Below, piece after piece: positions 1 to 64,000 of a stretch of 64,000 nucleotides of DNA. The notes below the pieces were generated by a model. That model saw nothing but the letters and a program-made list of their open reading frames with translations, was not told the origin of the DNA and did no database searches. The DNA is from Methanoculleus taiwanensis. GTDB lineage: Archaea; Halobacteriota; Methanomicrobia; Methanomicrobiales; Methanoculleaceae. Position 1 is the stretch's first letter. Each line of letters opens with the position of its first letter. Position numbers and translations under genes: made by a program. The DNA is taken from assembly GCF_004102725.1 (NCBI RefSeq), contig NZ_LHQS01000002.1, positions 186,001 through 250,000 of the forward strand, in the 5' to 3' direction.

Positions 1-2
1 GT

Positions 3-92
3 GACGTGAGCGGTACGAACCCGGAGGTGCAGAAGAGCGGTTTTGCGGCGATCGGACTGTTCGAAATAAAAATCTCTCGAGAAAAGCACTGA
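3..92 (+). CDS. 3' end of an unidentified gene truncated by the window edge
   Basis: Only one forward frame is open from the window edge, reading 29 codons to a TGA at 90-92 just before the convergent tRNA-Ser. The visible C-terminus is mixed hydrophobic and charged and ends in ISREKH. Nothing here identifies a family. It could be the tail of a real upstream gene, or chance, because 29 codons is short in GC-rich DNA. Confidence 0.3.
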   Translation, partial: DVSGTNPEVQKSGFAAIGLFEIKISREKH

Positions 93-94
93 AA

Positions 95-181
95 CGCTGA
101 GGGGGAGATTTGAACTCCCGAGGGGCTCAACGCCCCACGGGCTTTCCAGGCCCGCGCCCTACCGGTCTAGACTACCTCAGC
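95..181 (-). tRNA. tRNA-Ser (anticodon GGA)
   Basis: On the minus strand the sequence folds as a class II tRNA. A 7-bp acceptor stem (GCTGAGG with CCTCAGC) encloses a D arm, an anticodon stem CGGGC/GCCCG around a loop with GGA, a long variable arm typical of Ser, and a T arm with TTCAAAT. The discriminator is G and no CCA is encoded. An AT-rich TATA-like stretch (about 212-219) lies some 35 nt upstream of the 5' end. Confidence 0.93.
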
Positions 182-244
182 ACAGTGTGCATCATAATTT
201 TGATCTCGCTTTAATTAATGGTATCCTTTCTATCCTGCCGCCCC

Positions 245-1189
245 TCACTCTTTTCGGGCGGCTTTCTTCCAGCCACGCGGATACGTACCCGGCTTCATCA
301 TGACGGTATGCGGTGCTATAACAAGTCCCGGCGTTCCGGGCTTGATCTTCGTCGAGCTTTCAAGCGCCGTGCCGAGAGCGACGAGTTCTCCTTTCTCCGT
401 CAGAATCGTGATCGTATCTCCCTTCCCAAAGCCGGTGAGGCTCCGGACGCCGACTCCTGCAAGCACCGCTCCCCTGCAGACAGCATCGACGGCAGTGTCC
501 CGGATTACCACGCGCGGCAGATCGGTCACCGCCTCTTCCACCGGCAGGATCATCTCCCGGAGCGGCCCGGTATCCCCTTTCTCCGCCCGTATGCGCGCGT
601 CCTGTAGGTCGTGGAGCGTGTGGGCGTGCTCCTCGGAGAACTGGCCGGAACGGGTTCTCCTGAGTTCCTGCATATGACCGCACACGCCGAGTGCAAGCCC
701 CATATGGACACAGAGCGTGCGGATGTATGTTCCGGCATCGCAGCGTACACGGAAGAGGACGAGCCTTCCTTCAACATCGAGGATGGTAAGCTCGTGAATC
801 TTCCGGATCCGCAGATTCCGCTTGACGGCGCTTCTCCGGGGAGGACGCTGGTAAATCCGGCCGGTGAACTCCTTTGCCACCCGCTCGATATCTTCCCGGG
901 AAACGTCGCCGTGCAGCCGCATCAGGCAGACGTACTCTTTGCCGTGCTGGAGGAGGTGCTGGGCCAGCCGCACGGCATCCCCGACCATGATGGCAAGGAC
1001 GCCGGAGACCTGCGGATCGAGCGTACCGGAGTGGCCGACTTTTGCGCCCAGGATCTCTCCGACCCAGGCGGTGACCTGATGGCTGGTCGGCCCCCGTGGT
1101 TTATCGATGACGATGATCCCGGAGCCGGTCGATCCCGGGAGCCGGGTGATGCATGCCTGTTCAGGCATAGTCTGTTCAGAGTTTGTCAT
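245..1189 (-). CDS. cbf5: H/ACA RNP pseudouridine synthase Cbf5 (TruB family)
   Basis: Catalytic subunit of the archaeal H/ACA ribonucleoprotein, which isomerises uridine to pseudouridine in rRNA and can also make tRNA Psi55. The TruB catalytic motif GHSGTLDPQ is at residues 52-60, with Asp58 as the expected nucleophile. It is preceded by the family block IVIDKPRGPTSHQV. A PUA RNA-binding domain occupies roughly residues 225-305, and a basic tail ends the 314-residue protein, which fits archaeal Cbf5. The start overlaps the hemD stop by 4 nt, so the two are probably co-transcribed. In many archaea cbf5 follows cmk in the ribosomal super-operon; here it is about 44 kb from cmk. Confidence 0.93.
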   Translation of the reverse strand: MTNSEQTMPEQACITRLPGSTGSGIIVIDKPRGPTSHQVTAWVGEILGAKVGHSGTLDPQVSGVLAIMVGDAVRLAQHLLQHGKEYVCLMRLHGDVSREDIERVAKEFTGRIYQRPPRRSAVKRNLRIRKIHELTILDVEGRLVLFRVRCDAGTYIRTLCVHMGLALGVCGHMQELRRTRSGQFSEEHAHTLHDLQDARIRAEKGDTGPLREMILPVEEAVTDLPRVVIRDTAVDAVCRGAVLAGVGVRSLTGFGKGDTITILTEKGELVALGTALESSTKIKPGTPGLVIAPHTVMMKPGTYPRGWKKAARKE

Positions 1190-1872
1190 GCTTGTATGGA
1201 TGAAAGATGGGTGTTCAGCGCCTCAAGCGTCCCTGCGAGCGTCCCGTTGCCGGTGACGTCCGGGGGGTATCCGCCGTCGCGCATCGCGTCTGCGGTAATA
1301 TCGCCTATCGCCACGAGGAGGAGGCCCGGGTGCGGCCGCCAGCGTGCTTCCCGGAACGACATGGCGCTTGTAAAGATGAGGGCGTCCGCACCGTCGAGGG
1401 CGAACTCCCGGCCGGTCGGTTCGAGCCCGTATATGGGAACCTCCTCCGGGTCTCCTCCCGCTGCCCGGATACCCTCGATGAGTACGGGGTTCGGTACGTC
1501 AGCACGGGGAATGCCTACGCTGCGGCCTTTGAGCCATTCTCCGAGATACGGCACGAACTCCCGGGAGTAGTATGCAGGGAGTGTCTCGGCGTCGATGCCG
1601 TAGTCCTGCAGTGTCTCGGCGGTCTTCGGGCCGATAGCGATCACCCGGGGATACCGCTCGATCTTCGGGGCGATGAGCACGGCAGGGAGTGCGCTCGTAA
1701 AGAAGAGGCAGTCGAACGCCTCGCGGTTGACGGCATCGGCAAACTCGACGATCCGATCCTCCAGGATCACCGCCTTTAAGGGAGAGACCGTGTAACATTC
1801 GTGCCCGAAATGGGCACAGGTTGCCTGGTCGTCTGCCGCTTTATTCTCGAGCCGGGTGATCGCTATCTTCAT
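1186..1872 (-). CDS. hemD: Uroporphyrinogen-III synthase
   Basis: Predicted to cyclise hydroxymethylbilane to uroporphyrinogen III, the branch point for cobamides, F430 and heme-like tetrapyrroles; a methanogen needs this for MtrA and Mcr cofactors. The 228-residue protein shows the HemD fold pattern: an N-terminal MKIAITRLE strand, a mid region FDCLFFTSALPAV, IAIGPKTAETL, and a C-terminal DALIFTSAMSFREA followed by LLVAIGDITADAM. HemD sequences diverge widely, so assignment rests on these Thr-Ser and GPKTAE/GDITAD repeats. It is the upstream gene of a pair with cbf5, overlapping by 4 nt. Confidence 0.85.
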   Translation of the reverse strand: MKIAITRLENKAADDQATCAHFGHECYTVSPLKAVILEDRIVEFADAVNREAFDCLFFTSALPAVLIAPKIERYPRVIAIGPKTAETLQDYGIDAETLPAYYSREFVPYLGEWLKGRSVGIPRADVPNPVLIEGIRAAGGDPEEVPIYGLEPTGREFALDGADALIFTSAMSFREARWRPHPGLLLVAIGDITADAMRDGGYPPDVTGNGTLAGTLEALNTHLSSIQA

Positions 1873-1980
1873 CGCCCAATCGTTCGCTCCGAAGGAATAT
1901 GACTGTATTGATCGTGTGCGGCCGGCAGTCGCGGTACCGTTTCGATTGGTTTATGCCACGGGATTGAGGATTAAGGAATA

Positions 1981-3198
1981 GTGATGCTCGTCGGCATTCT
2001 CATCGGTACCGGCATCGGGATCGCACTCGGGACGGTGAGCGGGCTCATCCCCGGTATCCACGCCAATACCATGGCCGGCCTTCTCCTTTCTCTTCAGGCA
2101 GTCCTTCTTCTCTTCCTCGACCCGATCGCCCTTGCGGCTGCCATGTTCGCTGCGCTCGTCACCCATACGTTCCTTGATATCATCCCGAGCACCTTTCTCG
2201 GCATACCCGATGCCGACACCGCTCTCGCGGTCCTTCCTGCCCATGCCCTCTGTCTCGAAGGAAAGGGTGAGGAGGCGGTCAGAATCTCTGCCCTTGGGAG
2301 TGCCTTCGGGGTCGTGCTTTCCCTCCCGATAGCGGCGTTCTGTTTCCTCGTCCTTCCCACGGCCCAGCCCCTCATCGATTGGGGGATCGGTCTTCTCATC
2401 CTTGCCGTCGCGGGGTTTCTGATCGTCATCTCAGAGTCCCCGGCGTGGGCGGCGGCCGTCTTCGGCGTCTCGGGTTTGCTCGGCCTCTTTACATTCCGCT
2501 TCTCCTACCTTGCCTGGCATACCGTCGGGGACTCGGCGGTTCTTATGCCGCTTCTCGCCGGGCTCTTCGGCATATCGGTTCTCCTCACGGCATCACGCGG
2601 AGCAATGCCGCCTCAGCAGTTCCGGGGTCTCGACACCGCCGATCTCGAGGTTGGGAAGGGTTCGGTGCTCGGAGCAGTCGCAGGAGCGATGGTTGGATGG
2701 ATGCCCGGGCTTTCGAACGCGACGGCGAACGCACTGCTTACAACCCTGGTCGGTTACGACTCCCGGCCACGTGAATACATCCTGGCGACCGGCGCTGCCA
2801 ATACGGTAAACGCGTTCCTCGGCCTTGCGGCACTTTACGCTCTCTCGCGAACGCGGAACGGCGTGATGGTGGCGCTCTCGGCAGGCGACCTCCCGCCGAT
2901 GACCCTTCTCCTCCTCGCCGGGGTACTGGCGGGAGTCTGTGCCTATCTGCTGACCATCCTGCTGGCATCCTCCGCCACACGGCTCGGCAGCATCAACATC
3001 ACCGCCCTCAACTACTCTGTCATCGGTTTTGTTGTCCTGCTTGCGCTCCTCCTCTCCGGCCCCTTTGGAGGGCTCGTGCTGCTCCTGGCGACGGCGGTCG
3101 GTCTCGTGCCCCAGCTGGTCAACGTAAGAAGAGTCTACTGCATGGGGGCGATCATGCTGCCGGTCATGCTGTACTCGTTCGGCATCGCCGTCCCGTGA
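1981..3198 (+). CDS. TctA/DUF112-family membrane permease
   Basis: Polytopic membrane protein of about 405 residues with some ten or more hydrophobic segments. It belongs to the tripartite tricarboxylate transporter large-permease family (TctA, DUF112). Two related Pro-Gly motifs, GLIPGIHANT near residue 22 and GWMPGLSNAT near residue 240, mark the internal duplication typical of the family. No TctB or TctC (periplasmic binding protein) gene is adjacent, so the archaeal form may work alone and its substrate cannot be told. Start is GTG at 1981 or ATG at 1984, with an AAGGA-like element just upstream. It converges on the antiporter gene with only 2 nt between stops. Confidence 0.8.
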   Translation: MMLVGILIGTGIGIALGTVSGLIPGIHANTMAGLLLSLQAVLLLFLDPIALAAAMFAALVTHTFLDIIPSTFLGIPDADTALAVLPAHALCLEGKGEEAVRISALGSAFGVVLSLPIAAFCFLVLPTAQPLIDWGIGLLILAVAGFLIVISESPAWAAAVFGVSGLLGLFTFRFSYLAWHTVGDSAVLMPLLAGLFGISVLLTASRGAMPPQQFRGLDTADLEVGKGSVLGAVAGAMVGWMPGLSNATANALLTTLVGYDSRPREYILATGAANTVNAFLGLAALYALSRTRNGVMVALSAGDLPPMTLLLLAGVLAGVCAYLLTILLASSATRLGSINITALNYSVIGFVVLLALLLSGPFGGLVLLLATAVGLVPQLVNVRRVYCMGAIMLPVMLYSFGIAVP

Positions 3199-3200
3199 TA

Positions 3201-4130
3201 TCAGCCCGATCCGAAGAGCGAGTAGATATACCCTGCGTATGCTCCGAGCATGACAAAACCCCAGCCGCGGCGTATTCGGTTGCTCTCCACGAAGAACGGG
3301 AGGATGGCGACGGCAAAGAGGCTCATCGCAAGGATGTCGGTGTACGATCCGATCGGGATTGCCCGGATGACGGCGGCAGATCCCATCACGAAGAGCAGGT
3401 TGAATATGTTGCTGCCGATGATGTTTCCGACCGAGATCCCTCCCTCTCCCCGAACGACTGCCGTAAGCGAGGTAGCGAGTTCCGGAAGCGAGGTGCCGAC
3501 CGCGACCATGGAGACGCCGATGATGAACGGGCTGATGCCGAATACGAGCGCGATATCCGTTGCCGTCGTGACGATAAGGTTCGCCCCGATGATAACGCTG
3601 AGAAGGCCTCCGCCGGTGAGCAGGTAATCCCTGCTTCCATGGCTCTCGAAGGCCGTCTCCGTCGCCACCCCCTGCCTCCAGAGAACCCACATGATCAGGG
3701 CGAACGATCCGAGCATGACGATCCCTGCAGGCAGGTCAAAGACCATCCTGACGGCGAGCAGCGCAAAGAGAGCGACCGCCCCGAGCATGAGGAGCACTTC
3801 GTTGATGCCCCGGACGCCCGGCTCCTGCCGGATTACTCCCGGATTGACGATGGCGCAGATGGCGAGGACGAGAGCGATGTTTGCGACGGTGCTCCCTAGG
3901 ATGTTTCCGAGAGCGAGATCGGGTGCATCGGCAACGACCGCCTGCATATTCACCACGAACTCCGGGAATGACGTGCCGAAGGCGATGACGGTGAAGCCGA
4001 TCAGGGTCGGGGAGATCCGGTAGCGTGCTGCAAGGCCGCTTCCCCCGCCGACGAAGAGGTCCGCACCTTTGATGAGCAGAGCTATTCCGATGACGAATCC
4101 GAGGGTTGAGATTATGGCAGTCGGGGGCAT
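3201..4130 (-). CDS. Calcium/sodium (cation) antiporter, CaCA family
   Basis: Inner-membrane exchanger of the Ca2+:cation antiporter superfamily (YrbG-like), expected to export Ca2+ in exchange for Na+ or H+. The two inverted alpha repeats are visible: GTSFPE at residues 52-57 within LIGFTVIAFGTSFPEFVV, and GTSLPE near residue 210 within IIGVSMVAVGTSLPEL. The conserved acidic residues of both are intact. Length (309 residues) and about ten hydrophobic segments match the family. It is transcribed away from the nop5 gene; the roughly 250 nt between them carries no gene. Confidence 0.88.
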   Translation of the reverse strand: MPPTAIISTLGFVIGIALLIKGADLFVGGGSGLAARYRISPTLIGFTVIAFGTSFPEFVVNMQAVVADAPDLALGNILGSTVANIALVLAICAIVNPGVIRQEPGVRGINEVLLMLGAVALFALLAVRMVFDLPAGIVMLGSFALIMWVLWRQGVATETAFESHGSRDYLLTGGGLLSVIIGANLIVTTATDIALVFGISPFIIGVSMVAVGTSLPELATSLTAVVRGEGGISVGNIIGSNIFNLLFVMGSAAVIRAIPIGSYTDILAMSLFAVAILPFFVESNRIRRGWGFVMLGAYAGYIYSLFGSG

Positions 4131-4389
4131 ATCCTCTCCGGTATCGCCGGGGCATTGTCAGTTGTCATGGGTGTCCCCTTCACTCGCTCTTTGCCTCTCC
4201 TGCCGGCAGGCGGTGCTGTCTGCCGGAATGGGGGTCTGCCGGGAAACGACTCTGTCGGATTCTCTGAAGAACATATCGGTCTTCGATACTCTCGTGTATG
4301 CCTGCTGGCAGAAGTTCTGACATTCACGGCTGACCACCGGACCCGGGGCTTTTACACTTATATTGTCTCACCGCCCACTAGTGAGTACG

Positions 4390-5247
4390 ATGGAGCGCTA
4401 CTGGTTCGGAGATGTGAGTGAAGAGGGCTGTCGGATTGCGAGCAGGAATCCGGAAGAGCTCGTAGAACGGGCGGGTTCGCTCCATACCGGTATGGACTCG
4501 TTCACCCCTCTCGACTGGCGGATGGCACGGAACTGCGGCCTTGTCCGGGACAGAAACGAGTACATCAGCCTCCTCCGGCAGGTCTGCACCATGCAGGCCA
4601 GGCAGAAGATCGCCGCATCCTACCAGGAGCGCGACGTTGAACTGCTGCAGATGGTTCGTATGCTCGACGAACTCGATACCGTCATCAACCTCCTGCAGGA
4701 GCGGGCGGCGGAGTGGTACCAGACCGGCAGCCCGTCCTTCTCCCGCAAATATCGTTCGCTCTCCGCCCGGAAGATGCTCGGGGTGATCCGGAAGGGTTCC
4801 GGTGGGGGGCTCCGGCGGGTGGCCGATGAGATCGAGCGTCTCGCAGGTCTTCGCAGTTCGCTCATGCATGAGGTCTCCGACCGGGCGGACGAGGTGCTCC
4901 CTAATTGCAGTGCGCTCATCGGCGGGCTGGTGGCGGCACGTCTGGCATCGCGGGCGGGTGGACTTGAGGCGCTCGCCAGGATGCCTGGGAGCACCATCCA
5001 GGTGATCGGTTCCGAACGCGCCCTCTTCTCCCACCTCCGATCCGGCTCTCCACCGCCGAAGCACGGGATTATCTTCCAGCACCGGCGGGTGCATAACGCT
5101 CCGAAGGAGGTGCGGGGGCGGGTTGCGAGGGTGCTTGCCGGGAAACTCGGAATAGCCGCGCGGATTGATTATTACCGGGGAGCTCTCGACCCTGAATTTA
5201 TCGCCGAGGCGCAGGCACGTATCGACGAAGCGGGGAAGACGGCATGA
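4390..5247 (+). CDS. nop5: Box C/D RNP scaffold protein Nop5 (Nop56/58 homolog), short form
   Basis: Structural core of the archaeal box C/D sRNP that guides 2'-O-methylation of rRNA and tRNA. It bridges L7Ae-bound guide RNA and fibrillarin. The C-terminal Nop domain is clear (about residues 150-280): GLVAARLASRAGGLEAL, MPGSTIQVIGSE, and KHGIIFQHRRVHNAP. The central helical region (about 60-140) fits the coiled-coil. Only about 50 residues precede the coiled-coil, so the N-terminal fibrillarin-binding domain is much reduced, and the protein (285 residues) is shorter than most archaeal Nop5. A TATA-like element (TTACACTTATAT, near 4352-4363) suggests a leaderless start; GTG at 4381 is an alternative. 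It overlaps the fibrillarin start by 4 nt. Confidence 0.88.
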   Translation: MERYWFGDVSEEGCRIASRNPEELVERAGSLHTGMDSFTPLDWRMARNCGLVRDRNEYISLLRQVCTMQARQKIAASYQERDVELLQMVRMLDELDTVINLLQERAAEWYQTGSPSFSRKYRSLSARKMLGVIRKGSGGGLRRVADEIERLAGLRSSLMHEVSDRADEVLPNCSALIGGLVAARLASRAGGLEALARMPGSTIQVIGSERALFSHLRSGSPPPKHGIIFQHRRVHNAPKEVRGRVARVLAGKLGIAARIDYYRGALDPEFIAEAQARIDEAGKTA

Positions 5248-5861
5248 TCCGGATACAGAATATACTGGTATCCCCCGGAGAAGGGGGTGTTTACAATGAG
5301 CGGATGCTTGAGGGCTACCGGGTGTGGGATCCCTACCGGAGCAAACTTGCAGCTCTCTATATCCTCGGCGAGGGAGTCGAGCTCCCTAAGAGCATGCGGG
5401 TGCTGTACCTCGGCGCTGCCAACGGCACGACGGTGTCCCACGTTGCCGATTACGTCGAGACGGTCTATGCCATCGAGTTTGCCCCCCGTCCGATGCAGGA
5501 TCTCCTCGAGGTCGCCCGGCGGCGGAAGAACGTCGTGCCGATCATGGCCGATGCGTCCCGGCCGGAGGAGTACGCTCCTTTTGTGGAGGCCGTTGACCTG
5601 ATCTATCAGGATGTGGCGCAGCCGGATCAGGTGAACATTGCGGAGAGAAACCTGCCCTTCCTCCGACCGGGTGGATGGCTGATCCTGATGCTCAAGACGC
5701 GGAGCGTTGACGTCAGGCGGGACCCGAAAGAGGTCCTCGCCGACACTCTGACCGAACTTGGGCGGCGTCTCGAGGTCGTCGAGGTCCGCTGGCTCGATCC
5801 CTACCATGTCGACCACGCGGCGATCGTCTGCCGCGACCGGTCGGCCGGAGTTATGAAATAA
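5244..5861 (+). CDS. flpA: Fibrillarin-like rRNA/tRNA 2'-O-methyltransferase
   Basis: SAM-dependent methyltransferase of the box C/D RNP; its partner Nop5 is encoded immediately upstream with an ATGA overlap. The N-terminal NERMLEGYRVWDPYRSKLAA block and the SAM-binding motif VLYLGAANGTTVSHV (about residues 53-67) are characteristic, followed by VYAIEFAPRP, VPIMADASRP, and DLIYQDVAQPDQ with the conserved Asp. The conserved Lys occurs in GGWLILMLKTRS. Length (205 residues) is slightly below the usual 225-230, mainly at the N-terminus. Confidence 0.94.
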   Translation: MIRIQNILVSPGEGGVYNERMLEGYRVWDPYRSKLAALYILGEGVELPKSMRVLYLGAANGTTVSHVADYVETVYAIEFAPRPMQDLLEVARRRKNVVPIMADASRPEEYAPFVEAVDLIYQDVAQPDQVNIAERNLPFLRPGGWLILMLKTRSVDVRRDPKEVLADTLTELGRRLEVVEVRWLDPYHVDHAAIVCRDRSAGVMK

Positions 5862-5882
5862 TAGCCCCGCCATCCCTTTTCC

Positions 5883-6614
5883 ATGGACCGAGTCGTCTTC
5901 AACCCGTTCTCTCCCCTGATGCTGATCATGCTGATCGGTGCTATTCTCCTCTTCGGACTCGTCATTCTGCTGCTGCCCGTCCTCTTTCTGACGGTGGTCG
6001 GGGCGACCTTCGCGAAGCTTGGTTTCTCCTGGAGAGAGGCGCTCCTGATCCTCATCCTCACCCTGGCCGGGAGTTTCATCAATATCCCGGTGAAGACCGT
6101 CGAGAACTACGGCAGTCCTGCCGCAAATGGGTATGTATCGACCTATGGCAGGCTCTACCGCATCCCGGCCGTGTCGTCGAGGACGACCATCGCCGTTAAT
6201 GTAGGCGGCGCCCTGATCCCGGTCATCATCTCGGCATACCTGCTCTATGACTCGGTCGTGCTGACGGGTGGTTTCGGTATCGTATCCCTGGCGCTTGTAG
6301 GCGTACTCGTCGTGACCCTCATCACGAAACTCGTTGCCCGGCCGGTGCCGGGTCTTGGGATTGCCACACCGTTCTTCATCCCGCCCCTGGCGGCGCTCTT
6401 CTCCGCTATCATCCTCTCGATATTTGCAGGTGGGTTTGAGACGGCACCGGTGATCATAGCCTACGTCAGCGGTACGCTGGGCACCCTTATCGGGGCGGAT
6501 CTGCTCAACCTCAGGCGTATCGGGGAACTTGGGGCACCTATGGCCAGTATCGGCGGTGCAGGTACGTTCGACGGGATATTCTTAAGCGGCGTCCTTGCAG
6601 CATTCCTTGCGTGA
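5883..6614 (+). CDS. DUF1614-family membrane protein
   Basis: Predicted integral membrane protein of 243 residues. It has an N-terminal hydrophobic pair (residues 10-45), then helices around 55-70, 100-118 and 125-150, and several C-terminal helices. The block NYGSPAANGYVSTYGRLYR and the phrase INVGGALIPVIISAYLL-like around residue 100 match the uncharacterised DUF1614 family of archaea and some bacteria. No catalytic motif is evident. It starts 21 nt after the fibrillarin stop and is probably read through from that operon; function is unknown. Confidence 0.7.
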   Translation: MDRVVFNPFSPLMLIMLIGAILLFGLVILLLPVLFLTVVGATFAKLGFSWREALLILILTLAGSFINIPVKTVENYGSPAANGYVSTYGRLYRIPAVSSRTTIAVNVGGALIPVIISAYLLYDSVVLTGGFGIVSLALVGVLVVTLITKLVARPVPGLGIATPFFIPPLAALFSAIILSIFAGGFETAPVIIAYVSGTLGTLIGADLLNLRRIGELGAPMASIGGAGTFDGIFLSGVLAAFLA

Positions 6615-6644
6615 AGGATACTCCTCCCGTGCTCTCTCCTTTTT

Positions 6645-7496
6645 TCAGAGCCGCAGCCTTTCGCCGATGCCGGCGTAGCGGTGGTAGAGTTCATCGAAGA
6701 CCTCGAGCTGCCGCAGGTATACCTCATAGGTGTCACGTTTGTACTCGAGTGTCGTCGCTATCTCGGGGTTCCTTGCGATCCGGTCGAAGACGGCCGGAAA
6801 ATCGAGCCCGCCGGCGGGATGGTCGAGCTCGAGGTGCTGGTCGGTAACGGAGCCGTGAAGGTTATTGGAGAGGTGCTGGTGGCGGACGGCCAATCTCTCG
6901 AAGCGGTTCAGTTCGTCCGTATAGGAGAGGTTTCTGAAGTTCGCCGTACAGTAGAGGTGGGCAAAGTCGAGGCAGAACCCGCGGACGCGATCGCCTGCGA
7001 TGGCCGCGAGCTCGTCCGCAGTATCGCCGAGGAGTGCATACCCGGCGTAGACAGACGGCAGGTTCTCAAGAGCCATCCTCGGATCGGCGTACTCCCGGAG
7101 AAACCCCCGGACATTCTCGAAAGCGGCCTTGCGGGTTCCGTCTCTGTATCTGCCGGCGTGAATGACGATGCAATCAGAGCCAAGGAGGTCTGCGGCACAG
7201 AGTGTCAGATTCATCGCGTCTTCAACGTGCCGTGGAGCTGTTCGCGGGTCGAAACCCTCACAGAGGGTGGGGTCGGCAGGGTTCACTCCTTCGCCGTGGT
7301 GCGGAGCATGGATTACGATCGGAACTCCGGCAGCGCCGATTTCATCTATCCGTTCTTGAAAGATTCCTCCCGGCTCTGGAATAATCTGAACCTGGATATG
7401 GTCGATCCGCCCCCGGTCGTACAGGCCTGCGAGAGCGTGAAATGCCGTTGTATCGTCAGACCGGACGCCGCAGCCGATGCGGTATGGCCGATGCAT
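6645..7496 (-). CDS. TIM-barrel protein of the sugar-phosphate isomerase / AP endonuclease 2 fold
   Basis: A protein of about 283 residues resembling xylose-isomerase-like TIM barrels. It has metal-ligand-type residues at strand ends: VIHAPHHGEG (His-rich, near residue 60-68), CIVIHAGRYRDG, ALENLPSV (Glu), FCLDFAHLYC (Asp and His), HQHLSNNLHG and TLEYKRD. This ligand pattern fits endonuclease IV and sugar epimerase relatives, but the substrate cannot be decided. Start ATG at 7496 is preferred; GTG at 7511 adds five residues. It is convergent with the DUF1614 gene. Confidence 0.7.
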   Translation of the reverse strand: MHRPYRIGCGVRSDDTTAFHALAGLYDRGRIDHIQVQIIPEPGGIFQERIDEIGAAGVPIVIHAPHHGEGVNPADPTLCEGFDPRTAPRHVEDAMNLTLCAADLLGSDCIVIHAGRYRDGTRKAAFENVRGFLREYADPRMALENLPSVYAGYALLGDTADELAAIAGDRVRGFCLDFAHLYCTANFRNLSYTDELNRFERLAVRHQHLSNNLHGSVTDQHLELDHPAGGLDFPAVFDRIARNPEIATTLEYKRDTYEVYLRQLEVFDELYHRYAGIGERLRL

Positions 7497-7583
7497 AGAG
7501 AACGGTAGCACTCATGGTGGCTTGATGGTTAGTAATGGGGCGGGAAGAAACGACTGTGCCTGAGGAGAGATATAGAAAATGAG

Positions 7584-7656
7584 TAGCCCGGAGCAGATTC
7601 GAACTGCTGTCGCAAGATCCAGAGTCTCACATGATTGACCGCTACACTACCGGGCT
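7584..7656 (-). tRNA. tRNA-Gln (anticodon CTG)
   Basis: Minus-strand cloverleaf of 73 nt: acceptor AGCCCGG/CCGGGCT, anticodon loop CTCTGGA giving CTG, T arm with TTCGAAT, discriminator A, no encoded CCA. The anticodon stem includes two G-U pairs, as is common in archaeal tRNA-Gln. An AT-rich CTTAATTAGG-like element about 30-40 nt upstream (7687-7697) is a plausible TATA box. Confidence 0.92.
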
Positions 7657-7708
7657 ATTGTGCTCTATAACGTTGATTCTGGTTCCTAATTAAGGTGACG
7701 GTACGGGT

Positions 7709-8434
7709 TCACCTGGGGGGTGCCCGATCGCACCGGCCGCAGGCCGCACAGACCTCGGGAACGGGTTGTATTTCTAAACCCTTTTTGCAAAAGGGCGTTA
7801 TGTCGTTGAGATCCCGTTTGTAGTAGACATGGGGGACGAGCGCGATATGGGTATACCGGCCGCATGCGGCACCGACCTCGTCGGCGATCCGTTTCTGGAG
7901 GTGCACGAGTGCGTACATATTGGCGCCGGAGGCGCTGAGCATATCGTTGCTCCGGAAGACCACTTTCATCTGGAGTCTGCCGTCACGCAGGAGACACTGC
8001 ACGAGCTGGAGGCAGGGGCAGTCGTCCAGGCTCTCGTCGACGACGGGGTTCCAGGTGACGGCGACGGCCCGGCGGCTCTCAGGCGATGCCTTCAGCTTCT
8101 GGATGATGTAGTCGATCTGGTCGACGTGCACGTTCACCCCGTCGATGCTCAGGCGTTCGCCCCAGTCGAAGAGCCGGTGGTGGTAGTCGTACTCGAACTC
8201 GGCCTCTGAGCCGTTCAGCAGGTTGTCGGCATACGTCTCGAGGAACCGCCGCTGGAACCGGGAGCAGGGACTGGCCATCGGTTCCGCGAAGGGGTCTTCG
8301 ATGTCGAGCGCCAGTTCCTCGTACTCGATCGTCGCCTCGTCGTCCTCGGTATTGAGTGCCCATCCTTTCTCAAGCACCATCTTCACGGCGAGCTCGTGTG
8401 CACGGGCGATGGTCGGTGCACGGATGATCTTCAT
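7709..8434 (-). CDS. thyA: Thymidylate synthase, archaeal type
   Basis: Makes dTMP from dUMP with a reduced folate-like (H4MPT-type) C1 donor. The 241-residue protein is shorter than bacterial ThyA, as is usual for the archaeal branch. The probable catalytic Cys is residue 141 in DDCPCLQLVQ, followed by the dUMP-binding RSND at 161-164 and Asn172 in SGANMYAL. The ATG at 8434 is chosen because a TATA element sits 25-36 nt upstream, pointing to a leaderless transcript, and because the MKIIRAPTIARA start matches the domain. Longer in-frame extension upstream is unlikely to be translated. Confidence 0.86.
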   Translation of the reverse strand: MKIIRAPTIARAHELAVKMVLEKGWALNTEDDEATIEYEELALDIEDPFAEPMASPCSRFQRRFLETYADNLLNGSEAEFEYDYHHRLFDWGERLSIDGVNVHVDQIDYIIQKLKASPESRRAVAVTWNPVVDESLDDCPCLQLVQCLLRDGRLQMKVVFRSNDMLSASGANMYALVHLQKRIADEVGAACGRYTHIALVPHVYYKRDLNDITPFCKKGLEIQPVPEVCAACGRCDRAPPR

Positions 8435-8458
8435 GCAGCTCTGGTGGGAGGGATGAAT

Positions 8459-8470
8459 GTAAATATACAT
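8459..8470 (-). promoter_or_regulatory. TATA box for thyA
   Basis: On the minus strand ATGTATATTTACA lies about 25-36 nt before the thyA ATG, the normal spacing for an archaeal TATA box driving a leaderless mRNA. Confidence 0.55.
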
Positions 8471-8744
8471 GGATTTGACCTGGAACAACTGGGGGGATGC
8501 CGTCCGGATCGGAGTTGTCGGCAACGCACGCCTGGGGGAGGCGCCCGGTTGCGTGCAGGCGGTGACGCAGGAATGTCCTGTGAAACGGGGGTGATGCCGG
8601 TGAAAGTGTTGAAAATTCCCCGGAATGATTGTTTGGAGCCGGGGCATTTTTATTTCGGTATTGGTATTATCCGTGGTCATAGGGAAACGGGGCGATATCC
8701 GGGCGTATTTCTACCAATTCCGCGCATCATGGAGCCGTTCGTGG

Positions 8745-8754
8745 GGTGATCACC
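8745..8754. promoter_or_regulatory. Palindrome GGTGATCACC upstream of the S-layer promoter
   Basis: A perfect 10-bp palindrome sits about 16 bp upstream of the S-layer TATA box. It could be an activator or repressor site. The rest of the 470-nt gene-free stretch between thyA and the S-layer gene holds a GC-rich hairpin (about 8525-8560), an inverted repeat CCCCGG/CCGGGG followed by a T-rich run (about 8618-8655), the promoter and the leader. Confidence 0.3.
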
Positions 8755-8769
8755 TCCGATCAACCACAA

Positions 8770-8782
8770 AGGATATATTAAG
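8770..8782 (+). promoter_or_regulatory. TATA box of the S-layer gene
   Basis: GGATATATTAAGT is the only strong TATA match in the upstream region. Transcription from it would start near 8800 and give a leader of about 100 nt that carries a stem-loop and ends in a strong GGAGGT ribosome binding site (8893-8898), 6 nt before the ATG. Confidence 0.6.
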
Positions 8783-8831
8783 TGTTCCACAAATATTGTG
8801 ACATATTCCGTTATTCGGAGTATAGAGCGTG

Positions 8832-8872
8832 GTGAACCCGTATTCGACGCATGTCGAATACCTCGTGTTCAC
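8832..8872 (+). promoter_or_regulatory. Stem-loop in the S-layer mRNA leader
   Basis: GTATTCGAC (8840-8848) pairs perfectly with GTCGAATAC (8853-8861) over a GCAT loop. An outer GTGAAC (8832-8837) pairs with GTTCAC (8867-8872). Such a 9+6 bp hairpin in the 5' leader of a very highly expressed gene may stabilise the mRNA or affect translation. Confidence 0.55.
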
Positions 8873-8904
8873 ATTCCCTCATATAAGCATAATGGAGGTA
8901 CAGT

Positions 8905-11232
8905 ATGAAGAGTATCACTAAAACGATGGTCGTCGCCTTCGTTGTCCTCATGGCAGTCTCCCTGATGGTTGCACCCGCAGCCGCACGGGCTGTTGCTTCT
9001 GGCAACACTGTCTATGTAGGCGAAGAAGGCCTCGATCTGTCCGGCATTGCCGGTATCACTCGCCTGGTCCACTACAGCGACTTCACGGCAGGTGCAGCCG
9101 ACAACATCATCGATGTTCCGGTCGCAACCGACTTTGACCTGACCGCAACCGATGCCGGTGGCATCACCGGCACCTACTATGCGTGGAACGCTGGTGGCCT
9201 TATCGCCGGCAACCCGTTCGTTGTCGTCAAGGTTCCGAACGTGACCCTCGATGTTGTCCTGAACAACTCCCGTTCCGACTCCGTGAACGGCAAGTCCGTC
9301 TCCCGTGACACTGTTCTCGCTTTCGAGCTCCAGAACAATGTCGGCGGCCTGTATGCCACCCCGGCAATCGCCACCATGGACATCGAGATCACCACCCCCG
9401 GCGGCGGTAAGCTCACCCAGTTCGGCGGCGTCAGCACTGCAGCCGTCCCGATCAACGCATCCAAGATCTACGTCGGCGGCATGAGCCTCTCCGGCGTCGA
9501 GGCCGGCACGTACACTGCCGTTGCCAAGTGGACGAACAACCCCGCAACCGGTCTGAAGGACAAGGGCTTTGACTCGAACTCCGTCAGCTTCCAGGTTACC
9601 ACGAAGACGCTCGCTATCGAGTCCAACAAGGACAGCGTCATCCGCGGCAACACCTTCGTCGTGACCATCACCGGCGAGTCCAAGAAGGCCTACTGGGTCT
9701 ACGTCAAGGACGCCGGTCTGGCCAACAACCAGTACCCCCTGATCGCACCCGGACAGCCCTCCGTTGTACCCGGTGTTCAGATGACTGGTGTCACCGACCT
9801 TGCAAACTTCACCGACACCAAGGCTCAGGTCACCACCAGCGCTGCCGGAACCCGGACTGTCCAGTTCAACACCACGGCCATCACTGATGACCAGAGCTTC
9901 ACGATCAAGGTTGTCGACCCGACCAACCTCGCCACCTCCGACGATGTCAAGGTGAAGGTTGAGAAGGGACAGGTCACCATGACCGCATCCGGCACCGGTA
10001 TCTACTACATCGGTGAAGAGATCACGCTCTCCGGAACCAACACCGACAACTCGACGACCTTCCTCTTCCTCACCGGCCCGAACCTTGGCGCCAACGGTGT
10101 CAAGCTTGAGAACGCGACCATCAGCGTTGTCGACACGGCTGGCAACACCTTCACGACCGAGTCCGTCGAGACCGACGACACCTGGTCGTACAAGTGGGAC
10201 ACCTCTTCACTCGGTGAAGTCGTAGACTCCGGTACGTACACCATCTACGCTGTCTCCGCACCCCGTGACAAGGCTCACCTCTCCGGTGTGCAGTATGCAA
10301 CCGCATCCGTCGTCCTGAAGACCCCCTTCATCACGGCAACCGCGAGCGCGAGCTCCGTCGCCAAGGGTGACGAGCTGACCGTCTCCGGAACTGCGGAAGG
10401 CAACCCGAACAACGTCTACGTCTGGATCTTCGGCAAGAACTTCCGCCTGCTCTCCCAGTCTGCAAGCGTTGAGTCCGACGGCTCCTTCGAGTACGACCTC
10501 GACTCCGGCCAGACCAGCAACCTTGCATCCGGCCAGTACTTCGTCGTCGTCCAGCACCCGATGATGGACGGCCAGCAGGACGTCCAGCTTGTTGCAGGAA
10601 CTACTGCTACCATCATCGCACCCGGTATGACTCAGGTCAACCTTGCAAACCTGCAGGCCTCCGACGCTGCAACTGCTCTCGTTAACGCTCTGAACTCGCC
10701 CAACGTGGACGACACCTACACCAAGCTGACCTTCCTCGTGGAAGAGCCCTGGATCAGGATCGACACCATCGGCGACCAGAACGTCGGCAGCACCTTCACG
10801 CTCTCCGGAACCACCAACCTGGCATCTGGCGACGAGCTGCTCATCGACGTGACGAGCGCATCCTTCCAGCCCACCGAGAAGACTCAGGCATCTGAGTTCA
10901 GCGGTGCATCCGGCACGGTGACCATCCAGCAGGGCGAGCCCTACAACACCTGGTCCTTCGAGGTCGACGCCTCCGCCTTCCAGCCTGACGAGTACATCGT
11001 CAACGTTGAGAGTGTAGAGACCGGTGCAACCCAGACCACGACCTTCAACGTGGTTCAGGGACAGGCAACCCCGACCGTCACCCCGACCGGCAACGCAACT
11101 GTTGCACCGACCACTGCCGCAACCACCACCGCCACCACTGCAGCTCCGACCACTGCCACCCCTGGCTTTGGCGCACTGATTGCACTGATTGGCCTCGGCG
11201 CTGTTGCTGTCCTGGTCCTGCGCAGGAACTAA
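8905..11232 (+). CDS. Major S-layer glycoprotein with PGF-CTERM sorting tail
   Basis: Predicted structural protein of the paracrystalline cell envelope. A signal peptide (about residues 1-28, ending APAAARA) is followed by a DUF3821-type start (GNTVYVGEEGLDLSGI), then Ig-like repeats with recurring phrases such as IGEEITLSGT, KGDELTVSGT and VGSTFTLSGT near residues 370, 490 and 630. A Thr-rich, probably glycosylated stretch (about 725-750) precedes the PGF tripeptide, a transmembrane helix and the RRN end, which is the archaeosortase (ArtA) cleavage and lipid-attachment signal. Many NxS/T sequons are present. It resembles the S-layer glycoprotein family named from Methanoculleus marisnigri. 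Codon use is strongly biased, and the promoter, long leader and U-tract terminator fit very high expression. Confidence 0.92.
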   Translation: MKSITKTMVVAFVVLMAVSLMVAPAAARAVASGNTVYVGEEGLDLSGIAGITRLVHYSDFTAGAADNIIDVPVATDFDLTATDAGGITGTYYAWNAGGLIAGNPFVVVKVPNVTLDVVLNNSRSDSVNGKSVSRDTVLAFELQNNVGGLYATPAIATMDIEITTPGGGKLTQFGGVSTAAVPINASKIYVGGMSLSGVEAGTYTAVAKWTNNPATGLKDKGFDSNSVSFQVTTKTLAIESNKDSVIRGNTFVVTITGESKKAYWVYVKDAGLANNQYPLIAPGQPSVVPGVQMTGVTDLANFTDTKAQVTTSAAGTRTVQFNTTAITDDQSFTIKVVDPTNLATSDDVKVKVEKGQVTMTASGTGIYYIGEEITLSGTNTDNSTTFLFLTGPNLGANGVKLENATISVVDTAGNTFTTESVETDDTWSYKWDTSSLGEVVDSGTYTIYAVSAPRDKAHLSGVQYATASVVLKTPFITATASASSVAKGDELTVSGTAEGNPNNVYVWIFGKNFRLLSQSASVESDGSFEYDLDSGQTSNLASGQYFVVVQHPMMDGQQDVQLVAGTTATIIAPGMTQVNLANLQASDAATALVNALNSPNVDDTYTKLTFLVEEPWIRIDTIGDQNVGSTFTLSGTTNLASGDELLIDVTSASFQPTEKTQASEFSGASGTVTIQQGEPYNTWSFEVDASAFQPDEYIVNVESVETGATQTTTFNVVQGQATPTVTPTGNATVAPTTAATTTATTAAPTTATPGFGALIALIGLGAVAVLVLRRN

Positions 11233-11237
11233 ACCCC

Positions 11238-11248
11238 TTTTTTTCTTT
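11238..11248 (+). terminator. Poly-T terminator after the S-layer gene
   Basis: A T7-C-T3 run starts 6 nt after the S-layer stop codon, matching U-tract termination by archaeal RNA polymerase. Confidence 0.6.
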
Positions 11249-11435
11249 GAAAGTCTTCGACTGACGCTTCGTCGGTTGTTCTGTTGTTCTTTTCTTTCGT
11301 GCCATACGGCCTATTCGCTTCATCGACGTACCGGTGGCTGCTATTCCATGAAGGCTCTCCAGGATGAGCCTGTGAAAAACAGCCGATTTTATCTAGAAGG
11401 AACCCGATACACCTGACTGGACGGGTAGATCTGGC

Positions 11436-12959
11436 ATGAAGTTATCAGCAAAGCTCATCGATATCGCAAACAGAGGCGTCCTTCTGCACAGTGCGGACGC
11501 CCGAAGCATCCGTGTCCGGGACGGCGACCGCGTACAGGTAACTAATGTGGGAGCGGGGAAGACTGCCCAGGCTCACGTCGATACCACCGGGTCGCTCATA
11601 CCGGAGGGGACTCTCGGCGTCTACCGGCCCCTGAATGCCGGCCTTGCACTTGCTGAGGGCGACAGTGTTGAAGTCCGGGGAGCAGACCGGCCGGCATCGC
11701 TCGCCTACATCAAGAAGAAGATGGACGGAGAGCGGTTTACCAAAGACGAGACGTTCAGTATCGTCAAAGATATCGTGGACGATACGCTCTCGCCGGGTGA
11801 GGTGACCGCCTATGTTGCTGCATCGTACATACACGGCCTTGATATGGACGAGGTCGAGTACCTCACCCGTGCCATGGTCGAGACCGGCGACCAGCTCCGT
11901 TTCAGCACCCGCCCGATCGTCGATAAGCACTCGATCGGTGGTGTCCCCGGTAATAAGATCTCACTGCTTATTGTTCCGATAATCGCCGCAAGCGGTTTAA
12001 AAATCCCGAAGACGAGTTCGCGGGCAATCACCGGTGCCGGAGGAACCGCGGATCTGATGGAGGTGGTAGCACCCGTTGCATTCTCTGCCGACGAAGTCCA
12101 GACGATGACGGAGAAGGTCGGCGGTGTCATCGTCTGGGGCGGCGCGACGAACATTGCGCCTGCCGACGATCGGATCATCACCCACGAGTACCCGCTCAAG
12201 ATAGATGCACGCGGCCAGATGCTGGCGAGTGTCATGGCCAAAAAACTCGCTGTCGGGGCCGACCTCGTCGTCATCGATATCCCGGTCGGCAAGTACACGA
12301 AGATTGCGGATATCCAGGAGGGACGGAAGATGGCACGTGAGTTTATGGAACTCGGCGACCGCCTGAACATGCGGGTCGAATGCGCTCTCAGTTACGGAGA
12401 GTCACTGGTCGGCCACACCATCGGCCCGGTCCTCGAGGTGCAGGAGGCTCTTGCTGTTCTCGAAGGAAAAACGGAGCCGAACTCACTGATCCAGAAGAGC
12501 CTCTCCCTCGCCGGAATTGCCCTCGAGATGTCCGGCAAAGCCGCACCTGGCCAGGGCTTCTCGATGGCGGAAGATCTTCTCAAAAGTGGAAAAGCACTCG
12601 ATAAGTTCAAACAGATCATCGAGATTCAGGGCGGCGATGCGGGTGTCACGTCCGAGAGCCTGACCGCCGGTGAGCACCAGTTCGTCGTGCGGGCACCGCA
12701 GGACGGGTACGTCATCGAACTGAATAACAGGTCGCTCATTACGATAGCCCGTGCCGCCGGTTCCCCGCTGGATCATGGAGCGGGTATTGTCGTCCATGCC
12801 AAGAAAGGGAGCAGAGTGGAGAAGGGCGATCCGATCCTCACCCTGTATGCCGATCGTGCATGGCGGCTCCAGAGTGCCATCGAGGTAGCGCGGACGCTCA
12901 TGCCGGTCGTGGTAGAGGGGATGATTCTCGAGCATATTCCGTCCGGGCGCTGGATTTAA
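11436..12959 (+). CDS. deoA: AMP phosphorylase (thymidine-phosphorylase superfamily)
   Basis: Phosphorolyses AMP to adenine and ribose 1,5-bisphosphate (archaeal AMPpase). In the known pathway the product is isomerised to ribulose bisphosphate for form III RuBisCO. The 507-residue length includes the extra N-terminal domain (about 1-85) that separates archaeal AMPpase from bacterial thymidine phosphorylase. The phosphorylase signature [11 protein letters not shown] is near residues 165-175, with [17 protein letters not shown] following, and PVGKYTKI and a C-terminal barrel-sandwich domain ([10 protein letters not shown] to the end). Neither RuBisCO nor the isomerase lies in this window. The start ATG at 11436 is about 50 nt downstream of a TTTTATCT element. 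Confidence 0.88.
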
Positions 12960-12998
12960 ACCGATGCACTCAAATTTTTGAAGGCAGAATATTCACCC

Positions 12999-14387
12999 AT
13001 GCATATACGTCGCCTTCTCTGTATCCTGGTGGTCGGGGTGCTTTTTGTCTGCGGGAGCGCTCAGGCAACGCATCTCCAGATCACGGTGCTTGACGAGGCG
13101 ACGTCTGTTGGTTTGAGCGACGTTTCGCTCTATGTCGACGGTGATTATGTCGGAATGACCGGATCAAACGGACTTTTTTCGTATACGCATTCGATGAGCG
13201 AGAGTTACCGCCTCAAGGCGACGAGATCGGGCTACAATGACTGGGTGGGACTGGTCGGCGGATCTGCATCGTCCGTTCTGATCGAGATGTCCCGAAAGAG
13301 TGAGGTTCTGGCGGTCGACCTCTTTGATGGGGAGAGTCTGCAGCCGGTGCGGGACGCTGTGGTGCAGGTGCACGGCGACGGATTCGACGGCTCCGAGAGC
13401 ACCGATGCGAGCGGGAGAGCCGATTTTCAGGTAAAAGCGGGTGGCCTGTACAACATCGAGATCCGTGCACAGAGTTACTACTCCTTATCAAGGACGGTAC
13501 AGATGGAGAGCAGCGGTCGCACCGTCCAGTACTGGATATACCGGAACGATAAGTTCGCGGCACTGGTGAAGGACTCCCAGACCCGGCAACCGATCGCGGA
13601 TGCTACCGTCACCATCGACACCGGCCGTGCAGGCACCACCGGTGCCGATGGGCTCCTTCCTCTCCATCTACAGCGGGAGCGGCGATATCTGGTTGTTGTT
13701 GAGAAACCTGACTACCAGACGTATCAGGCTGAACATCTGATCACCGCGGATGATGTCCTGCTCACGATCCTGCTCTCCAAGTCGACCTATCCTGTCACCG
13801 TCTCGGTTTATGACGAGACCAGAAAGCCGGTGGAGCAGGCCGATGTCTTTATCAACGGAACGTGGCAGGGGAAGACGGATCGATACGGGAGATATGGCCT
13901 TCCGAGCGTTGAAGCAGGAACCTACATGGTAGAGGTCTCGGCACCCGGGTATACGGGCTGGAGCGACACCTGCCAGATTACCCGGACGGGCGAGGATATC
14001 ATCGTCGATCTGGCCTACGCCCGGGCTGACGTGATGATTAAAGCGGAGGATGCGGATGGCCGGGCTCTTGCCGGTACGGCAGTCCTGATAGACGGTCGGC
14101 CGGCGGGGATAACCGATGCTGAAGGTACTCTCCGGACGGTGCTGAAATCCTCGGATTCGTACAACGTCTCGGCATCGCTCGAAGGATATCGTTTTGCCTC
14201 TGTCGCTCTCGAGGTGCCGCTTGGAAGAACTGCTGCAGAGGCGACGGTGCGCCTTGAGCGCGAGTTTGATCCGGTGGTTCTTATCGGGGCGTTTGTTCTC
14301 CTTCTTGCTCTGATAGCAGCCGGTTTCTTTTATAAAAAGCGGAGGGGCGCGAAAAGGCTCCGGTCACCGAAGACGCGCAGCCTGTAG
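12999..14387 (+). CDS. Secreted, membrane-anchored protein with tandem carboxypeptidase-regulatory-like beta domains
   Basis: Cell-surface protein of 462 residues. It has a signal peptide (about 1-24), five or more repeats of about 80-90 residues, and a C-terminal transmembrane helix (about 430-450) followed by a Lys/Arg-rich cytoplasmic end. Each repeat has the pattern V(Y/F)D..(R/S)..P(V/I).(D/A)A.V.(I/V)(D/N)G...G.T(D/G).(D/N)G, for example YDETRKPVEQADVFINGTW and DADGRALAGTAVLIDGRPAG, which matches CarboxypepD_reg/PEGA-like domains. These are binding or spacer modules; no enzyme domain is present. TTG at 12978 would add seven residues. It follows the AMP phosphorylase by 39 nt but is probably part of the surface island. 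Confidence 0.72.
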   Translation: MHIRRLLCILVVGVLFVCGSAQATHLQITVLDEATSVGLSDVSLYVDGDYVGMTGSNGLFSYTHSMSESYRLKATRSGYNDWVGLVGGSASSVLIEMSRKSEVLAVDLFDGESLQPVRDAVVQVHGDGFDGSESTDASGRADFQVKAGGLYNIEIRAQSYYSLSRTVQMESSGRTVQYWIYRNDKFAALVKDSQTRQPIADATVTIDTGRAGTTGADGLLPLHLQRERRYLVVVEKPDYQTYQAEHLITADDVLLTILLSKSTYPVTVSVYDETRKPVEQADVFINGTWQGKTDRYGRYGLPSVEAGTYMVEVSAPGYTGWSDTCQITRTGEDIIVDLAYARADVMIKAEDADGRALAGTAVLIDGRPAGITDAEGTLRTVLKSSDSYNVSASLEGYRFASVALEVPLGRTAAEATVRLEREFDPVVLIGAFVLLLALIAAGFFYKKRRGAKRLRSPKTRSL

Positions 14388-14598
14388 ATAGGCAGGTTCC
14401 GCCCCTCCTGTTATATCCGGTTTTTGGTCAACCTTACGGGAAAACTCCTTCCTGTATATAATTATTTTTTAATCGTACTCCGGTGCGAAGCACACTTTTT
14501 TAAAATCCTCATTTAAATGGTTCAATTAACCTCAATCCGGATTTGAATTCGTTATATTTCTAAAGGGCTTTTAATATCGAGTTAATCCATGATCGGGG

Positions 14599-14609
14599 TT
14601 TATATATTA
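14599..14609 (+). promoter_or_regulatory. TATA box of the first adhesin-like gene
   Basis: TTTATATATTA lies about 30-39 nt upstream of the ATG at 14638, within a 250-nt AT-rich spacer that holds no gene. This spacing favours a leaderless or nearly leaderless mRNA. Confidence 0.55.
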
Positions 14610-14637
14610 GTTCTCTCTATTGGATGTTCAGCATAAC

Positions 14638-17595
14638 ATGCATTCCGGGATACCTTTACTGATACTCCTTGCGCTCGCTCTCGCAGTCGCTCCTGTCACG
14701 GCCGGGTTCCCCTATACGTGCTCGGTCGACAGCGACACCGACTGGGTGGTTGCCGGTGGGAGCGGGGGCGCCGCCGTCACCGTGACGGTACTGAGCGGTA
14801 GCGTGGCGGTGCCGGGGCTCCCGGTAACCTTCGAGATCAGCCCGGGATTGGGCAGCATCACGCCTGCCACCGGGGTCACCGATGCACAGGGTCACGCTTC
14901 AGCGACGTTCATGCCGGGAACCGTGAGCGGCGCCGCAACGATAACGGCACGGGTCGAATCTCCGGCAGGGGAGGTGGTCGGAACGTGTGAGGTTGGTATC
15001 GACCACGCCGCACCATATCGGATAAGCATGACGGCGTATACGCCGGAGGTGACGGTCGGGGAGACGACGGCCGTGACGGTCCGGCTGGTCGACCGCTACG
15101 GCAATCCCGTCGGCAACCGCAGGATTGCCGAGATGGTCTCCTTCACCGTCGGGTCGGCCGGCGGAGATGCGGGATTCTGGAACGGGTCAGCGTATCCCGA
15201 CACCCTGGTCGGGGAGGTGGACGCTGAAGGAAACGCCACGGTCACGTTAAGAGTCAGTCAGGTTTCGGGTGAAAACCTCGTTTTCATCGATCCGCCGGGT
15301 CAGGTTCCCGACCGGTTCCTGACGATCTACGGGGTCGCCAATGGGGTTCCTGCCTCGATAACCCATGCTGTAACCCCGTCGGCCGGCTCTCCTCCGTATC
15401 AGCCTGCGGATGGAACGAGCAAATTTACCCTCACCTATACTCTCTTCGACCGGTACGGCAACCCCTCGGGAGGCCAGGCCGTCCGGATAACGACCTCTCT
15501 CTCCTCCGAAGGAGAGCGTCTGTTGACCACCAACAGCGTAGGGCAGGTCACGATCGGCTATGGGCCGAAAGAGACCACCGGAACGGTGACGATCACCGCG
15601 ACGGCGGTAGCGAACTCGTCGGTCACCGTCTCCCAACCGGTGGAGTTCACCAGCACCGCCCCGGTGAACATGCTGCTCACGGCAAGCCCGCAGAACATGC
15701 CGAGCCGGGATGTCAAACCTGAGTCGGAGGCACGTATCCGGGCGAAGGTGATGGATATCAAAGGCAATCCGGTCTTTGGGGAGACCGTCGCCTTCGAGAT
15801 ACGGGCGATCGACGCGGGCATTTATGCCCAGACTGAAGACCCGTCGCTCGTCTCGGCGTCGGCGCTGACGAACGCCGATGGTTACGCCGACGTCGTCTTC
15901 TGCCCCGGCGCCTTCACGACCGATCGGAATAATGCCAGCTACAGTGCGACCGCCACCGGCACCTGTGAGATCGTGGCAACCTGGGGGAACATCAGCCGGA
16001 CGATCGCGGTGACGTGGAAGAACTATCCATATCTCTCGGTGGAAACCTTCACATCAGATGAGACGGTTGCGGTGAACGATACCATCGATGTGACCGTTCT
16101 TCTCCGGGGCGACGGGTGGGCGCTTCAGCCCGATCCCATCGATGCCATGCTGGTGATGGATCGTTCGGGAAGTATGGAGAGGGAGACTGATGTGACCGAT
16201 GCGTCGGGACACGCGATCAGTCGGCTGGACGCAGCGAAGATCTCGGCGAAGACGTTCATCGGCAGCATGAATGAGGACGCCGATCGGCTCGGTATGGTGT
16301 CATACGACTATGAGGGCGGAGTCACGCTCGATGCGGATCTTGGGAGTGATTTTGCAGTTGTCAACGCCAGCATCGATAGTCTGGACGCGGATAACGGAGC
16401 CACTGCCACCCGGGCGGGGCTGAAAAGTGCAATCAAGCATCTTATAGAAAATCCCAGTTCGAATCCAAAGGCGATCCGTGCGGTGATTCTCATGACCGAC
16501 GGCAACTGGAACAACGCAGGGAGCCCGGTTGCCCACGGAACCGGTTGGCCTGCAGGGGGAGCCTACACGTTCTCGAACTATGCAACGGTCCTGGAAAGCT
16601 CGAATTATCGCTATTATACCGGATTTGGTGGGACACTCGCCGGTTCCCCACTGAGTTGTGCCAACGGCGAATTTACCGAGCAGAACCTGTCGATATACGC
16701 AAAGAACCACGGTATCCGGATCTATGTCATTGCATTTGCCTTCACTCCTGATAACGTCGTGAGTACGACGTTCCGCAGCATGGCCGAACATACCGGCGGC
16801 TTCTACCGTCATGCTCCGAACACCCAGGACCTTACCGACATATACTCGGAGATAGCCGGAGAGCTCAAAACCGAGGCGGGGGTCAACACTGAGATGAGTG
16901 TTGAATTTGAGACTGTTGAGGTGAACGGGACCCTGGAGGCTGGCGCGGATGTCTTCGACTACGTCTACGTGCCGGGGAGTTCAACCCTGATCAAGAGTCT
17001 CAACAGTACGTACACCCGTGACGATACCCTGAACTGGGCCAATAATCATGCCCTCTCCTTCGATATTGGCACGGTAAAGCTGAATCAGGTCTGGGAGACG
17101 ACTTTCCGTCTCAAGGTGCTGACGGACGGCAACATCAATGTCTTTGGATCAGGTTCGACCATAGCCTTCAATGACGGTGCCGAGGCGCTGAACCTCCCGG
17201 ACCTCTTCATCACGGCGGTTCCCGGCCTGAATAATACGGGTGTCGAGACGATGGCGCTCGTCGTCGACAACCTCTGTTGCACCGGCGCCGAGCCGTACCT
17301 GGATCTGCTCCCGGTTGCGTGGGAGGTCAACTATTCCGGCGCGGCGACCGTCTCGCAGACCGTCTCCTACTCCTCTGATGGAGGGAACACCTGGGTCTGC
17401 TTCGATGCAAGACCGGCGGTGACCACCCATGGTGTCACCCCCGATAGCACCGTGCTCGATGTGCGACGGCTGCCGCCGGGAGAGTACCTGATCCGGGTGC
17501 ATGCCACGAGTCCGGATACCCCGGATGCCCGGGCAGACCTTGCTACGCCGGTACAGGTGGGCTCATCGGGTCAGGTAAAGATCCAGATCCGCTAA
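14638..17595 (+). CDS. Secreted adhesin-like protein with Big_1 (invasin) domains and a VWA domain
   Basis: Predicted surface or secreted protein of 985 residues. It has a signal peptide (about 1-22) and then four or five bacterial-Ig-like (Big_1) domains with the repeating frame VTDAQGHASATF and RYGNPVGN (about 30-480). A von Willebrand factor A domain follows (about 495-760). The VWA metal-ion-dependent adhesion site is intact: DRSGS at 508-512 and a later MTDGNWN. A C-terminal beta-rich region (about 790-985) has no membrane helix or PGF-CTERM tail, so attachment to the cell is unexplained. Start ATG at 14638 is preferred over TTG at 14620 because of promoter spacing. The next gene is a full-length paralog. 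Confidence 0.8.
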   Translation: MHSGIPLLILLALALAVAPVTAGFPYTCSVDSDTDWVVAGGSGGAAVTVTVLSGSVAVPGLPVTFEISPGLGSITPATGVTDAQGHASATFMPGTVSGAATITARVESPAGEVVGTCEVGIDHAAPYRISMTAYTPEVTVGETTAVTVRLVDRYGNPVGNRRIAEMVSFTVGSAGGDAGFWNGSAYPDTLVGEVDAEGNATVTLRVSQVSGENLVFIDPPGQVPDRFLTIYGVANGVPASITHAVTPSAGSPPYQPADGTSKFTLTYTLFDRYGNPSGGQAVRITTSLSSEGERLLTTNSVGQVTIGYGPKETTGTVTITATAVANSSVTVSQPVEFTSTAPVNMLLTASPQNMPSRDVKPESEARIRAKVMDIKGNPVFGETVAFEIRAIDAGIYAQTEDPSLVSASALTNADGYADVVFCPGAFTTDRNNASYSATATGTCEIVATWGNISRTIAVTWKNYPYLSVETFTSDETVAVNDTIDVTVLLRGDGWALQPDPIDAMLVMDRSGSMERETDVTDASGHAISRLDAAKISAKTFIGSMNEDADRLGMVSYDYEGGVTLDADLGSDFAVVNASIDSLDADNGATATRAGLKSAIKHLIENPSSNPKAIRAVILMTDGNWNNAGSPVAHGTGWPAGGAYTFSNYATVLESSNYRYYTGFGGTLAGSPLSCANGEFTEQNLSIYAKNHGIRIYVIAFAFTPDNVVSTTFRSMAEHTGGFYRHAPNTQDLTDIYSEIAGELKTEAGVNTEMSVEFETVEVNGTLEAGADVFDYVYVPGSSTLIKSLNSTYTRDDTLNWANNHALSFDIGTVKLNQVWETTFRLKVLTDGNINVFGSGSTIAFNDGAEALNLPDLFITAVPGLNNTGVETMALVVDNLCCTGAEPYLDLLPVAWEVNYSGAATVSQTVSYSSDGGNTWVCFDARPAVTTHGVTPDSTVLDVRRLPPGEYLIRVHATSPDTPDARADLATPVQVGSSGQVKIQIR

Positions 17596-17818
17596 CCTTT
17601 CTTCTCCTCTTTTTTGCAAGCTCGCCGGCCGCACCGGGTGCTCAATCCCGGTGCTGCAGAAATATCCTTTCCCTTGACGCATGAGTTCTGGCACTCCTTC
17701 GGCTGGTTTTGAATGAATATTTCTTTGGCAAGCAAATTCTCGCAAAATCCTAAACTGGGGGTTCAAATCGTTTCAATTAAGTAAATGCGTCTCTTTATTG
17801 ATTTTATTTCTGAGCTAT

Positions 17819-17829
17819 ATTTTTATACT
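17819..17829 (+). promoter_or_regulatory. TATA box of the second adhesin-like gene
   Basis: ATTTTTATACT lies about 31-41 nt before the ATG at 17860 and 22-32 nt before the GTG at 17851. The preceding spacer from 17596 is AT-rich and holds no gene, so this paralog probably has its own promoter. Confidence 0.5.
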
Positions 17830-17859
17830 GGTATGAGATAATAACCAGAAGTGAAATCT

Positions 17860-20800
17860 ATGAGGTACTGGATAGTGGGGTATCTGCTGCTCGGCGCCAT
17901 GCTGATGGTACCGTCCGCGGCAGCGCTAATACCGGATCAGGTCACCGCGACCGGCAGTCCGGACTGGGTTGTTGCCGGCGGGAGCGAGGGCGCCGCCGTC
18001 ACGGTCACCGTGCTGAACGACAGCCTGCCGATACAGGGGCTCCCGGTGACCTTCGGGGTCGAGACGGAACTGGGGAGTATCGCACCGGGTATCGTGGTCA
18101 CCGATGCGCAGGGACGTGCCTCGGCGACGTTCACGCCGGGAACCGTAAGCGGCACCGCAACGATAACGGCGCGGGTCGAATATCCGGCAGGGGAGATGAT
18201 CGAGACGTGCGAGATCGGAATAGATCACGCCGCACCTGACCGGATAGCGCTTGTGGCATACACGCCGGAGGTGGCGGTCGGGGAGACGACGACTGTGACG
18301 GTCCGGCTGGTCGACCGCTACGGCAACATTGTCGACAACCGGATTGGTGCCGAAACAGTGCTCTTCACCGTTGGATCGGTCGACGGCGATGCCGGGTTCC
18401 TGGACGGAGGGGAGTATGTCGACAGCATCCGGCAGAGCGTAGGCGCCGATGGGAACGCCACGGTCACGCTCAGGGTCGGTCAGGTTTCGGGTGAAAACCT
18501 TGTTTTCATCGACCCGCCGGCGCCGATTACCGATGGTAGATTCCTGTCTATCGAAAGTATTTCGCATGGAAATCCCGCCAGTATTACGCCATACGTCGAA
18601 CGGAGCCCGGCGATCCTGCCTGCCGACGGGACGAGCAAGTTTTTTATGACGTTTGTCGTGCGAGATCAGTATGGCAACGTCGTCTCGGGCTGCCCGCTCA
18701 CCATCACCAACTCGCGTGATGGAAACCCGACAGCGACCCTGACGAACTCCTACGGGCAGGTCACCGTTAGTTACGGGCCGACGCTGAAGATTGGGGTGGT
18801 GACGATGACCGCAACCGCCGGGGAGGGTGCTGATACTGTCTCCGCCTCTGCAGACATTGAGTTTGTGAGCTCCGAACCGGTGGACATGGTGCTCTCCGCG
18901 AATCCTGAGTTTATGGCGAGCCGCGACGTGAACGATTCCATCACCGCAACCGTCAGGGCGAAGGTCGTCGATGTCAGGGGAAACCCGGTCAGGAATGAGA
19001 CCGTCCAGTTTGCAATTACTGATGTAGAGACCGGAAGCTACCATGCAACGACAGGTCCTGAGATCTCGGCGGCGAGCTCTGTCACCGACGAGAACGGTTA
19101 TGCGCTCGTCACGTTCCGACCCGGGGCCTTCATCGCCGATAGTATGGATGCGAGCTACAGCGGGACCGCGAGCGGCACCTGCGACGTCGTCGCCACCTGG
19201 GGTGCCATCAGCAGGAACGTCACCCTTACCTGGAAGAACTATCCCTACCTCTCCGTCGAAACCTCGGTCTCACCTGAGACGGTGGAAGTGAACGATACCA
19301 TCGACGTGACCATCCGGCTCCGTGGGGACGGGTGGGTCGTGCAGCAGATGTTGCCTATCGATGTCGTCCTCTGCGTCGACCGGGGAGAAGATATGCTCCT
19401 CAATGATACCGCCGATGAGAAGGTAGGTTGTGACCGTATGATCTATGCCCGGGATGCGGCATGGAACTTCACCGAGTTTCTCTCGCTCGGAAATAATCGT
19501 GCCGCTCTCGTGACGTTCGGGGACGTGTCGGTAGATACGCCGGAGCATGCCTCTCCGTTCGTGAACGGTTACGTCGATCTGGTGAATCTTTCAAACACCT
19601 ACAACTGGAAGAAAAACCTTGCCAAGGACGGGAACGAGAACGATGACGTCATAGCGGTCGAATCGTACTATCCCGGCAATAACAGAATACAATACCTGGA
19701 CTTTGCCGAAGTGAAAAAACCGCTTGACAGCGGAACCTGGATGGATGTCAGGACAGAACTCTGGAATATCGTCCCGGCCAACAGGGAGAAGACCGGCGAA
19801 GCCACCGCACCGCTCCGGAAGGGACTCCATACCGCAATCACGCACCTGGTAGAGGACGGAAGGCCGGACGCCGTCAAGGCGGTCGTCGTCCTGATGCAGA
19901 ACAAGTACTGCTACTTCGGCGACCCGTTCGGATCGGACAACGGGGGGAGTGCGATGACCTGCGACCCCGACGATAAGAATCTTTCCTCGGGTGAGGGTGA
20001 TTATTACGCATTCGGCAACGGTAGTAGTGAAAATATGGCCAGGTACGCGAGCGACAACGGCATTATGATCTATCCTATCTACTATTCGGGCAGCAGTTCC
20101 ACATCCGAGGAAGATGTTCCCCGCGAACTTGCCAACCAGACTGGCGGCCATTATTTCATGGCCGACAGATCTTCGGAGCTCGAAGCGGCGCTCCGCGACA
20201 TCCTGACGATCCTCCGGGATGAGGCAAGCGTGAACACCGCGATGGATATAGCGTTTGAGAATGTCAGCGTGAACAGCAACCCGCGGCCCGGTGATGAGGT
20301 GCTCGAGTACGTCTACGCCCCTCCGGTGAACTCAACCCGGATCTGGAGTTACAACAGCACAGCGACGATCATCCCGGCATACGCACGCGACGACACGGCG
20401 AGCTGGAACCTGGATCGACAGCTGCACTTTGATGCGGGTACCATTAAAGTAGGCCAGATCTGGGAGACGACCTTCAGGCTCAAGGTGCTGACGGACGGGA
20501 ACATCGATCTCTTCGGGCCGGGCTCCTCGATACGTTTCAACAACGGGACCGAATTGCTGACTCTGCCGGCGATCTACGTGACGGTTCTCCCCGACGGTGA
20601 TGCACCGCCTGTGGGTTCTGCGGCTCTGGAGGTCTCGAATCTGCAGTTTACCGGCACAGAGCCGGTCTATGATATCCTGCCCCTCGCCTGGGATCTCGCC
20701 TATAACGGGACTGCGACTGTTACCGAGGATATCTACTATCAGAATGACGGAATCAAATGGATCTATCTCGGTTCAAAGGACGCCGACAACTCGACGTCGG

Positions 20801-20955
20801 GCGATACCTACCAGGCTGGCGTTCACGCCATGCCGGCCGGCAATTACTCGTTTAAGGTGTATGCCACCGCTCCCGATGCCCCAGACTCGTGGGTCACGAC
20901 AGATAGCCCGGTGAGCGTCAAGGATCTCTCCCGCGCATATATCCAGATCCAGTGA
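17860..20955 (+). CDS. Adhesin-like paralog with Big_1 domains and a degenerate VWA domain
   Basis: Tandem paralog of the preceding gene (1031 residues) with the same architecture: signal peptide (about 1-23), Big_1 repeats sharing long near-identical phrases (for example WVVAGGS and LPVTF), VWA-like domain and a common C-terminal module beginning VWETTFRLKVLTDGNI-like. In the VWA domain the metal-site motif reads DRGED (about residues 507-511) where the neighbour has DRSGS, so both metal-coordinating serines are replaced. The later strand is VVLMQNKYC, without the MTDG of its sister. A metal-dependent ligand grip is therefore doubtful. GTG at 17851 would add three residues. No C-terminal anchor is seen. 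Confidence 0.78.
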   Translation: MRYWIVGYLLLGAMLMVPSAAALIPDQVTATGSPDWVVAGGSEGAAVTVTVLNDSLPIQGLPVTFGVETELGSIAPGIVVTDAQGRASATFTPGTVSGTATITARVEYPAGEMIETCEIGIDHAAPDRIALVAYTPEVAVGETTTVTVRLVDRYGNIVDNRIGAETVLFTVGSVDGDAGFLDGGEYVDSIRQSVGADGNATVTLRVGQVSGENLVFIDPPAPITDGRFLSIESISHGNPASITPYVERSPAILPADGTSKFFMTFVVRDQYGNVVSGCPLTITNSRDGNPTATLTNSYGQVTVSYGPTLKIGVVTMTATAGEGADTVSASADIEFVSSEPVDMVLSANPEFMASRDVNDSITATVRAKVVDVRGNPVRNETVQFAITDVETGSYHATTGPEISAASSVTDENGYALVTFRPGAFIADSMDASYSGTASGTCDVVATWGAISRNVTLTWKNYPYLSVETSVSPETVEVNDTIDVTIRLRGDGWVVQQMLPIDVVLCVDRGEDMLLNDTADEKVGCDRMIYARDAAWNFTEFLSLGNNRAALVTFGDVSVDTPEHASPFVNGYVDLVNLSNTYNWKKNLAKDGNENDDVIAVESYYPGNNRIQYLDFAEVKKPLDSGTWMDVRTELWNIVPANREKTGEATAPLRKGLHTAITHLVEDGRPDAVKAVVVLMQNKYCYFGDPFGSDNGGSAMTCDPDDKNLSSGEGDYYAFGNGSSENMARYASDNGIMIYPIYYSGSSSTSEEDVPRELANQTGGHYFMADRSSELEAALRDILTILRDEASVNTAMDIAFENVSVNSNPRPGDEVLEYVYAPPVNSTRIWSYNSTATIIPAYARDDTASWNLDRQLHFDAGTIKVGQIWETTFRLKVLTDGNIDLFGPGSSIRFNNGTELLTLPAIYVTVLPDGDAPPVGSAALEVSNLQFTGTEPVYDILPLAWDLAYNGTATVTEDIYYQNDGIKWIYLGSKDADNSTSGDTYQAGVHAMPAGNYSFKVYATAPDAPDSWVTTDSPVSVKDLSRAYIQIQ

Positions 20956-21328
20956 CGGGCGGGAACCATTCAATCCCTGTTTTTATTCTTCGCGGCACTG
21001 CCCTTTCGGAGCGGAGTCTCCCGGGATATCCCTGCCCGGCTGTGGGCAGCTTGAATCCGTTAGACAGCCCTTCCTTCAGTCCTGAAAGGCACCAGGCCTC
21101 CCTGGTCTCAAGCGGATCTGGCGGGTGCGATGAAGCGATCACACGGGAAGTTCCGGCCGCGATCGTATCAGGCCGGTGCGCATCCCGCCGCCACTGTTCC
21201 CGGGGCATGGGGCCGGCGGTGCAGGTGGTTGCCTTTGTAAAACAGGTGGCCATGGTATGAGTAGCAAAAGGTGGTGATGCGAGACCCCGGAAAGCGGCTG
21301 CGCTCCCCGGACGACTCTTAAAAGATGA
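20956..21328. other. Gene-free spacer between adhesin paralog and tRNA-Arg
   Basis: About 370 nt. A T-rich run (GTTTTTATTCTT, about 20979-20990) close to the adhesin stop is a likely terminator. A 102-codon open frame on the plus strand has no recognisable features, rich Ser/Pro/Arg content and no promoter or ribosome site, so it is not called. Nothing else is evident. Confidence 0.5.
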
Positions 21329-21400
21329 CGGACCCAGCGGGAATCGAACCCGCGTCCTTGGGTTCGAAGCCCAAGAGGATATCCTCTACCCTATGGATCC
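21329..21400 (-). tRNA. tRNA-Arg (anticodon TCG)
   Basis: Minus-strand cloverleaf: acceptor GGATCCA with TGGGTCC, anticodon stem TTGGG/CCCAA around CTTCGAA giving TCG, T arm GCGGG TTCGATT CCCGC, discriminator G, no CCA. The TATA-like AATAT element at 21422-21431 lies 22-31 nt upstream and may be shared with the divergent gene. Confidence 0.93.
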
Positions 21401-21421
21401 CCACATGAGTTTCTATCAGAA

Positions 21422-21431
21422 GATATTAAGC
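21422..21431. promoter_or_regulatory. Possible bidirectional TATA element between tRNA-Arg and the dUTPase-family gene
   Basis: GATATTAAGC lies 25-34 nt before the ATG at 21456 on the plus strand and 22-31 nt before the tRNA-Arg 5' end on the minus strand. Only 55 nt separate the two genes, so one TATA element may serve both, or each may use a weaker neighbour. Confidence 0.4.
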
Positions 21432-21455
21432 GTTTTCTTGCGATTACATTATAAG

Positions 21456-21881
21456 ATGATCCTTTCAGCAGAAGAGACCCTCCGCCGCCTTCAGGGAGGG
21501 GACCTCGTCATCCAGCCCTACAGCCAGACGTCTCAGCAACCGGCATCATATGACCTCCGGGCTGCAGAGGATACGGTGCTCCGGAAGGGCGCGTGCACGC
21601 TGGTGCACAGCATTGAACGGGTTGAGCTTCCGGCGGATATCGCAGCGACACTACGGTGCAGATCGTCGTTTGCGAGGAGGGGCGTTCTCCTCGGCGGAGG
21701 ATTTGTAGACCCTGGTTTCCGCGGAGAACTGACGCTCTGCCTTGTCAATGCGGGTGAGGAGGATATCTTCCTCGAACGGGAAGACCGGGTGGTGCAGATG
21801 ATTCTGCAGACTGTGATGAACGGTGTCCGGCTCTATGAGGGAAGATACCAGGACAGCAGGGGTACGGTGCAGACACGATGA
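21456..21881 (+). CDS. dut: dUTP diphosphatase / dCTP deaminase family enzyme
   Basis: Trimeric dUTPase-fold enzyme of 141 residues that keeps dUTP out of DNA and supplies dUMP. The family core RCRSSFARRGVLLGGGFVDP (about residues 68-87) followed by GFRGELTLCLVNAG is clear, with the C-terminal RYQDSRGT segment that closes over the nucleotide. The short length and lack of the longer dCTP-deaminase insert suggest the archaeal dUTPase branch, but deaminase or bifunctional activity cannot be excluded. The start at 21456 matches the domain (MILSAEETLRRL) and the promoter; the in-frame ATG at 21393 lies inside the tRNA gene. It overlaps nrpR by 4 nt. Confidence 0.8.
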   Translation: MILSAEETLRRLQGGDLVIQPYSQTSQQPASYDLRAAEDTVLRKGACTLVHSIERVELPADIAATLRCRSSFARRGVLLGGGFVDPGFRGELTLCLVNAGEEDIFLEREDRVVQMILQTVMNGVRLYEGRYQDSRGTVQTR

Positions 21882-22837
21882 GCATGTCCATTCGATCCGA
21901 ACGAAAGTATCTCGAGATCCTCCGGATCCTCAAAGAATCTCACGAACCGATGGGGGCAAAACGGCTCAGCGAGATGATGGCCGAGCGGGGTTTCATCTTA
22001 AGCGACAGAGCCGTCCAGTACTACCTTCGTTACCTGGATGAGATGGGGTTCACGGTCAAGGTCGGAAACCGTGGCCGTGTCCTCACCGAAGAGGGGACGG
22101 CGGAGACTGAGAGCGCGCTCGTCGACGAGCGAATCGGCTTCATCATCTCGAAACTGGAACGGCTCGCGTTCAGGAGCAACTTTGATCCGCTGACCTGTAC
22201 CGGGAACGTCGCCTATAACCTCACCATAGTGCCCGAGGAGCATCTTGACGGTGTGACGGAAGCATTCGACGAGGTTATCCGGGCAGAATGCGGTTTCTTC
22301 GATTCGTATAAGATCGTCGATACCGACCCGCGGGTGCCGGACGGGCATGCAGGGTTCATTACCGTCTGCAGCGTGACTCTTGACGGAGTGATGCAAAAGG
22401 GGGGAATTCCCACCCGCCTTGAGTATGCCGGACGGCTTGCCGTCAAAGAGGGATCGACTGCCGAGTTCATCGACCTGATCGGCTACCGGGGAACCAGCAT
22501 TGATCCGCTGCAGCTCTTCATATCTGCGGGTCTTACGTCGATTAACCGTCTGGTCAATGCGAAATGCGGCATTGCTCTTGCAAATATCCGTGATGTTCCC
22601 GTCGCCGCGAAGGGTCAGGTAGAGCAGATCATCGACCAGATGAAGGAGTGTGGTTTTGTCTTCCCCGCCGACATCGGGATCGGAGCATTCAACCTGCGTG
22701 AACACCCATACCGTCTCCCCATTGTCGCCTTCAGCGGGATGAACCTCATCGGGAACGCTATCGAGAAGGGCTATCTGCTCCGGACGGAGATCGGTGCCGG
22801 TAGTATTCCGTTCTCAAAGATATCGGATGCTAGGTGA
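21878..22837 (+). CDS. nrpR: NrpR-family global nitrogen repressor
   Basis: Transcriptional repressor of nitrogen-assimilation genes in methanogens; in characterised members 2-oxoglutarate relieves DNA binding. An N-terminal winged helix-turn-helix (about residues 8-75, with the recognition segment SDRAVQYYLRYLDEMGF) is followed by one NRD (DUF128) domain of about 230 residues that contains LTCTGNVAYNL, DPRVPDGHAGF and the C-terminal IVAFSGMNLIGNAIEKG. It has a single HTH and a single NRD; some methanogens have two NRD domains or split subunits. No nif or gln gene is nearby. It starts within the end of the dUTPase gene and overlaps the convergent FtsZ-like gene by 8 nt. Confidence 0.88.
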   Translation: MSMSIRSERKYLEILRILKESHEPMGAKRLSEMMAERGFILSDRAVQYYLRYLDEMGFTVKVGNRGRVLTEEGTAETESALVDERIGFIISKLERLAFRSNFDPLTCTGNVAYNLTIVPEEHLDGVTEAFDEVIRAECGFFDSYKIVDTDPRVPDGHAGFITVCSVTLDGVMQKGGIPTRLEYAGRLAVKEGSTAEFIDLIGYRGTSIDPLQLFISAGLTSINRLVNAKCGIALANIRDVPVAAKGQVEQIIDQMKECGFVFPADIGIGAFNLREHPYRLPIVAFSGMNLIGNAIEKGYLLRTEIGAGSIPFSKISDAR

Positions 22838-24719
22838 TCCAGACAAAGTCGTCGTCCGGATCGGTATCATCATCTTTTTGTTTCTTCCCGGTTTCTGTCC
22901 GCGTGGTATGGTCGATGACGTTGAGCCCGCTCCGGGACGGCACCACCTCGCGGGGTTTCCCGGCGCCCCTGTCAAATCCGCGTCCCGACCTGCCGAGCAG
23001 ATCGTCCGAGGGGCGCTGAGGACGGTCGCCGATGCGAACCGTGTCGCCGGAAAAGATCTCGTCCCGTGCCCGCTGCCCTCCCTGCTTCAGTGAAACGGCT
23101 TCACCTGTCATGGTGCCCTCCTTCGGCCGCTGCACGGGTTTGACGGAGGCAGTGAAGCCCGATGAGGCATCGAGTTCTTTCGGCGCGCTGTTTGCCCGGA
23201 TCTCCTTTGGGCCGAAGACGCCGTTCTTTGGTGCGGGAGCGGATGAAACAACAGTTTTTCGCGTGATATCTATCTCTCTTTTCCCTTCCTTCCCCGGGAG
23301 AACGATTGTGTCCTCGTCTCCACGCACTGCTGCCCGGGGGATCGTCTCGATAGTATCGTCTCTAAACTTCTTCTCTCCTTTCGACCCGGGAAGGGAGATC
23401 ATCTCGTCCTTCTCTTCCGTTGCCTCTCCTGCCATCTCCTCGTCACCGTCCTCTTCGCCGTATTCTTCGGGGCGGTACGGCTCCTCTTCGGTCTCGTCCG
23501 CCCATGGATAGTCCTCTTTGGGCTCGTCCGCTGGTTCCGGATATGCCTTCTGCCGGCTCTTTCTCTCTTCTTCTTCACGTTCGAGGAGATATTCTATCCT
23601 GATCTGATTGATCTCCTCGACCCGCGGAATGTTGTGAAGACCGGAGAGCATGATGATGATGCCGACGTACGATGTATTCTTTACGGGGTAGTCTCCCGAT
23701 CGCATCTCGAGGCCTGCAATGCTCCGGTCGATCCATTTCCTGACGGTCTGGAACCCCTTCATCGAGAGCTCGGCGGAAGGGCCTGCGATAAGCACCAGCG
23801 CCTTGTCGGCACTCGTCAGATCACAGGGTATCGAAGTCTCCTCATACACCGCTCTCTTTGCTAGCGCCACAATACGTGCTGCTTTCTCATGCGACCCCTC
23901 GATGAAGTACTTCGACGAGCGCCACCTGTTGAAAAGGTCGAACCAGCTCCCCGGAAGCGGTTCGGCGGCGTATCCTACCGAGACATACCCGCTGCCCTGC
24001 AGCGTATTGAGAACCTCCCCCGCATCAAGGACGATCTCTGCCACTTCAAGCCCGGCTTCGTTGAACTCTCCTGCCCGGAGGAGCAGCCCCACCTGCCGTG
24101 CGATCCGGTCGTTCAGAAGATCGTACATATCCCGGGGATTCTGCGGGAATGAAGGGATTCTTCGGGCAGCCTGGTTCTTGATGCCCGCCTTCTCTTTTGC
24201 AGTGGCCGTGAGCGAGCTCTTCAGTTTGTCGTGCCAGGTCTCGTTATCGAAGAGTATGGTTCCGTCGGTGATCTCCCGGAGCAGTTCGAGATCAGCAGCT
24301 GCTTTCGCTGAGATCTTCTTCCCCTCTGCCAGGCGGGGAAGGATGGCAACTGCGAAGATCGGCTCGACATACGAGGTTCTGAGTTCTTTTACGATGATGG
24401 GGACAAAGTCGACCATGCTTCCCCCAAGGCCGCAGCAGAGCAGAATTGCATCGATCTCGAGGGTGTCGAGCCGCTGGACCCGTGTCATTACTTCTTCTAT
24501 ATCGATATTGCGGGCGATGTCGTAGGGGTGGTCGGGGTCGATAGGCGGGAAGAATATCCGTGCGGTCTCGGGCAGGTGCCGCAGTTGCAGGAGGGTGTTT
24601 GCCTCGATATCGATGGCAACTGCGCTCATGCAGCAGACTTTACTCCGCCGGTCGTGATCGTAGAGCTTGTCCACGATCCGTGCTCCGGCACCGCCAAGGC
24701 CAATCGCCAGTACCCGCAT
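22830..24719 (-). CDS. Divergent tubulin/FtsZ-superfamily protein with long disordered acidic tail
   Basis: The N-terminal 380 residues keep the FtsZ/tubulin plan: a nucleotide-binding start MRVLAIGLGGAGARIVDKL, a T4-like loop CCGLGGSMVDF where FtsZ has GGGTGTG, and a T7-like synergy segment IVLDAGEVLNTLQGSGYVSV that keeps an acidic pair (D..E as in tubulin). From about residue 410 to 629 the protein is low complexity, rich in Glu, Asp, Lys and Pro, with no predicted fold, ending DDDFVWIT, a possible short C-terminal docking peptide. This is not the canonical cell-division FtsZ; it fits noncanonical archaeal FtsZ-like/CetZ-like proteins. The ATG at 24719 is chosen because the fold starts exactly there. 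Confidence 0.7.
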   Translation of the reverse strand: MRVLAIGLGGAGARIVDKLYDHDRRSKVCCMSAVAIDIEANTLLQLRHLPETARIFFPPIDPDHPYDIARNIDIEEVMTRVQRLDTLEIDAILLCCGLGGSMVDFVPIIVKELRTSYVEPIFAVAILPRLAEGKKISAKAAADLELLREITDGTILFDNETWHDKLKSSLTATAKEKAGIKNQAARRIPSFPQNPRDMYDLLNDRIARQVGLLLRAGEFNEAGLEVAEIVLDAGEVLNTLQGSGYVSVGYAAEPLPGSWFDLFNRWRSSKYFIEGSHEKAARIVALAKRAVYEETSIPCDLTSADKALVLIAGPSAELSMKGFQTVRKWIDRSIAGLEMRSGDYPVKNTSYVGIIIMLSGLHNIPRVEEINQIRIEYLLEREEEERKSRQKAYPEPADEPKEDYPWADETEEEPYRPEEYGEEDGDEEMAGEATEEKDEMISLPGSKGEKKFRDDTIETIPRAAVRGDEDTIVLPGKEGKREIDITRKTVVSSAPAPKNGVFGPKEIRANSAPKELDASSGFTASVKPVQRPKEGTMTGEAVSLKQGGQRARDEIFSGDTVRIGDRPQRPSDDLLGRSGRGFDRGAGKPREVVPSRSGLNVIDHTTRTETGKKQKDDDTDPDDDFVWIT

Positions 24720-25019
24720 ATGAAAATCCCGGTTTTTCTTCTGGAGCGGTACAGCCGAAGAGCGATGCATGCAGAGCTCCCAGCCGCACCTGTAAACCAT
24801 TGATGTGTTTAGCGGAGAATGGAGATATACGTTTCTGCCGCTCGCCAATCCGGCGTGCTGATCTGATATCTCCTATATGGGTGTTGCGGTTCAGCACTCG
24901 GCTCTGCCGTGCCCCGTCCCGAAAAGCAGATTTAATCGGCCTTATGGGAGGTTGAAGTAATAATTACTCGTTGTTTTATCTCGCACCGCCGGATATCCGG
25001 TTTAAGCGAACTTAAAATG

Positions 25020-25034
25020 ATAATATATTTAAAT
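25020..25034 (+). promoter_or_regulatory. TATA box of mer
   Basis: ATAATATATTTAAAT is a strong archaeal TATA element. Transcription would begin near 25050, leaving a short leader with the ribosome site GAGGTGA (25057-25063) 7 nt before the TTG start. That site fixes the unusual start codon. Confidence 0.6.
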
Positions 25035-25070
25035 CTCTGCTGAGTAACTACACAATGAGGTGAATTAGCC

Positions 25071-26063
25071 TTGACCACATATGGAATCGAATTTGTGCCA
25101 GGAAATATCAACGTCAAGCAGGTAGTTAATTACACGAAGCTCGCAGAGTCGAAGGATATCGACTATGCATGGATTACCAACCACTACAACAACCGCCACT
25201 GCTACCCGACCCTTGCCATGATCGCAGCCGCGACCGACAGCATCAAGATGGGCCCGGGTATCATGAACGCCTTCACCGACACCCCGGCGGCTATGGCATC
25301 CTACATGGCAACCCTGAATGAGATCTCCGACGGCCGTGCAGTCCTCGGTATCGGCCCCGGTGACCTCTCCACGCTCCCGAAGCTTGCCATCTCTCCCGAG
25401 AAGCCCGTTGCACGCCTGAAAGAGGCGGTCATCCAGATCAGGAAGCTCCTCTCCGGCGAAGAGGTCAAGAAGACCGGCGACATGGAGTTCTTCGACTATG
25501 ACGGTGCAAAGCTCACCGGTGTCAACCTCCCCGGCAAGAAGGGCATCCCGGTCTACATCGGCGCCCAGGGACCGAAGGTTCTCGAGCTCGCCGGAACCAT
25601 CGGTGACGGTGCACTGATCAACGCATCGAACCCCAAGGACTTTGAGATCGCCATCCCGATCATCAAGGCCGCTATGGAGAAGGAAGGCAAGAAGAGCTTC
25701 GACGTCGGTGCCTACACCGCTATGTCCATCGACGACAGCGAGAAGAAGGCCCGCAATGCAGCCAAGATCGTTGCAGCATTCATCGCCGCAGGCTCCCCGC
25801 CCGCGATCCTTGAGCGCCACAACCTCGACCAGAGCAACGTCGCAAAGATCAAGGATGCTCTTGCCAAGTTTGACTTCAAGACGGTCGGCGGCCTCGTTGG
25901 CGACGCAGAGATCGACGCCTTCACCATTGCAGGAACCCCCGACATGGTCAAGCAGAAGTGCGAAGACCTGGCAGCAGCCGGTGTCACGCAGATTATCTTC
26001 GGCTCCCCGCTCGGCCCGGACATGACCAAGTCCATCCGTCTGCTCGGCAAGTACGTCGTGTAG
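25071..26063 (+). CDS. mer: F420-dependent methylene-H4MPT reductase
   Basis: Cytoplasmic enzyme of CO2-reducing methanogenesis: methylene-H4MPT plus F420H2 gives methyl-H4MPT, the substrate of the Mtr complex encoded further along this window. It is a bacterial-luciferase-like TIM barrel of 330 residues, the usual size. Typical segments are YAWITNHYNNRHCYPTLAM (about 34-52), MGPGIMNAFTDTPAAMAS and AVLGIGPGDLSTLPKLA near the F420 site, and VPVYIGAQGPKVLEL. The TTG start is supported by a GAGGTGA ribosome site and alignment with other Mer starts (TTYGIEF). Strong codon bias fits high expression. Confidence 0.96.
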   Translation: MTTYGIEFVPGNINVKQVVNYTKLAESKDIDYAWITNHYNNRHCYPTLAMIAAATDSIKMGPGIMNAFTDTPAAMASYMATLNEISDGRAVLGIGPGDLSTLPKLAISPEKPVARLKEAVIQIRKLLSGEEVKKTGDMEFFDYDGAKLTGVNLPGKKGIPVYIGAQGPKVLELAGTIGDGALINASNPKDFEIAIPIIKAAMEKEGKKSFDVGAYTAMSIDDSEKKARNAAKIVAAFIAAGSPPAILERHNLDQSNVAKIKDALAKFDFKTVGGLVGDAEIDAFTIAGTPDMVKQKCEDLAAAGVTQIIFGSPLGPDMTKSIRLLGKYVV

Positions 26064-26066
26064 ACC

Positions 26067-26090
26067 GGGAAAAACTCCCATTTTCTTTTT
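26067..26090 (+). terminator. Hairpin and T-tract after mer
   Basis: GGGA(67-70) pairs with TCCC (76-79) over an AAAAC loop, followed by ATTTTCTTTTT to 26090. This resembles an intrinsic terminator 4 nt after the mer stop. Confidence 0.5.
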
Positions 26091-26151
26091 CCGTTTGCTT
26101 CTCTACCGGCATATTATTATGCTCCGGCCGCCACGCTTGATCTGAAGAGCA

Positions 26152-27087
26152 ATGTTTTCGGTCCGGGAGATTCAGACTGAACGGGGTACTCTCCAGTATC
26201 GGCGGGAATCCCTGACCGGTATCAGGTGCCGGATAAGCCCCGCACGGCTACAGCGAAACCTCGATACAGATACCGGGATATGCTACACAGCCGATGGATG
26301 TCCGTTCTGCCCGGGCGCGATCGACGTCGAGACGCCGACGTTCGCCGACGGCCTGCGGATCCGGCGCGGTGAAAGCGTCACGTTTCCGAACCTTTACCCC
26401 TATTCTGCCTGGCATACCGTGACGGTGATTACACGTGACCATATGGTGGATCACTTCGGAGCGAGACAACTCGCGGATGCGTTCTCCGGGATGGTCGAGT
26501 CGCTCGGGCGATGTAGCGGTTACCACAGCATCAACTGGAACTACCTCCCCTCGGCAGGAGCGAGCATTGCCCACCCGCATCTCCAGGGGATAGCAGACCC
26601 GATGCCGTCGTGTCTCACAGAGCGGTATCTCACCGCAGGCCACCGGTACCTGAAGAAGCATAACCGGCTCTACTGGGACGACCTCCGGGAGCAGGAACGG
26701 AGCTCCGGACGTTTCCTCTTCGAGAACGAGATCTTCTGGTCGGCAAGCCCTGTCCCCCTCGGCGAGCGTGAGGTAAGGGGGCTGCTGCCTCTCTCGACAC
26801 TCGATGAGATGGAGTCGTACGTCGATCCGCTGGTGTCGGGGCTCCTCCGGATCATCAACCTCTACCGGAGCCTCGGGACACGTGCTTTCAACGTCGCTAT
26901 ATTTTTCGACAGATCCGGCCGTGACCGGGGATACCGGGCATTCTGTTCCGTCATCTCCAGGATGAACCCGAACGGTCTCTGTATCTGTGATTCGGCGTTC
27001 ATGGAGCGGCTGCACCAGGAACCGATCATCCTCACGCTCCCTGAAGCGCTCGGCGAGTTCTTCCGCCGGGATGCCGGGGGACGTTAA
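26152..27087 (+). CDS. Galactose-1-phosphate uridylyltransferase-like (HIT superfamily) protein
   Basis: Predicted nucleotidyltransferase of the GalT branch of the HIT fold (311 residues). The zinc-type CPFC motif is at residues 50-53, and the active-site HPHLQ at 142-146 carries the nucleotidylated histidine (the middle His, 144). Upstream strands FPNLYPYSAWHTVTVIT and SINWNYLPSAGASIAHPH match GalT. It may act on UDP- or ADP-sugars; the sugar cannot be read from sequence. A TATA-like CATATTATTATG (26110-26121) lies about 31-42 nt before the ATG, so the gene probably has its own leaderless transcript. Confidence 0.78.
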   Translation: MFSVREIQTERGTLQYRRESLTGIRCRISPARLQRNLDTDTGICYTADGCPFCPGAIDVETPTFADGLRIRRGESVTFPNLYPYSAWHTVTVITRDHMVDHFGARQLADAFSGMVESLGRCSGYHSINWNYLPSAGASIAHPHLQGIADPMPSCLTERYLTAGHRYLKKHNRLYWDDLREQERSSGRFLFENEIFWSASPVPLGEREVRGLLPLSTLDEMESYVDPLVSGLLRIINLYRSLGTRAFNVAIFFDRSGRDRGYRAFCSVISRMNPNGLCICDSAFMERLHQEPIILTLPEALGEFFRRDAGGR

Positions 27088-27141
27088 TCCGGAATTTCAT
27101 TCCAAAAGCTACAATGCCGAGTTCTCCTATAGTATCCGCTT

Positions 27142-28575
27142 ATGAGTGATCCCTCTCCCTTCCTGGTCGGAGGCGTCTGGCGGGGAAGTGCCGAGACCGT
27201 CCCTGTCTGTTTCCCCTTTACGGGCGAACCTGTCGGGCAGGTATGCCTGGCCGGAGATGCCGATATCGATGATGCCGTCCGTGCGGCGGTATCGGGTTTT
27301 GCCGTCACGCGCAGGCTCCCCGCGCACGTTCGCTCACGGATTCTCTATTCACTCGCCGACCGGATAGAGGAGCGGGCAGACGAACTCGTCGAGGCGCTTA
27401 TTCTCGAGGCGGGAAAGACCCGGACTCTTGCCCGGGGCGAGGTTGCACGGGCGGGGGAGACGATCCGGGTAGCGGCAGAAGAGGCGCGCCGTATCGGCGG
27501 TGAGATCCTGCCGCTCGACTGGAGCGCTGCGGGCGAGGGCTATACCGGGTACATCCGCCGGTTTCCGCTCGGGCCGGTTCTCTGCATCACGCCGTTTAAT
27601 TTTCCGCTGAACCTTGCCTGCCATAAGGTGGGTCCTGCCGTTGCTGCAGGGAACTCTGTGATCCTCAAACCGGCGACGAAGACGCCGCTCTCCGGGCTGC
27701 TGCTCGGTGAGATGCTCCTTGCTGCAGGATTTCCGCCGGAGGCTATCAGCGTTCTCCCCTGCAGCAGTGCCCGCGCTGAGCGCCTTGCCGCCGATGAACG
27801 GATTGCATACGTGAGTTTTACCGGCAGCCCAAAGGTCGGATGGCACCTCCGCTCGATCGCAAAGAAGCGGATCGGACTTGAGCTTGGGGGAAACGCGGCG
27901 GCAATCGTCCATGAGGATGCCGATATCCGGTATGCAGCATCGCGCATCACATCCGGTGGTTTTTCCAATGCCGGTCAGGTCTGCATCTCCGTTCAGAGAG
28001 TCTTTGTTCACCGCCGGGTATTTCCGGAGATGCTCGAGGCACTCCTTGAGAGAGTCAGCCTCCTGAAGGTTGGTGATCCCCGGGAGAGCGATACCGATAT
28101 CGGGCCGATGATCTCGGCGGCAGCTGCCGCCGACGCTGCGGAGAAGGTTGCCGAAGCGGTCAGGGGGGGTGGGCGGGTTCTGCATGGAGGCAGCGTCGCC
28201 GGCGCACTCTTCTCCCCGACTGTTCTTATTGAGACCACGCCTGCGATGCGGGTGAACAGCACCGAGGTCTTTGCTCCGGTGATCACCGTCACCCCGTACG
28301 ACACCTTCGACGAAGCGCTTGCCTATGCCAACGACTCGCCCTTCGGCCTTCAGGCCGGAGTGTTTACCCGCGACATCCGGCGTATCATGCAGGCGTTCGA
28401 CGATCTCTCTGTCGGTGGTCTTCTGATTAACGACATCCCCACGTTCAGGATGGATCATATGCCGTACGGCGGCGTGAAGGCGTCGGGCCTCGGGCACGAG
28501 GGTCCCCGGTATGCTATCGAAGAGATGACCGAGATGCGGATGATGGTCGTCAACATGGGCGGGTCGGATCGCTGA
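27142..28575 (+). CDS. NAD(P)-dependent aldehyde dehydrogenase
   Basis: Oxidises an aldehyde to the acid. The ALDH fold is full length (477 residues). Cofactor-binding phrases are PFNFPLNLACHKVGPAVAAG and VSFTGSPKVGWHL; the general-base Glu247 lies in GLELGGNAAAIV, and the catalytic Cys281 in NAGQVCISVQR. Archaeal ALDHs of this size include lactaldehyde dehydrogenase (CofA) of the F420 side-chain pathway and non-phosphorylating glyceraldehyde-3-phosphate dehydrogenase. The position between mer and mtd makes a link to F420 tempting, but this is inference. It converges on mtd. Confidence 0.85.
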   Translation: MSDPSPFLVGGVWRGSAETVPVCFPFTGEPVGQVCLAGDADIDDAVRAAVSGFAVTRRLPAHVRSRILYSLADRIEERADELVEALILEAGKTRTLARGEVARAGETIRVAAEEARRIGGEILPLDWSAAGEGYTGYIRRFPLGPVLCITPFNFPLNLACHKVGPAVAAGNSVILKPATKTPLSGLLLGEMLLAAGFPPEAISVLPCSSARAERLAADERIAYVSFTGSPKVGWHLRSIAKKRIGLELGGNAAAIVHEDADIRYAASRITSGGFSNAGQVCISVQRVFVHRRVFPEMLEALLERVSLLKVGDPRESDTDIGPMISAAAAADAAEKVAEAVRGGGRVLHGGSVAGALFSPTVLIETTPAMRVNSTEVFAPVITVTPYDTFDEALAYANDSPFGLQAGVFTRDIRRIMQAFDDLSVGGLLINDIPTFRMDHMPYGGVKASGLGHEGPRYAIEEMTEMRMMVVNMGGSDR

Positions 28576-28616
28576 CCGTCCGGATTCGCCTTTTTCAAAG
28601 ATACGTTCCCTGTGCC

Positions 28617-28628
28617 GGGGAAAAAAGG
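28617..28628 (-). terminator. U-tract terminator of mtd
   Basis: On the minus strand the mtd message runs into CCCTTTTTTCCCC about 12-20 nt after the stop codon (A6 on the plus strand), a typical archaeal U-tract stop between two convergent genes. Confidence 0.45.
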
Positions 28629-28639
28629 GTATTGTTGGT

Positions 28640-29482
28640 TTACTCGGGTTTGCTGATGAGTGCCGTCTTTGCGACGATCTCACCGGTCTTCTTGTGGGGC
28701 TTTCTGATGACTGCGTCGGTGCTCTTCTCGATCTCGCGGGCTTCCTCGCAGAGGAGCATGGCCTGGCGCATCATCTCGTGGGCGCTGGAGACGATCGGGA
28801 TGTATTTCTCCCATTCCTTGGTCATGAAGCAGCCCTTGACGTTGACGCCGGCAACGGACTGTGCGATCTCATATGCTGCACGTGCCTTTGCAAGTGCGTA
28901 GGGGTTTGAGAACTCGCCGTCGACAGCCTTGTCGGAGGTCATGACGACCTTCGGCAGTGCAAGGTCTGCGCCCTTCTTGCCGGCCTTGACCTGGTCGATG
29001 ACCTTGTCGAGTTCGAACTGCATCTTTCTGAACGCGCCGGTGACGGAGAGAACCTTCACGAGGTTGCCGTTGTAGTCCGCCATCTCGATGGGGTCAAGGA
29101 ACTCGCGGCGTGCACCGATCATGGCGTCTGCCTTCATGATGATGTAGCCGAAGTTGCTGGCCTTGAGGGCCTCGAACTGCTCCTTCTTGGTGGTGATGTC
29201 GTCGGTGATGACGACGCAGGGGATTCCTGCCGCCGCGAGCGCCTCACGGGCACCGGTGGGTCCGGGGAGGATGCCGTTCGGGGAAACGACGATGCAGAAG
29301 TCGGGGCCCCAGGCCTTCATATTGTTGACGACACGGTCGATATCCTCGGGCTGGAGCTTCGTGCCGGAGGTTGCCATGAAGGTGATCATGTCTTCCCGGT
29401 CCGCACGCTCATCGAGGAGCAACTCAGCCATAACGCCGCTGGCGATGTTGCCTAGTTTTGCAATTCCTACTTTAACTACCAC
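28640..29482 (-). CDS. mtd: F420-dependent methylene-H4MPT dehydrogenase
   Basis: Reversibly reduces methenyl-H4MPT to methylene-H4MPT with F420H2, the step before Mer. The 280-residue protein matches Mtd along its length: [16 protein letters not shown] at the start, [44 protein letters not shown], and the C-terminal [21 protein letters not shown] region. The start is GTG at 29482 with a GAGGTG ribosome site 8-14 nt upstream. The promoter TATA at about 29529-29537 and a 14-bp palindrome downstream of it lie between mtd and the divergent tfx gene. Confidence 0.96.
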
Positions 29483-29492
29483 TTTTTACACC

Positions 29493-29506
29493 TCTCAAAT
29501 TTGAGA
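29493..29506. promoter_or_regulatory. 14-bp palindrome over the mtd start region, putative operator
   Basis: TCTCAAATTTGAGA is a perfect inverted repeat located between the predicted mtd transcription start and start codon, partly overlapping the ribosome binding site. A protein bound here would block transcription or translation of mtd. The adjacent regulator Tfx is an obvious candidate, but no binding evidence is available. Confidence 0.45.
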
Positions 29507-29528
29507 ACACGATAATATCACCGAATTC

Positions 29529-29537
29529 TCATATAAA
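29529..29537 (-). promoter_or_regulatory. TATA box of mtd
   Basis: On the minus strand TTTATATGA is the best TATA match upstream of mtd, about 47-55 nt before the GTG start. It predicts transcription from about 29505, right at the edge of the palindrome. Confidence 0.5.
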
Positions 29538-29620
29538 CATTTTGAAATTTCCTCTCGCGGTCTCCCTCTCCGTGCAGGGATGTTAAGGAAAAGTGTTTAA
29601 GTTGTATGGTGGTACATACT

Positions 29621-30031
29621 ATGACAATGAAGCAGGGGCTCCTCACCGACCGTCAGAAGGAAGTTTTGCGATACCGCAGGAAGGGTCTCACCCAGCAGCA
29701 GATTGCCGAGATCATCAGAACCTCGAAGGCAAATGTCTGCACCATCGAAAAAGCTGCTCTTGAGAATATCTCACGTGCACGGGAGACGATAGAGTTTCTC
29801 TATACGCTCGATGCGGCGCACCTCTGTACTCTCAAGGCGGGCACGGACCTCTTAAAGACTCCGGAGATCATCTACGACGAAGCCGAAAAGGTGGGTATCA
29901 AAGTCAAGTACGATACTATCTCCCTCATCAACAGGCTCCGCGACTCGAACCCCGAGCGGTTCAGAGCCCGGTACATCCGCGAGGACGTTGAGGTCTACAT
30001 CAACGAAGACGGTGAACTCTACTTCGGATGA
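29621..30031 (+). CDS. tfx: Tfx-family DNA-binding transcriptional regulator
   Basis: Archaeal regulator of 136 residues. The N-terminal helix-turn-helix (about residues 3-55) reads LTDRQKEVLRYRRKGLTQQQ then IAEIIRTSKANVCTIEKAA, as in Tfx of Methanothermobacter, which binds downstream of the fmdECB promoter. The acidic C-terminal domain (about 60-136) ends in YINEDGELYFG. ATG at 29621 is chosen because a TATA-like GTGTTTAAG (29592-29600) would start transcription about there; ATG at 29606 and 29627 are alternatives. It is divergent from mtd with a shared control region of about 140 nt. Confidence 0.85.
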   Translation: MTMKQGLLTDRQKEVLRYRRKGLTQQQIAEIIRTSKANVCTIEKAALENISRARETIEFLYTLDAAHLCTLKAGTDLLKTPEIIYDEAEKVGIKVKYDTISLINRLRDSNPERFRARYIREDVEVYINEDGELYFG

Positions 30032-30212
30032 TCCGACAGTTTCATCCATGAGGGGTAAGAAGAGCGCATCGGGATGAACGGTGGCAGGAGATCATGCCGT
30101 TTCGGAAAGATCCGGTGTCGGATTGATATGGGATGCTGCCCCTCCCTGCAGCCCGGAGCAGATTGCCCGGGAACTTTCTCTTTCTGCAGAATTTATGCAC
30201 GATCCGATAAGA

Positions 30213-30224
30213 AGGTTTATATCT
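30213..30224 (+). promoter_or_regulatory. Strong TATA element pointing into the gene-free region
   Basis: AGGTTTATATCT is preceded by A-rich sequence and is the best promoter match between tfx and uL3. It would start transcription near 30248. Confidence 0.45.
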
Positions 30225-30583
30225 GATTTGCGGCTAAATTTAAGAAACCGCTCTGAGATGCGCCGTTCTTTATCGTCGATGAAACAAGGTTGTATAAGCC
30301 TTGGATTGCCACGATCTCGCGGCTCCTCCATTGTTGGCTGGAGCTTGAGGTGCGGCGGCGTGTCACAGACAACGCGGGTGACAAAACCACATGGTCGAAC
30401 CCTCCTTGCGGAGGGCGATGTCGAGAAGGAGTTGTGCTCCGGCACAACGGGTTGACAGAAGCTGGATCTGACCGAGGTGACGGGCGAACGCTCAGTGCAG
30501 CGAGCCCACTTCCGGACGCTTTCCGGAAACGCCGGGGGGTCAGGATCTATTCGAGAAGACTGGATAATCTGGTGCACGCCAGG

Positions 30584-30609
30584 AAGAGGAGTCTGCCTCT
30601 ACCCTATGG
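30584..30609 (-). repeat. tRNA-Arg D-arm-like fragment
   Basis: AAGAGGA, a 5-nt spacer and CCTCTACCCTATGG match tRNA-Arg at 21373-21396, where the spacer is 3 nt. The remaining tRNA stems are absent, so it is not a functional tRNA. It may be a relic of integration or duplication, or a coincidence helped by the self-complementary D-arm. Confidence 0.35.
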
Positions 30610-30937
30610 GTTGCGGCCGTTTTCCGGTGGAGATCTCCATCGGCGGTGTATGCCCGGGTACGGGGGCAGACGCTACAGTCGGATACCGTTCCCTTCCACG
30701 CCATGCTGCTTCGGGGCCATATGCGCCCTGTGCAGCATCGATGTCACGCCCCTAGCGGGTTCGCCGACATTCAACTGACGATCTGCCGACCTGCTCGGCA
30801 GCATCGATGCATCCTCTCGGGGGGTTTTTGAAAACCTTCCGGGGCTGCTCGGACTGATCCGGGACGCTGAGGCGGTTTGTCTCCAGGGTTCCCGGTTCGG
30901 TGCATCACAATACAACGCACGAAGGGTTGATAGAAAC

Positions 30938-31951
30938 ATGCCGAAGATAAACAGGCCACGCAGAGGATCCCTCGCATACAGTCCCAGAAAGCGTGCAAAG
31001 AGCCCGGTTCCGAAGTACGGTGCCTGGCCCGAGTACAACGGGACCCCGATGGTGCAGGGATTTGCCGGGTACAAAGTTGGTATGACTCACCTTGTCATGG
31101 TGGACGACCATAAGAACAGTCCTACCGAAGGCAAAGATGTGACGGTACCGGTGACGGTTATTGAAGTACCCCCCATGAAAGTGGCGGGTGTACGTGCTTA
31201 CACGAGCGATACATACGGCAAGCACGCGCTGACCGAGGCCTGGTCCGACTCTCTCGACGAGGAGCTCGGCCGCCGGATCAACATGCCGAAGAACCACGAT
31301 CGCGCCGCCGCTATCGACGCCATGAAGGCAGCGGTCGAGGCGGGCAAGGTCGTTGAGATCTATGCTCTGGCATATACGCAGCCCTCCGGGCTCACCGGTG
31401 TTCCGAAGAAAGTGCCCGACCTTATGGAGATGCGGATCTCCGGAGGCAGCATTGCGGATCAGCTCGCCTATGCGACCGATCTCCTCGGTAAAGAGGTCGG
31501 CATCTCCGGGATCATCGAGACCGGTGCATTCGTCGACGTCACCGCCATCACCACCGGAAAGGGTACCCAGGGTCCGGTTAAGCGCTGGGGCATCCAGGTG
31601 CGCAAGCGCAAACACTCCCGCGGCGGCAAGAAGCGCCATATTGGAAACCTTGGGCCGTGGACACCACACCACGTCCGGTGGCAGGTTCCCCAGATGGGTC
31701 AGTGCGGCTACCACCAGCGGACCGAGTTCAACAAGCGCATCCTGAAAGTAGGCAACAACGGCGATGAGATCACGCCTGCAGGGGGTTTCCTCCACTATGG
31801 TATGGTTCGCGGCCCGTACGTCCTTGTCAAGGGATCGGTTCCCGGACCGACAAAGCGGCTTGTACGGCTGAGATCTGCAATCCGGCAGGGTGAGCATGCG
31901 GCACGGACGCCGGCGATCAACTTCGTCAGTGTCCAGAGCAAGCAGGGGTGA
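30938..31951 (+). CDS. rpl3: Large-subunit ribosomal protein uL3
   Basis: First gene of the ribosomal super-operon; uL3 binds 23S rRNA near the peptidyl-transferase centre. The 337 residues match archaeal uL3: the basic start [30 protein letters not shown], and the long loop with [19 protein letters not shown] and [17 protein letters not shown] that reaches the catalytic centre. The following uL4 gene starts 7 nt after its stop. Confidence 0.97.
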
Positions 31952-31958
31952 CGCGTCA

Positions 31959-32705
31959 ATGAAGGCATACATTAGAACACTGAAGGGAGAGCGTGCAGAG
32001 GATATCGATCTTCCTAGCGTCTTCGCGGAAGAGTACAGACCAGACCTGATTAAGCGGGCAGTTCTTGCACTCCAGAGCACCCGGTTCCAGCCGCACGGAA
32101 CGAATCCGTATGCCGGCCTCCGGACATCTGCAGCATCCTGGGGAAGCGGCCGTGGTGTCGCCCAGGTTCCGAGGCTGAAGAACGGTAGCAGGGTTGCCCG
32201 GATTCCACAGGCTGTGGGAGGACGAGCGGCTCACCCGCCGAAGGTCGAGAAGATCCTCGTCAAGCAGATAAACCAGAAAGAGAAACAGAAGGCTCTTCGC
32301 TCTGCTATTGCAGCTACAGTCTGTACCGACCTCGTTCGCGAGCGCGGGCACCTGTTCGAGGGAGACCTCCCGCTGGTTCTCGAAGACCAGTTTGAAGGAC
32401 TCACCCGCACGAGCGATGTCATTGCAGCCCTCACCGCCGTTGGTATCTACGCCGATGTCGAGCGCGCAAAGAGCAGCAAGAAGGTCAGGGCAGGCCGGGG
32501 TACCATGCGTGGCCGCCGCTACAAGCAGCGAAAGAGTGTCCTGATCGTCACGGGAGACCAGCCGCTCCGCGCCGCCCGGAACCTTGCCGGTGTCGACTCC
32601 GTCACAGTGAACCAGCTGAACACGGAACTCTTAGCACCCGGCACCCAGGCAGGCCGCCTGACTCTCTGGACGGCTTCCGCCCTGCGGAAACTGGAGGGAT
32701 ACTAA
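31959..32705 (+). CDS. rpl4: Large-subunit ribosomal protein uL4
   Basis: rRNA-binding protein lining the exit tunnel. The 248-residue product begins MKAYIRTLKGERAEDIDLP, the usual archaeal uL4 start, so the ATG at 31959 is preferred over in-frame codons inside rpl3. The extended tunnel loop TSAASWGSGRGVAQVPRL and the C-terminal LNTELLAPGTQAGRLTLWT are typical. Its stop is immediately followed by the uL23 start. Confidence 0.97.
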   Translation: MKAYIRTLKGERAEDIDLPSVFAEEYRPDLIKRAVLALQSTRFQPHGTNPYAGLRTSAASWGSGRGVAQVPRLKNGSRVARIPQAVGGRAAHPPKVEKILVKQINQKEKQKALRSAIAATVCTDLVRERGHLFEGDLPLVLEDQFEGLTRTSDVIAALTAVGIYADVERAKSSKKVRAGRGTMRGRRYKQRKSVLIVTGDQPLRAARNLAGVDSVTVNQLNTELLAPGTQAGRLTLWTASALRKLEGY

Positions 32706-32954
32706 ATGGTACTGAAACATCCGTTTGTCACTGAAAAAGCGACGATGATGCTTGAGAACGAGAGCAAACTTCAGTTTCTGGTAAAAAACGACGCATCCAA
32801 GCAGGATATCAAGCGCGATCTTGAGAAGTCGTTCGGAAAGGAAGTCACGCAGGTTCGGACGATGATGACCATGAAGGGCCGGAAGAAGGCCATCGTGAGT
32901 TTTGCGGACGAAAAAGCCGCTGAAGAGATTCTCAGCCGGCTTGGCATAATGTAA
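32706..32954 (+). CDS. rpl23: Large-subunit ribosomal protein uL23
   Basis: Small protein (82 residues) at the tunnel exit, where SRP and the Sec translocon dock. The start VLKHPFVTEKATMMLE and the segment FGKEVTQVRTMMTMKGRKKA are characteristic. It begins directly after the uL4 stop with no spacer, so it is probably translationally coupled. Confidence 0.96.
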   Translation: MVLKHPFVTEKATMMLENESKLQFLVKNDASKQDIKRDLEKSFGKEVTQVRTMMTMKGRKKAIVSFADEKAAEEILSRLGIM

Positions 32955-32966
32955 AGGTGAGTGGCA

Positions 32967-33686
32967 ATGGCACATCGAATTATTGCACAGAGCCGTGGTA
33001 AGGGCGGCCCGACATACCGGGCGCCTTCGCACCGGTATAAAGCTGCCCTGCGGCACCTGGGATCCAACACCATAACCGTAAAAGGGCGCGTCATCGACAT
33101 CGAACACGATCCGGCACGCCACACACCGATTGCCCTGGTGAAACTCGAGAGCGGGAGCAAGGAGTACATGCTCGTTACCGAGGGTCTCGGCGTCGGTGAC
33201 GAGGTAGCCTGGGGTGCTGATGTTGAGATGAAGAATGGAAATACGCTGCCGCTTCGGTCGATCCCGGTCGGGGCGTACGTCTGCAACATCGAGGCACGGC
33301 CGAACGACGGTGGCAAATTTGTTCGTTCGAGCGGTGTTCAGGCACTCATCATCGGTAAGTCCGACGACGGCAGAGTCGGCGTTCGGATGCCGAGCGGGAA
33401 GAACAAGTGGTTCAACGGTGTCTGCATGGCGACGGTCGGTATCGTTGCCGGTGGCGGACGAAGTGAAAAGCCGTTCGTCAAGGCAGGTAAGAAGCACCAC
33501 CACGTCAAGTCCTCCGCAGAGAAGTGGCCGCGCGTGAAAGGTGTCTGCATGAACGTCATCGACCACCCGTTCGGTGGCGGTGGCCACCAGCACTGCGGCC
33601 GGCCGAAGACCGTTGCACGCGGTACCTCCCCGGGAAGAAAGGTCGGATCGATCGCCGCCCGGAGAACCGGCAAGTGGAAGAAGTGA
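32967..33686 (+). CDS. rpl2: Large-subunit ribosomal protein uL2
   Basis: Core 50S protein needed for subunit joining and peptidyl transfer. The 239-residue protein starts MAHRIIAQSRGKGGPTYRAP. It has the OB/SH3 domains and the highly conserved C-terminal loop MNVIDHPFGGGGHQH with the functional histidine. The AAGGTGAG ribosome site favours ATG 32967 over GTG 32961. Confidence 0.97.
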   Translation: MAHRIIAQSRGKGGPTYRAPSHRYKAALRHLGSNTITVKGRVIDIEHDPARHTPIALVKLESGSKEYMLVTEGLGVGDEVAWGADVEMKNGNTLPLRSIPVGAYVCNIEARPNDGGKFVRSSGVQALIIGKSDDGRVGVRMPSGKNKWFNGVCMATVGIVAGGGRSEKPFVKAGKKHHHVKSSAEKWPRVKGVCMNVIDHPFGGGGHQHCGRPKTVARGTSPGRKVGSIAARRTGKWKK

Positions 33687-33698
33687 GGGGTGTAGAGT

Positions 33699-34112
33699 AT
33701 GGCAAAGAAGACACAGAAGAGATTACCGAGACGGCGGGAGGAGTTCACCTACCGCGGTCTCTCTATCGAGGATCTGCAGGGTATGGGCATCTCGGAACTG
33801 ATGCCCCTCATGCCCTCCCGTGCCCGCCGGAAGTTCGAGCGTGGTTTCTCGAAGGGGCATGAAAAGCTCCTCTCCGAGATCCGGGCCGGCGATGAGAATA
33901 TCCGGACGCACCTTCGGGACATGGTTATCATCCCCGAGATGATTGGAAAGACGATTGAGGTCTATAACGGAAAGGATTTCGTGAAAGTAGAGATCCAGCC
34001 CGAGGCCGTCTTCCACTACCTCGGTGAATTCGCACTGACCCGCAGGAGAGTTTCGCACGGTAGTGCCGGTATCGGTGCAACCCGGTCGAGTAAGTATGTA
34101 CCGTTGAAGTGA
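33699..34112 (+). CDS. rps19: Small-subunit ribosomal protein uS19
   Basis: 30S head protein of 137 residues with the archaeal N-terminal extension ([20 protein letters not shown]). The core is [20 protein letters not shown] and the end is [22 protein letters not shown]. It overlaps the uL22 start in a TGATG arrangement. Confidence 0.97.
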
Positions 34113-34579
34113 TGGCTATGGCAAGGACGGATTATTCGGTTCAGGAAAAGGGCGAGACCACTGCACGGGTAAAAGCAAACGAGCTGCCCGTATCGCCCAA
34201 GCACTCCATTGAGATTGCCAGGTTCATCAAGAACAGGAACACTGTCGAAGCGCGGGCATACCTCGCTGACGTTGTGGCGCTGAAGAAGGCGATCCCCTTC
34301 AAGCGGTTCAACCGGAACGTCGCCCACAAGCGCGGTCTTGACAAGTGGGACGGCGGCCGTTACCCCGTGAAGGCGGCAACGGCATACATCAAGCTGCTCG
34401 AGTCGGTCGAGAAGAACGCCGAGTACATCGGCCTTGATGCAACGAAGCTCGTCATCACCCATGCCGCTGCAAACCGGGGTCGTGGGTTTAAGGCCTTCTT
34501 CCCCCGTGCGATGGGTCGCGCGACCCCGAAGCGCCGGGAGACCGTGAACATCGAACTCATCGTCACCGAGGTGGAGTGA
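34112..34579 (+). CDS. rpl22: Large-subunit ribosomal protein uL22
   Basis: Tunnel-wall protein of 155 residues. Family segments are [20 protein letters not shown], the beta-hairpin region around [20 protein letters not shown], and [20 protein letters not shown]. Several start codons are clustered (GTG 34109, ATG 34112, ATG 34118); ATG 34112 is kept because it overlaps the uS19 stop as elsewhere in this operon. Confidence 0.95.
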
Positions 34580-35280
34580 TGGCAGTAGAGAAGAAATTCA
34601 TCAGTGACGGCGTTCGTAAGGTCTGTGTGGAGAAGTACTTCGCACACGAGCTGAAGCGCGCCGGCTATGGCGGTATGGATATTACCCGGACGCCTCTCGG
34701 CACCCAGGTGACTATCTGGGCAGAGAAGCCCGGTATCGTTATCGGGAAGGGCGGAAAGCAGGTGCGCCAGATCACCCAGGATCTCGCCACCGAGTACGGT
34801 ATCGAGTCGCCGCAGGTGGAAGTTCAGCAGGTGCAGAACCCGAACTTCAACGCACAGATCATGGCCGAACGCCTGGCAAACGCCCTCGAGCGTGGCTGGT
34901 ACTTCAGAAAGGCCGGTCAGAGCACTATCCGGCGCGTCATGGATGCAGGAGCGCTCGGTTGCGAGGTCATCATCGCCGGTAAGCTGACCGGTGCCCGTGC
35001 CCGGACACAGAAGTTCGTCGAGGGCTACATCAAGCACTGCGGCGAACCGAGTGAGACCATCGTCGAGAAGGGTTACGCAATCGCCATCAAGAAACTCGGT
35101 CTTATCGGCGTACAGGTCAAGATCGTGCCTCCGGATGCACGTATGCCCGACACTTTCGAGGTTCTTCCTCCTACCAAGAAGAAGACTCCCGAGCCGGTCG
35201 TTGAGGTCGAGGAAGTCGGCGACGAGTTTGAGGAAGAACTTGTAGAGTCCATCGAGGACGTGTACATGGAGGAGAGATAG
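34579..35280 (+). CDS. rps3: Small-subunit ribosomal protein uS3
   Basis: mRNA-entry-channel protein (233 residues). The KH domain motif PGIVIGKGGKQVRQI is near residues 55-70. The C-terminal domain has RRVMDAGALGCEVIIAGKL and is followed by an acidic tail (VEVEEVGDEFEEELVE). ATG at 34579 overlaps the uL22 stop by TGATG. Confidence 0.96.
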   Translation: MAVEKKFISDGVRKVCVEKYFAHELKRAGYGGMDITRTPLGTQVTIWAEKPGIVIGKGGKQVRQITQDLATEYGIESPQVEVQQVQNPNFNAQIMAERLANALERGWYFRKAGQSTIRRVMDAGALGCEVIIAGKLTGARARTQKFVEGYIKHCGEPSETIVEKGYAIAIKKLGLIGVQVKIVPPDARMPDTFEVLPPTKKKTPEPVVEVEEVGDEFEEELVESIEDVYMEER

Positions 35281-35484
35281 ATGGCAATCTTTCGAGCAGA
35301 GGAAGTGCACCAGCTCTCCGATGTCGAACTCCAGGAACAGGGGCAGAAGCTGCAGCTCGAGCTCGTGCAGGAGCGCGGCAAGGTCAGCGCTGGTGGTGCC
35401 ACGGAGAACCCCGGACGGATACGTGAGATCAGGAGAACGATTGCACGTATCAAGACCGAGCAGAACAGCAGGAGAAGGGCATGA
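35281..35484 (+). CDS. rpl29: Large-subunit ribosomal protein uL29
   Basis: Small two-helix tunnel-exit protein of 67 residues: AIFRAEEVHQLSDVELQEQG and a C-terminal helix IREIRRTIARIKTEQ. It begins right after the uS3 stop and overlaps the Rnp1 start by 4 nt. Confidence 0.95.
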   Translation: MAIFRAEEVHQLSDVELQEQGQKLQLELVQERGKVSAGGATENPGRIREIRRTIARIKTEQNSRRRA

Positions 35485-35756
35485 TCTCTCCCCAGAACGT
35501 TCTTCGGCACGAGCTCATCGGCATGAACGTTCTGGTAGTCGGCGCCAGTAACAAAAGCCTCGTCGGTCTTTCCGGCAGGATCATCGATGAAACCCGGAAC
35601 ACGCTGGTCATCGCGACCGAGCGTGGAGAAAAGCGGATCCAGAAGAGATACAGCATCCTTCAGATCCGCCTTCCCGGGGGAGATCTCGTAGAGATCGACG
35701 CTTCAACACTGGTGTCGCAGCCTGATAAACGCATTACAATGCGCATGAAACTATAA
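35481..35756 (+). CDS. rnp1: Ribonuclease P protein component 1 (Rpp29/Pop4 homolog)
   Basis: Protein subunit of archaeal RNase P, which removes tRNA 5' leaders. It works with the RNase P RNA as a heterodimer with Rpp21. The 91 residues show the Sm-like barrel with HELIGMNVLVVGASNKSLVG, GRIIDETRNTLVIAT and EKRIQKRYSILQIRLP. The usual archaeal position between uL29 and uS17 confirms identity; the eIF1 (sui1) gene often found next to it is absent here. Confidence 0.93.
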   Translation: MISPQNVLRHELIGMNVLVVGASNKSLVGLSGRIIDETRNTLVIATERGEKRIQKRYSILQIRLPGGDLVEIDASTLVSQPDKRITMRMKL

Positions 35757-35767
35757 GAGGGTGAACG

Positions 35768-36094
35768 ATGGCAAAAGATATTGGATTGAACGTCCCGGTC
35801 CCGGAGAAGGATTGCGGCGACGTGAATTGTCCGTTTCACGGCAGTTTGCCGGTACGCGGCCAGGTGATTACCGGCAAAGTCGTGAGCGATCGTATGAACG
35901 GCACGGTCGTAGTGGAGCGTGACTACCTGCACTACGTCAAGAAATACAAACGATACGAAAAGCGCAGTTCGAAACTTCACGCTCACAGCACGCCGTGTAT
36001 CAATGCGGCTATCGGTGATATGGTGAAGATTGCCGAATGCAGGCCGCTTTCCAAGACGAAGACCTTCGTTGTTGTCGAGGTGCTGAAGGAATGA
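35768..36094 (+). CDS. rps17: Small-subunit ribosomal protein uS17
   Basis: OB-fold 30S protein of 108 residues. The archaeal N-terminus carries a Cys/His cluster ([10 protein letters not shown]). The core [20 protein letters not shown] and [20 protein letters not shown] match the family. Its stop overlaps the uL14 start (ATGA). Confidence 0.95.
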
Positions 36095-36489
36095 AGGCGA
36101 AGCAGTCGACTATCCCGCGGGCGCTGAACACCGGTTCGAGGATGGTCTGTGCAGACAATACCGGAGCCCGTATGGTACAGGTCATCTCTGTCGACCGGTT
36201 CCACGGTGTCCGGCGGAGGCAGCCGTGCCTCGGCATCGGCGACCTTGCAACGGTGACCGTCAAGAAGGGCACTCCCGAGATGCGCCGGAAACTTGAAAAA
36301 GCGGTCGTCATCAGGCAGAGGAAAGAGATGCGCCGTCCGAACGGTCTCCGGGTCTCGTTCGAGGATAACGCAATGGTTATCGTGAACGAGCGCGGCGAGC
36401 CCAAAGGAACCGAGATCAAAGGTCCCGTCCCCCGTGAGGTGGCGGAACGTTTCCCGAAGATCGCCTCCATGGCGACGATCATTGTATGA
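36091..36489 (+). CDS. rpl14: Large-subunit ribosomal protein uL14
   Basis: Intersubunit-bridge protein of 132 residues. The family signature is intact: [20 protein letters not shown] near the N-terminus and then [21 protein letters not shown] at 36091 is chosen because it gives the standard N-terminus [12 protein letters not shown] and overlaps the uS17 stop. Confidence 0.96.
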
Positions 36490-36499
36490 GGTGCGGCTA

Positions 36500-36865
36500 A
36501 TGGTTCGCGTAATCAGTAAACAACCCAGAAAACAGCGCAAAGCACGCTATACCGCACCCATTCATCAGAAGGGACGGTTCCTTTCCGCTTCGCTTGCTCC
36601 GGCTCTCCGGGAGAAGTACAGCACCCGCCGGACCCGGGTCGTCACGGGAGATACCGTCAAGGTCTTCCGCGGCGATTTTGCCGGCGAAGAGGGCATTGTC
36701 GACGGAGTCGATATGAACAAGTGCAAACTGCTTGTGCACGGTGTGATGGTGACCAAGGCCGACGGAACCGAGGTTCCGCGTCCGGTCGATCCCTCAAACG
36801 TGCAGATCACGAAGCTCAACCTCAAGGACAAACTGCGTGAGACGAGACTTGGGGAGGGTAAATAA
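36500..36865 (+). CDS. rpl24: Large-subunit ribosomal protein uL24
   Basis: Assembly-initiating 50S protein of 121 residues with a KOW motif (GDTVKVFRGDFAGEEGIVDG). Its basic N-terminus is VRVISKQPRKQRKARYTAP. The start ATG at 36500 gives the normal archaeal start. The stop overlaps the eS4 start (TAATG). Confidence 0.95.
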   Translation: MVRVISKQPRKQRKARYTAPIHQKGRFLSASLAPALREKYSTRRTRVVTGDTVKVFRGDFAGEEGIVDGVDMNKCKLLVHGVMVTKADGTEVPRPVDPSNVQITKLNLKDKLRETRLGEGK

Positions 36866-37596
36866 TGTCGAAGCATCTGAAGCGTCTGGTGGCACCCGAC
36901 TCCTGGCATATTCCAAAGAAAGTAAAGAAATTCGTATCGAAGACGGCTCCGGGCCCGCACAACGCACAGGCGATGCCGATCGGTGTCTGGCTCCGGGAGC
37001 ACGCGAAGCTCGCCAACAATATGAAAGAGGTCAAGCAGATCCTCTCGCAGCGCGCCGTCATCGTGAACGGTAAGCCTGTCTCTGACCCGAAGCTCGGTAT
37101 CGGGGTCTTTGATATTATCGCGATCCCGAAGATCGGCCGGTACTACCGGATTCAGCTCGACATGCGCGGCAGGCTGGTCTCCGTCGAGATCCCCGAGGAA
37201 GCGGCACAGGCCCGTCTCTGCAGAATCCGTGACAAGACGATCGTCAGGGGCGGCAAAGTGCAGCTCAACCTCAACTACGGTGCTAACGTCATCGCCGACA
37301 ACACCTACAAGCCGAAGGACTCGATTGTCCTCACGCTCGGCGGCGAGAACCGTTTCACGATCACGGATCACTTCCCCTTCGCGATCGGCAACACGGCCAT
37401 GATCATCGGTGGACGCCACTCCGGCAAGATCGGCACCGTCGTCGAGATCACGAAGACCCCGAGCAGTGTTCCAAACCGCGTGACACTCGAGGACACGGGG
37501 TCGAACACCCGGTTCGACACCATCGAAGAGTACATCTTCATGGTCGGCAAGTCCGGATATGTCCCCGGCGAACTGAAGCTGGAGGCTGAAGAATGA
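36865..37596 (+). CDS. rps4e: Small-subunit ribosomal protein eS4
   Basis: Archaeal/eukaryotic-specific 30S protein of 243 residues. It has the N-terminal [19 protein letters not shown], the S4 RNA-binding domain (about 40-100, [20 protein letters not shown]), a central region with [19 protein letters not shown], and a C-terminal KOW ([14 protein letters not shown]). It overlaps uL5 by 4 nt. Confidence 0.96.
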
Positions 37597-38096
37597 CCGC
37601 AATGCAGGATATCTATATCGATAAGGTCATTGTTCACATGGGCGTCGGCGAGAGCGGCGAGCGACTGGTGAAAGCTGAAGATATCGTAAAAGCTATCACC
37701 GGCCAGAAACCCGTCCGCACCATCGCAAAGAGAACGCAGCCGGCGTTCGGTATCAGGAAGGGCGCTCCGATCGGGTGCAAGGTCACCCTCCGGAGAAAGA
37801 CCGCAGAGTCGTTCGTAGAGACCGCTCTCGCCATTATCGAGCGGAACCTTGCCACATCGCAGTTCGACCGGACGGGCAACGTCTCTTTCGGTATCGAAGA
37901 GCACACCGACTTTCCGGGTATGAGCTACGATCCGACGATCGGTATCTACGGCATGGACATCAATGTCGTGCTTGAGCGCAAGGGCGTTCGGATCGCACGA
38001 AGATCCGTTGAACGGCGAAAGCTCCCGGCCAAGCAGAAGGTAAGCAAGGACGAAGCGATAGCGTTCATGCGTGAGCGCTACCAGGTGGAGGTGTAA
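37593..38096 (+). CDS. rpl5: Large-subunit ribosomal protein uL5
   Basis: 5S-rRNA-binding protein of 167 residues; segments [36 protein letters not shown] and [20 protein letters not shown] are typical. The ATG at 37593 overlaps the eS4 stop (ATGA). Confidence 0.96.
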
Positions 38097-38100
38097 TACA

Positions 38101-38280
38101 ATGGCAGAACAGAAGACAAACACCCCCGAAGGAAGTTCTGTAAAGAAGTTCGGCCGTGGTGCGAACGAGTGCCGGATCTGCGCACGAAAGCAGGGTCTCG
38201 TACGCCGGTACAATATCTACTTCTGCCGCCAGTGCTTCCGCGAGTGGGCATCGAAGATGGGCTTTAAGAAGATGAACTGA
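38101..38280 (+). CDS. rps14: Small-subunit ribosomal protein uS14, zinc-binding form
   Basis: 30S head protein of 59 residues with four zinc-ligand cysteines in two CxxC pairs (residues 24, 27, 42, 45: CRIC and CRQC). It starts with [20 protein letters not shown], 4 nt after the uL5 stop. Upstream in-frame codons lie inside uL5 and are not used. Confidence 0.93.
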
Positions 38281-38291
38281 GGGATGCGAAT

Positions 38292-38684
38292 ATGGCACGA
38301 TTAAATCCAATTGCCGACGCGATGTGCAGCATCAAGAACGCCGGTGATGTAGGTAAGAGCGAAGTATACATCGAACCGGCCAGCAAACTCCTCGGCGCAA
38401 TGCTGCGCATCATGGAGGAGAAGAACTATATCGCCGGCTTCGAGTTCATCGAGGACGGACGTGGCGGTCAGTTCCGCGTCCAGCTTCGTGGTACCATCAA
38501 CAAATGCGGTGCAGTCTCGCAGCGGTTTGCAGTGGGTCTCGATGAGATGGAATACTGGGAGTCGCAGTTTCTCCCTGCCAAGAACTTCGGCATTCTCATC
38601 GTCTCCACGTCACGCGGCGTCATGTCTCACGAACAGGCACGGGCCGAAGGTATCGGCGGTCAGCTGTTGGGATACGTCTACTAG
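38292..38684 (+). CDS. rps8: Small-subunit ribosomal protein uS8
   Basis: Central-domain 16S-binding protein of 130 residues with the archaeal N-terminus ARLNPIADAMCSIKNAGDVG, MLRIMEEKNYIAGFEFI and the C-terminal GILIVSTSRGVMSHEQARAE. Confidence 0.96.
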   Translation: MARLNPIADAMCSIKNAGDVGKSEVYIEPASKLLGAMLRIMEEKNYIAGFEFIEDGRGGQFRVQLRGTINKCGAVSQRFAVGLDEMEYWESQFLPAKNFGILIVSTSRGVMSHEQARAEGIGGQLLGYVY

Positions 38685-38698
38685 AGGGAGTTGCAGAG

Positions 38699-39223
38699 AT
38701 GGGAATCACAAGAACTGTTGAGATCCCGGGCGACGTGACTGTCACCCTCGAAGGGACGATCCTGAAGGTCTCCGGTCCGAAAGGCAGCAACGAGCGCGAT
38801 ATGCGGTACCCGCAGATCAAGATCGTGATTGAGAACGACGAACTCGTCATCTCCACGCGCTCCGACAAGAAGCAGTTCCTCGCAATGTGCGGAACGATTG
38901 CAGCACATTCGAAGAACATGATCCGGGGTGTCCGGGAGGGCTTTGAGTACAACATGAAAGTGGTGTACAGCCATTTCCCGATCCAGATGAAACTGCAGAA
39001 CGATCGCCTTGAGATCAACAACTTCCTTGGCGAGAAGCAGCCCCGTATCGCGAAGATCGTTCCGGGCGTGACCGTGAAGGTCGGCAACGACGAGGTCACC
39101 GTGAGCGGCATCGACAAGGAGAAGGTAGGTAACACTGCAGCGAATATCGAGCACGCCACCAGGATCACCAAGCGCGATCCCCGCGTGTTCCAGGATGGTA
39201 TCTATATCATCGAGAAGGCGTGA
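38699..39223 (+). CDS. rpl6: Large-subunit ribosomal protein uL6
   Basis: 50S protein near the GTPase centre, 174 residues, two similar beta domains: TVEIPGDVTVTLEGTILKVS, then MIRGVREGFEYNMKVVYSHF and the C-terminal KRDPRVFQDGIYIIEKA. Its stop overlaps the eL32 start in TGATG. Confidence 0.96.
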   Translation: MGITRTVEIPGDVTVTLEGTILKVSGPKGSNERDMRYPQIKIVIENDELVISTRSDKKQFLAMCGTIAAHSKNMIRGVREGFEYNMKVVYSHFPIQMKLQNDRLEINNFLGEKQPRIAKIVPGVTVKVGNDEVTVSGIDKEKVGNTAANIEHATRITKRDPRVFQDGIYIIEKA

Positions 39224-39651
39224 TGGAGATGGAAGAGAGGAAGAGATTAATCCGTGTCCGTTCACAGCACAACAAGCCGAGCTTCAAGCGCAGAGGCCTT
39301 GCGCAGAAGAAGCAGCTTGAGGACACATGGAGACGCCCGCGCGGTCTGCACAACAAGCAGCGGAGACAGTTCAAGGCCAAGGGAGCAATCCCTCAGGCAG
39401 GATACGGAAGCCCTGCTGCGGTACGCGGATTCCACCCGAGCGGATACGAAGAAGTACTGGTCTTTGCTCCGAGCGAACTTGCCGGAGTGAACCCGGAGAC
39501 CCAGGCCGTCAGGATCGGCGGAACGGTCGGCGGGAGAAAGCGCGTGATCATCCAGGAGCAGGCACTCAGACTCGGCCTGAAAGTCCTGAACGCAAAGGCA
39601 GTCACTGCCCCGGAGACGGAGTCTGCACCCGAGGTGAGCGAGAATGAGTGA
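39223..39651 (+). CDS. rpl32e: Large-subunit ribosomal protein eL32
   Basis: Archaeal/eukaryotic 50S protein of 142 residues. The core FKRRGLAQKKQLEDTWRRPR and GYGSPAAVRGFHPSGYEEV is diagnostic; an acidic tail ends the protein. ATG 39223 (overlapping the uL6 stop) and ATG 39229 are both possible. Confidence 0.94.
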   Translation: MEMEERKRLIRVRSQHNKPSFKRRGLAQKKQLEDTWRRPRGLHNKQRRQFKAKGAIPQAGYGSPAAVRGFHPSGYEEVLVFAPSELAGVNPETQAVRIGGTVGGRKRVIIQEQALRLGLKVLNAKAVTAPETESAPEVSENE

Positions 39652-40096
39652 TCTCGCCAACCAGAAGCGGATCTCCGCTTCGATCCTGAAGTGCGGTCTG
39701 AACCGCGTGTGGCTCGACCCCGAGCGGATGGCGGACATTGAGGCTGCAATCTCCCGTGATGACCTGCGTGGTCTCATCGACGAGGGCGCGATCAAGGCAC
39801 GGCGCGTGAAAGGAAACAGCCGTGGCAGGGCACGCGAGACGATCGCCAAGAGGGCATACGGTCACCGTAAGGGCCCCGGGTCGAGAAAGGGTGCCGCAGG
39901 CGCCCGTAACCCGAGCAAACGCGTCTGGATCCGTAAGATCCGTGCACAGCGCCGGGTACTCCGCGAGATGCGGGACGACGGAACCATCGAGCGCCCCCTG
40001 TATCGTCTGATGTACCGGCGATCTTCGGGTGGTCAGTTCCGGAGCGTTGCACACCTGAAAGCACAGGTGGAACTCCAGGCTGGGAGGATGAAATAA
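39644..40096 (+). CDS. rpl19e: Large-subunit ribosomal protein eL19
   Basis: Archaeal/eukaryotic 50S protein of 150 residues. Diagnostic segments are [40 protein letters not shown] and [20 protein letters not shown]. It overlaps eL32 by 8 nt and uL18 by 1 nt. Confidence 0.96.
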
Positions 40097-40623
40097 TGGC
40101 AACCGGACCAAGATACTTTGTTCCCTTCCGCAGGAGAAAGGAAGGGAAAACCGACTACTACAAACGTATGAACCTCCTGGTCGCCGATGCACCCCGCATG
40201 GTCGTCCGGAAGACGAACCGCCAGATCATCGTGCAGCTGGTCGTCCCTGAGATGATCGGCGACAAGACGCTGGTCGCGGCGTACTCGAGCGAGCTTGCTG
40301 CATACGGGTATGAGGGTTCGACGTCGAACACGCCCGCAGCATACCTCACCGGAATGCTCTTTGCCGCAAAGGCACTGAACGCAGGATACGACGAGGCAAT
40401 CCTGGATATCGGCCTGCACAGGGCAAAACCCGGCGCACGGGTCTTTGCCGCACTGAAAGGTGCGGTCGACGCCGGGCTTGAGGTACCGTACGGGGAGTCC
40501 ATTCTTCCCGACGAGAGCCGCCTCAAAGGTACCCATATCGCGGAGTATGCTCCCGAAAGGGCCGGGAATTTAGTTGAGAACGTAGAAAAAGTGGCAGATG
40601 CCATCATGAAGGAGCTGGCGTGA
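40096..40623 (+). CDS. rpl18: Large-subunit ribosomal protein uL18
   Basis: 5S rRNA-binding protein of 175 residues: [20 protein letters not shown] at the N-terminus, [20 protein letters not shown], and [20 protein letters not shown]. Start ATG overlaps the eL19 stop (TAATG). Confidence 0.96.
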
Positions 40624-40624
40624 T

Positions 40625-41242
40625 ATGGCGTACGAACAGGTGGAATGGGTTCCGCTCACTGGTCTTGGCCGGGCTGTTGCCGCAGGCGAGATTACGAGCA
40701 TCGATGAGGTGCTTGCGAGTGGCCATCCGATCAAGGAACCGCAGATCGTCGATGCACTGCTGCCCGACCTTGAGGATGAAGTGCTCGATATCAACATGGT
40801 GCAGCGGATGACCGATTCGGGTCGCCGTGTTAAGTTCCGTGCCGTAGTGGTCGTCGGCAACCGTAACGGATATGTCGGTTTCGGCCAGGGCAAGGACGCA
40901 CAGGTCGGTAATGCAATCCAGAAAGCGATTGCAGATGCAAAACTCAATGTCCTGAAGGTCAGGAGAGGCTGTGGAAGCTGGGAGTGTGGCTGTGACCTCT
41001 CTCACTCCATCCCGGTTGAAGTAACGGGCAAAGCAGGCAGTGTCAAGGTGACGCTCAAACCGGCACCGCAGGGACTTGGTCTCGTGACCGGAGACATCTC
41101 AAAGAAGGTACTGCAGCTTGCAGGCATCAAGGATGTCTGGGCGTTTACCAAGGGACAGACCAGGACGACCATCAACTTTGCAAAGGCGACTTTCGAGGCG
41201 CTGAAGCAGACGAATATGGTACGGATCGGGGGTTTCGAATAA
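40625..41242 (+). CDS. rps5: Small-subunit ribosomal protein uS5
   Basis: 30S accuracy and mRNA-unwinding protein of 205 residues. The double-stranded-RNA-like domain has the conserved [20 protein letters not shown], then [20 protein letters not shown] (an archaeal Cys-rich insert) and the C-terminal domain [20 protein letters not shown]. It starts 1 nt after the uL18 stop. Confidence 0.96.
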
Positions 41243-41703
41243 TGTACGCAGTTGTTCAGGTACGTGGTGTCGTCAATACCGGACGCGAGATCAAGGACAC
41301 GCTGAAGATGCTCCGTCTCCACCACATCAACCATTGTGTCATCGTTCCCGACACCCCGGCATACCTCGGTATGATCCGGAAGGTGAAGGACTTCGTCGCG
41401 TACGGCGAGGTTGACGCTGAGACGCTCGCTACCGTCCTGCGCACCCGTGGAAGACTCACCGGGGATCAGAAGCTGACCGACGAGTATATCCGGGAGAACA
41501 CCCGGTTCGGCAGCATTGAAGAGTATGCGCAGGCACTCGTGAACGGAGATGCCGATATCAAGGACGTAGCTGAGATGAAGCCGGTGCTGAGACTGCATCC
41601 ACCTCGAAAGGGCTATAAAACTATCAAGCGAACCTTTCAGCAGGGTGGGGCTCTCGGCTACTATGGCTGTGAGATCAACGATCTCCTCCACAAGATGAGG
41701 TGA
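41242..41703 (+). CDS. rpl30: Large-subunit ribosomal protein uL30
   Basis: 50S protein of 153 residues with the archaeal C-terminal extension. Segments [40 protein letters not shown] and [20 protein letters not shown] match the family. Start overlaps the uS5 stop (TAATG). Confidence 0.95.
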
Positions 41704-41708
41704 GATGG

Positions 41709-42134
41709 GTGCCGGTAAATAAGAGATCCAAATACAGAGGCTCGCGGACCTGCGGAGGCGGAACGCACAAGAACAGGCGTGGCGCCGGAAACCGGGGAGG
41801 AAGAGGACGGGCAGGTCACCGTGACCACCGCTTCTCACACTTCCTTCTCTACGGCGAGTTGCACAACGGAAAGCACGGGTTCGTCTCGAAGACGGGTGTA
41901 TCCGTGAACGCTCTCGATATCGGAGCTATCGACCAGATGGTGAGCGCACTCTTAGAGAGTGGTCTTGCGACGGAGGAGGGTGACCTCGTCACCATCGACG
42001 CCTCTGACATCGGTATCGAGAAGGTTCTCGGTGGCGGGAAAGTCACCAGAAAACTGAATATTTCTGCCGGAGCGTTCTCAGAACGTGCCAAGGCAAAGAT
42101 TGAAGAGATGGGCGGTCAGGCAACCACCGCTTAA
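41709..42134 (+). CDS. rpl15: Large-subunit ribosomal protein uL15
   Basis: 50S assembly protein of 141 residues. The basic glycine-rich start VPVNKRSKYRGSRTCGGGTH and NRRGAGNRGGRGRAGH are typical. GTG at 41709 is preferred: it gives the normal archaeal N-terminus and a GAGGTGAG ribosome site lies 5 nt upstream. GTG at 41700 would place the start inside that site. Confidence 0.92.
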   Translation: MPVNKRSKYRGSRTCGGGTHKNRRGAGNRGGRGRAGHRDHRFSHFLLYGELHNGKHGFVSKTGVSVNALDIGAIDQMVSALLESGLATEEGDLVTIDASDIGIEKVLGGGKVTRKLNISAGAFSERAKAKIEEMGGQATTA

Positions 42135-42156
42135 CTAAATTTTTCCAGGTGAAAAC

Positions 42157-43590
42157 ATGGCGAGTCTGCTGGATAGACTTGAACCCTTGCTTGCAGCAAT
42201 GCCTGCGGTCAAAAGTCCGGAGGGCCACGTTCACTTCAAAAATAAGTTGTTGTGGACGCTCGGGATTCTGCTCCTGTACTTTGTGCTGACAAATATCACT
42301 GTCTTCGGGCTCTCTCCTGAGTCACAAGATTTCTTCGCATTTTACCGAGCCCTGCTTGCCGGTGCGAGCGGTTCGCTCCTGCACCTCGGTATCGGGCCGA
42401 TCGTCACCGCATCGATCGTGCTGCAGCTGCTCAAGGGTGCCGATATCCTGCAGATAGATACCAGTGAGGCGCGTGGGCAGGTCATGTACATGGGCCTGCA
42501 GAAGATGCTCATCCTTGTGATGATCGTTATCGAGGCCATCCCGATGATCGTCGGCGGTTCCATGCTCCCCGACCCTGCAGTCGCCATAGGGCTCTTCGGC
42601 GGTAATACGGCGATCGTTTCGCTCCTGATATTCATCCAGATCTGCATCGGCGGAGTGCTGGTTATGTTCATGGACGAGGTGGTCACCAAGTGGGGTGTCG
42701 GTTCCGGTGTGGGTCTCTTCATCGTCGCCGGTGTCTCGGAGGGTCTCGTGAACGGGTTCTTAAACTGGGAGGCAGTGAGCGATCAATTCCCGGTCGGATT
42801 CTTCCCGAGGCTCTTCTCCATCGCTATGGAAGGTGGAAACTTCCTCGAGTACTTCGGGACGGATGTCCTCGCCCTCATCACGACCCTCGCGATCTTCCTG
42901 ATCGTCGTCTACGTCGAGTCTACCCGGATTGAGATTCCGCTCGCCCATACGGCCGTTCGTGGAGCCCGGGCACGGTTCCCGGTCAAGCTCATCTACGCGA
43001 GTGTGCTGCCGATGATCCTCGTCCGTGTGCTGCAGGCGAACATCCAGATGATAGGCATGTTCCTCTCGAACGTCGGCATTACCATCTTCGGTGAGTTCCA
43101 GGGGCAGACCCCGGTAAGCGGGCTCATGTACTATCTCGCCCCGATCAACTCGCCGCAGGACTGGATGTGGTGGCTCAGCGACCTCGGGCACGCCCCGTGG
43201 GAAATCCTCATACGTATGGGCGTTGATATCACATTCATGGTGGTCGGGGGTGCGGTGTTCGCCCTCTTCTGGATTAAGACGGCAGGCCTTGATTCCAAGG
43301 ATGTGGCCCGTCAGATCCAGATGAGCGGGATGCACATTCCCGGGTACCGGCGCAATGCCCAGGTGCTCGAGAAGTACCTGGATCGGTATATCCCGAGGGT
43401 CACCATCATCGGTGGCGCGTTCATCGGTGTGCTGAGTGTGGTCGCCAACCTCTTCGGTGTGATCGGCGCAGTCGGTGGGACCGGTCTGCTGCTCGCGGTG
43501 AGTATCACCTATCGTCTCTACGAAGAGATTGCGAGCCAGCAGATCATGGAGATGTACCCGTTCATGCGGCAGTTCTTCGGAAAGGAGTAG
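42157..43590 (+). CDS. secY: Preprotein translocase subunit SecY
   Basis: Channel-forming subunit of the Sec translocon. Ten membrane helices over 477 residues. The first cytoplasmic and plug region includes KNKLLWTLGILLLYFVLTNI, followed by LGIGPIVTASIVLQLLKGAD, and cytosolic loops with RIEIPLAHTAVRGARARFPV and GMHIPGYRRNAQVLEKYLDR; these are SecY landmarks. The gene sits 22 nt after uL15, with an AGGTG ribosome site. Its TAG stop lies inside a 24-bp perfect palindrome. Confidence 0.97.
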   Translation: MASLLDRLEPLLAAMPAVKSPEGHVHFKNKLLWTLGILLLYFVLTNITVFGLSPESQDFFAFYRALLAGASGSLLHLGIGPIVTASIVLQLLKGADILQIDTSEARGQVMYMGLQKMLILVMIVIEAIPMIVGGSMLPDPAVAIGLFGGNTAIVSLLIFIQICIGGVLVMFMDEVVTKWGVGSGVGLFIVAGVSEGLVNGFLNWEAVSDQFPVGFFPRLFSIAMEGGNFLEYFGTDVLALITTLAIFLIVVYVESTRIEIPLAHTAVRGARARFPVKLIYASVLPMILVRVLQANIQMIGMFLSNVGITIFGEFQGQTPVSGLMYYLAPINSPQDWMWWLSDLGHAPWEILIRMGVDITFMVVGGAVFALFWIKTAGLDSKDVARQIQMSGMHIPGYRRNAQVLEKYLDRYIPRVTIIGGAFIGVLSVVANLFGVIGAVGGTGLLLAVSITYRLYEEIASQQIMEMYPFMRQFFGKE

Positions 43591-43608
43591 ACCCTGCAGG
43601 GTCTACTC
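43585..43608. repeat. 24-bp perfect palindrome spanning the secY stop codon
   Basis: The sequence reads identically on both strands from 43585 to 43608, centred on CTGCAG, with arms GAGTAGACC and GGTCTACTC. In RNA it would form a hairpin of about 9 bp with a small loop, placed exactly at the end of secY. No U-tract follows, so it is more likely an mRNA-stability or processing element, or a DNA-binding site, than a classic terminator. Confidence 0.6.
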
Positions 43609-43712
43609 ATGAAAGAGTGAAGCCGCAGGGGCCATTCCTCTTCGGGGGGGACGGTTTAACCTTCCTCGAAGATGAGTGTCTCCACATGAGTTACCCATAG
43701 GAGTGAGAGAAG

Positions 43713-44288
43713 TTGGGAAAGAAAGTCGTCGTTACGGGGGTTCCCGGTGTCGGGAAGACCACCGTTATCACCGGTGCGATGGAGATACTCGCTAGCGAGG
43801 GAATCACCTACGAATCGATCAATTTTGGCACGTTCATGTTCGAGCTTGCCGAGAAAGAGAAACTTGTCAGCAACCGTGACGAGATGCGCAAGCTCGACCG
43901 GGACGTGCAGAAGCGCCTGCAGAGCGGGGCTGCTTCCGGTATTGCAGCAAGAAGTGGCAACGCAAATGTGATCATCGATACGCACAGCAGCGTAAAGACC
44001 CCGAAGGGGTATCTTGCAGGTCTCCCCGAGTGGGTGCTGCGCGAACTGATGCCCGACGTGATCGTGCTTGTCGAGACCGATGAAGATCAGATTCTGCTCC
44101 GGCGTCTCGGCGACGAGTCGCGTGTCCGCGATCTGGAGGGCAGCCGCTCCATAACGGAGCACCAGCAGTTCAACCGCTCGGTATCCGCGGCATATGCGAT
44201 GTACACCGGCTGCACGATCAAGATTATCCGAAACGAAAATTACCTCCTCGACAAGGCCGTCGCCGAGATGGTCGAGGTGCTGAGGTAA
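43713..44288 (+). CDS. adkA: Archaeal adenylate kinase
   Basis: Converts AMP plus ATP to two ADP. The 191-residue archaeal form starts with the P-loop VTGVPGVGKTTVITG (about residues 6-20), followed by INFGTFMFELAEKE, IIDTHSSVKTPKGYLAGLPE and LVETDEDQILLRR. The start is TTG at 43713, supported by a GAGAG-type ribosome site and the normal N-terminus GKKVVVTGVPG. It follows a 122-nt gap after secY that carries the palindrome. Confidence 0.94.
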   Translation: MGKKVVVTGVPGVGKTTVITGAMEILASEGITYESINFGTFMFELAEKEKLVSNRDEMRKLDRDVQKRLQSGAASGIAARSGNANVIIDTHSSVKTPKGYLAGLPEWVLRELMPDVIVLVETDEDQILLRRLGDESRVRDLEGSRSITEHQQFNRSVSAAYAMYTGCTIKIIRNENYLLDKAVAEMVEVLR

Positions 44289-44294
44289 CACGTC

Positions 44295-44921
44295 ATGGTA
44301 GACCTGAAGAAACACGGTGCAACTATTGCACTTCTTTTTACCCTCCTCGTGATGCTCTCCTACAGTGTCGAACCGATACGGGTGGGAGTCGGCTCAGCTA
44401 TGGATGCACTGCTCGGACCGCTGCTCGACGTCTACGGGGTGCCCTTCTTCGTGATGATCCTGATTCTCTCCGGCATCACCGGTCTCTACTCGTCCCTCGT
44501 CCAGAAGTATACCATCGACTACGAGCGTATGCAGGATGTGCAGGCGAAGATGAAGGATTTCCAGAAGGAGTTCCGCGAGGCGCAGCTCTCCGGCGACGAG
44601 AAGAAGATCAAGAAGCTCGAAGGTAAGCGCGATCGGATGATGCAGGATCAACTGGAGATGTCCAAGCAGCAGTTCCAGCCGATGGCGATCATTCTCCTGC
44701 TGTCTGTTCCTATCTTCTTCTGGCTTCTCTTCAGGCTACCCCATACCGGAGCTTCCGAGGTCCTCGATCTTACGAACGCCATCGTTCTCCCCTTCTTCGG
44801 GAAGGTCGCCCTTGCGGCAAACGCATTCTGGGTTGTCCCGGCATGGATCCTCTGGTACATGATCTGCTCGCTCACCATCAGTCAGGTGATCCGAAAATCG
44901 CTCAACATCGGAGGCATCTGA
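44295..44921 (+). CDS. DUF106 membrane protein of the Oxa1/YidC/EMC3 superfamily
   Basis: Archaeal YidC-like insertase relative of 208 residues. It has an N-terminal helix, a second helix (about 50-68), a cytoplasmic coiled coil (about 75-118; MQDVQAKMKDFQKEFREAQL then KKIKKLEGKRDRMMQD), and two further C-terminal membrane segments. This is the layout known for DUF106 proteins. Its place right behind secY and adkA supports a role in membrane-protein insertion. The stop overlaps the cmk start (TGATG). Confidence 0.88.
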   Translation: MVDLKKHGATIALLFTLLVMLSYSVEPIRVGVGSAMDALLGPLLDVYGVPFFVMILILSGITGLYSSLVQKYTIDYERMQDVQAKMKDFQKEFREAQLSGDEKKIKKLEGKRDRMMQDQLEMSKQQFQPMAIILLLSVPIFFWLLFRLPHTGASEVLDLTNAIVLPFFGKVALAANAFWVVPAWILWYMICSLTISQVIRKSLNIGGI

Positions 44922-45448
44922 TGCGTATCACGGTGAGCGGGCCGCCCGGCAGCGGGACGACATCGCTTGCAAAGTACCTTGCCGCGAAGTACGATCTCAC
45001 ATTCATATCCGCCGGTGAGGTGTTCCGCCAGCTCGCACGCGAACACGAGATGGATCTCTCGGCCTTTGGTGAGTATGCGAAACGCGATCCGTCGGTGGAT
45101 AAGATGATCGATGCCCGCCAGAAGGAGATAGGCGAGAATACCCGGGATATCGTCGTCGAGGGCAGACTCTCGGGGTGGATGGTGGAGAACGCCGATCTGA
45201 AGATCTGGCTCAACGCCTCGCTTCACTGCCGGGCAGAACGGATCTCCGGGCGGGATCAGCTCGATGCAGAGGCTGCCCGGGAAAAGACCCTCGAGCGGCA
45301 GCGCTGCGAGGCCGAACGGTATCTCGGATACTACGATATCGATATCAACGACTGTTCGCCCTACGACCTTGTGCTCTCGTCGGAGAGGTTCAAGGTCGAA
45401 GAGCTCGGTTCGATCGTCGATGCGGCGATTGCGTGCCTGAAACAGTAA
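44921..45448 (+). CDS. cmk: Cytidylate kinase
   Basis: Phosphorylates CMP/dCMP. The 175-residue archaeal type has the P-loop ITVSGPPGSGTTSLAKYLA (residues 3-21), FISAGEVFRQLA, and IVVEGRLSGWMVENADLKIW. A GGAGG ribosome site (about 44909-44915) lies just before the ATG. It is the last gene of the super-operon. A T-rich run (CTTCTTTTCTTTCC, about 45459-45472) after the stop may terminate it. The eL34 and eL14 genes that often follow cmk in archaea are not here. Confidence 0.93.
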   Translation: MRITVSGPPGSGTTSLAKYLAAKYDLTFISAGEVFRQLAREHEMDLSAFGEYAKRDPSVDKMIDARQKEIGENTRDIVVEGRLSGWMVENADLKIWLNASLHCRAERISGRDQLDAEAAREKTLERQRCEAERYLGYYDIDINDCSPYDLVLSSERFKVEELGSIVDAAIACLKQ

Positions 45449-45510
45449 TCTCTTCGTCTTCTTTTCTTTCCGGCATACGTTCAAGTAGTCTTCCGGGATA
45501 CTTCCGGTCC

Positions 45511-46530
45511 ATGTCCACCTGCTGTGCGATCACGAATGCGATCTTTGCTCTCCACGACGATCCCCGCCATCCCGAGTCGCAGGCACGTCTTGAGCTCGCA
45601 CTCGGCGGTGTGCCGGGGAGTGTGCAGCGGCTTTTGGCCGAACCGGTGACGCCGGCCGACCTCCTCCGCGTGCATGCGGCAGAAGAGATCGCTGCCGTCC
45701 GGGAGAGATCTGCCCGATGTCTCCCTGGAAATATCTGTTATCTCGATGCCGACACCTATGTTACATCACGGTCGTTCGAGGTCGCGCTCGCCGCCGCCGG
45801 AGCAGCGAGTTTCGCAGTCGAACGGGCACGCGACGGGGATCACGCGTTCGCGTTTGTGCGGCCGCCCGGGCATCATGCGACCCGGACGCGCCCGATGGGC
45901 TTCTGCCTCTTCAATAATATCGCCGTCGCCGTATCGGGGGCTCTTTCCGGGACTTCGCGGATTGCCGTCGTCGACTGGGACGTCCACCACGGCAACGGCA
46001 CGGATCAGGCCTTCTCCGGAACCGATCGGGTGCTCTATATCTCGGTGCACCAGGCCGGGATCTTTCCCGGCACCGGATGGCCGGAAGAACGGGGGACGGG
46101 CGCCGGTGTTGGGTATACGGTGAATCTGCCCCTCAAGTGGGGCTGTGGTGGTGCCGACTACGATCTCGTCTTTGAGCAGGTTGTCTGCCCTGCTCTGGAC
46201 GCATTCCAACCCGATATCGTGGCGGTATCGGCGGGGTTCGATGGTTCGGTTGACGACCCTCTCGGCTCGATGCTTCTCTTGCCGGCCGATTACGGGCGGA
46301 TGACCCGGAAGATCATGGACGTCTACGACGGCGGGATTGCCCTCATTCTCGAGGGTGGATACGGCCTGTCATGCGGTGAAGCGGTTGCCGAGGTCTTCGC
46401 AGCGCTCGCGGGCCGCCGGTTCGATCCTGCTCGTGGAATCCCCGCCGGAAACACTCGTGCTCTGACCCGGCAGTTCTCCGGTATCGGAGACGCTCTCCGC
46501 ATGGGTGCCGCGAGCATGACGAAACCGTAA
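45511..46530 (+). CDS. Histone deacetylase / acetylpolyamine amidohydrolase family protein
   Basis: Zinc-dependent deacetylase fold of 339 residues. Landmarks are HDDPRHPESQARLE near the N-terminus, the charge-relay RPPGHHATRTRPMGFCLFNN, zinc ligands in DWDVHHGNGT and SAGFDGSVDDPLG, and the LEGGY loop near the C-terminus. Natural substrates in archaea may be acetylated chromatin proteins such as Alba, or acetylpolyamines; neither can be chosen from sequence. ATG at 45511 is selected because conserved HDAC sequence begins soon after it and upstream frame lies inside cmk. Confidence 0.88.
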   Translation: MSTCCAITNAIFALHDDPRHPESQARLELALGGVPGSVQRLLAEPVTPADLLRVHAAEEIAAVRERSARCLPGNICYLDADTYVTSRSFEVALAAAGAASFAVERARDGDHAFAFVRPPGHHATRTRPMGFCLFNNIAVAVSGALSGTSRIAVVDWDVHHGNGTDQAFSGTDRVLYISVHQAGIFPGTGWPEERGTGAGVGYTVNLPLKWGCGGADYDLVFEQVVCPALDAFQPDIVAVSAGFDGSVDDPLGSMLLLPADYGRMTRKIMDVYDGGIALILEGGYGLSCGEAVAEVFAALAGRRFDPARGIPAGNTRALTRQFSGIGDALRMGAASMTKP

Positions 46531-46559
46531 AGAGCGAGGAGGGTACCATCGTCTCTGTT

Positions 46560-47768
46560 ATGGTCTCCCTGGATGATGTCCGCCGTGCTGCCGGGCGGCT
46601 GCTGGGGCGAGTCCTGCATACCCCGCTCGTCTACTCTCCGAGCTTCTCACGCATGACCGGAACTGAAGTCTATCTCAAGCTCGAGAATCTGCAGAAGACC
46701 GGTTCGTTCAAGATCCGCGGAGCAACCAATGCCATCTTCGTCCACCGTAATGTGATAGGGCCCGGCGGTGTCGTCACGGCTTCGGCGGGAAACCATGCAC
46801 AGGGAGTTGCCCTTGCCGCCCGGGAGTTCGGTATTCCGGCAACGATTGTCATGCCGGAGAATGCGTCGCTTGCAAAACAGGAAGCGACCCGGAGGTACGG
46901 CGCCCGGGTGCTCCTGCGGGGAGAGCGGCTTGCCGAGACCCTGTCGATAGCAGAGGAGATCGCCTGCCGGGAGGGTCTCTTCTCTATCCACCCTTACGAC
47001 GACCCTTTCGTTATTGCCGGGCAGGGAACTGTCGGTCTTGAGATCCTCGACGATCTGCCCGATCCCGATCTCATCATCGTCCCCATCGGCGGAGGCGGCC
47101 TCGCCGCCGGCCTTGCCACCGCCGTCAGGGCGATCAATCCGGCTACACGGATCGTTGGTGTCGAGGCTGCAGCATGCCCCTCCGCCTGCGAAGCATGCCG
47201 GATCGGCGAGCGGGTCAGCATCGATCCCGAGTACTCCATTGCGGACGGGATCATCGTCAGGCAGGTCGGAAAGGAGACGTTCCCCGTTATCCGCGATCTG
47301 GTCGACGAGATAGTTCTCGTCACCGAGGAGGAGATTGCTGCTGCCGTCGTTCACCTCCTCGAGCGGAAGAAGATTCTGGCCGAAGGCGCCGGCGCCGTTT
47401 CACTTGCGGCTCTGCTGAACGGCAGTATCCGGATCCCGCACGGGATTCGGGTTGTTCCCGTCATCAGCGGCGGCAACATCGATCCGCTGATCCTCGACCG
47501 GATTCTCCGCCGGCAGTTCCTGAAGATGGGGCGGGTCATGCGGTTTTCGGTCTGCCTGCAGGACGAACCCGGAGCGCTTGTCGGACTGCTCTCTCTCCTG
47601 ACCCGCCTTCGTGTAAATATCCTCACGATTCAGCACGCCAGGCACGGCAGAGACCTTTCCCTCCTCGCATCCCGGGTTGACATCGAGATGGAGACCCGGG
47701 GGCACGAACATATCCGTGAGATTGAGGCGGTGCTCGCAGAGGCAGGATACCGGGTCAGCCTGGGGTGA
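46560..47768 (+). CDS. ilvA: Threonine ammonia-lyase (PLP-dependent, with ACT domain)
   Basis: Deaminates threonine to 2-oxobutyrate for isoleucine synthesis or threonine breakdown. The PLP lysine is in LENLQKTGSFKIRGATNA (about residues 40-57), and TASAGNHAQGVAL and the glycine loop IVPIGGGGLAAGL follow. An ACT domain (about 325-402, FSVCLQDEPGALVGLLSLLT) could bind a regulatory amino acid. The size (402) matches the single-ACT form (TdcB/IlvA1). It lies 29 nt after the deacetylase gene. Confidence 0.9.
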   Translation: MVSLDDVRRAAGRLLGRVLHTPLVYSPSFSRMTGTEVYLKLENLQKTGSFKIRGATNAIFVHRNVIGPGGVVTASAGNHAQGVALAAREFGIPATIVMPENASLAKQEATRRYGARVLLRGERLAETLSIAEEIACREGLFSIHPYDDPFVIAGQGTVGLEILDDLPDPDLIIVPIGGGGLAAGLATAVRAINPATRIVGVEAAACPSACEACRIGERVSIDPEYSIADGIIVRQVGKETFPVIRDLVDEIVLVTEEEIAAAVVHLLERKKILAEGAGAVSLAALLNGSIRIPHGIRVVPVISGGNIDPLILDRILRRQFLKMGRVMRFSVCLQDEPGALVGLLSLLTRLRVNILTIQHARHGRDLSLLASRVDIEMETRGHEHIREIEAVLAEAGYRVSLG

Positions 47769-47807
47769 AGGAAATCTTCATCAGGGTAGCGGCACCCGGG
47801 TAGTGGC

Positions 47808-48434
47808 ATGAGCCTTCTGCTCGGACCTCCCGGAAGCGGTGTACAGTGGGCATGGGTCTGCGGCATACTTCTGCTCCTTGTTGCAGGCGTGGTGCCACCC
47901 GTGAGTGCACAGCAGACCGTCACTGCATATCTCGGTGAAGAGATCCCACTCTCGGGGGCGAGCACCGGAAGCGAGACGGTCTATCTCTTCGTGACCGGCC
48001 CGAACCTCCCGGCGGGCGGCGGAAGCCTGGAGAGTCCCTTTGATCCGGTCGTTACCGGAGAGCCCGAAACCTTCACCACGGCACCGGTCCGGGGGGACGA
48101 TACCTGGTCGGTGCGATGGGATACGGCCGGAACCGGTCTTGACGGTGGTAAGTACTCCGTATACATCGTCGATGCGCCGGTCGGTCGCAGGGATCTTGCC
48201 GGTCACTCCTATGCCGTCGTCCCCGTCGTCCTGATCGGGCCCGGGTCGGTGGGTGTTGTCGAAACGCCCGCTGCGGAAACCACGGCGGAGCTCACTACTA
48301 CACCCACACCGTCGCCGACCGGGTTGCCGGCGACGGCACCGACTCCTGCGGCGACACCTGCTCCCGCTCCGCTTGCGGGCACCATTGCCGCATGCATTAT
48401 CGTGGGCGCGCTGCTGGCGATGCGTCACCGGTGA
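47808..48434 (+). CDS. Small membrane-anchored protein with an S-layer-like domain
   Basis: Predicted surface protein of 208 residues. It has a signal peptide (about 1-36, ending VSAQQ), one Ig-like domain (about 37-145), a Pro/Thr/Ala-rich linker (about 155-188) and a C-terminal membrane helix with a short basic end. The domain closely resembles one domain of the main S-layer protein (about residues 362-475 there): both share the order LGEEIPLSG/IGEEITLSG, FVTGPNLPAGG/FLTGPNLGANG, DDTWSVRWDT/DDTWSYKWDT and GGKYSVYIVDAP/SGTYTIYAVSAP. The tail lacks the PGF tripeptide. A minor envelope component is the likely role. Confidence 0.75.
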   Translation: MSLLLGPPGSGVQWAWVCGILLLLVAGVVPPVSAQQTVTAYLGEEIPLSGASTGSETVYLFVTGPNLPAGGGSLESPFDPVVTGEPETFTTAPVRGDDTWSVRWDTAGTGLDGGKYSVYIVDAPVGRRDLAGHSYAVVPVVLIGPGSVGVVETPAAETTAELTTTPTPSPTGLPATAPTPAATPAPAPLAGTIAACIIVGALLAMRHR

Positions 48435-48507
48435 CACTTCATCAGGCAGACTCCTTTTTTCGGGACAGCCTCACGGATCGCTGCGGGAGGGCAACAGCAA
48501 AGAGTCT

Positions 48508-48518
48508 ATTATATATAC
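48508..48518 (+). promoter_or_regulatory. TATA box upstream of the ECF transporter
   Basis: ATTATATATAC is a strong match; a second TATA-like GTTTATACAT follows at 48531-48540. Either gives a leader of 130-150 nt before the ATG at 48694. Confidence 0.5.
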
Positions 48519-48592
48519 TCGAATGTACAAGTTTATACATAGATGTTTGATAATGTAATGTGCATGGTATGCCGGACAGCTTCCCGTTTCGA

Positions 48593-48634
48593 ACGGTCGC
48601 CCTCACAGCCTCGCTGGCGTCCGTGGTGATTTTT
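48593..48634 (+). promoter_or_regulatory. Leader hairpin followed by U-tract, possible attenuator of the ECF transporter
   Basis: ACGG-CGCC (48593-48601) pairs with GGCG-CCGT (48616-48624), 4+4 bp with one T-T mismatch. It is followed within 10 nt by TTTTT (48630-48634). This terminator-like structure lies between the promoter and the start codon, so it could attenuate transcription or be part of a ligand-sensing leader. Confidence 0.4.
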
Positions 48635-48693
48635 CTTCCCATTCATCCCATATCCTGCATCGATAACCGAATATCCCAGCCTAACGATCGAAT

Positions 48694-50796
48694 ATGAAAT
48701 CACGAGATATAGCAATCGTCGGTATTCTCCTCGCCATAGGGGCGATCGTGAGATACCTCTCTCTCCTGGTTCCAGGCCCAATCGTCTCGAACCTTGTAAT
48801 CGCCTTCTACTGCCTTGCCGTCATTCTCATCCTCCCGACGGTGAAGGAAGCAGTCGGCATCGGCATCGTCTCGGGAGTCGTCTGTGCACTGATCAGCCAC
48901 TCGGTCTTCCCGCCCGGGAACCTGATCAGCGAACCCATCGGCGCAATCGTCTGCCTTGGTGTCGCCCTCCTGCTCCGCGACCGTATCGTCGTTGCCCCTG
49001 CGGTAACGACTTTCATCGCCACGCTGGCAAGCGGCCTCACGTTCGTTGCCATTGCCATTCTGGCTCAGTACCCGGTTATCGTCGGGAAGTACGGCACGAT
49101 TGACGCTTTTCTGGTCGTCACGGTGCCGATCGTCCTGCTGGCCGCAGGTGTCAACGGCGTGGTTGCCCAGGCTCTCTACATTCCTGCATCCCGGGTTCTG
49201 ATGCGGACGCAGCGGCGTTCTGCACCGGGCGGCGGTGTGGGGAACGGCGGCCTTACCGTCCGGAATGCGGCGGTGGATGCGCCGATCAGCATGAGCAATG
49301 TATCCTACACCTACCCCCAGGGAACAGAGCCCGCCCTTGCCGGTATCGACCTTGACGTTGTGCGGGGAGAGTGCCTTCTCGTAACCGGGCCGACCGGCGC
49401 CGGGAAGACGACGCTCTGCCTTGCCGCCTCCGGTATTCTCTATCACGAATACGGCGGCGTGTTTGCCGGCAATCTCAGCATCGCCGGAAAGGATGTCGCG
49501 GCATACCGGGACATGGGTGAGATTGGAAGACAGATCGGGGTCGTCTTCGACGATGCCGACGCTCAGCTCATCTTCACGACCGTCGAAGAGGAAGTGGTCT
49601 CGGGTCTCGAGAACCAGGGACTCGACCGTGTCGAGATGCAGCGGCGGATGGACTATGTCACCGATGTCACCGGCATCGCCCACCTGCTCGAACGTGCACC
49701 GCATACCCTCTCCGGCGGCCAGAAGCAGCGGGTCACGATCGCAGCCACGCTGGCGCTCGGAACGGATCTCCTCATCCTTGACGAACCGACTGCGGAACTC
49801 GATACGATCGCCACCGAGGCAATCTTCCAGATCCTGCAGCGCCTGAAAGATGAAGGAAAGACGATCGTGATCGTCGAGCATAAAGTCGATGAGCTTGCCC
49901 GGCTCGCCGACCGGATGATCCTGGTAGAGGACGGACGGATCGCTGCCGAGGGAACGCCCGCCGAACTGCTGAAGAGCGACCGCATCAGGAGCCTCATCGA
50001 GGTCGACGATGCACCCACGCCTGATGTTCTCTCCGCTGCCCCGGTGAGCGTTCCTGCGCAGCCATCCGCAGGTATCAGCCCGATTATAACCGTGTGCGGG
50101 CTTGTCCACCGGTATGGCGAGGCGACCGCTCTTGCAGGCGTTGACCTCGAGATACTTTCCGGCGATATCGTCGCCATTGTCGGCGAGAACGGATCCGGGA
50201 AGACAACCCTTGTCAAACACTTTAACGGGCTGCTTCGGCCGACCGAGGGCACCGTTCTTGTCGACGGACTCGATGCGGCCACGACGCCGGTGACGGAGCT
50301 CGCCCGGCATGTCGGTCTCGTCTTCCAGAACCCCGATACCATGCTCTTTGCCGAGACGGTGGAAGAGGAGATCGCGTTCGGCCTTTCGAACATCGGGCTT
50401 GCTGATCACCAGGAAGTGATCGATGCCGTCCTCGAGGAGGTCGGTCTCACCGATCACCGGAATCAGTATCCCCGTTCGCTCAGCCGTGGAGAACGCCAGC
50501 GTCTTGCGCTTGCCTGTGTCATCGCTATGCGGCCGAAGGTGATCGTCCTCGACGAACCGACGACCGGACTCGATGCCAGGGAGACGCAGCGCGTGATGGA
50601 GATCGTCCAGCGGCTCCAGAGGGAGGGATGCACCATCCTGATGGTCACCCACAACATGCGGCTTGTGCGCGAGTATGCCGACCGCATCATTGCAATGGAA
50701 GACGGAATCATTCTCCGGGACGTCCGGAACTTTGAGGAGATTGCATGCCAGAAATTATGCAGTATATCAACAGGGACAGCTACTTCCACCGTTTAA
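48694..50796 (+). CDS. ECF-type transporter: fused S component and two ATPase domains
   Basis: A 700-residue single chain. Residues 1-175 are a multi-helix membrane domain resembling ECF S components (substrate capture), with IAFYCLAVILILPTVKEAV and ISHSVFPPGNLISEPIGAI; they look closest to TrpP-like ones, a tentative judgement. Residues about 205-450 form the first ABC ATPase (Walker A GPTGAGKTT near 232, signature LSGGQKQR, Walker B LLILDEPTAELD). Residues about 470-690 form the second (Walker A GENGSGKTT near 496, unusual signature LSRGERQR, Walker B VIVLDEPTTGLD). The T component is encoded next and overlaps by 52 nt. The usual ECF genes for S, A and A' are separate, so the fusion is noteworthy. 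Confidence 0.85.
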   Translation: MKSRDIAIVGILLAIGAIVRYLSLLVPGPIVSNLVIAFYCLAVILILPTVKEAVGIGIVSGVVCALISHSVFPPGNLISEPIGAIVCLGVALLLRDRIVVAPAVTTFIATLASGLTFVAIAILAQYPVIVGKYGTIDAFLVVTVPIVLLAAGVNGVVAQALYIPASRVLMRTQRRSAPGGGVGNGGLTVRNAAVDAPISMSNVSYTYPQGTEPALAGIDLDVVRGECLLVTGPTGAGKTTLCLAASGILYHEYGGVFAGNLSIAGKDVAAYRDMGEIGRQIGVVFDDADAQLIFTTVEEEVVSGLENQGLDRVEMQRRMDYVTDVTGIAHLLERAPHTLSGGQKQRVTIAATLALGTDLLILDEPTAELDTIATEAIFQILQRLKDEGKTIVIVEHKVDELARLADRMILVEDGRIAAEGTPAELLKSDRIRSLIEVDDAPTPDVLSAAPVSVPAQPSAGISPIITVCGLVHRYGEATALAGVDLEILSGDIVAIVGENGSGKTTLVKHFNGLLRPTEGTVLVDGLDAATTPVTELARHVGLVFQNPDTMLFAETVEEEIAFGLSNIGLADHQEVIDAVLEEVGLTDHRNQYPRSLSRGERQRLALACVIAMRPKVIVLDEPTTGLDARETQRVMEIVQRLQREGCTILMVTHNMRLVREYADRIIAMEDGIILRDVRNFEEIACQKLCSISTGTATSTV

Positions 50797-51518
50797 ATCC
50801 CATGACCAAGGTCGCCTTTACCGGGCTTGTGGTCGTCCTCGCCGTCATCCTGACCGAGGTTCCGGCGCTCACGCTGCTCGTCGGCCTTATCCTGGTTGCA
50901 GCAGCGGTGAGCGGTCTTGCCCGCGAACTTCTGCGGCAGATCCCCCTCCTCATATCCCTCGCGGTCAGTCTGCTCATCCTGACGGTGCTGACCCTGCAGA
51001 GCGGCGAGGTGCTCGGGTACCTGATCCCGATCGCTGGCGGGTACATCCCGATCACCACAGGTGCCATCGACCTTGCGGTTTCGATGACCCTGCGGTTTGT
51101 CGCGATGATCTTTGCCTTCCAGCTCTTCATCGTCTCCACGCAGCCACGCGATCTCGTGCAGGTGATGGACAGACTTCACATGCCGATCGATTACACGCTC
51201 ATGTTCCTGATCGCGCTGCGGTTTATTCCGAGCCTTCAGCTCGAGGGAAAGCGGATTCACGAAGCCCAGCTCGCCCGGGCGTATGCACCGGGAAAAGGGC
51301 TTATGGGAAAGATCAGGAGTCTCTTCCCGGTTGTCATCCCGCTGGTCTCAAACTCCCTCGGGAAAGCGAATGTCCTCGGCCTGACGATCGACCTGCGGGG
51401 GTACCGGAACGGGACGCGGACGCCTCTTCGCGAGGTTGGTTTCGGTGCCGCAGACGGGATCGGGTTCGCCCTGATGGCACTCTGCGCCGCAGGTTTCGTC
51501 GCCCTTATCCTCCTGTAA
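50745..51518 (+). CDS. ecfT: ECF transporter transmembrane T component
   Basis: Membrane coupling protein of 257 residues. It has the N-terminal NRDSYFHRLNPMTKVAFTGL motif typical of EcfT/CbiQ, four to five membrane helices, and two cytoplasmic coupling helices with Ala-Arg-Gly-type motifs: AQLARAYAPG near residue 178 and TIDLRGYRNG near residue 217. It overlaps the end of the fused S-A-A gene by 52 nt in another frame, so expression is probably translationally coupled and the complex would be two polypeptides. Confidence 0.88.
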   Translation: MPEIMQYINRDSYFHRLNPMTKVAFTGLVVVLAVILTEVPALTLLVGLILVAAAVSGLARELLRQIPLLISLAVSLLILTVLTLQSGEVLGYLIPIAGGYIPITTGAIDLAVSMTLRFVAMIFAFQLFIVSTQPRDLVQVMDRLHMPIDYTLMFLIALRFIPSLQLEGKRIHEAQLARAYAPGKGLMGKIRSLFPVVIPLVSNSLGKANVLGLTIDLRGYRNGTRTPLREVGFGAADGIGFALMALCAAGFVALILL

Positions 51519-51533
51519 ACAGAAGAGATCCGT

Positions 51534-51968
51534 ATGGGATTAGCCGGCCGGAATACCGGGCACTTGCCCCCGTCATTTTTTGTCTTCTATATTGGCGGCA
51601 GCGGGGGGCCGTCGCTGTATCTCCGACTGGAGGGAGATACGCTCATCTGTGAGCGGACGGCAGGTGGGCGGTACTCGGGAGACGTCCTTGAGCTCGCGCC
51701 GGGTCACGATGCCTGGGAGGCGTTCTTCGCGGCGCTCGAGCGGATTGGTGTCTGGGACTGGGAGAGTGAGTACGACGGTGTTCACGCCTGCTCCGATGTA
51801 ACCTACTGGCACCTCCGCCTGGAGGCGGGAGAGCGCACCATCTCGTCGCGCGGTGCGAACGCATATCCCGGTACCGGTGCCGATGAACCGTCTGAATCGT
51901 TTACAGCGCTCCTCACTTTGCTGTACTCCTTTATCGATATGTGCAGTCGCAGGCACTCCCTGCCATAA
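51534..51968 (+). CDS. Uncharacterised small acidic protein
   Basis: A 144-residue product with no membrane helix or signal peptide. The N-terminal half is beta-rich (FFVFYIGGSGGPSLYLRLEG, then RTAGGRYSGDVLELAPG). The middle has WEAFFAALERIGVWDWESEY and WHLRLEAGERTISSRGANAY, and the last third is helical. This order of short strands around a Trp-rich core resembles small DUF families of hypothetical archaeal and bacterial proteins, but I cannot name one. It starts 15 nt after the ecfT stop and may be co-transcribed with the transporter. Confidence 0.6.
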   Translation: MGLAGRNTGHLPPSFFVFYIGGSGGPSLYLRLEGDTLICERTAGGRYSGDVLELAPGHDAWEAFFAALERIGVWDWESEYDGVHACSDVTYWHLRLEAGERTISSRGANAYPGTGADEPSESFTALLTLLYSFIDMCSRRHSLP

Positions 51969-52001
51969 CCTCATATTTTTCGCCGCCCAACGGTGTACCT
52001 C

Positions 52002-52973
52002 ATGGGAAATCTGAATGTAGCTGTGCTGGCACCGGAAGGCTACGCAAAGGATCTCGGCAAGAAGGGCACCGCGTCCGATATCACCTTCTATAACCTCAAG
52101 AAGGGGGAGGATACGGTCACCATCATCGAACCGACGCGCTATCCGGAACGGCTTGCCCCGCTCTTTTTTGCGGCCTCAATGGCGGACTATGTCATCGTCG
52201 TGCTCTCCGAGATCACCCCGACGCTCGGTGAGTGGGTGCTGATGCTCGAGTCGGTCGGCGTGAAAGAAGGTGCCGTCATCCTGAAGAATTATCTGACGCC
52301 CGAGGCGGTGGCGCCCCTCTTCCGGGGAACCGTCCTTGCGGGATACGAGTTTGTTGATGAGGATATGATCGCCATGCGCGAGCGGCTTCTCTCTGCTGCG
52401 GCAGCAAGGACGCCGATGCCTCCGGATGCGAAGTCCCCTGCTTTCGGGACGGTCTCGATAGACCACCACTTCAACGTGCGGGGGATCGGTACGGTCGTCC
52501 TCGGCGGCGTGGAGAGGGGATACATCCGCAAGCACGACACCCTGAAGCTCTATCCCGGGGAGAAGTCGATTCTCCTTCGTTCCATTCAGAAACACGACGA
52601 CGATGCCGACTGGGCGGGTGTCGGAGACCGGGTCGGACTTGCACTCAAAAACATCGAGGCCGAGGACCTTGACAGGGGTTTTGTCCTCTCGAACGATGAC
52701 TCGATACGGGTCAGAAAGACACTTGAGGCGCCGGCGGCACTCGTCGCCTACTGGCCTAGCCCCCTCAAGGAGGGGATGGTGCTCCATCTCGGGCACTGGA
52801 TGCAGTTCGTCCCGGCGCGCCTCGATGCCGTGGCAGACAATGGAGACTATCGAAAACCGCAGCTGACCCTGACGCTTGAGAAAGAACTTGTGCACCTCCC
52901 GGGCGGGAGAGCGGTTCTCCACTACCTTGACGGTGGAAAGTTGCGCATCGTCGGCACGATCGAGCTTCCCTGA
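52002..52973 (+). CDS. EF-Tu/SelB-like protein with a degenerate GTPase domain
   Basis: A 323-residue protein of the translational-GTPase superfamily found in methanogens. Residues 1-150 occupy the place of the G domain, but the start reads MGNLNVAVLAPEGYAKDLGK, so the P-loop GKS/T is missing, and no NKxD is visible. Residues about 150-235 form EF-Tu domain II (GTVSIDHHFNVRGIGTVVLG, then a KLYPGEKSILLRSIQKHDDD segment), and the rest matches domain III (LTLTLEKELVHLPGGRAVLH). It therefore probably does not hydrolyse GTP. A role in translation or regulation is plausible but unproven. ATG at 52002 is preferred over GTG 51993. Confidence 0.75.
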   Translation: MGNLNVAVLAPEGYAKDLGKKGTASDITFYNLKKGEDTVTIIEPTRYPERLAPLFFAASMADYVIVVLSEITPTLGEWVLMLESVGVKEGAVILKNYLTPEAVAPLFRGTVLAGYEFVDEDMIAMRERLLSAAAARTPMPPDAKSPAFGTVSIDHHFNVRGIGTVVLGGVERGYIRKHDTLKLYPGEKSILLRSIQKHDDDADWAGVGDRVGLALKNIEAEDLDRGFVLSNDDSIRVRKTLEAPAALVAYWPSPLKEGMVLHLGHWMQFVPARLDAVADNGDYRKPQLTLTLEKELVHLPGGRAVLHYLDGGKLRIVGTIELP

Positions 52974-53227
52974 TGAGGGAGCTTTCCAACTCTTCTTTCG
53001 ATTCTTTTTTGCTTCGGTGGGGGTTTTTCCCAGGGTCATGGCATACTTTCCGTGACCGGGTTTCGTCCCGTCATGATGGAAGCAGCCTGAGGGGAAGCCG
53101 AAGCTCGCTACCAGAGATCTGGTAGAGCCCGTAGCCGTCGATACAGTGACTGAACCAATCTTATCGTCTTTCGATGGTTCTTCGCCCGGCTCTGCTGTCC
53201 TGAAGCGTTCCGTCGCCGGAACAATAG

Positions 53228-53266
53228 GGTCTAAAGAAGAGCAGAAAAAATGGGGGAGTTTAGACC
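53228..53266 (-). terminator. Inverted repeat and U-tract at the end of the mtr operon
   Basis: TTTAGACC (53259-53266) and GGTCTAAA (53228-53235) are perfect 8-bp arms flanking the region just after mtrH and covering its stop codon. On the mtr message a T6 run (53245-53250) lies in the loop. This is the likely end of the mtr transcript. The upstream spacer from 52974 to 53227 holds no gene that I can support. Confidence 0.5.
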
Positions 53267-54282
53267 AGCCTGAAGAGCGGGTGAGTGTCGACTTTCGGTT
53301 CGAGTCCGAACTCTTTGGCTGCCTCTGCGAGCACAATGTCGGAGAATGCGATTGCAGTGGAGGCACCTTCACAGTTCTCGATCGGACCGTACATGATCAG
53401 GTCGGCACCGAGGGTGGCGGCCATGATGTTACAGCCGATGTCGGGGCTCGACCAGGCGGCCTGGCGGATACCCTCGAAGCCACCGAAGTGGTGGTGTGCC
53501 ATCTGCTCAAGGAGGAGGTCCTTGCCCTTGTACTGCTCGGCGAGGACGTTCTTTCTCCAGCGCTTGAGCCACGTCCAGGAGACGGTCATGTTGTGGTAGG
53601 CACCACCGGTCGGCAGGCCGTGGATGGCCTTGCAGGCGAGGATCTCACGGAACGAGCCGCCGGAACCGATACCGAGCGGGGTTGCCGCGGTGTCGAGGAT
53701 CGGGCGGGTGATACCGCATTCCTCTGCGATGCCCATCATGCTCTTCTCCTGTCCGGCGACGCCACCTTCGGCGAGCACCTGCTCACGGCCACGGACGGAC
53801 GGGTCACCGGGGTTGAACGCGAGGACGATAGCGGCGTTGACGTCGCTCTCCTTGAGTGCCTGGATGTTCTCCGGGGTGATCGAACCGTTGATCGAATTGT
53901 AGATCGCGCGGTCGGCAAGGCCGACTTCGGTGACGTACTTGCAGGCGTGGGCGAGTGCCGCCGGTGCCGACGAGTCCATCAGGAAGGCGGTCTTGTTGTC
54001 GATGCTGTCGAACCAGCTGAAGTAGCTCTCGAACGCCTCACCGTACTCGGCGATGATCTGGATGAAGTGGGGAACTCCGGTGATGTCGGAGAGTTCCATA
54101 CAGCGGTTCCAGAGTGCCTCTGCCCGGGGCTTGTCGATCTTGCCCGTGTGGTCGTCGAGCACCGTTTCGTGCTTGTTATAGAAGATCGATGCGCCGAGAA
54201 CCCGCGGGTATTCACCAGGCTGCCCACCGATCTTGGTACCGTTGAAATCGAGTACCGTCTGTTCTTTCTCAAACTTGAACAT
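53260..54282 (-). CDS. mtrH: Methyl-H4MPT:CoM methyltransferase subunit MtrH
   Basis: Transfers the methyl group from methyl-H4MPT to the Co(I) cobamide on MtrA; peripheral, cytoplasmic subunit. The 340-residue TIM-barrel protein starts MFKFEKEQTVLDFNGTKIGG, the usual MtrH start, with a GGAGGT ribosome site 10-15 nt upstream, so ATG 54282 is chosen over an in-frame TTG. Other landmarks are FLMDSSAPAALAHACKYVTE, AIVLAFNPGDPSVRGREQVL, and TPLGIGSGGSFREILACKAI. Last gene of the operon. Confidence 0.96.
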   Translation of the reverse strand: MFKFEKEQTVLDFNGTKIGGQPGEYPRVLGASIFYNKHETVLDDHTGKIDKPRAEALWNRCMELSDITGVPHFIQIIAEYGEAFESYFSWFDSIDNKTAFLMDSSAPAALAHACKYVTEVGLADRAIYNSINGSITPENIQALKESDVNAAIVLAFNPGDPSVRGREQVLAEGGVAGQEKSMMGIAEECGITRPILDTAATPLGIGSGGSFREILACKAIHGLPTGGAYHNMTVSWTWLKRWRKNVLAEQYKGKDLLLEQMAHHHFGGFEGIRQAAWSSPDIGCNIMAATLGADLIMYGPIENCEGASTAIAFSDIVLAEAAKEFGLEPKVDTHPLFRLV

Positions 54283-54297
54283 ATTTTTCAAACCTCC

Positions 54298-55038
54298 TTA
54301 CACTAAGCCGCCCAGTTTCGGCAGCAACACCAACAACATCATGAATACGATCAAACCGGCAACCAGTCCGTACAGGATGCCGATATCGCGTCCGACCTTC
54401 CTTCCGACACGCTGTGCAATCTCAGCGTCGACGAACTCGATCTGCTCTTCGATAGCGTCGAGTCTCGATTCGATCTCGAGGTACTGCGGGTTTGCACCTG
54501 CAACAGCGCCGCCCATTTCGGCGCCGCCTGCCTCTTTGACCTCGATGATCATGGGTTCGGCACCGAACGCGCCGGGGTCTCTGGCGGTGAGCTCCTTGAT
54601 CTTCGCGGAGATCGCACCCATGTCCTCGGACTCCATGATATCGACCATCTCGACCTGCTCCTGGAGCCGCTTGATGGCCGCATCATCGAGGTTCTCGATG
54701 AACGGGATGGCGCCCTGTGCGCCGACGATCTTACCGCCGGAGACACCGTCCTTGTGCAGAGCCATGAAACTCTGCCCGGAAAGGTGTCCCTTGACCTCCG
54801 TTCCGCAGTTGAGGACGAACCTGATGTTGGGGTTGGAGATTATGTTTGCGATGATCTTCTCAAGACCGAGGTTCTCGGTCTTACAGGAACCGGCGATTGC
54901 CGCTCCTGCGTTGCAGATGGCCTGCTCGTCAAGGTGGGAACCCATGGTGACGACGGCGACACAGCTCTGCGGGTCTCCCGTGTGGAAGTCACCCTGCACG
55001 ACTGGCCATCCGCTGGCCGGAGACTTCTTCTCTGCCAT
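54298..55038 (-). CDS. Fusion of a second MtrA cobamide domain with MtrG
   Basis: Two parts in one 246-residue chain. Residues 1 to about 173 are almost identical to MtrA encoded 0.9 kb upstream (five amino-acid differences by eye) and keep the cobamide-ligand His85 in [10 protein letters not shown]. Residues about 180-246 are a complete Mtr[21 protein letters not shown], the basic [16 protein letters not shown], and a C-terminal membrane helix. In typical operons MtrG is a small separate protein at this position (mtrF-mtrG-mtrH), so the MtrA copy has been added to its N-terminus. It would place an extra cobamide domain on the membrane complex. Confidence 0.88.
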
Positions 55039-55039
55039 G

Positions 55040-55252
55040 TTAGATCGCCCCCAGGAAGACTGCCGGAACCAGGATGAGCACCATGGCGGCGAGGATGCCG
55101 GCTGCGAAGCCGACGAGACCGCCGCTCTGGATACCTGACTCGAGCTTGTTCGTGCGGGCCATGATCTGGGCCTTGTAGCGGATGTTGTTCATCGACCTGT
55201 CGATGGCTGCCATCCGGATAGGGCCTGCTGCCTTGTTACCTTCTTCTGCCAC
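55040..55252 (-). CDS. mtrF: Methyl-H4MPT:CoM methyltransferase subunit MtrF
   Basis: Small subunit of 70 residues with one C-terminal membrane helix (about 45-68, [20 protein letters not shown]). The amphipathic N-terminus reads [20 protein letters not shown]. It lies between mtrA and the A-G fusion, the position expected from the order E-D-C-B-A-F-G-H. Confidence 0.9.
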
Positions 55253-55257
55253 TTATA

Positions 55258-55980
55258 TCACCCGAGCAAGATGAACCCCAGAATGGCGAACGACACGATC
55301 AGACCGATCATGACACCCTCGACCTTTCCTGCATACACACCGGCTGCAAATCTGTCGCGGTATCCGATATCGGTGACCATCTGTTCGATGATCTTCATGC
55401 GGGCGTGGATCAGGGCAAGCTCGCCGGAGAGTGGGCGGACTTCGCCACCGACTTCCTCCTCTGCGCCGCCTGCTTCCTTGACCTCGATGATCATGGGATC
55501 GGCACCGAACGCGCCGGGGTCTCTGGCGGTGAGCTCCTTGATCTTCGCGGAGATCGCACCCATGTCCTCGGACTCCATGATATCGACCATCTCGATCTGT
55601 TCCTGGAACCGCTTGATGGCCGCATCATCGAGGTTCTCGATGAACGGGATGGCGCCCTGTGCGCCGACGATCTTACCGCCGGAGATACCGTCCTTGTGCA
55701 GAGCCATGAAACTCTGCCCGGAAAGGTGTCCCTTGACCTCCGTTCCGCAGTTGAGGACGAACCTGATGTTGGGGTTGGAGATGATGTTTGCAATGATCTT
55801 CTCAAGACCGAGGTTCTCGGTCTTACAGGAACCGGCGATTGCCGCTCCTGCATTGCAGATGGCCTGCTCGTCAAGGTGGGAACCCATGGTGACGACAGCG
55901 ACACAGCTCTGCGGGTCTCCCGTGTGGAAGTCACCCTGCACGACTGGCCATCCACTGGCCGGAGATTTCTTATCTGCCAT
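55258..55980 (-). CDS. mtrA: Methyl-H4MPT:CoM methyltransferase subunit MtrA (corrinoid)
   Basis: Carries the cobamide that shuttles the methyl group between MtrH and coenzyme M. The 240-residue protein has the cytosolic cobamide domain (residues 1-173; axial-ligand His85 in [10 protein letters not shown]). A linker and a C-terminal helix with [19 protein letters not shown] anchor it in the membrane. The first 173 codons are repeated almost base for base in the downstream A-G fusion gene. Start ATG at 55980 follows an AGGTGA ribosome site. Confidence 0.96.
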
Positions 55981-55991
55981 GTTACTTCACC

Positions 55992-56276
55992 TCACACCAG
56001 TCCAAACACGACGACACCTGCGATAAGCAGGCCGATTGCCATCCCGTACCAGAATGCGGTCACGCTGCCGGCGATCTTGAGAACGCCTTCCCTGTTCGGG
56101 AACGAAGCAAGGAAGTTCCCCTCACCGGAGAGCATGCCGATCAGGTCTTCGGAGATCTTCTCAAGCTCGGCCACCTGTTCGAGGACCGGTGCATATGACT
56201 CACCGGCGGTGGTCACGAGACCGATTATCGGATCTGCGACGAGGCCGAACTCAGGAAGCACAAGAATGTATCCCAT
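55992..56276 (-). CDS. mtrB: Methyl-H4MPT:CoM methyltransferase subunit MtrB
   Basis: 94-residue subunit: hydrophilic N-terminal region with LVADPIIGLVTTAGESYAPV and EKISEDLIGMLSGEGNFLAS, and one C-terminal membrane helix (about 72-93). It starts immediately after the mtrC stop with no spacer. Confidence 0.93.
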   Translation of the reverse strand: MGYILVLPEFGLVADPIIGLVTTAGESYAPVLEQVAELEKISEDLIGMLSGEGNFLASFPNREGVLKIAGSVTAFWYGMAIGLLIAGVVVFGLV

Positions 56277-57128
56277 TTAGGCACCTCCCTTCGGCTCCAG
56301 AATCGGCTTTGCATCGAGCCATGCATATGCATCGCGCTTCGAGAGCTTGATGTAGTTTGCATAGGTGTAGAACCAGCCTGCTACAGAGACCACGAGCGAG
56401 ATGACTGCCGGAATGAATCCGATGAATGCAAACGACATGACCGAGACGACGATCATTGAAAGGAATCCGCACTCCGCGGCAAGCGTAAGCGTCCGGTCCT
56501 GCTGTTCGCCGGGGCCGAGACAGGCGTTGAACGAGTGCTGGATGGCGATTGCACCGAGCATGAAGAGAACGGCTACAATGCTGCCTCCGATGACCGAGGC
56601 GCCGTACGACGCAACGACGAACCCGAGGAAGGTCGTCGAACCGACGGCAAGGCCGAAGAAGTCGAACGTTCCACCGACCATTGCGATGAGCCCAAGGAGC
56701 GTCAGCGAACCGACGATGGCGAGCTCGGTCAGGGATATGATCATGACGGGGATGTCCATCCGGACGATCTTGTTCGCCAGGAACCCGGCGACGGCGCCGA
56801 CGATCGCTGCCACGATAAGGGCGGTGATCGGTGCGAGAATCCCGGTCGTGGTAGCAAGCAGCGTGGCCACGACACCGGAGCCGAAGGCGATCATACCTGC
56901 GGACGGCACACCGGTACCGAGACCGTAACTGCAGAGGTGCTTGATTGTGTCGGTACCCCAGACAAGGGCGGCAACAGCGCCGAGTCCTCCGAAGAACGAG
57001 AAGACCGTGGTGTCGAAGAGTACGTTCAGGTACGTCAGGTAGATGAGCACTACGGACCCGATGAGGCCGTAGATCAGAATCTGGTTGTGCGGGACGCCGC
57101 CTGCACTGGCTTCAATTTTCACTGACAT
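56277..57128 (-). CDS. mtrC: Methyl-H4MPT:CoM methyltransferase subunit MtrC
   Basis: Integral membrane subunit of the sodium-translocating complex, 283 residues, with about seven or eight membrane segments. Landmarks are TIKHLCSYGLGTGVPSAGMI and MLGAIAIQHSFNACLGPGEQ (about residues 190-210). It sits between mtrD and mtrB with no gap. Confidence 0.95.
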   Translation of the reverse strand: MSVKIEASAGGVPHNQILIYGLIGSVVLIYLTYLNVLFDTTVFSFFGGLGAVAALVWGTDTIKHLCSYGLGTGVPSAGMIAFGSGVVATLLATTTGILAPITALIVAAIVGAVAGFLANKIVRMDIPVMIISLTELAIVGSLTLLGLIAMVGGTFDFFGLAVGSTTFLGFVVASYGASVIGGSIVAVLFMLGAIAIQHSFNACLGPGEQQDRTLTLAAECGFLSMIVVSVMSFAFIGFIPAVISLVVSVAGWFYTYANYIKLSKRDAYAWLDAKPILEPKGGA

Positions 57129-57971
57129 TTAGAGCACCCCTACCAGCATGATTGCAAAGATTCCGGTAACTGCGGACGCAACAGCTGCTGCGATAACGGC
57201 GCGCGGGAACCGCTTGAACTTGGGGTCGTGCGGTCCTTCGATGGTACCGGTGATGTTGTATGCTGCAAGCACAGCGTTGACGAGGAACATACCGACTGCG
57301 AAGATACCGGCGAGCGAGATTGCAACGGGTGCGATCTCCTCGACCGATGCGTTCATTGCAACGGGGAGAACCTCCTCATAGACGCCGAGGAGCATGAGGT
57401 AGATGAGCGTACCGCCAAGACCACCGAGCGTACCGCCGATGACACCGCCGACGTAGGAGATGAACGGCAGGCCGTGTCCTTCAGTACCCTGGCTCTTGTA
57501 TGCGGGGAACGTATCGCCCGTGATCGGGTCCTTGTCGACCTTACCGGATGCGGCAGGGATACCCATGCCGAAGATGTAGGTGACGTTGACCATGAGACAG
57601 GTGATCGCCATCATCAGACCGCCGCCGACTGCACCGCCGGCGAGCGCGACTGCGAGGCCGAACTCAGCCGCCCATGCGCCGCCGAAGAGTCCGGCAAGAC
57701 CGGCACCGGCCGCAAGCATGGCGACACCGGTAGCGATACCTGGAGCTTGACCCATTGCGGCAGGTGCACCACCGACCGGGACGAAGTGAACGCCGAAGGC
57801 GATCAGGATGCCGCCGATGATGATACCGATAAGCGCGATGAGCCCTGCCATCTGCACGACGAAGAAGGCGATAGCGAGAGCGATAATGACGAGTACAATT
57901 CCTCCTACGAGACCGATTGCCGTGGGGGGCTGAACGCCGCCGGTCTGTTTAGGTCCACCGAGCGCGCTCAT
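57129..57971 (-). CDS. mtrD: Methyl-H4MPT:CoM methyltransferase subunit MtrD
   Basis: Membrane subunit of 280 residues, about six or seven helices. It has a glycine/alanine-rich membrane region (GLAVALAGGAVGGGLMMAIT) and a polar loop with GDTFPAYKSQGTEGHGLPFI (about residues 155-174). It starts 4 nt before the mtrE stop. With MtrC and MtrE it forms the sodium-conducting core. Confidence 0.95.
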   Translation of the reverse strand: MSALGGPKQTGGVQPPTAIGLVGGIVLVIIALAIAFFVVQMAGLIALIGIIIGGILIAFGVHFVPVGGAPAAMGQAPGIATGVAMLAAGAGLAGLFGGAWAAEFGLAVALAGGAVGGGLMMAITCLMVNVTYIFGMGIPAASGKVDKDPITGDTFPAYKSQGTEGHGLPFISYVGGVIGGTLGGLGGTLIYLMLLGVYEEVLPVAMNASVEEIAPVAISLAGIFAVGMFLVNAVLAAYNITGTIEGPHDPKFKRFPRAVIAAAVASAVTGIFAIMLVGVL

Positions 57972-58867
57972 GCCGACGCCTCCTCGGTTTCGGTCGTGTA
58001 GGGTCCGAAATTCTTTCTTGCCCAGACCTCGATGTAGCGGTCGATGACCATGAAGACGAGAACCAGGACGACACCGACGATGATCGGTGCCCAGACGTTG
58101 AGTTCCTCAAAGACGACGGTACGCCAGAGCTCGAGGAATACGATCAGGCCGAAGCAGACACCCGATGCCGGGCCGCCGAGCTTGGCGCTGAACCAGCCGT
58201 TGTCGATGGAGCTTCTCTGACCGGCTTCCGCGTAGCGGACGATGTTACCGGATGCGGAGATCGGCACACCTGCACCGAACTTCTGCTCCTGGTACTGCCG
58301 CTCCTTTCCGTAGAACGGGTTACCGGTTGCAGATCCGGCTGCACCGAGTGCGATACCCCAGACGAGGCCGAGCAGCGGCAGCGGGAAGGGGTGCCCGAGT
58401 GCGGCGTTCATCAGGTGGCACATTGCCACGGTGGTGAATATAGCGACGAAAGCGTGCGCCATGGTCACGGTGGTAACCGACTTGATGATGTCGATGTACA
58501 CCGGCTGTCCAAACTTCGCGAGACTTGCGGTACGCCCGAGGTAGGCAGTCGTTGCGTACACACCCTGTACGAAGACTGCGAGAGCGCTTCCTACCACGAT
58601 TGCAAGAATCGCGTTTATCTGCATCGCCATGAATGCCCAAGCAATGCCTGCACCCAATGCAACCCAGAGACCGTAGGCGGGGGGTTCACCGGCAACAGCC
58701 TTGTTGAATATACGGTGAATGTATCCCATCTGCGGAGCGAGCTGAACCTGAGAGTTCGGGTCACCCTGTGAACCGATATCGGATTCAGTGTCTTCCGCAG
58801 CGCCGGCAACGGTTGCAAGAGCACCTGCCATTGCGGTAATTCCGATGCCAAACAATATCTGTTCCAT
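57968..58867 (-). CDS. mtrE: Methyl-H4MPT:CoM methyltransferase subunit MtrE
   Basis: First gene of the mtr operon; sodium-pump membrane subunit of 299 residues with six or so helices. Landmarks include GSQGDPNSQVQLAPQMGYIH near residue 33-52, GLVWGIALGAAGSATGNPFY, and a long cytoplasmic loop QYQEQKFGAGVPISASGNIV. A GGAGG ribosome site (58875-58879) lies 8 nt before the ATG, and TATA elements lie further upstream in the mcrA-mtrE spacer. Confidence 0.96.
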   Translation of the reverse strand: MEQILFGIGITAMAGALATVAGAAEDTESDIGSQGDPNSQVQLAPQMGYIHRIFNKAVAGEPPAYGLWVALGAGIAWAFMAMQINAILAIVVGSALAVFVQGVYATTAYLGRTASLAKFGQPVYIDIIKSVTTVTMAHAFVAIFTTVAMCHLMNAALGHPFPLPLLGLVWGIALGAAGSATGNPFYGKERQYQEQKFGAGVPISASGNIVRYAEAGQRSSIDNGWFSAKLGGPASGVCFGLIVFLELWRTVVFEELNVWAPIIVGVVLVLVFMVIDRYIEVWARKNFGPYTTETEEASA

Positions 58868-58947
58868 TTAGCATCCTCCCTGCGTGCTTTTTGTCGCACC
58901 AGAGTTCAATACAAAACCTTTGTGGTTCATCTAACAGTTGTTTATGA

Positions 58948-58986
58948 CTTAATTAAAGGTTTCGAAAAGTTTCGTCAATATATCAG
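58948..58986 (-). promoter_or_regulatory. Promoter region of the mtr operon
   Basis: The 196-nt spacer between mcrA and mtrE is strikingly AT-rich. On the minus strand there are two TATA-like boxes, CTTTAATTAAG (58948-58958) and CTGATATATTGA (58976-58986), separated by a CGAAA/TTTCG inverted repeat (about 58963-58974). Either box gives a leader of 60-90 nt. It allows mtr to be expressed apart from mcr. Confidence 0.5.
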
Positions 58987-59040
58987 TAGAATTACAAAAT
59001 TCGCCCGGAAACCCCGTTTTGGTAATGTGAGGTTACGCTA

Positions 59041-59053
59041 AAGAAAAAAAAAT
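59041..59053 (-). terminator. U-tract after mcrA
   Basis: On the minus strand the mcrA message ends in a run of about nine T residues followed by C and TTT within 25 nt of the stop codon, an archaeal-type terminator. Confidence 0.55.
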
Positions 59054-59063
59054 TGAGTTGGTA

Positions 59064-60770
59064 TTACCGGGCCGGGATGATGAGCGAGCGCTCGCCGGCG
59101 GGCATGAACTCGCGGATTGCACCCTTGGCGAACTCGCGGCGGGGCTCTGCGAAGTCGAACTTCAGGGACGGGTCCGCGAAGCAGATCTTCACGAGCGGGT
59201 TGAAACACCATGCGTCGCCGCGGCTGTAGTGGGAACTTCCGACGATAGCTGCGTACTCGCCCTGGTGGCCGACGTTCATTGCGTAGTTCGGGTAGTTCGG
59301 ACCACGGACTTCTCCCATTGCACCCTCGTCGGGTCTCATGGAGAGCGAGTTTGCGGAACCGCACTGGTCCTGCAGGTCGTAGCCGAAGAATCCGAGACGC
59401 GACCATCCGTCCTTGTGCAGGAGCATGGAGAGGTACCATCCGTTCAGACCGGCGTTGGAGTTTCCGGTTGCGATAGCGGTGGAGAGACCGCAGGCTGCTG
59501 CGAGCACACCGGCACGCTGGGAACCGCCGAAGTGGTCCTCCATCATGGTCGGGAACTGCTCGTACTGCTCCATACCGTTGAGGTTGACCTCGGTTGCGAT
59601 GTCGTTGACAATCTCCTGAGTCGGCTTGACCTTGTCGGCGGGGCTCGGGTTCTTCCAGTCGACGTTGTACTTGTCCTTGATGTAGTCCATACCGTAGTAG
59701 GTGAACTCGTCGAGGATGTTGTCGGTGTATGCGGCGGTTGCATACTGCGTGAATCCGACACCACCGGACATGTAGGAGCCGAGCCAGATCTGGTCAAAGA
59801 GCATGGTTCCGGCACCGACAACCTCGAGGGAGGCTCTGGCGGGGTCGTTCGGGTACTTCCGGTTGGTCTGGACGATATCGGAGAAGAGACCGAACATGAT
59901 ACCACCGGGCTCGTTCGGGCCACGGGCACGGCGGGCGGGCAGGTGGGATCCCATCTGGATGACACCGGCGTGCTTTGCAGCATACGACAGGTCGGCGACG
60001 GCTGCTTCACCGGCGCACATGCGGTACGCGGCGATGAAGGACATACCGATCTGCATGGCGGACCAACGGGAGGTCGTTCCACCGTCGCAGGTGCGGGAGA
60101 CCGAGGTCGGGATGTGGATTGCCTGGTACATCGACTTGCCGACTGCTGCCTTGAGTGCCTCAGCCTGCTGTGCAGGGAACTGCTTCTCGATGTTGATCAG
60201 GAACTGGGGCTCGATGTCGTCAGCCATCTCGTCGTCGCCGGTGAAGACCTTGACGTAACAGTCGTCGACGAGGCCGGGGTGGGTCTCGACCATGTGTTCC
60301 TGGACGACTGCCGCACCGGGCATCGCGTGGTTCAGGATGTGCAGGTACTCGTTGATCGTCTCAGGGGTAACTTCCTTGCCGAGACGCTTCTGGAGGGTCT
60401 GGTGTGCCATGTCCATGCCGACGATAACCGTCCGGCGGATGTCGTCCCACATCTGCTGCATGGCGGCGTTGTTGACGAAGTGCAGGTCGTCACCCTCAAC
60501 GAAGACACCGGTGCCGGATACCTCGTAGGTCATCAGCTGGCGCTGACCCATGGGGATACCGCCAAGGTGGCAGCGCTCGGGTTCGTACATGGAGATGCCA
60601 CGGTCCATCTCGATGGCGCGGCTCGCCTTCATGAACTCCTGCTTGCGGGGGGACTGGCGGACACCGTTGAACTTGTAGAACTCTGCGGTCTCGGACTCTA
60701 CGTCCTGTCCCTGGAACTTCTCCTTGAGTGCCTTCAGGAACAGCTTCTGGGATCTCTCAATCTTTGCCAT
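59064..60770 (-). CDS. mcrA: Methyl-coenzyme M reductase subunit alpha
   Basis: Large subunit of the nickel-F430 enzyme that reduces methyl-CoM with CoB to methane and the heterodisulfide. The 568-residue protein is standard length. The [16 protein letters not shown] stretch (about residues 456-471) contains the glycine that becomes thioglycine. [20 protein letters not shown]-like sequence (about 235) and [20 protein letters not shown] (about 335-354) are F430/substrate-channel landmarks. It is the last gene of mcrBDCGA. Very strong codon bias fits one of the most abundant proteins of the cell. Confidence 0.98.
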
Positions 60771-60775
60771 TTATA

Positions 60776-61537
60776 TCACTCCTTGGGCATGAACCCGTAT
60801 TTGGTCCTCAGCGAGTGGATACGCTGGACGTATTCGACGTACTCCTTGTCGTCGCGGTAGGGAGTGCCTACGAGCGAGTGGTAGATCGTCGTGTGTGCTT
60901 TGAGCCAGTTCTCGTCGAGGGGCTTTCCGACTTCGACAGCACGGTCGAGGGGCTCACCGATCTGGTCCTTGACGTAGCGGACGATGCCGTCTTCGCCGAG
61001 AATACAGCGCTGGAGCATATCGAACATCATGCCGTCTTCTGCGAGACGGAGGGAGTGTCCGTGCACGGTTGCACCACGGACGCTGCAGCGTGCGGGGTCG
61101 AAGAGTTCGGTGTTGAGGAGTTCCTTCGAGTATTTCTCGAGGTCACGCTCACGGCACTCGACGATCTGACGTCCGGAGAGCGTACCGGGGTCGATACCGC
61201 GGTACCGGTAGCAGTAGGCGTAGGTTCTCTGGTAGGGCTGGGACGGCGCGTTGAACATTGAGTCAGCGAACTGGATGTAACGGACACGGTCTCCGGCCTT
61301 TGCACCCTCGGTGGGGGTAACAATCTTACGGATGGGGCAGTCGGGCTCCTGCTGCTCGGCGAGCGGCGGGTGAGCGGTCGGGTAGGCGGATCCGGGGGCA
61401 CGGTGCCCGAGGATCAGCACAACGTCCTCATCGGTAATTTCGCGCATCTTTTCAAGGTTGTACCCGGGGTTCATCTGCTTGCGCCTGTTCTCGGCGACCT
61501 GCGTGGTACCCGGTCCATACTGGGGTTTGTATGCCAT
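60776..61537 (-). CDS. mcrG: Methyl-coenzyme M reductase subunit gamma
   Basis: 253-residue subunit; starts MAYKPQYGPGTTQVAENRRK, with GAGGTGA ribosome site 12 nt upstream, so ATG 61537 is used. LEKMREITDEDVVLILGHRA and APGSAYPTAHPPLAEQQEPD match McrG. Ends 5 nt before mcrA. Confidence 0.97.
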   Translation of the reverse strand: MAYKPQYGPGTTQVAENRRKQMNPGYNLEKMREITDEDVVLILGHRAPGSAYPTAHPPLAEQQEPDCPIRKIVTPTEGAKAGDRVRYIQFADSMFNAPSQPYQRTYAYCYRYRGIDPGTLSGRQIVECRERDLEKYSKELLNTELFDPARCSVRGATVHGHSLRLAEDGMMFDMLQRCILGEDGIVRYVKDQIGEPLDRAVEVGKPLDENWLKAHTTIYHSLVGTPYRDDKEYVEYVQRIHSLRTKYGFMPKE

Positions 61538-61550
61538 GTTGTTTTTCACC

Positions 61551-62174
61551 TCATGTTGAGCTTTTAATAACCTTCATAACGGCACGAATGACCTCTGCCA
61601 GTCTCTCACGTGAGGGGGTCTGCCCTCGTGTCACACCGCTGATGATCTCCATCACCGTTCCCTTCGTTTTGATCTTATCGGGCGGTGGCATGACGTACGC
61701 GGTCTTGACGCCTTCGCGTGCCAGGTCCTCGTAATCGATGGGTGCCTGGGAGACGACGATTGCCTTTATATCTGCATGTTCGAGGATGAAGCGTACCTTC
61801 TGCACCACGTGAGAGCGTACGTTCCCGTGGTGCAGGATCGCAACCTTATGCTGCTCGATCTGCTCGATCTCTTTCGGAGTAAGCCCGAAGTACGCTCCGA
61901 GCACGTGACCCGCAACCGGCGAATCCGCGGGAACACCACTTCCCGCATTCAGTACCAGTGTGGTGACCGAGAACTCTGCTCCCTCGCGGCGGAGGCCGGA
62001 GGTGATATCGCAGACCGGTTTTGTTACGTGCCGGCGCCCGGGTGACATGCCGATGACGATAACATCGGGACTTTTGGACTCGGAGATGGTGCCCCGCTGG
62101 GCGAGCCCTCCTCCTTTTCCCATTCCCATGCTCTCGCGGCAGTCGACGACCTGGGTTACCCTTCCGATTGGCAT
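61551..62174 (-). CDS. mcrC: Methyl-coenzyme M reductase operon protein McrC
   Basis: 207-residue accessory protein of the mcr operon; McrC has been linked to ATP-dependent reductive activation of Mcr. Landmarks: GRVTQVVDCRESMGMGKGGG at the N-terminus, VIVIGMSPGRRHVTKPVCDI, and LNAGSGVPADSPVAGHVLGA. The start overlaps the mcrD stop by one nucleotide. Confidence 0.95.
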   Translation of the reverse strand: MPIGRVTQVVDCRESMGMGKGGGLAQRGTISESKSPDVIVIGMSPGRRHVTKPVCDITSGLRREGAEFSVTTLVLNAGSGVPADSPVAGHVLGAYFGLTPKEIEQIEQHKVAILHHGNVRSHVVQKVRFILEHADIKAIVVSQAPIDYEDLAREGVKTAYVMPPPDKIKTKGTVMEIISGVTRGQTPSRERLAEVIRAVMKVIKSST

Positions 62175-62653
62175 TATCTTCCCTGAACGATGGTGAATCC
62201 GTCTTTCCGTTTCGGATCGACAAGCCCGAGTATCTGATCTTCGGCGTCGGGGCCGTATTTGACATAGTCAGAGAGGCTCGGCTGCGTCTTCATGAACCGC
62301 CCCTGCTGGAATGTATACGAAAACCCGAGGTCTGCGAATATCTCGTCGCATGCCTCTTTCATTGCCGGAATAATACTCTCGTCTTCGAGTTCCAGGACAA
62401 TGGTGCCTACCTGCACGCGAAGCTGGATCTCCTGATCCCCGACATGGATTGCTTTCCTGTCCGGGTGGGGGTTTGGCTTCCCCCGTGCGGGGCCGTAGGG
62501 GACGGTGGCCGGAATGGATGGTCCATTAATGGACATCCGCCGGATTCCGCCGACCTCTACGATCCGGTTCAGGAGCCGCTCCGCAGTATCGGGCTTGAGG
62601 AACCGTGCAGAGACAATTCTGCACTGAGGGTATATGGCGTCAGTCATTCTCAT
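62174..62653 (-). CDS. mcrD: Methyl-coenzyme M reductase operon protein McrD
   Basis: 159-residue accessory protein, thought to act as a chaperone in McrABG assembly or maturation. Segments YPQCRIVSARFLKPDTAERL, VGGIRRMSINGPSIPATVPY and FTFQQGRFMKT-like ends match McrD. ATG at 62653 or the second ATG at 62647 are possible starts. Confidence 0.94.
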   Translation of the reverse strand: MRMTDAIYPQCRIVSARFLKPDTAERLLNRIVEVGGIRRMSINGPSIPATVPYGPARGKPNPHPDRKAIHVGDQEIQLRVQVGTIVLELEDESIIPAMKEACDEIFADLGFSYTFQQGRFMKTQPSLSDYVKYGPDAEDQILGLVDPKRKDGFTIVQGR

Positions 62654-62662
62654 CTATGGTAT

Positions 62663-63967
62663 TTATACACCGTTTGCGATCTGCTGGATCGGCTTGTTGA
62701 ACACATCGATCTTACCGTAGGTGTCGGCGTAGATCTTGGAGGTGCTCTCTGGCGAGAACATCTGCGTTCCTGCGTCAAGCGCTGCTGCAGCGACCACACA
62801 CGGAATTGCGACACCTGCTGCGTGCCGGGTGACGACGTGGTTTCCGTTGAAGATACCGGGGCCACCGCCACCGTAGATCGAGTGGCTGAAGAACGAGAAC
62901 CCGACGGCAGTACCCATGACACGGCCGTAGTCACAGCCGGGCAGGCCGGTCTCGTGCTCAAGCAGGTCGTTGAAGTACAGCAGCGTCGAGGAGACGGCCT
63001 GGGCGAACCGGCCGGCACCACAGTTCACCATGGTTGCTGCCATGGTTCCTGCAGCTGCGTAGGCGTTCCAGAGCATCGGGTCCTTGGTGTCGTAGAACTG
63101 GAAGTAGCCGCCCTTCTTGCCGGGTACGATGACCTTGTCTTCAAGGGCGCGCTCGACCATGCTCTGCACGACAGTACCGACGGTACCGGTAGAGCCGTTT
63201 GCCTTGACGAGGTCGTAGACCATGTTGTTGGCGTTTAAGCCCTGGTATGCGTAGGCGAGGAGCTGGGCGCGCTCGAACGGGCCGATTGCGTTACCCATCT
63301 CGAACATTCCTGCCTGCTCGAGTGTGGACGAGAGTGCCGCACCCTGCATTGCATTCCGGTTGGTCATCATGACAACGTGGTTCACGGGAATGTTACGGAG
63401 TGCGTACCCGAGACCTTCGTTGTTCTGGGGGTTCGACAGGACGGAGCTGACGTTAGCGCCGACCATGTCCATGGTGTGCGGGTAGCTGCCCCAGATTGCT
63501 GCCTTGACCGTCGATGCGTCGAACATGCTGATGTCGAACTGGTCGACGAGTGCGTAGGTGGTTGCGGATGCGACTGCGGTGACTGCGGCATCGTAGGTGG
63601 ATGCAGCCTCGATACGCCTGCTCGGCACCTCGACGAGGAGCAGCTTGCCGCCGCCGAACTCGTGGATGATCGTGTCGTCGCCTTCTTCGACCTGCACCAT
63701 CTCCTTGATCTTGGCAACGATAGCGTCCTTGTTGCCGGCGATGTCAAGGTTCAGCTCACGGCCGAGGATGTGACCCTTGGCGATCTTACCGGTCTTGAGT
63801 CCGTTCTCGATTCCGCCGAGGTTGACTGCGATAGTCCTCTTGGTAAGGTCGATGAGCTTTCTGGTTGCCGGGTTTACCAGCGGGCTGATCTTTTCGAGTG
63901 ATACACCACTCTTCAGCAGTTTGCCTGCATCGTCGTACAGGTCAATCGTTTCAGAGTATTTTGCCAT
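62663..63967 (-). CDS. mcrB: Methyl-coenzyme M reductase subunit beta
   Basis: 434-residue subunit, first gene of the operon. Typical landmarks: AKYSETIDLYDDAGKLLKSG, NLGGIENGLKTGKIAKGHIL, and GGGGPGIFNGNHVVTRHAAG near residue 370. A GGAGG ribosome site lies 7 nt upstream of the ATG. The promoter is beyond the window edge; only 33 nt are visible upstream. Confidence 0.98.
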   Translation of the reverse strand: MAKYSETIDLYDDAGKLLKSGVSLEKISPLVNPATRKLIDLTKRTIAVNLGGIENGLKTGKIAKGHILGRELNLDIAGNKDAIVAKIKEMVQVEEGDDTIIHEFGGGKLLLVEVPSRRIEAASTYDAAVTAVASATTYALVDQFDISMFDASTVKAAIWGSYPHTMDMVGANVSSVLSNPQNNEGLGYALRNIPVNHVVMMTNRNAMQGAALSSTLEQAGMFEMGNAIGPFERAQLLAYAYQGLNANNMVYDLVKANGSTGTVGTVVQSMVERALEDKVIVPGKKGGYFQFYDTKDPMLWNAYAAAGTMAATMVNCGAGRFAQAVSSTLLYFNDLLEHETGLPGCDYGRVMGTAVGFSFFSHSIYGGGGPGIFNGNHVVTRHAAGVAIPCVVAAAALDAGTQMFSPESTSKIYADTYGKIDVFNKPIQQIANGV

Positions 63968-64000
63968 ATTTTTCCTCCATTAACCCTCGATTTGTGGATA

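Follow-up and report, generated by a model that had tools for sequence, protein, structure and literature searches.

An MtrA–MtrG fusion gene of the mtrA-2b type in the mtr operon of Methanoculleus taiwanensis, and its probable role as carrier of a second cobamide shuttle

The mtr operon of M. taiwanensis contains a gene in which a cobamide-binding MtrA domain is fused in frame to MtrG, and recurrent gene conversion between this domain and the separate mtrA gene of the operon (mtrA-1) keeps the two copies near-identical. The fused product probably replaces MtrG in the Mtr complex and carries a second cobamide shuttle per protomer, six per trimer, homogenised with mtrA-1. The fusion is already known: it was published in 2015 as mtrA-2b, and M. 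taiwanensis is one more example. Wang et al. 2015 reported the MtrA-MtrG fusion from each of the eight members of the order then at hand and showed its MtrA domain to be homogenised with mtrA-1 by gene conversion (PMC4632066); a later survey, using other means, also picked up this gene as one of the concerted pairs of long standing (PMC6053082). The gene described here shares with mtrA-2b the domain order, the position between mtrF and mtrH, the taxonomic order and the homogenisation with mtrA-1, and shows no difference of substance.

Within the window (the whole 64,000-nucleotide stretch of DNA that was analysed), the fusion ORF lies on the minus strand at 54298..55038, with the ATG at 55038, the stop at 54298 and 246 sense codons. 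Pfam assigned residues 4-174 of the product to MtrA (PF04208, E 9e-85, far above the curated cut-off) and residues 184-237 to MtrG (PF04210, E 4e-23, 81.5 bits against a cut-off of 27), and both NCBIfam equivalog models scored above their cut-offs (TIGR01111 mtrA, 297.6 against 249.15 bits; TIGR01149 mtrG, 79.3 against 50.65 bits). The in-frame fusion of an MtrA domain with His85 to MtrG was thus described correctly in the earlier note as to coordinates, strand and frame. The second MtrA domain (residues 1-174, 54517..55038, minus strand) was delimited by its DNA identity to mtrA-1; solved MtrA chains showed 42-61% identity to it, and its His85 corresponds to the axial cobamide histidine (His84 in Methanothermobacter numbering). 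A Gly/Ala-rich junction (residues 175-183, 54490..54516, minus strand), delimited by comparison of the junctions of 56 loci, opens with an in-frame ATG (Met175) and leads to the MtrG part (residues 184-246, 54298..54489, minus strand), to which a long stalk/membrane helix was assigned from the PF04210 match, alignment with the MtrG chains 9qtq_S and 8q3v_G, and a structural model. This predicted single-chain model is of low confidence (mean pLDDT 59) and has a domain-linker-helix layout with one long helix at 186-243. The earlier note spoke of a full MtrG; MtrG is indeed fused, but the PF04210 match opens only at profile position 10, and the first approximately nine profile positions, with the N-terminal strand segment of canonical MtrG (e.g. 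IPSVIVDPxEY), are replaced by the Gly/Ala-rich linker ending in NPQ(F/Y)LEIE. Since the fused gene passes the NCBI mtrA equivalog model, automatic annotation can label the gene as another copy of mtrA, with the result that mtrG may seem to be missing.

All genes of the operon lie on the minus strand in the order E-D-C-B-A1-F-A2G-H, in which A2G is the fusion. The first gene, mtrE (57968..58867, PF04206), is followed by mtrD (57129..57971, PF04207), mtrC (56277..57128, PF04211), mtrB (55992..56276, PF05440), mtrA-1 (55258..55980, PF04208 and TIGR01111), mtrF (55040..55252, PF09472), the fusion, and mtrH (53260..54291, PF02007 and alignment). The product of mtrA-1 is a complete MtrA of 240 aa with its own anchor helix, so the separate upstream mtrA of the earlier note is present; mtrF is a separate gene of 70 aa, and MtrH, 343 aa, has an insert at approximately residues 249-277 that is typical of the order. 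The canonical Mtr complexes of M. marburgensis (8Q3V) and M. mazei (9QTQ-9QTS) share all eight subunits and the EDCBAFGH order of the operon; they differ in that each protomer has a single MtrA domain and that MtrG is free and short, at 72-86 residues. A family search of the whole genome recovered exactly two MtrA domains, those of the fusion and mtrA-1, and one MtrG. A promoter and terminator scan gave sites no more frequent than chance. Near the operon, on the plus strand at 48694-51518, is an energy-coupling-type transporter composed of a protein with two ABC ATPase domains and a CbiQ-like partner, for which cobalt or a cobamide is one possible substrate.

Homogenisation of the two MtrA copies was judged by tree and site-pattern tests. 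In the window, the pair showed about 97% DNA identity (96.9% over 522 bp; 0.973 in the 38-species set described below), differed at 16 of 174 codons, five or six of these changing the amino acid, and formed sisters in the DNA tree with support of 100/96. Among the 38 species with both MtrA copies complete, the two domains of one genome had a mean DNA identity of 96.4% and a mean protein identity of 97.8%, compared with 76.2% and 79% for domains of different genomes; 36 of the 38 pairs were sisters in the DNA tree, and a single clade of all second copies (A2) was rejected (p-AU 1.8e-76). Comparison with the nearest relative revealed 45 species-specific sites at which both copies agreed and no copy-specific site, indicating that conversion has been active since the split from that relative. 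The copies are similar from the ATG onwards to approximately codon 165, past which they become less alike, and the 40 nt upstream of the two starts are no more alike within genomes (0.368) than between them (0.357).

As conversion alone could keep the second domain MtrA-like, the informative genomes are those in which conversion has lapsed. At three such loci (L089, L106 and L116), the copies were 83-84% identical in DNA, with a dS of 0.71-0.95 and a dN/dS, covering both copies jointly, of 0.07-0.11. A ratio this low at such divergence indicates that the two MtrA domains, taken jointly, are under strong purifying selection. The copies at these loci differ at 20-25 residues, nearly all outside near-invariant positions, a contrast that is partly circular because invariance was defined from these very sequences. 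His85 of the second copy was kept in all 56 fusion loci. The three loci also provide natural cases for the study of lapsed gene conversion.

In the solved Mtr complexes, MtrA, MtrB, MtrF and MtrG form a trimeric stalk with their N-termini at the cytoplasmic tip, and the cobamide domain of MtrA, tethered by a disordered linker, moves back and forth between MtrH and MtrCDE (PMC10998594; PMC12774963). One polypeptide would take the place of MtrG in the stalk and would carry, attached to the cytoplasmic N-terminus of its MtrG part by a short flexible linker, a further cobamide-binding MtrA domain that acts as a shuttle. With two equivalent shuttles in every protomer, the number of cobamides in the trimeric complex would rise from three to six, and the near-identity kept by conversion would allow both MtrA domains to use the same docking partners, MtrH and MtrCDE. 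The MtrG-linked domain would start from the tip of the stalk as MtrA does, and its linker resembles that of MtrA-1 but is, by the landmarks used, approximately 5-6 residues shorter, so that it is not certain whether the domain reaches MtrCDE. That a single polypeptide is made, binds cobamide and works as a shuttle is what we infer from these comparisons. In the openly licensed literature, protein-level evidence for the fused protein was found for no member of the Methanomicrobiales, nor were usable data on its expression, and none of the solved Mtr structures matched contains the fusion. The second cobamide site per protomer proposed in the earlier note, which may alter methyl-transfer kinetics or stoichiometry, fits the retention of His85 in all copies, the purifying selection and the lack of a conserved MtrG start; its implied restriction to one operon does not hold.

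An improbable alternative is that the second domain, although produced and folded, has no shuttle function and contributes to structure or assembly, for instance by helping to hold MtrH at the stalk, while conversion passively keeps it MtrA-like. MtrH docks on a beta-sheet formed by the N-termini of the stalk (PMC12774963), and the fused MtrG is without its usual N-terminal strand, which would locate the extra domain at this very docking site. A purely structural role agrees less well with the preservation of the residues surrounding His85, together with His85 itself, in all fusions, and with the confinement of nearly all differences in the pairs that escaped conversion to less conserved positions, subject to the circularity mentioned above. 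In M. mazei, Arg5 of MtrB bridges to MtrH; in the MtrB encoded at 55992-56276, this residue is Leu while Glu9 is kept, and MtrH docking may therefore differ in detail.

Less probable still is an internal start giving a separate small MtrG, with the upstream MtrA part being a soluble extra MtrA or hardly made. The in-frame ATG at residue 175 lies at the junction in the window and would suit such a start. Across the 56 loci, however, a junction ATG occurred in only four lineages, so that translating MtrG separately is not a conserved arrangement; a second internal ATG, at about residue 163, lies within the MtrA domain, and the main start is preceded, 6 nt upstream, by a plausible ribosome-binding sequence, GGGGGCGA. 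The internal MtrG start, which the earlier note had named as an observation that would speak against the fused protein, was thus not recovered as a conserved feature.

The fusion was recovered across the order when Methanomicrobiales were searched, as the earlier note had proposed. Among the matches listed, most Methanomicrobiales genomes had the MtrG match inside a long open frame of about 200-320 aa, for the most part 240-320 aa, whereas MtrG frames in the rest of the phylum were 73-143 aa; outside the order, mtrA, mtrF and mtrG were all separate at the loci with readable operons. The fusion occurred in all sampled families of Methanomicrobiales, including complete single-contig genomes and cultured strains, and is thus the order-wide state, as published in 2015, rather than a peculiarity of one operon. 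Recent duplication in M. taiwanensis was likewise rejected, as the fusion extends across the order and homogenisation is confined to the MtrA domain. The six short frames checked (G015, G018, G019, G024, G026 and G057) all end at a contig end, which fits the tendency of near-identical repeats to break assemblies and may explain some of the genomes without a match. Although contigs thus often stop inside the repeats, the chance that the fusion itself is an assembly, binning or frameshift artefact is negligible, since 16 codons distinguish the two copies, both continue into unique flanks within a single contig, and relatives, among them several single-contig genomes and cultured strains, have the identical structure in many independent genomes.

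In M. mazei, each Mtr protomer contains an MtrH dimer and one MtrA domain, giving six MtrH per three MtrA, and the site of the outer MtrH seems unreachable; the authors of the structure question whether this outer subunit takes part (PMC12774963). We consider it an attractive but speculative and rather improbable idea that a shuttle hung from MtrG might serve the outer site, giving six shuttles for six active sites; if true, both halves of the MtrH dimer would be productive. All Methanomicrobiales examined (53260-54291 in the window; L031-L118) have an MtrH insert of approximately 27-33 residues after a conserved basic WLKRW stretch, and in M. mazei the matching basic stretch is located where the active-site cavity of MtrH opens. 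The insert was absent from the other members of the phylum read, Methanocella-like genomes included. Within the order the insert is a single shared event and proves nothing on a partnership with the extra MtrA domain, and it was rejected as such a partner because Methanocella-like genomes have an MtrA-MtrF fusion without it.

Mtr carries out the sodium-pumping step of methanogenesis, and the stoichiometry assigned to it comes from species whose protomers have a single MtrA domain. In the Methanomicrobiales, which are common hydrogenotrophic methanogens, and independently in the Methanococcales and Methanocella, the shuttle appears to have been doubled, and mechanistic models from M. marburgensis and M. 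mazei may fail for these lineages. The parallel MtrA-MtrF fusion, mtrA-2a, was reported from Methanococcales and one Methanocella by Wang et al. 2015, who treat it as an independent origin (PMC4632066). It resembles the present fusion in placing a second MtrA domain, near-identical to mtrA-1, on another stalk subunit, and differs in that MtrA is joined to MtrF, a separate 70 aa gene in the window, instead of MtrG. Only one Methanocella-type species with MtrA-MtrF was available to Wang et al. 2015; three Methanocella-like genomes of family f14 (L129, L130 and L131) carried the MtrA-MtrF fusion, and their fused MtrA domains matched mtrA-1 at 99.6-100% identity. At L131 (G233), two consecutive MtrG-like frames were located between the MtrA-MtrF fusion and mtrH (approximately 1847-2400 in minus-strand coordinates).
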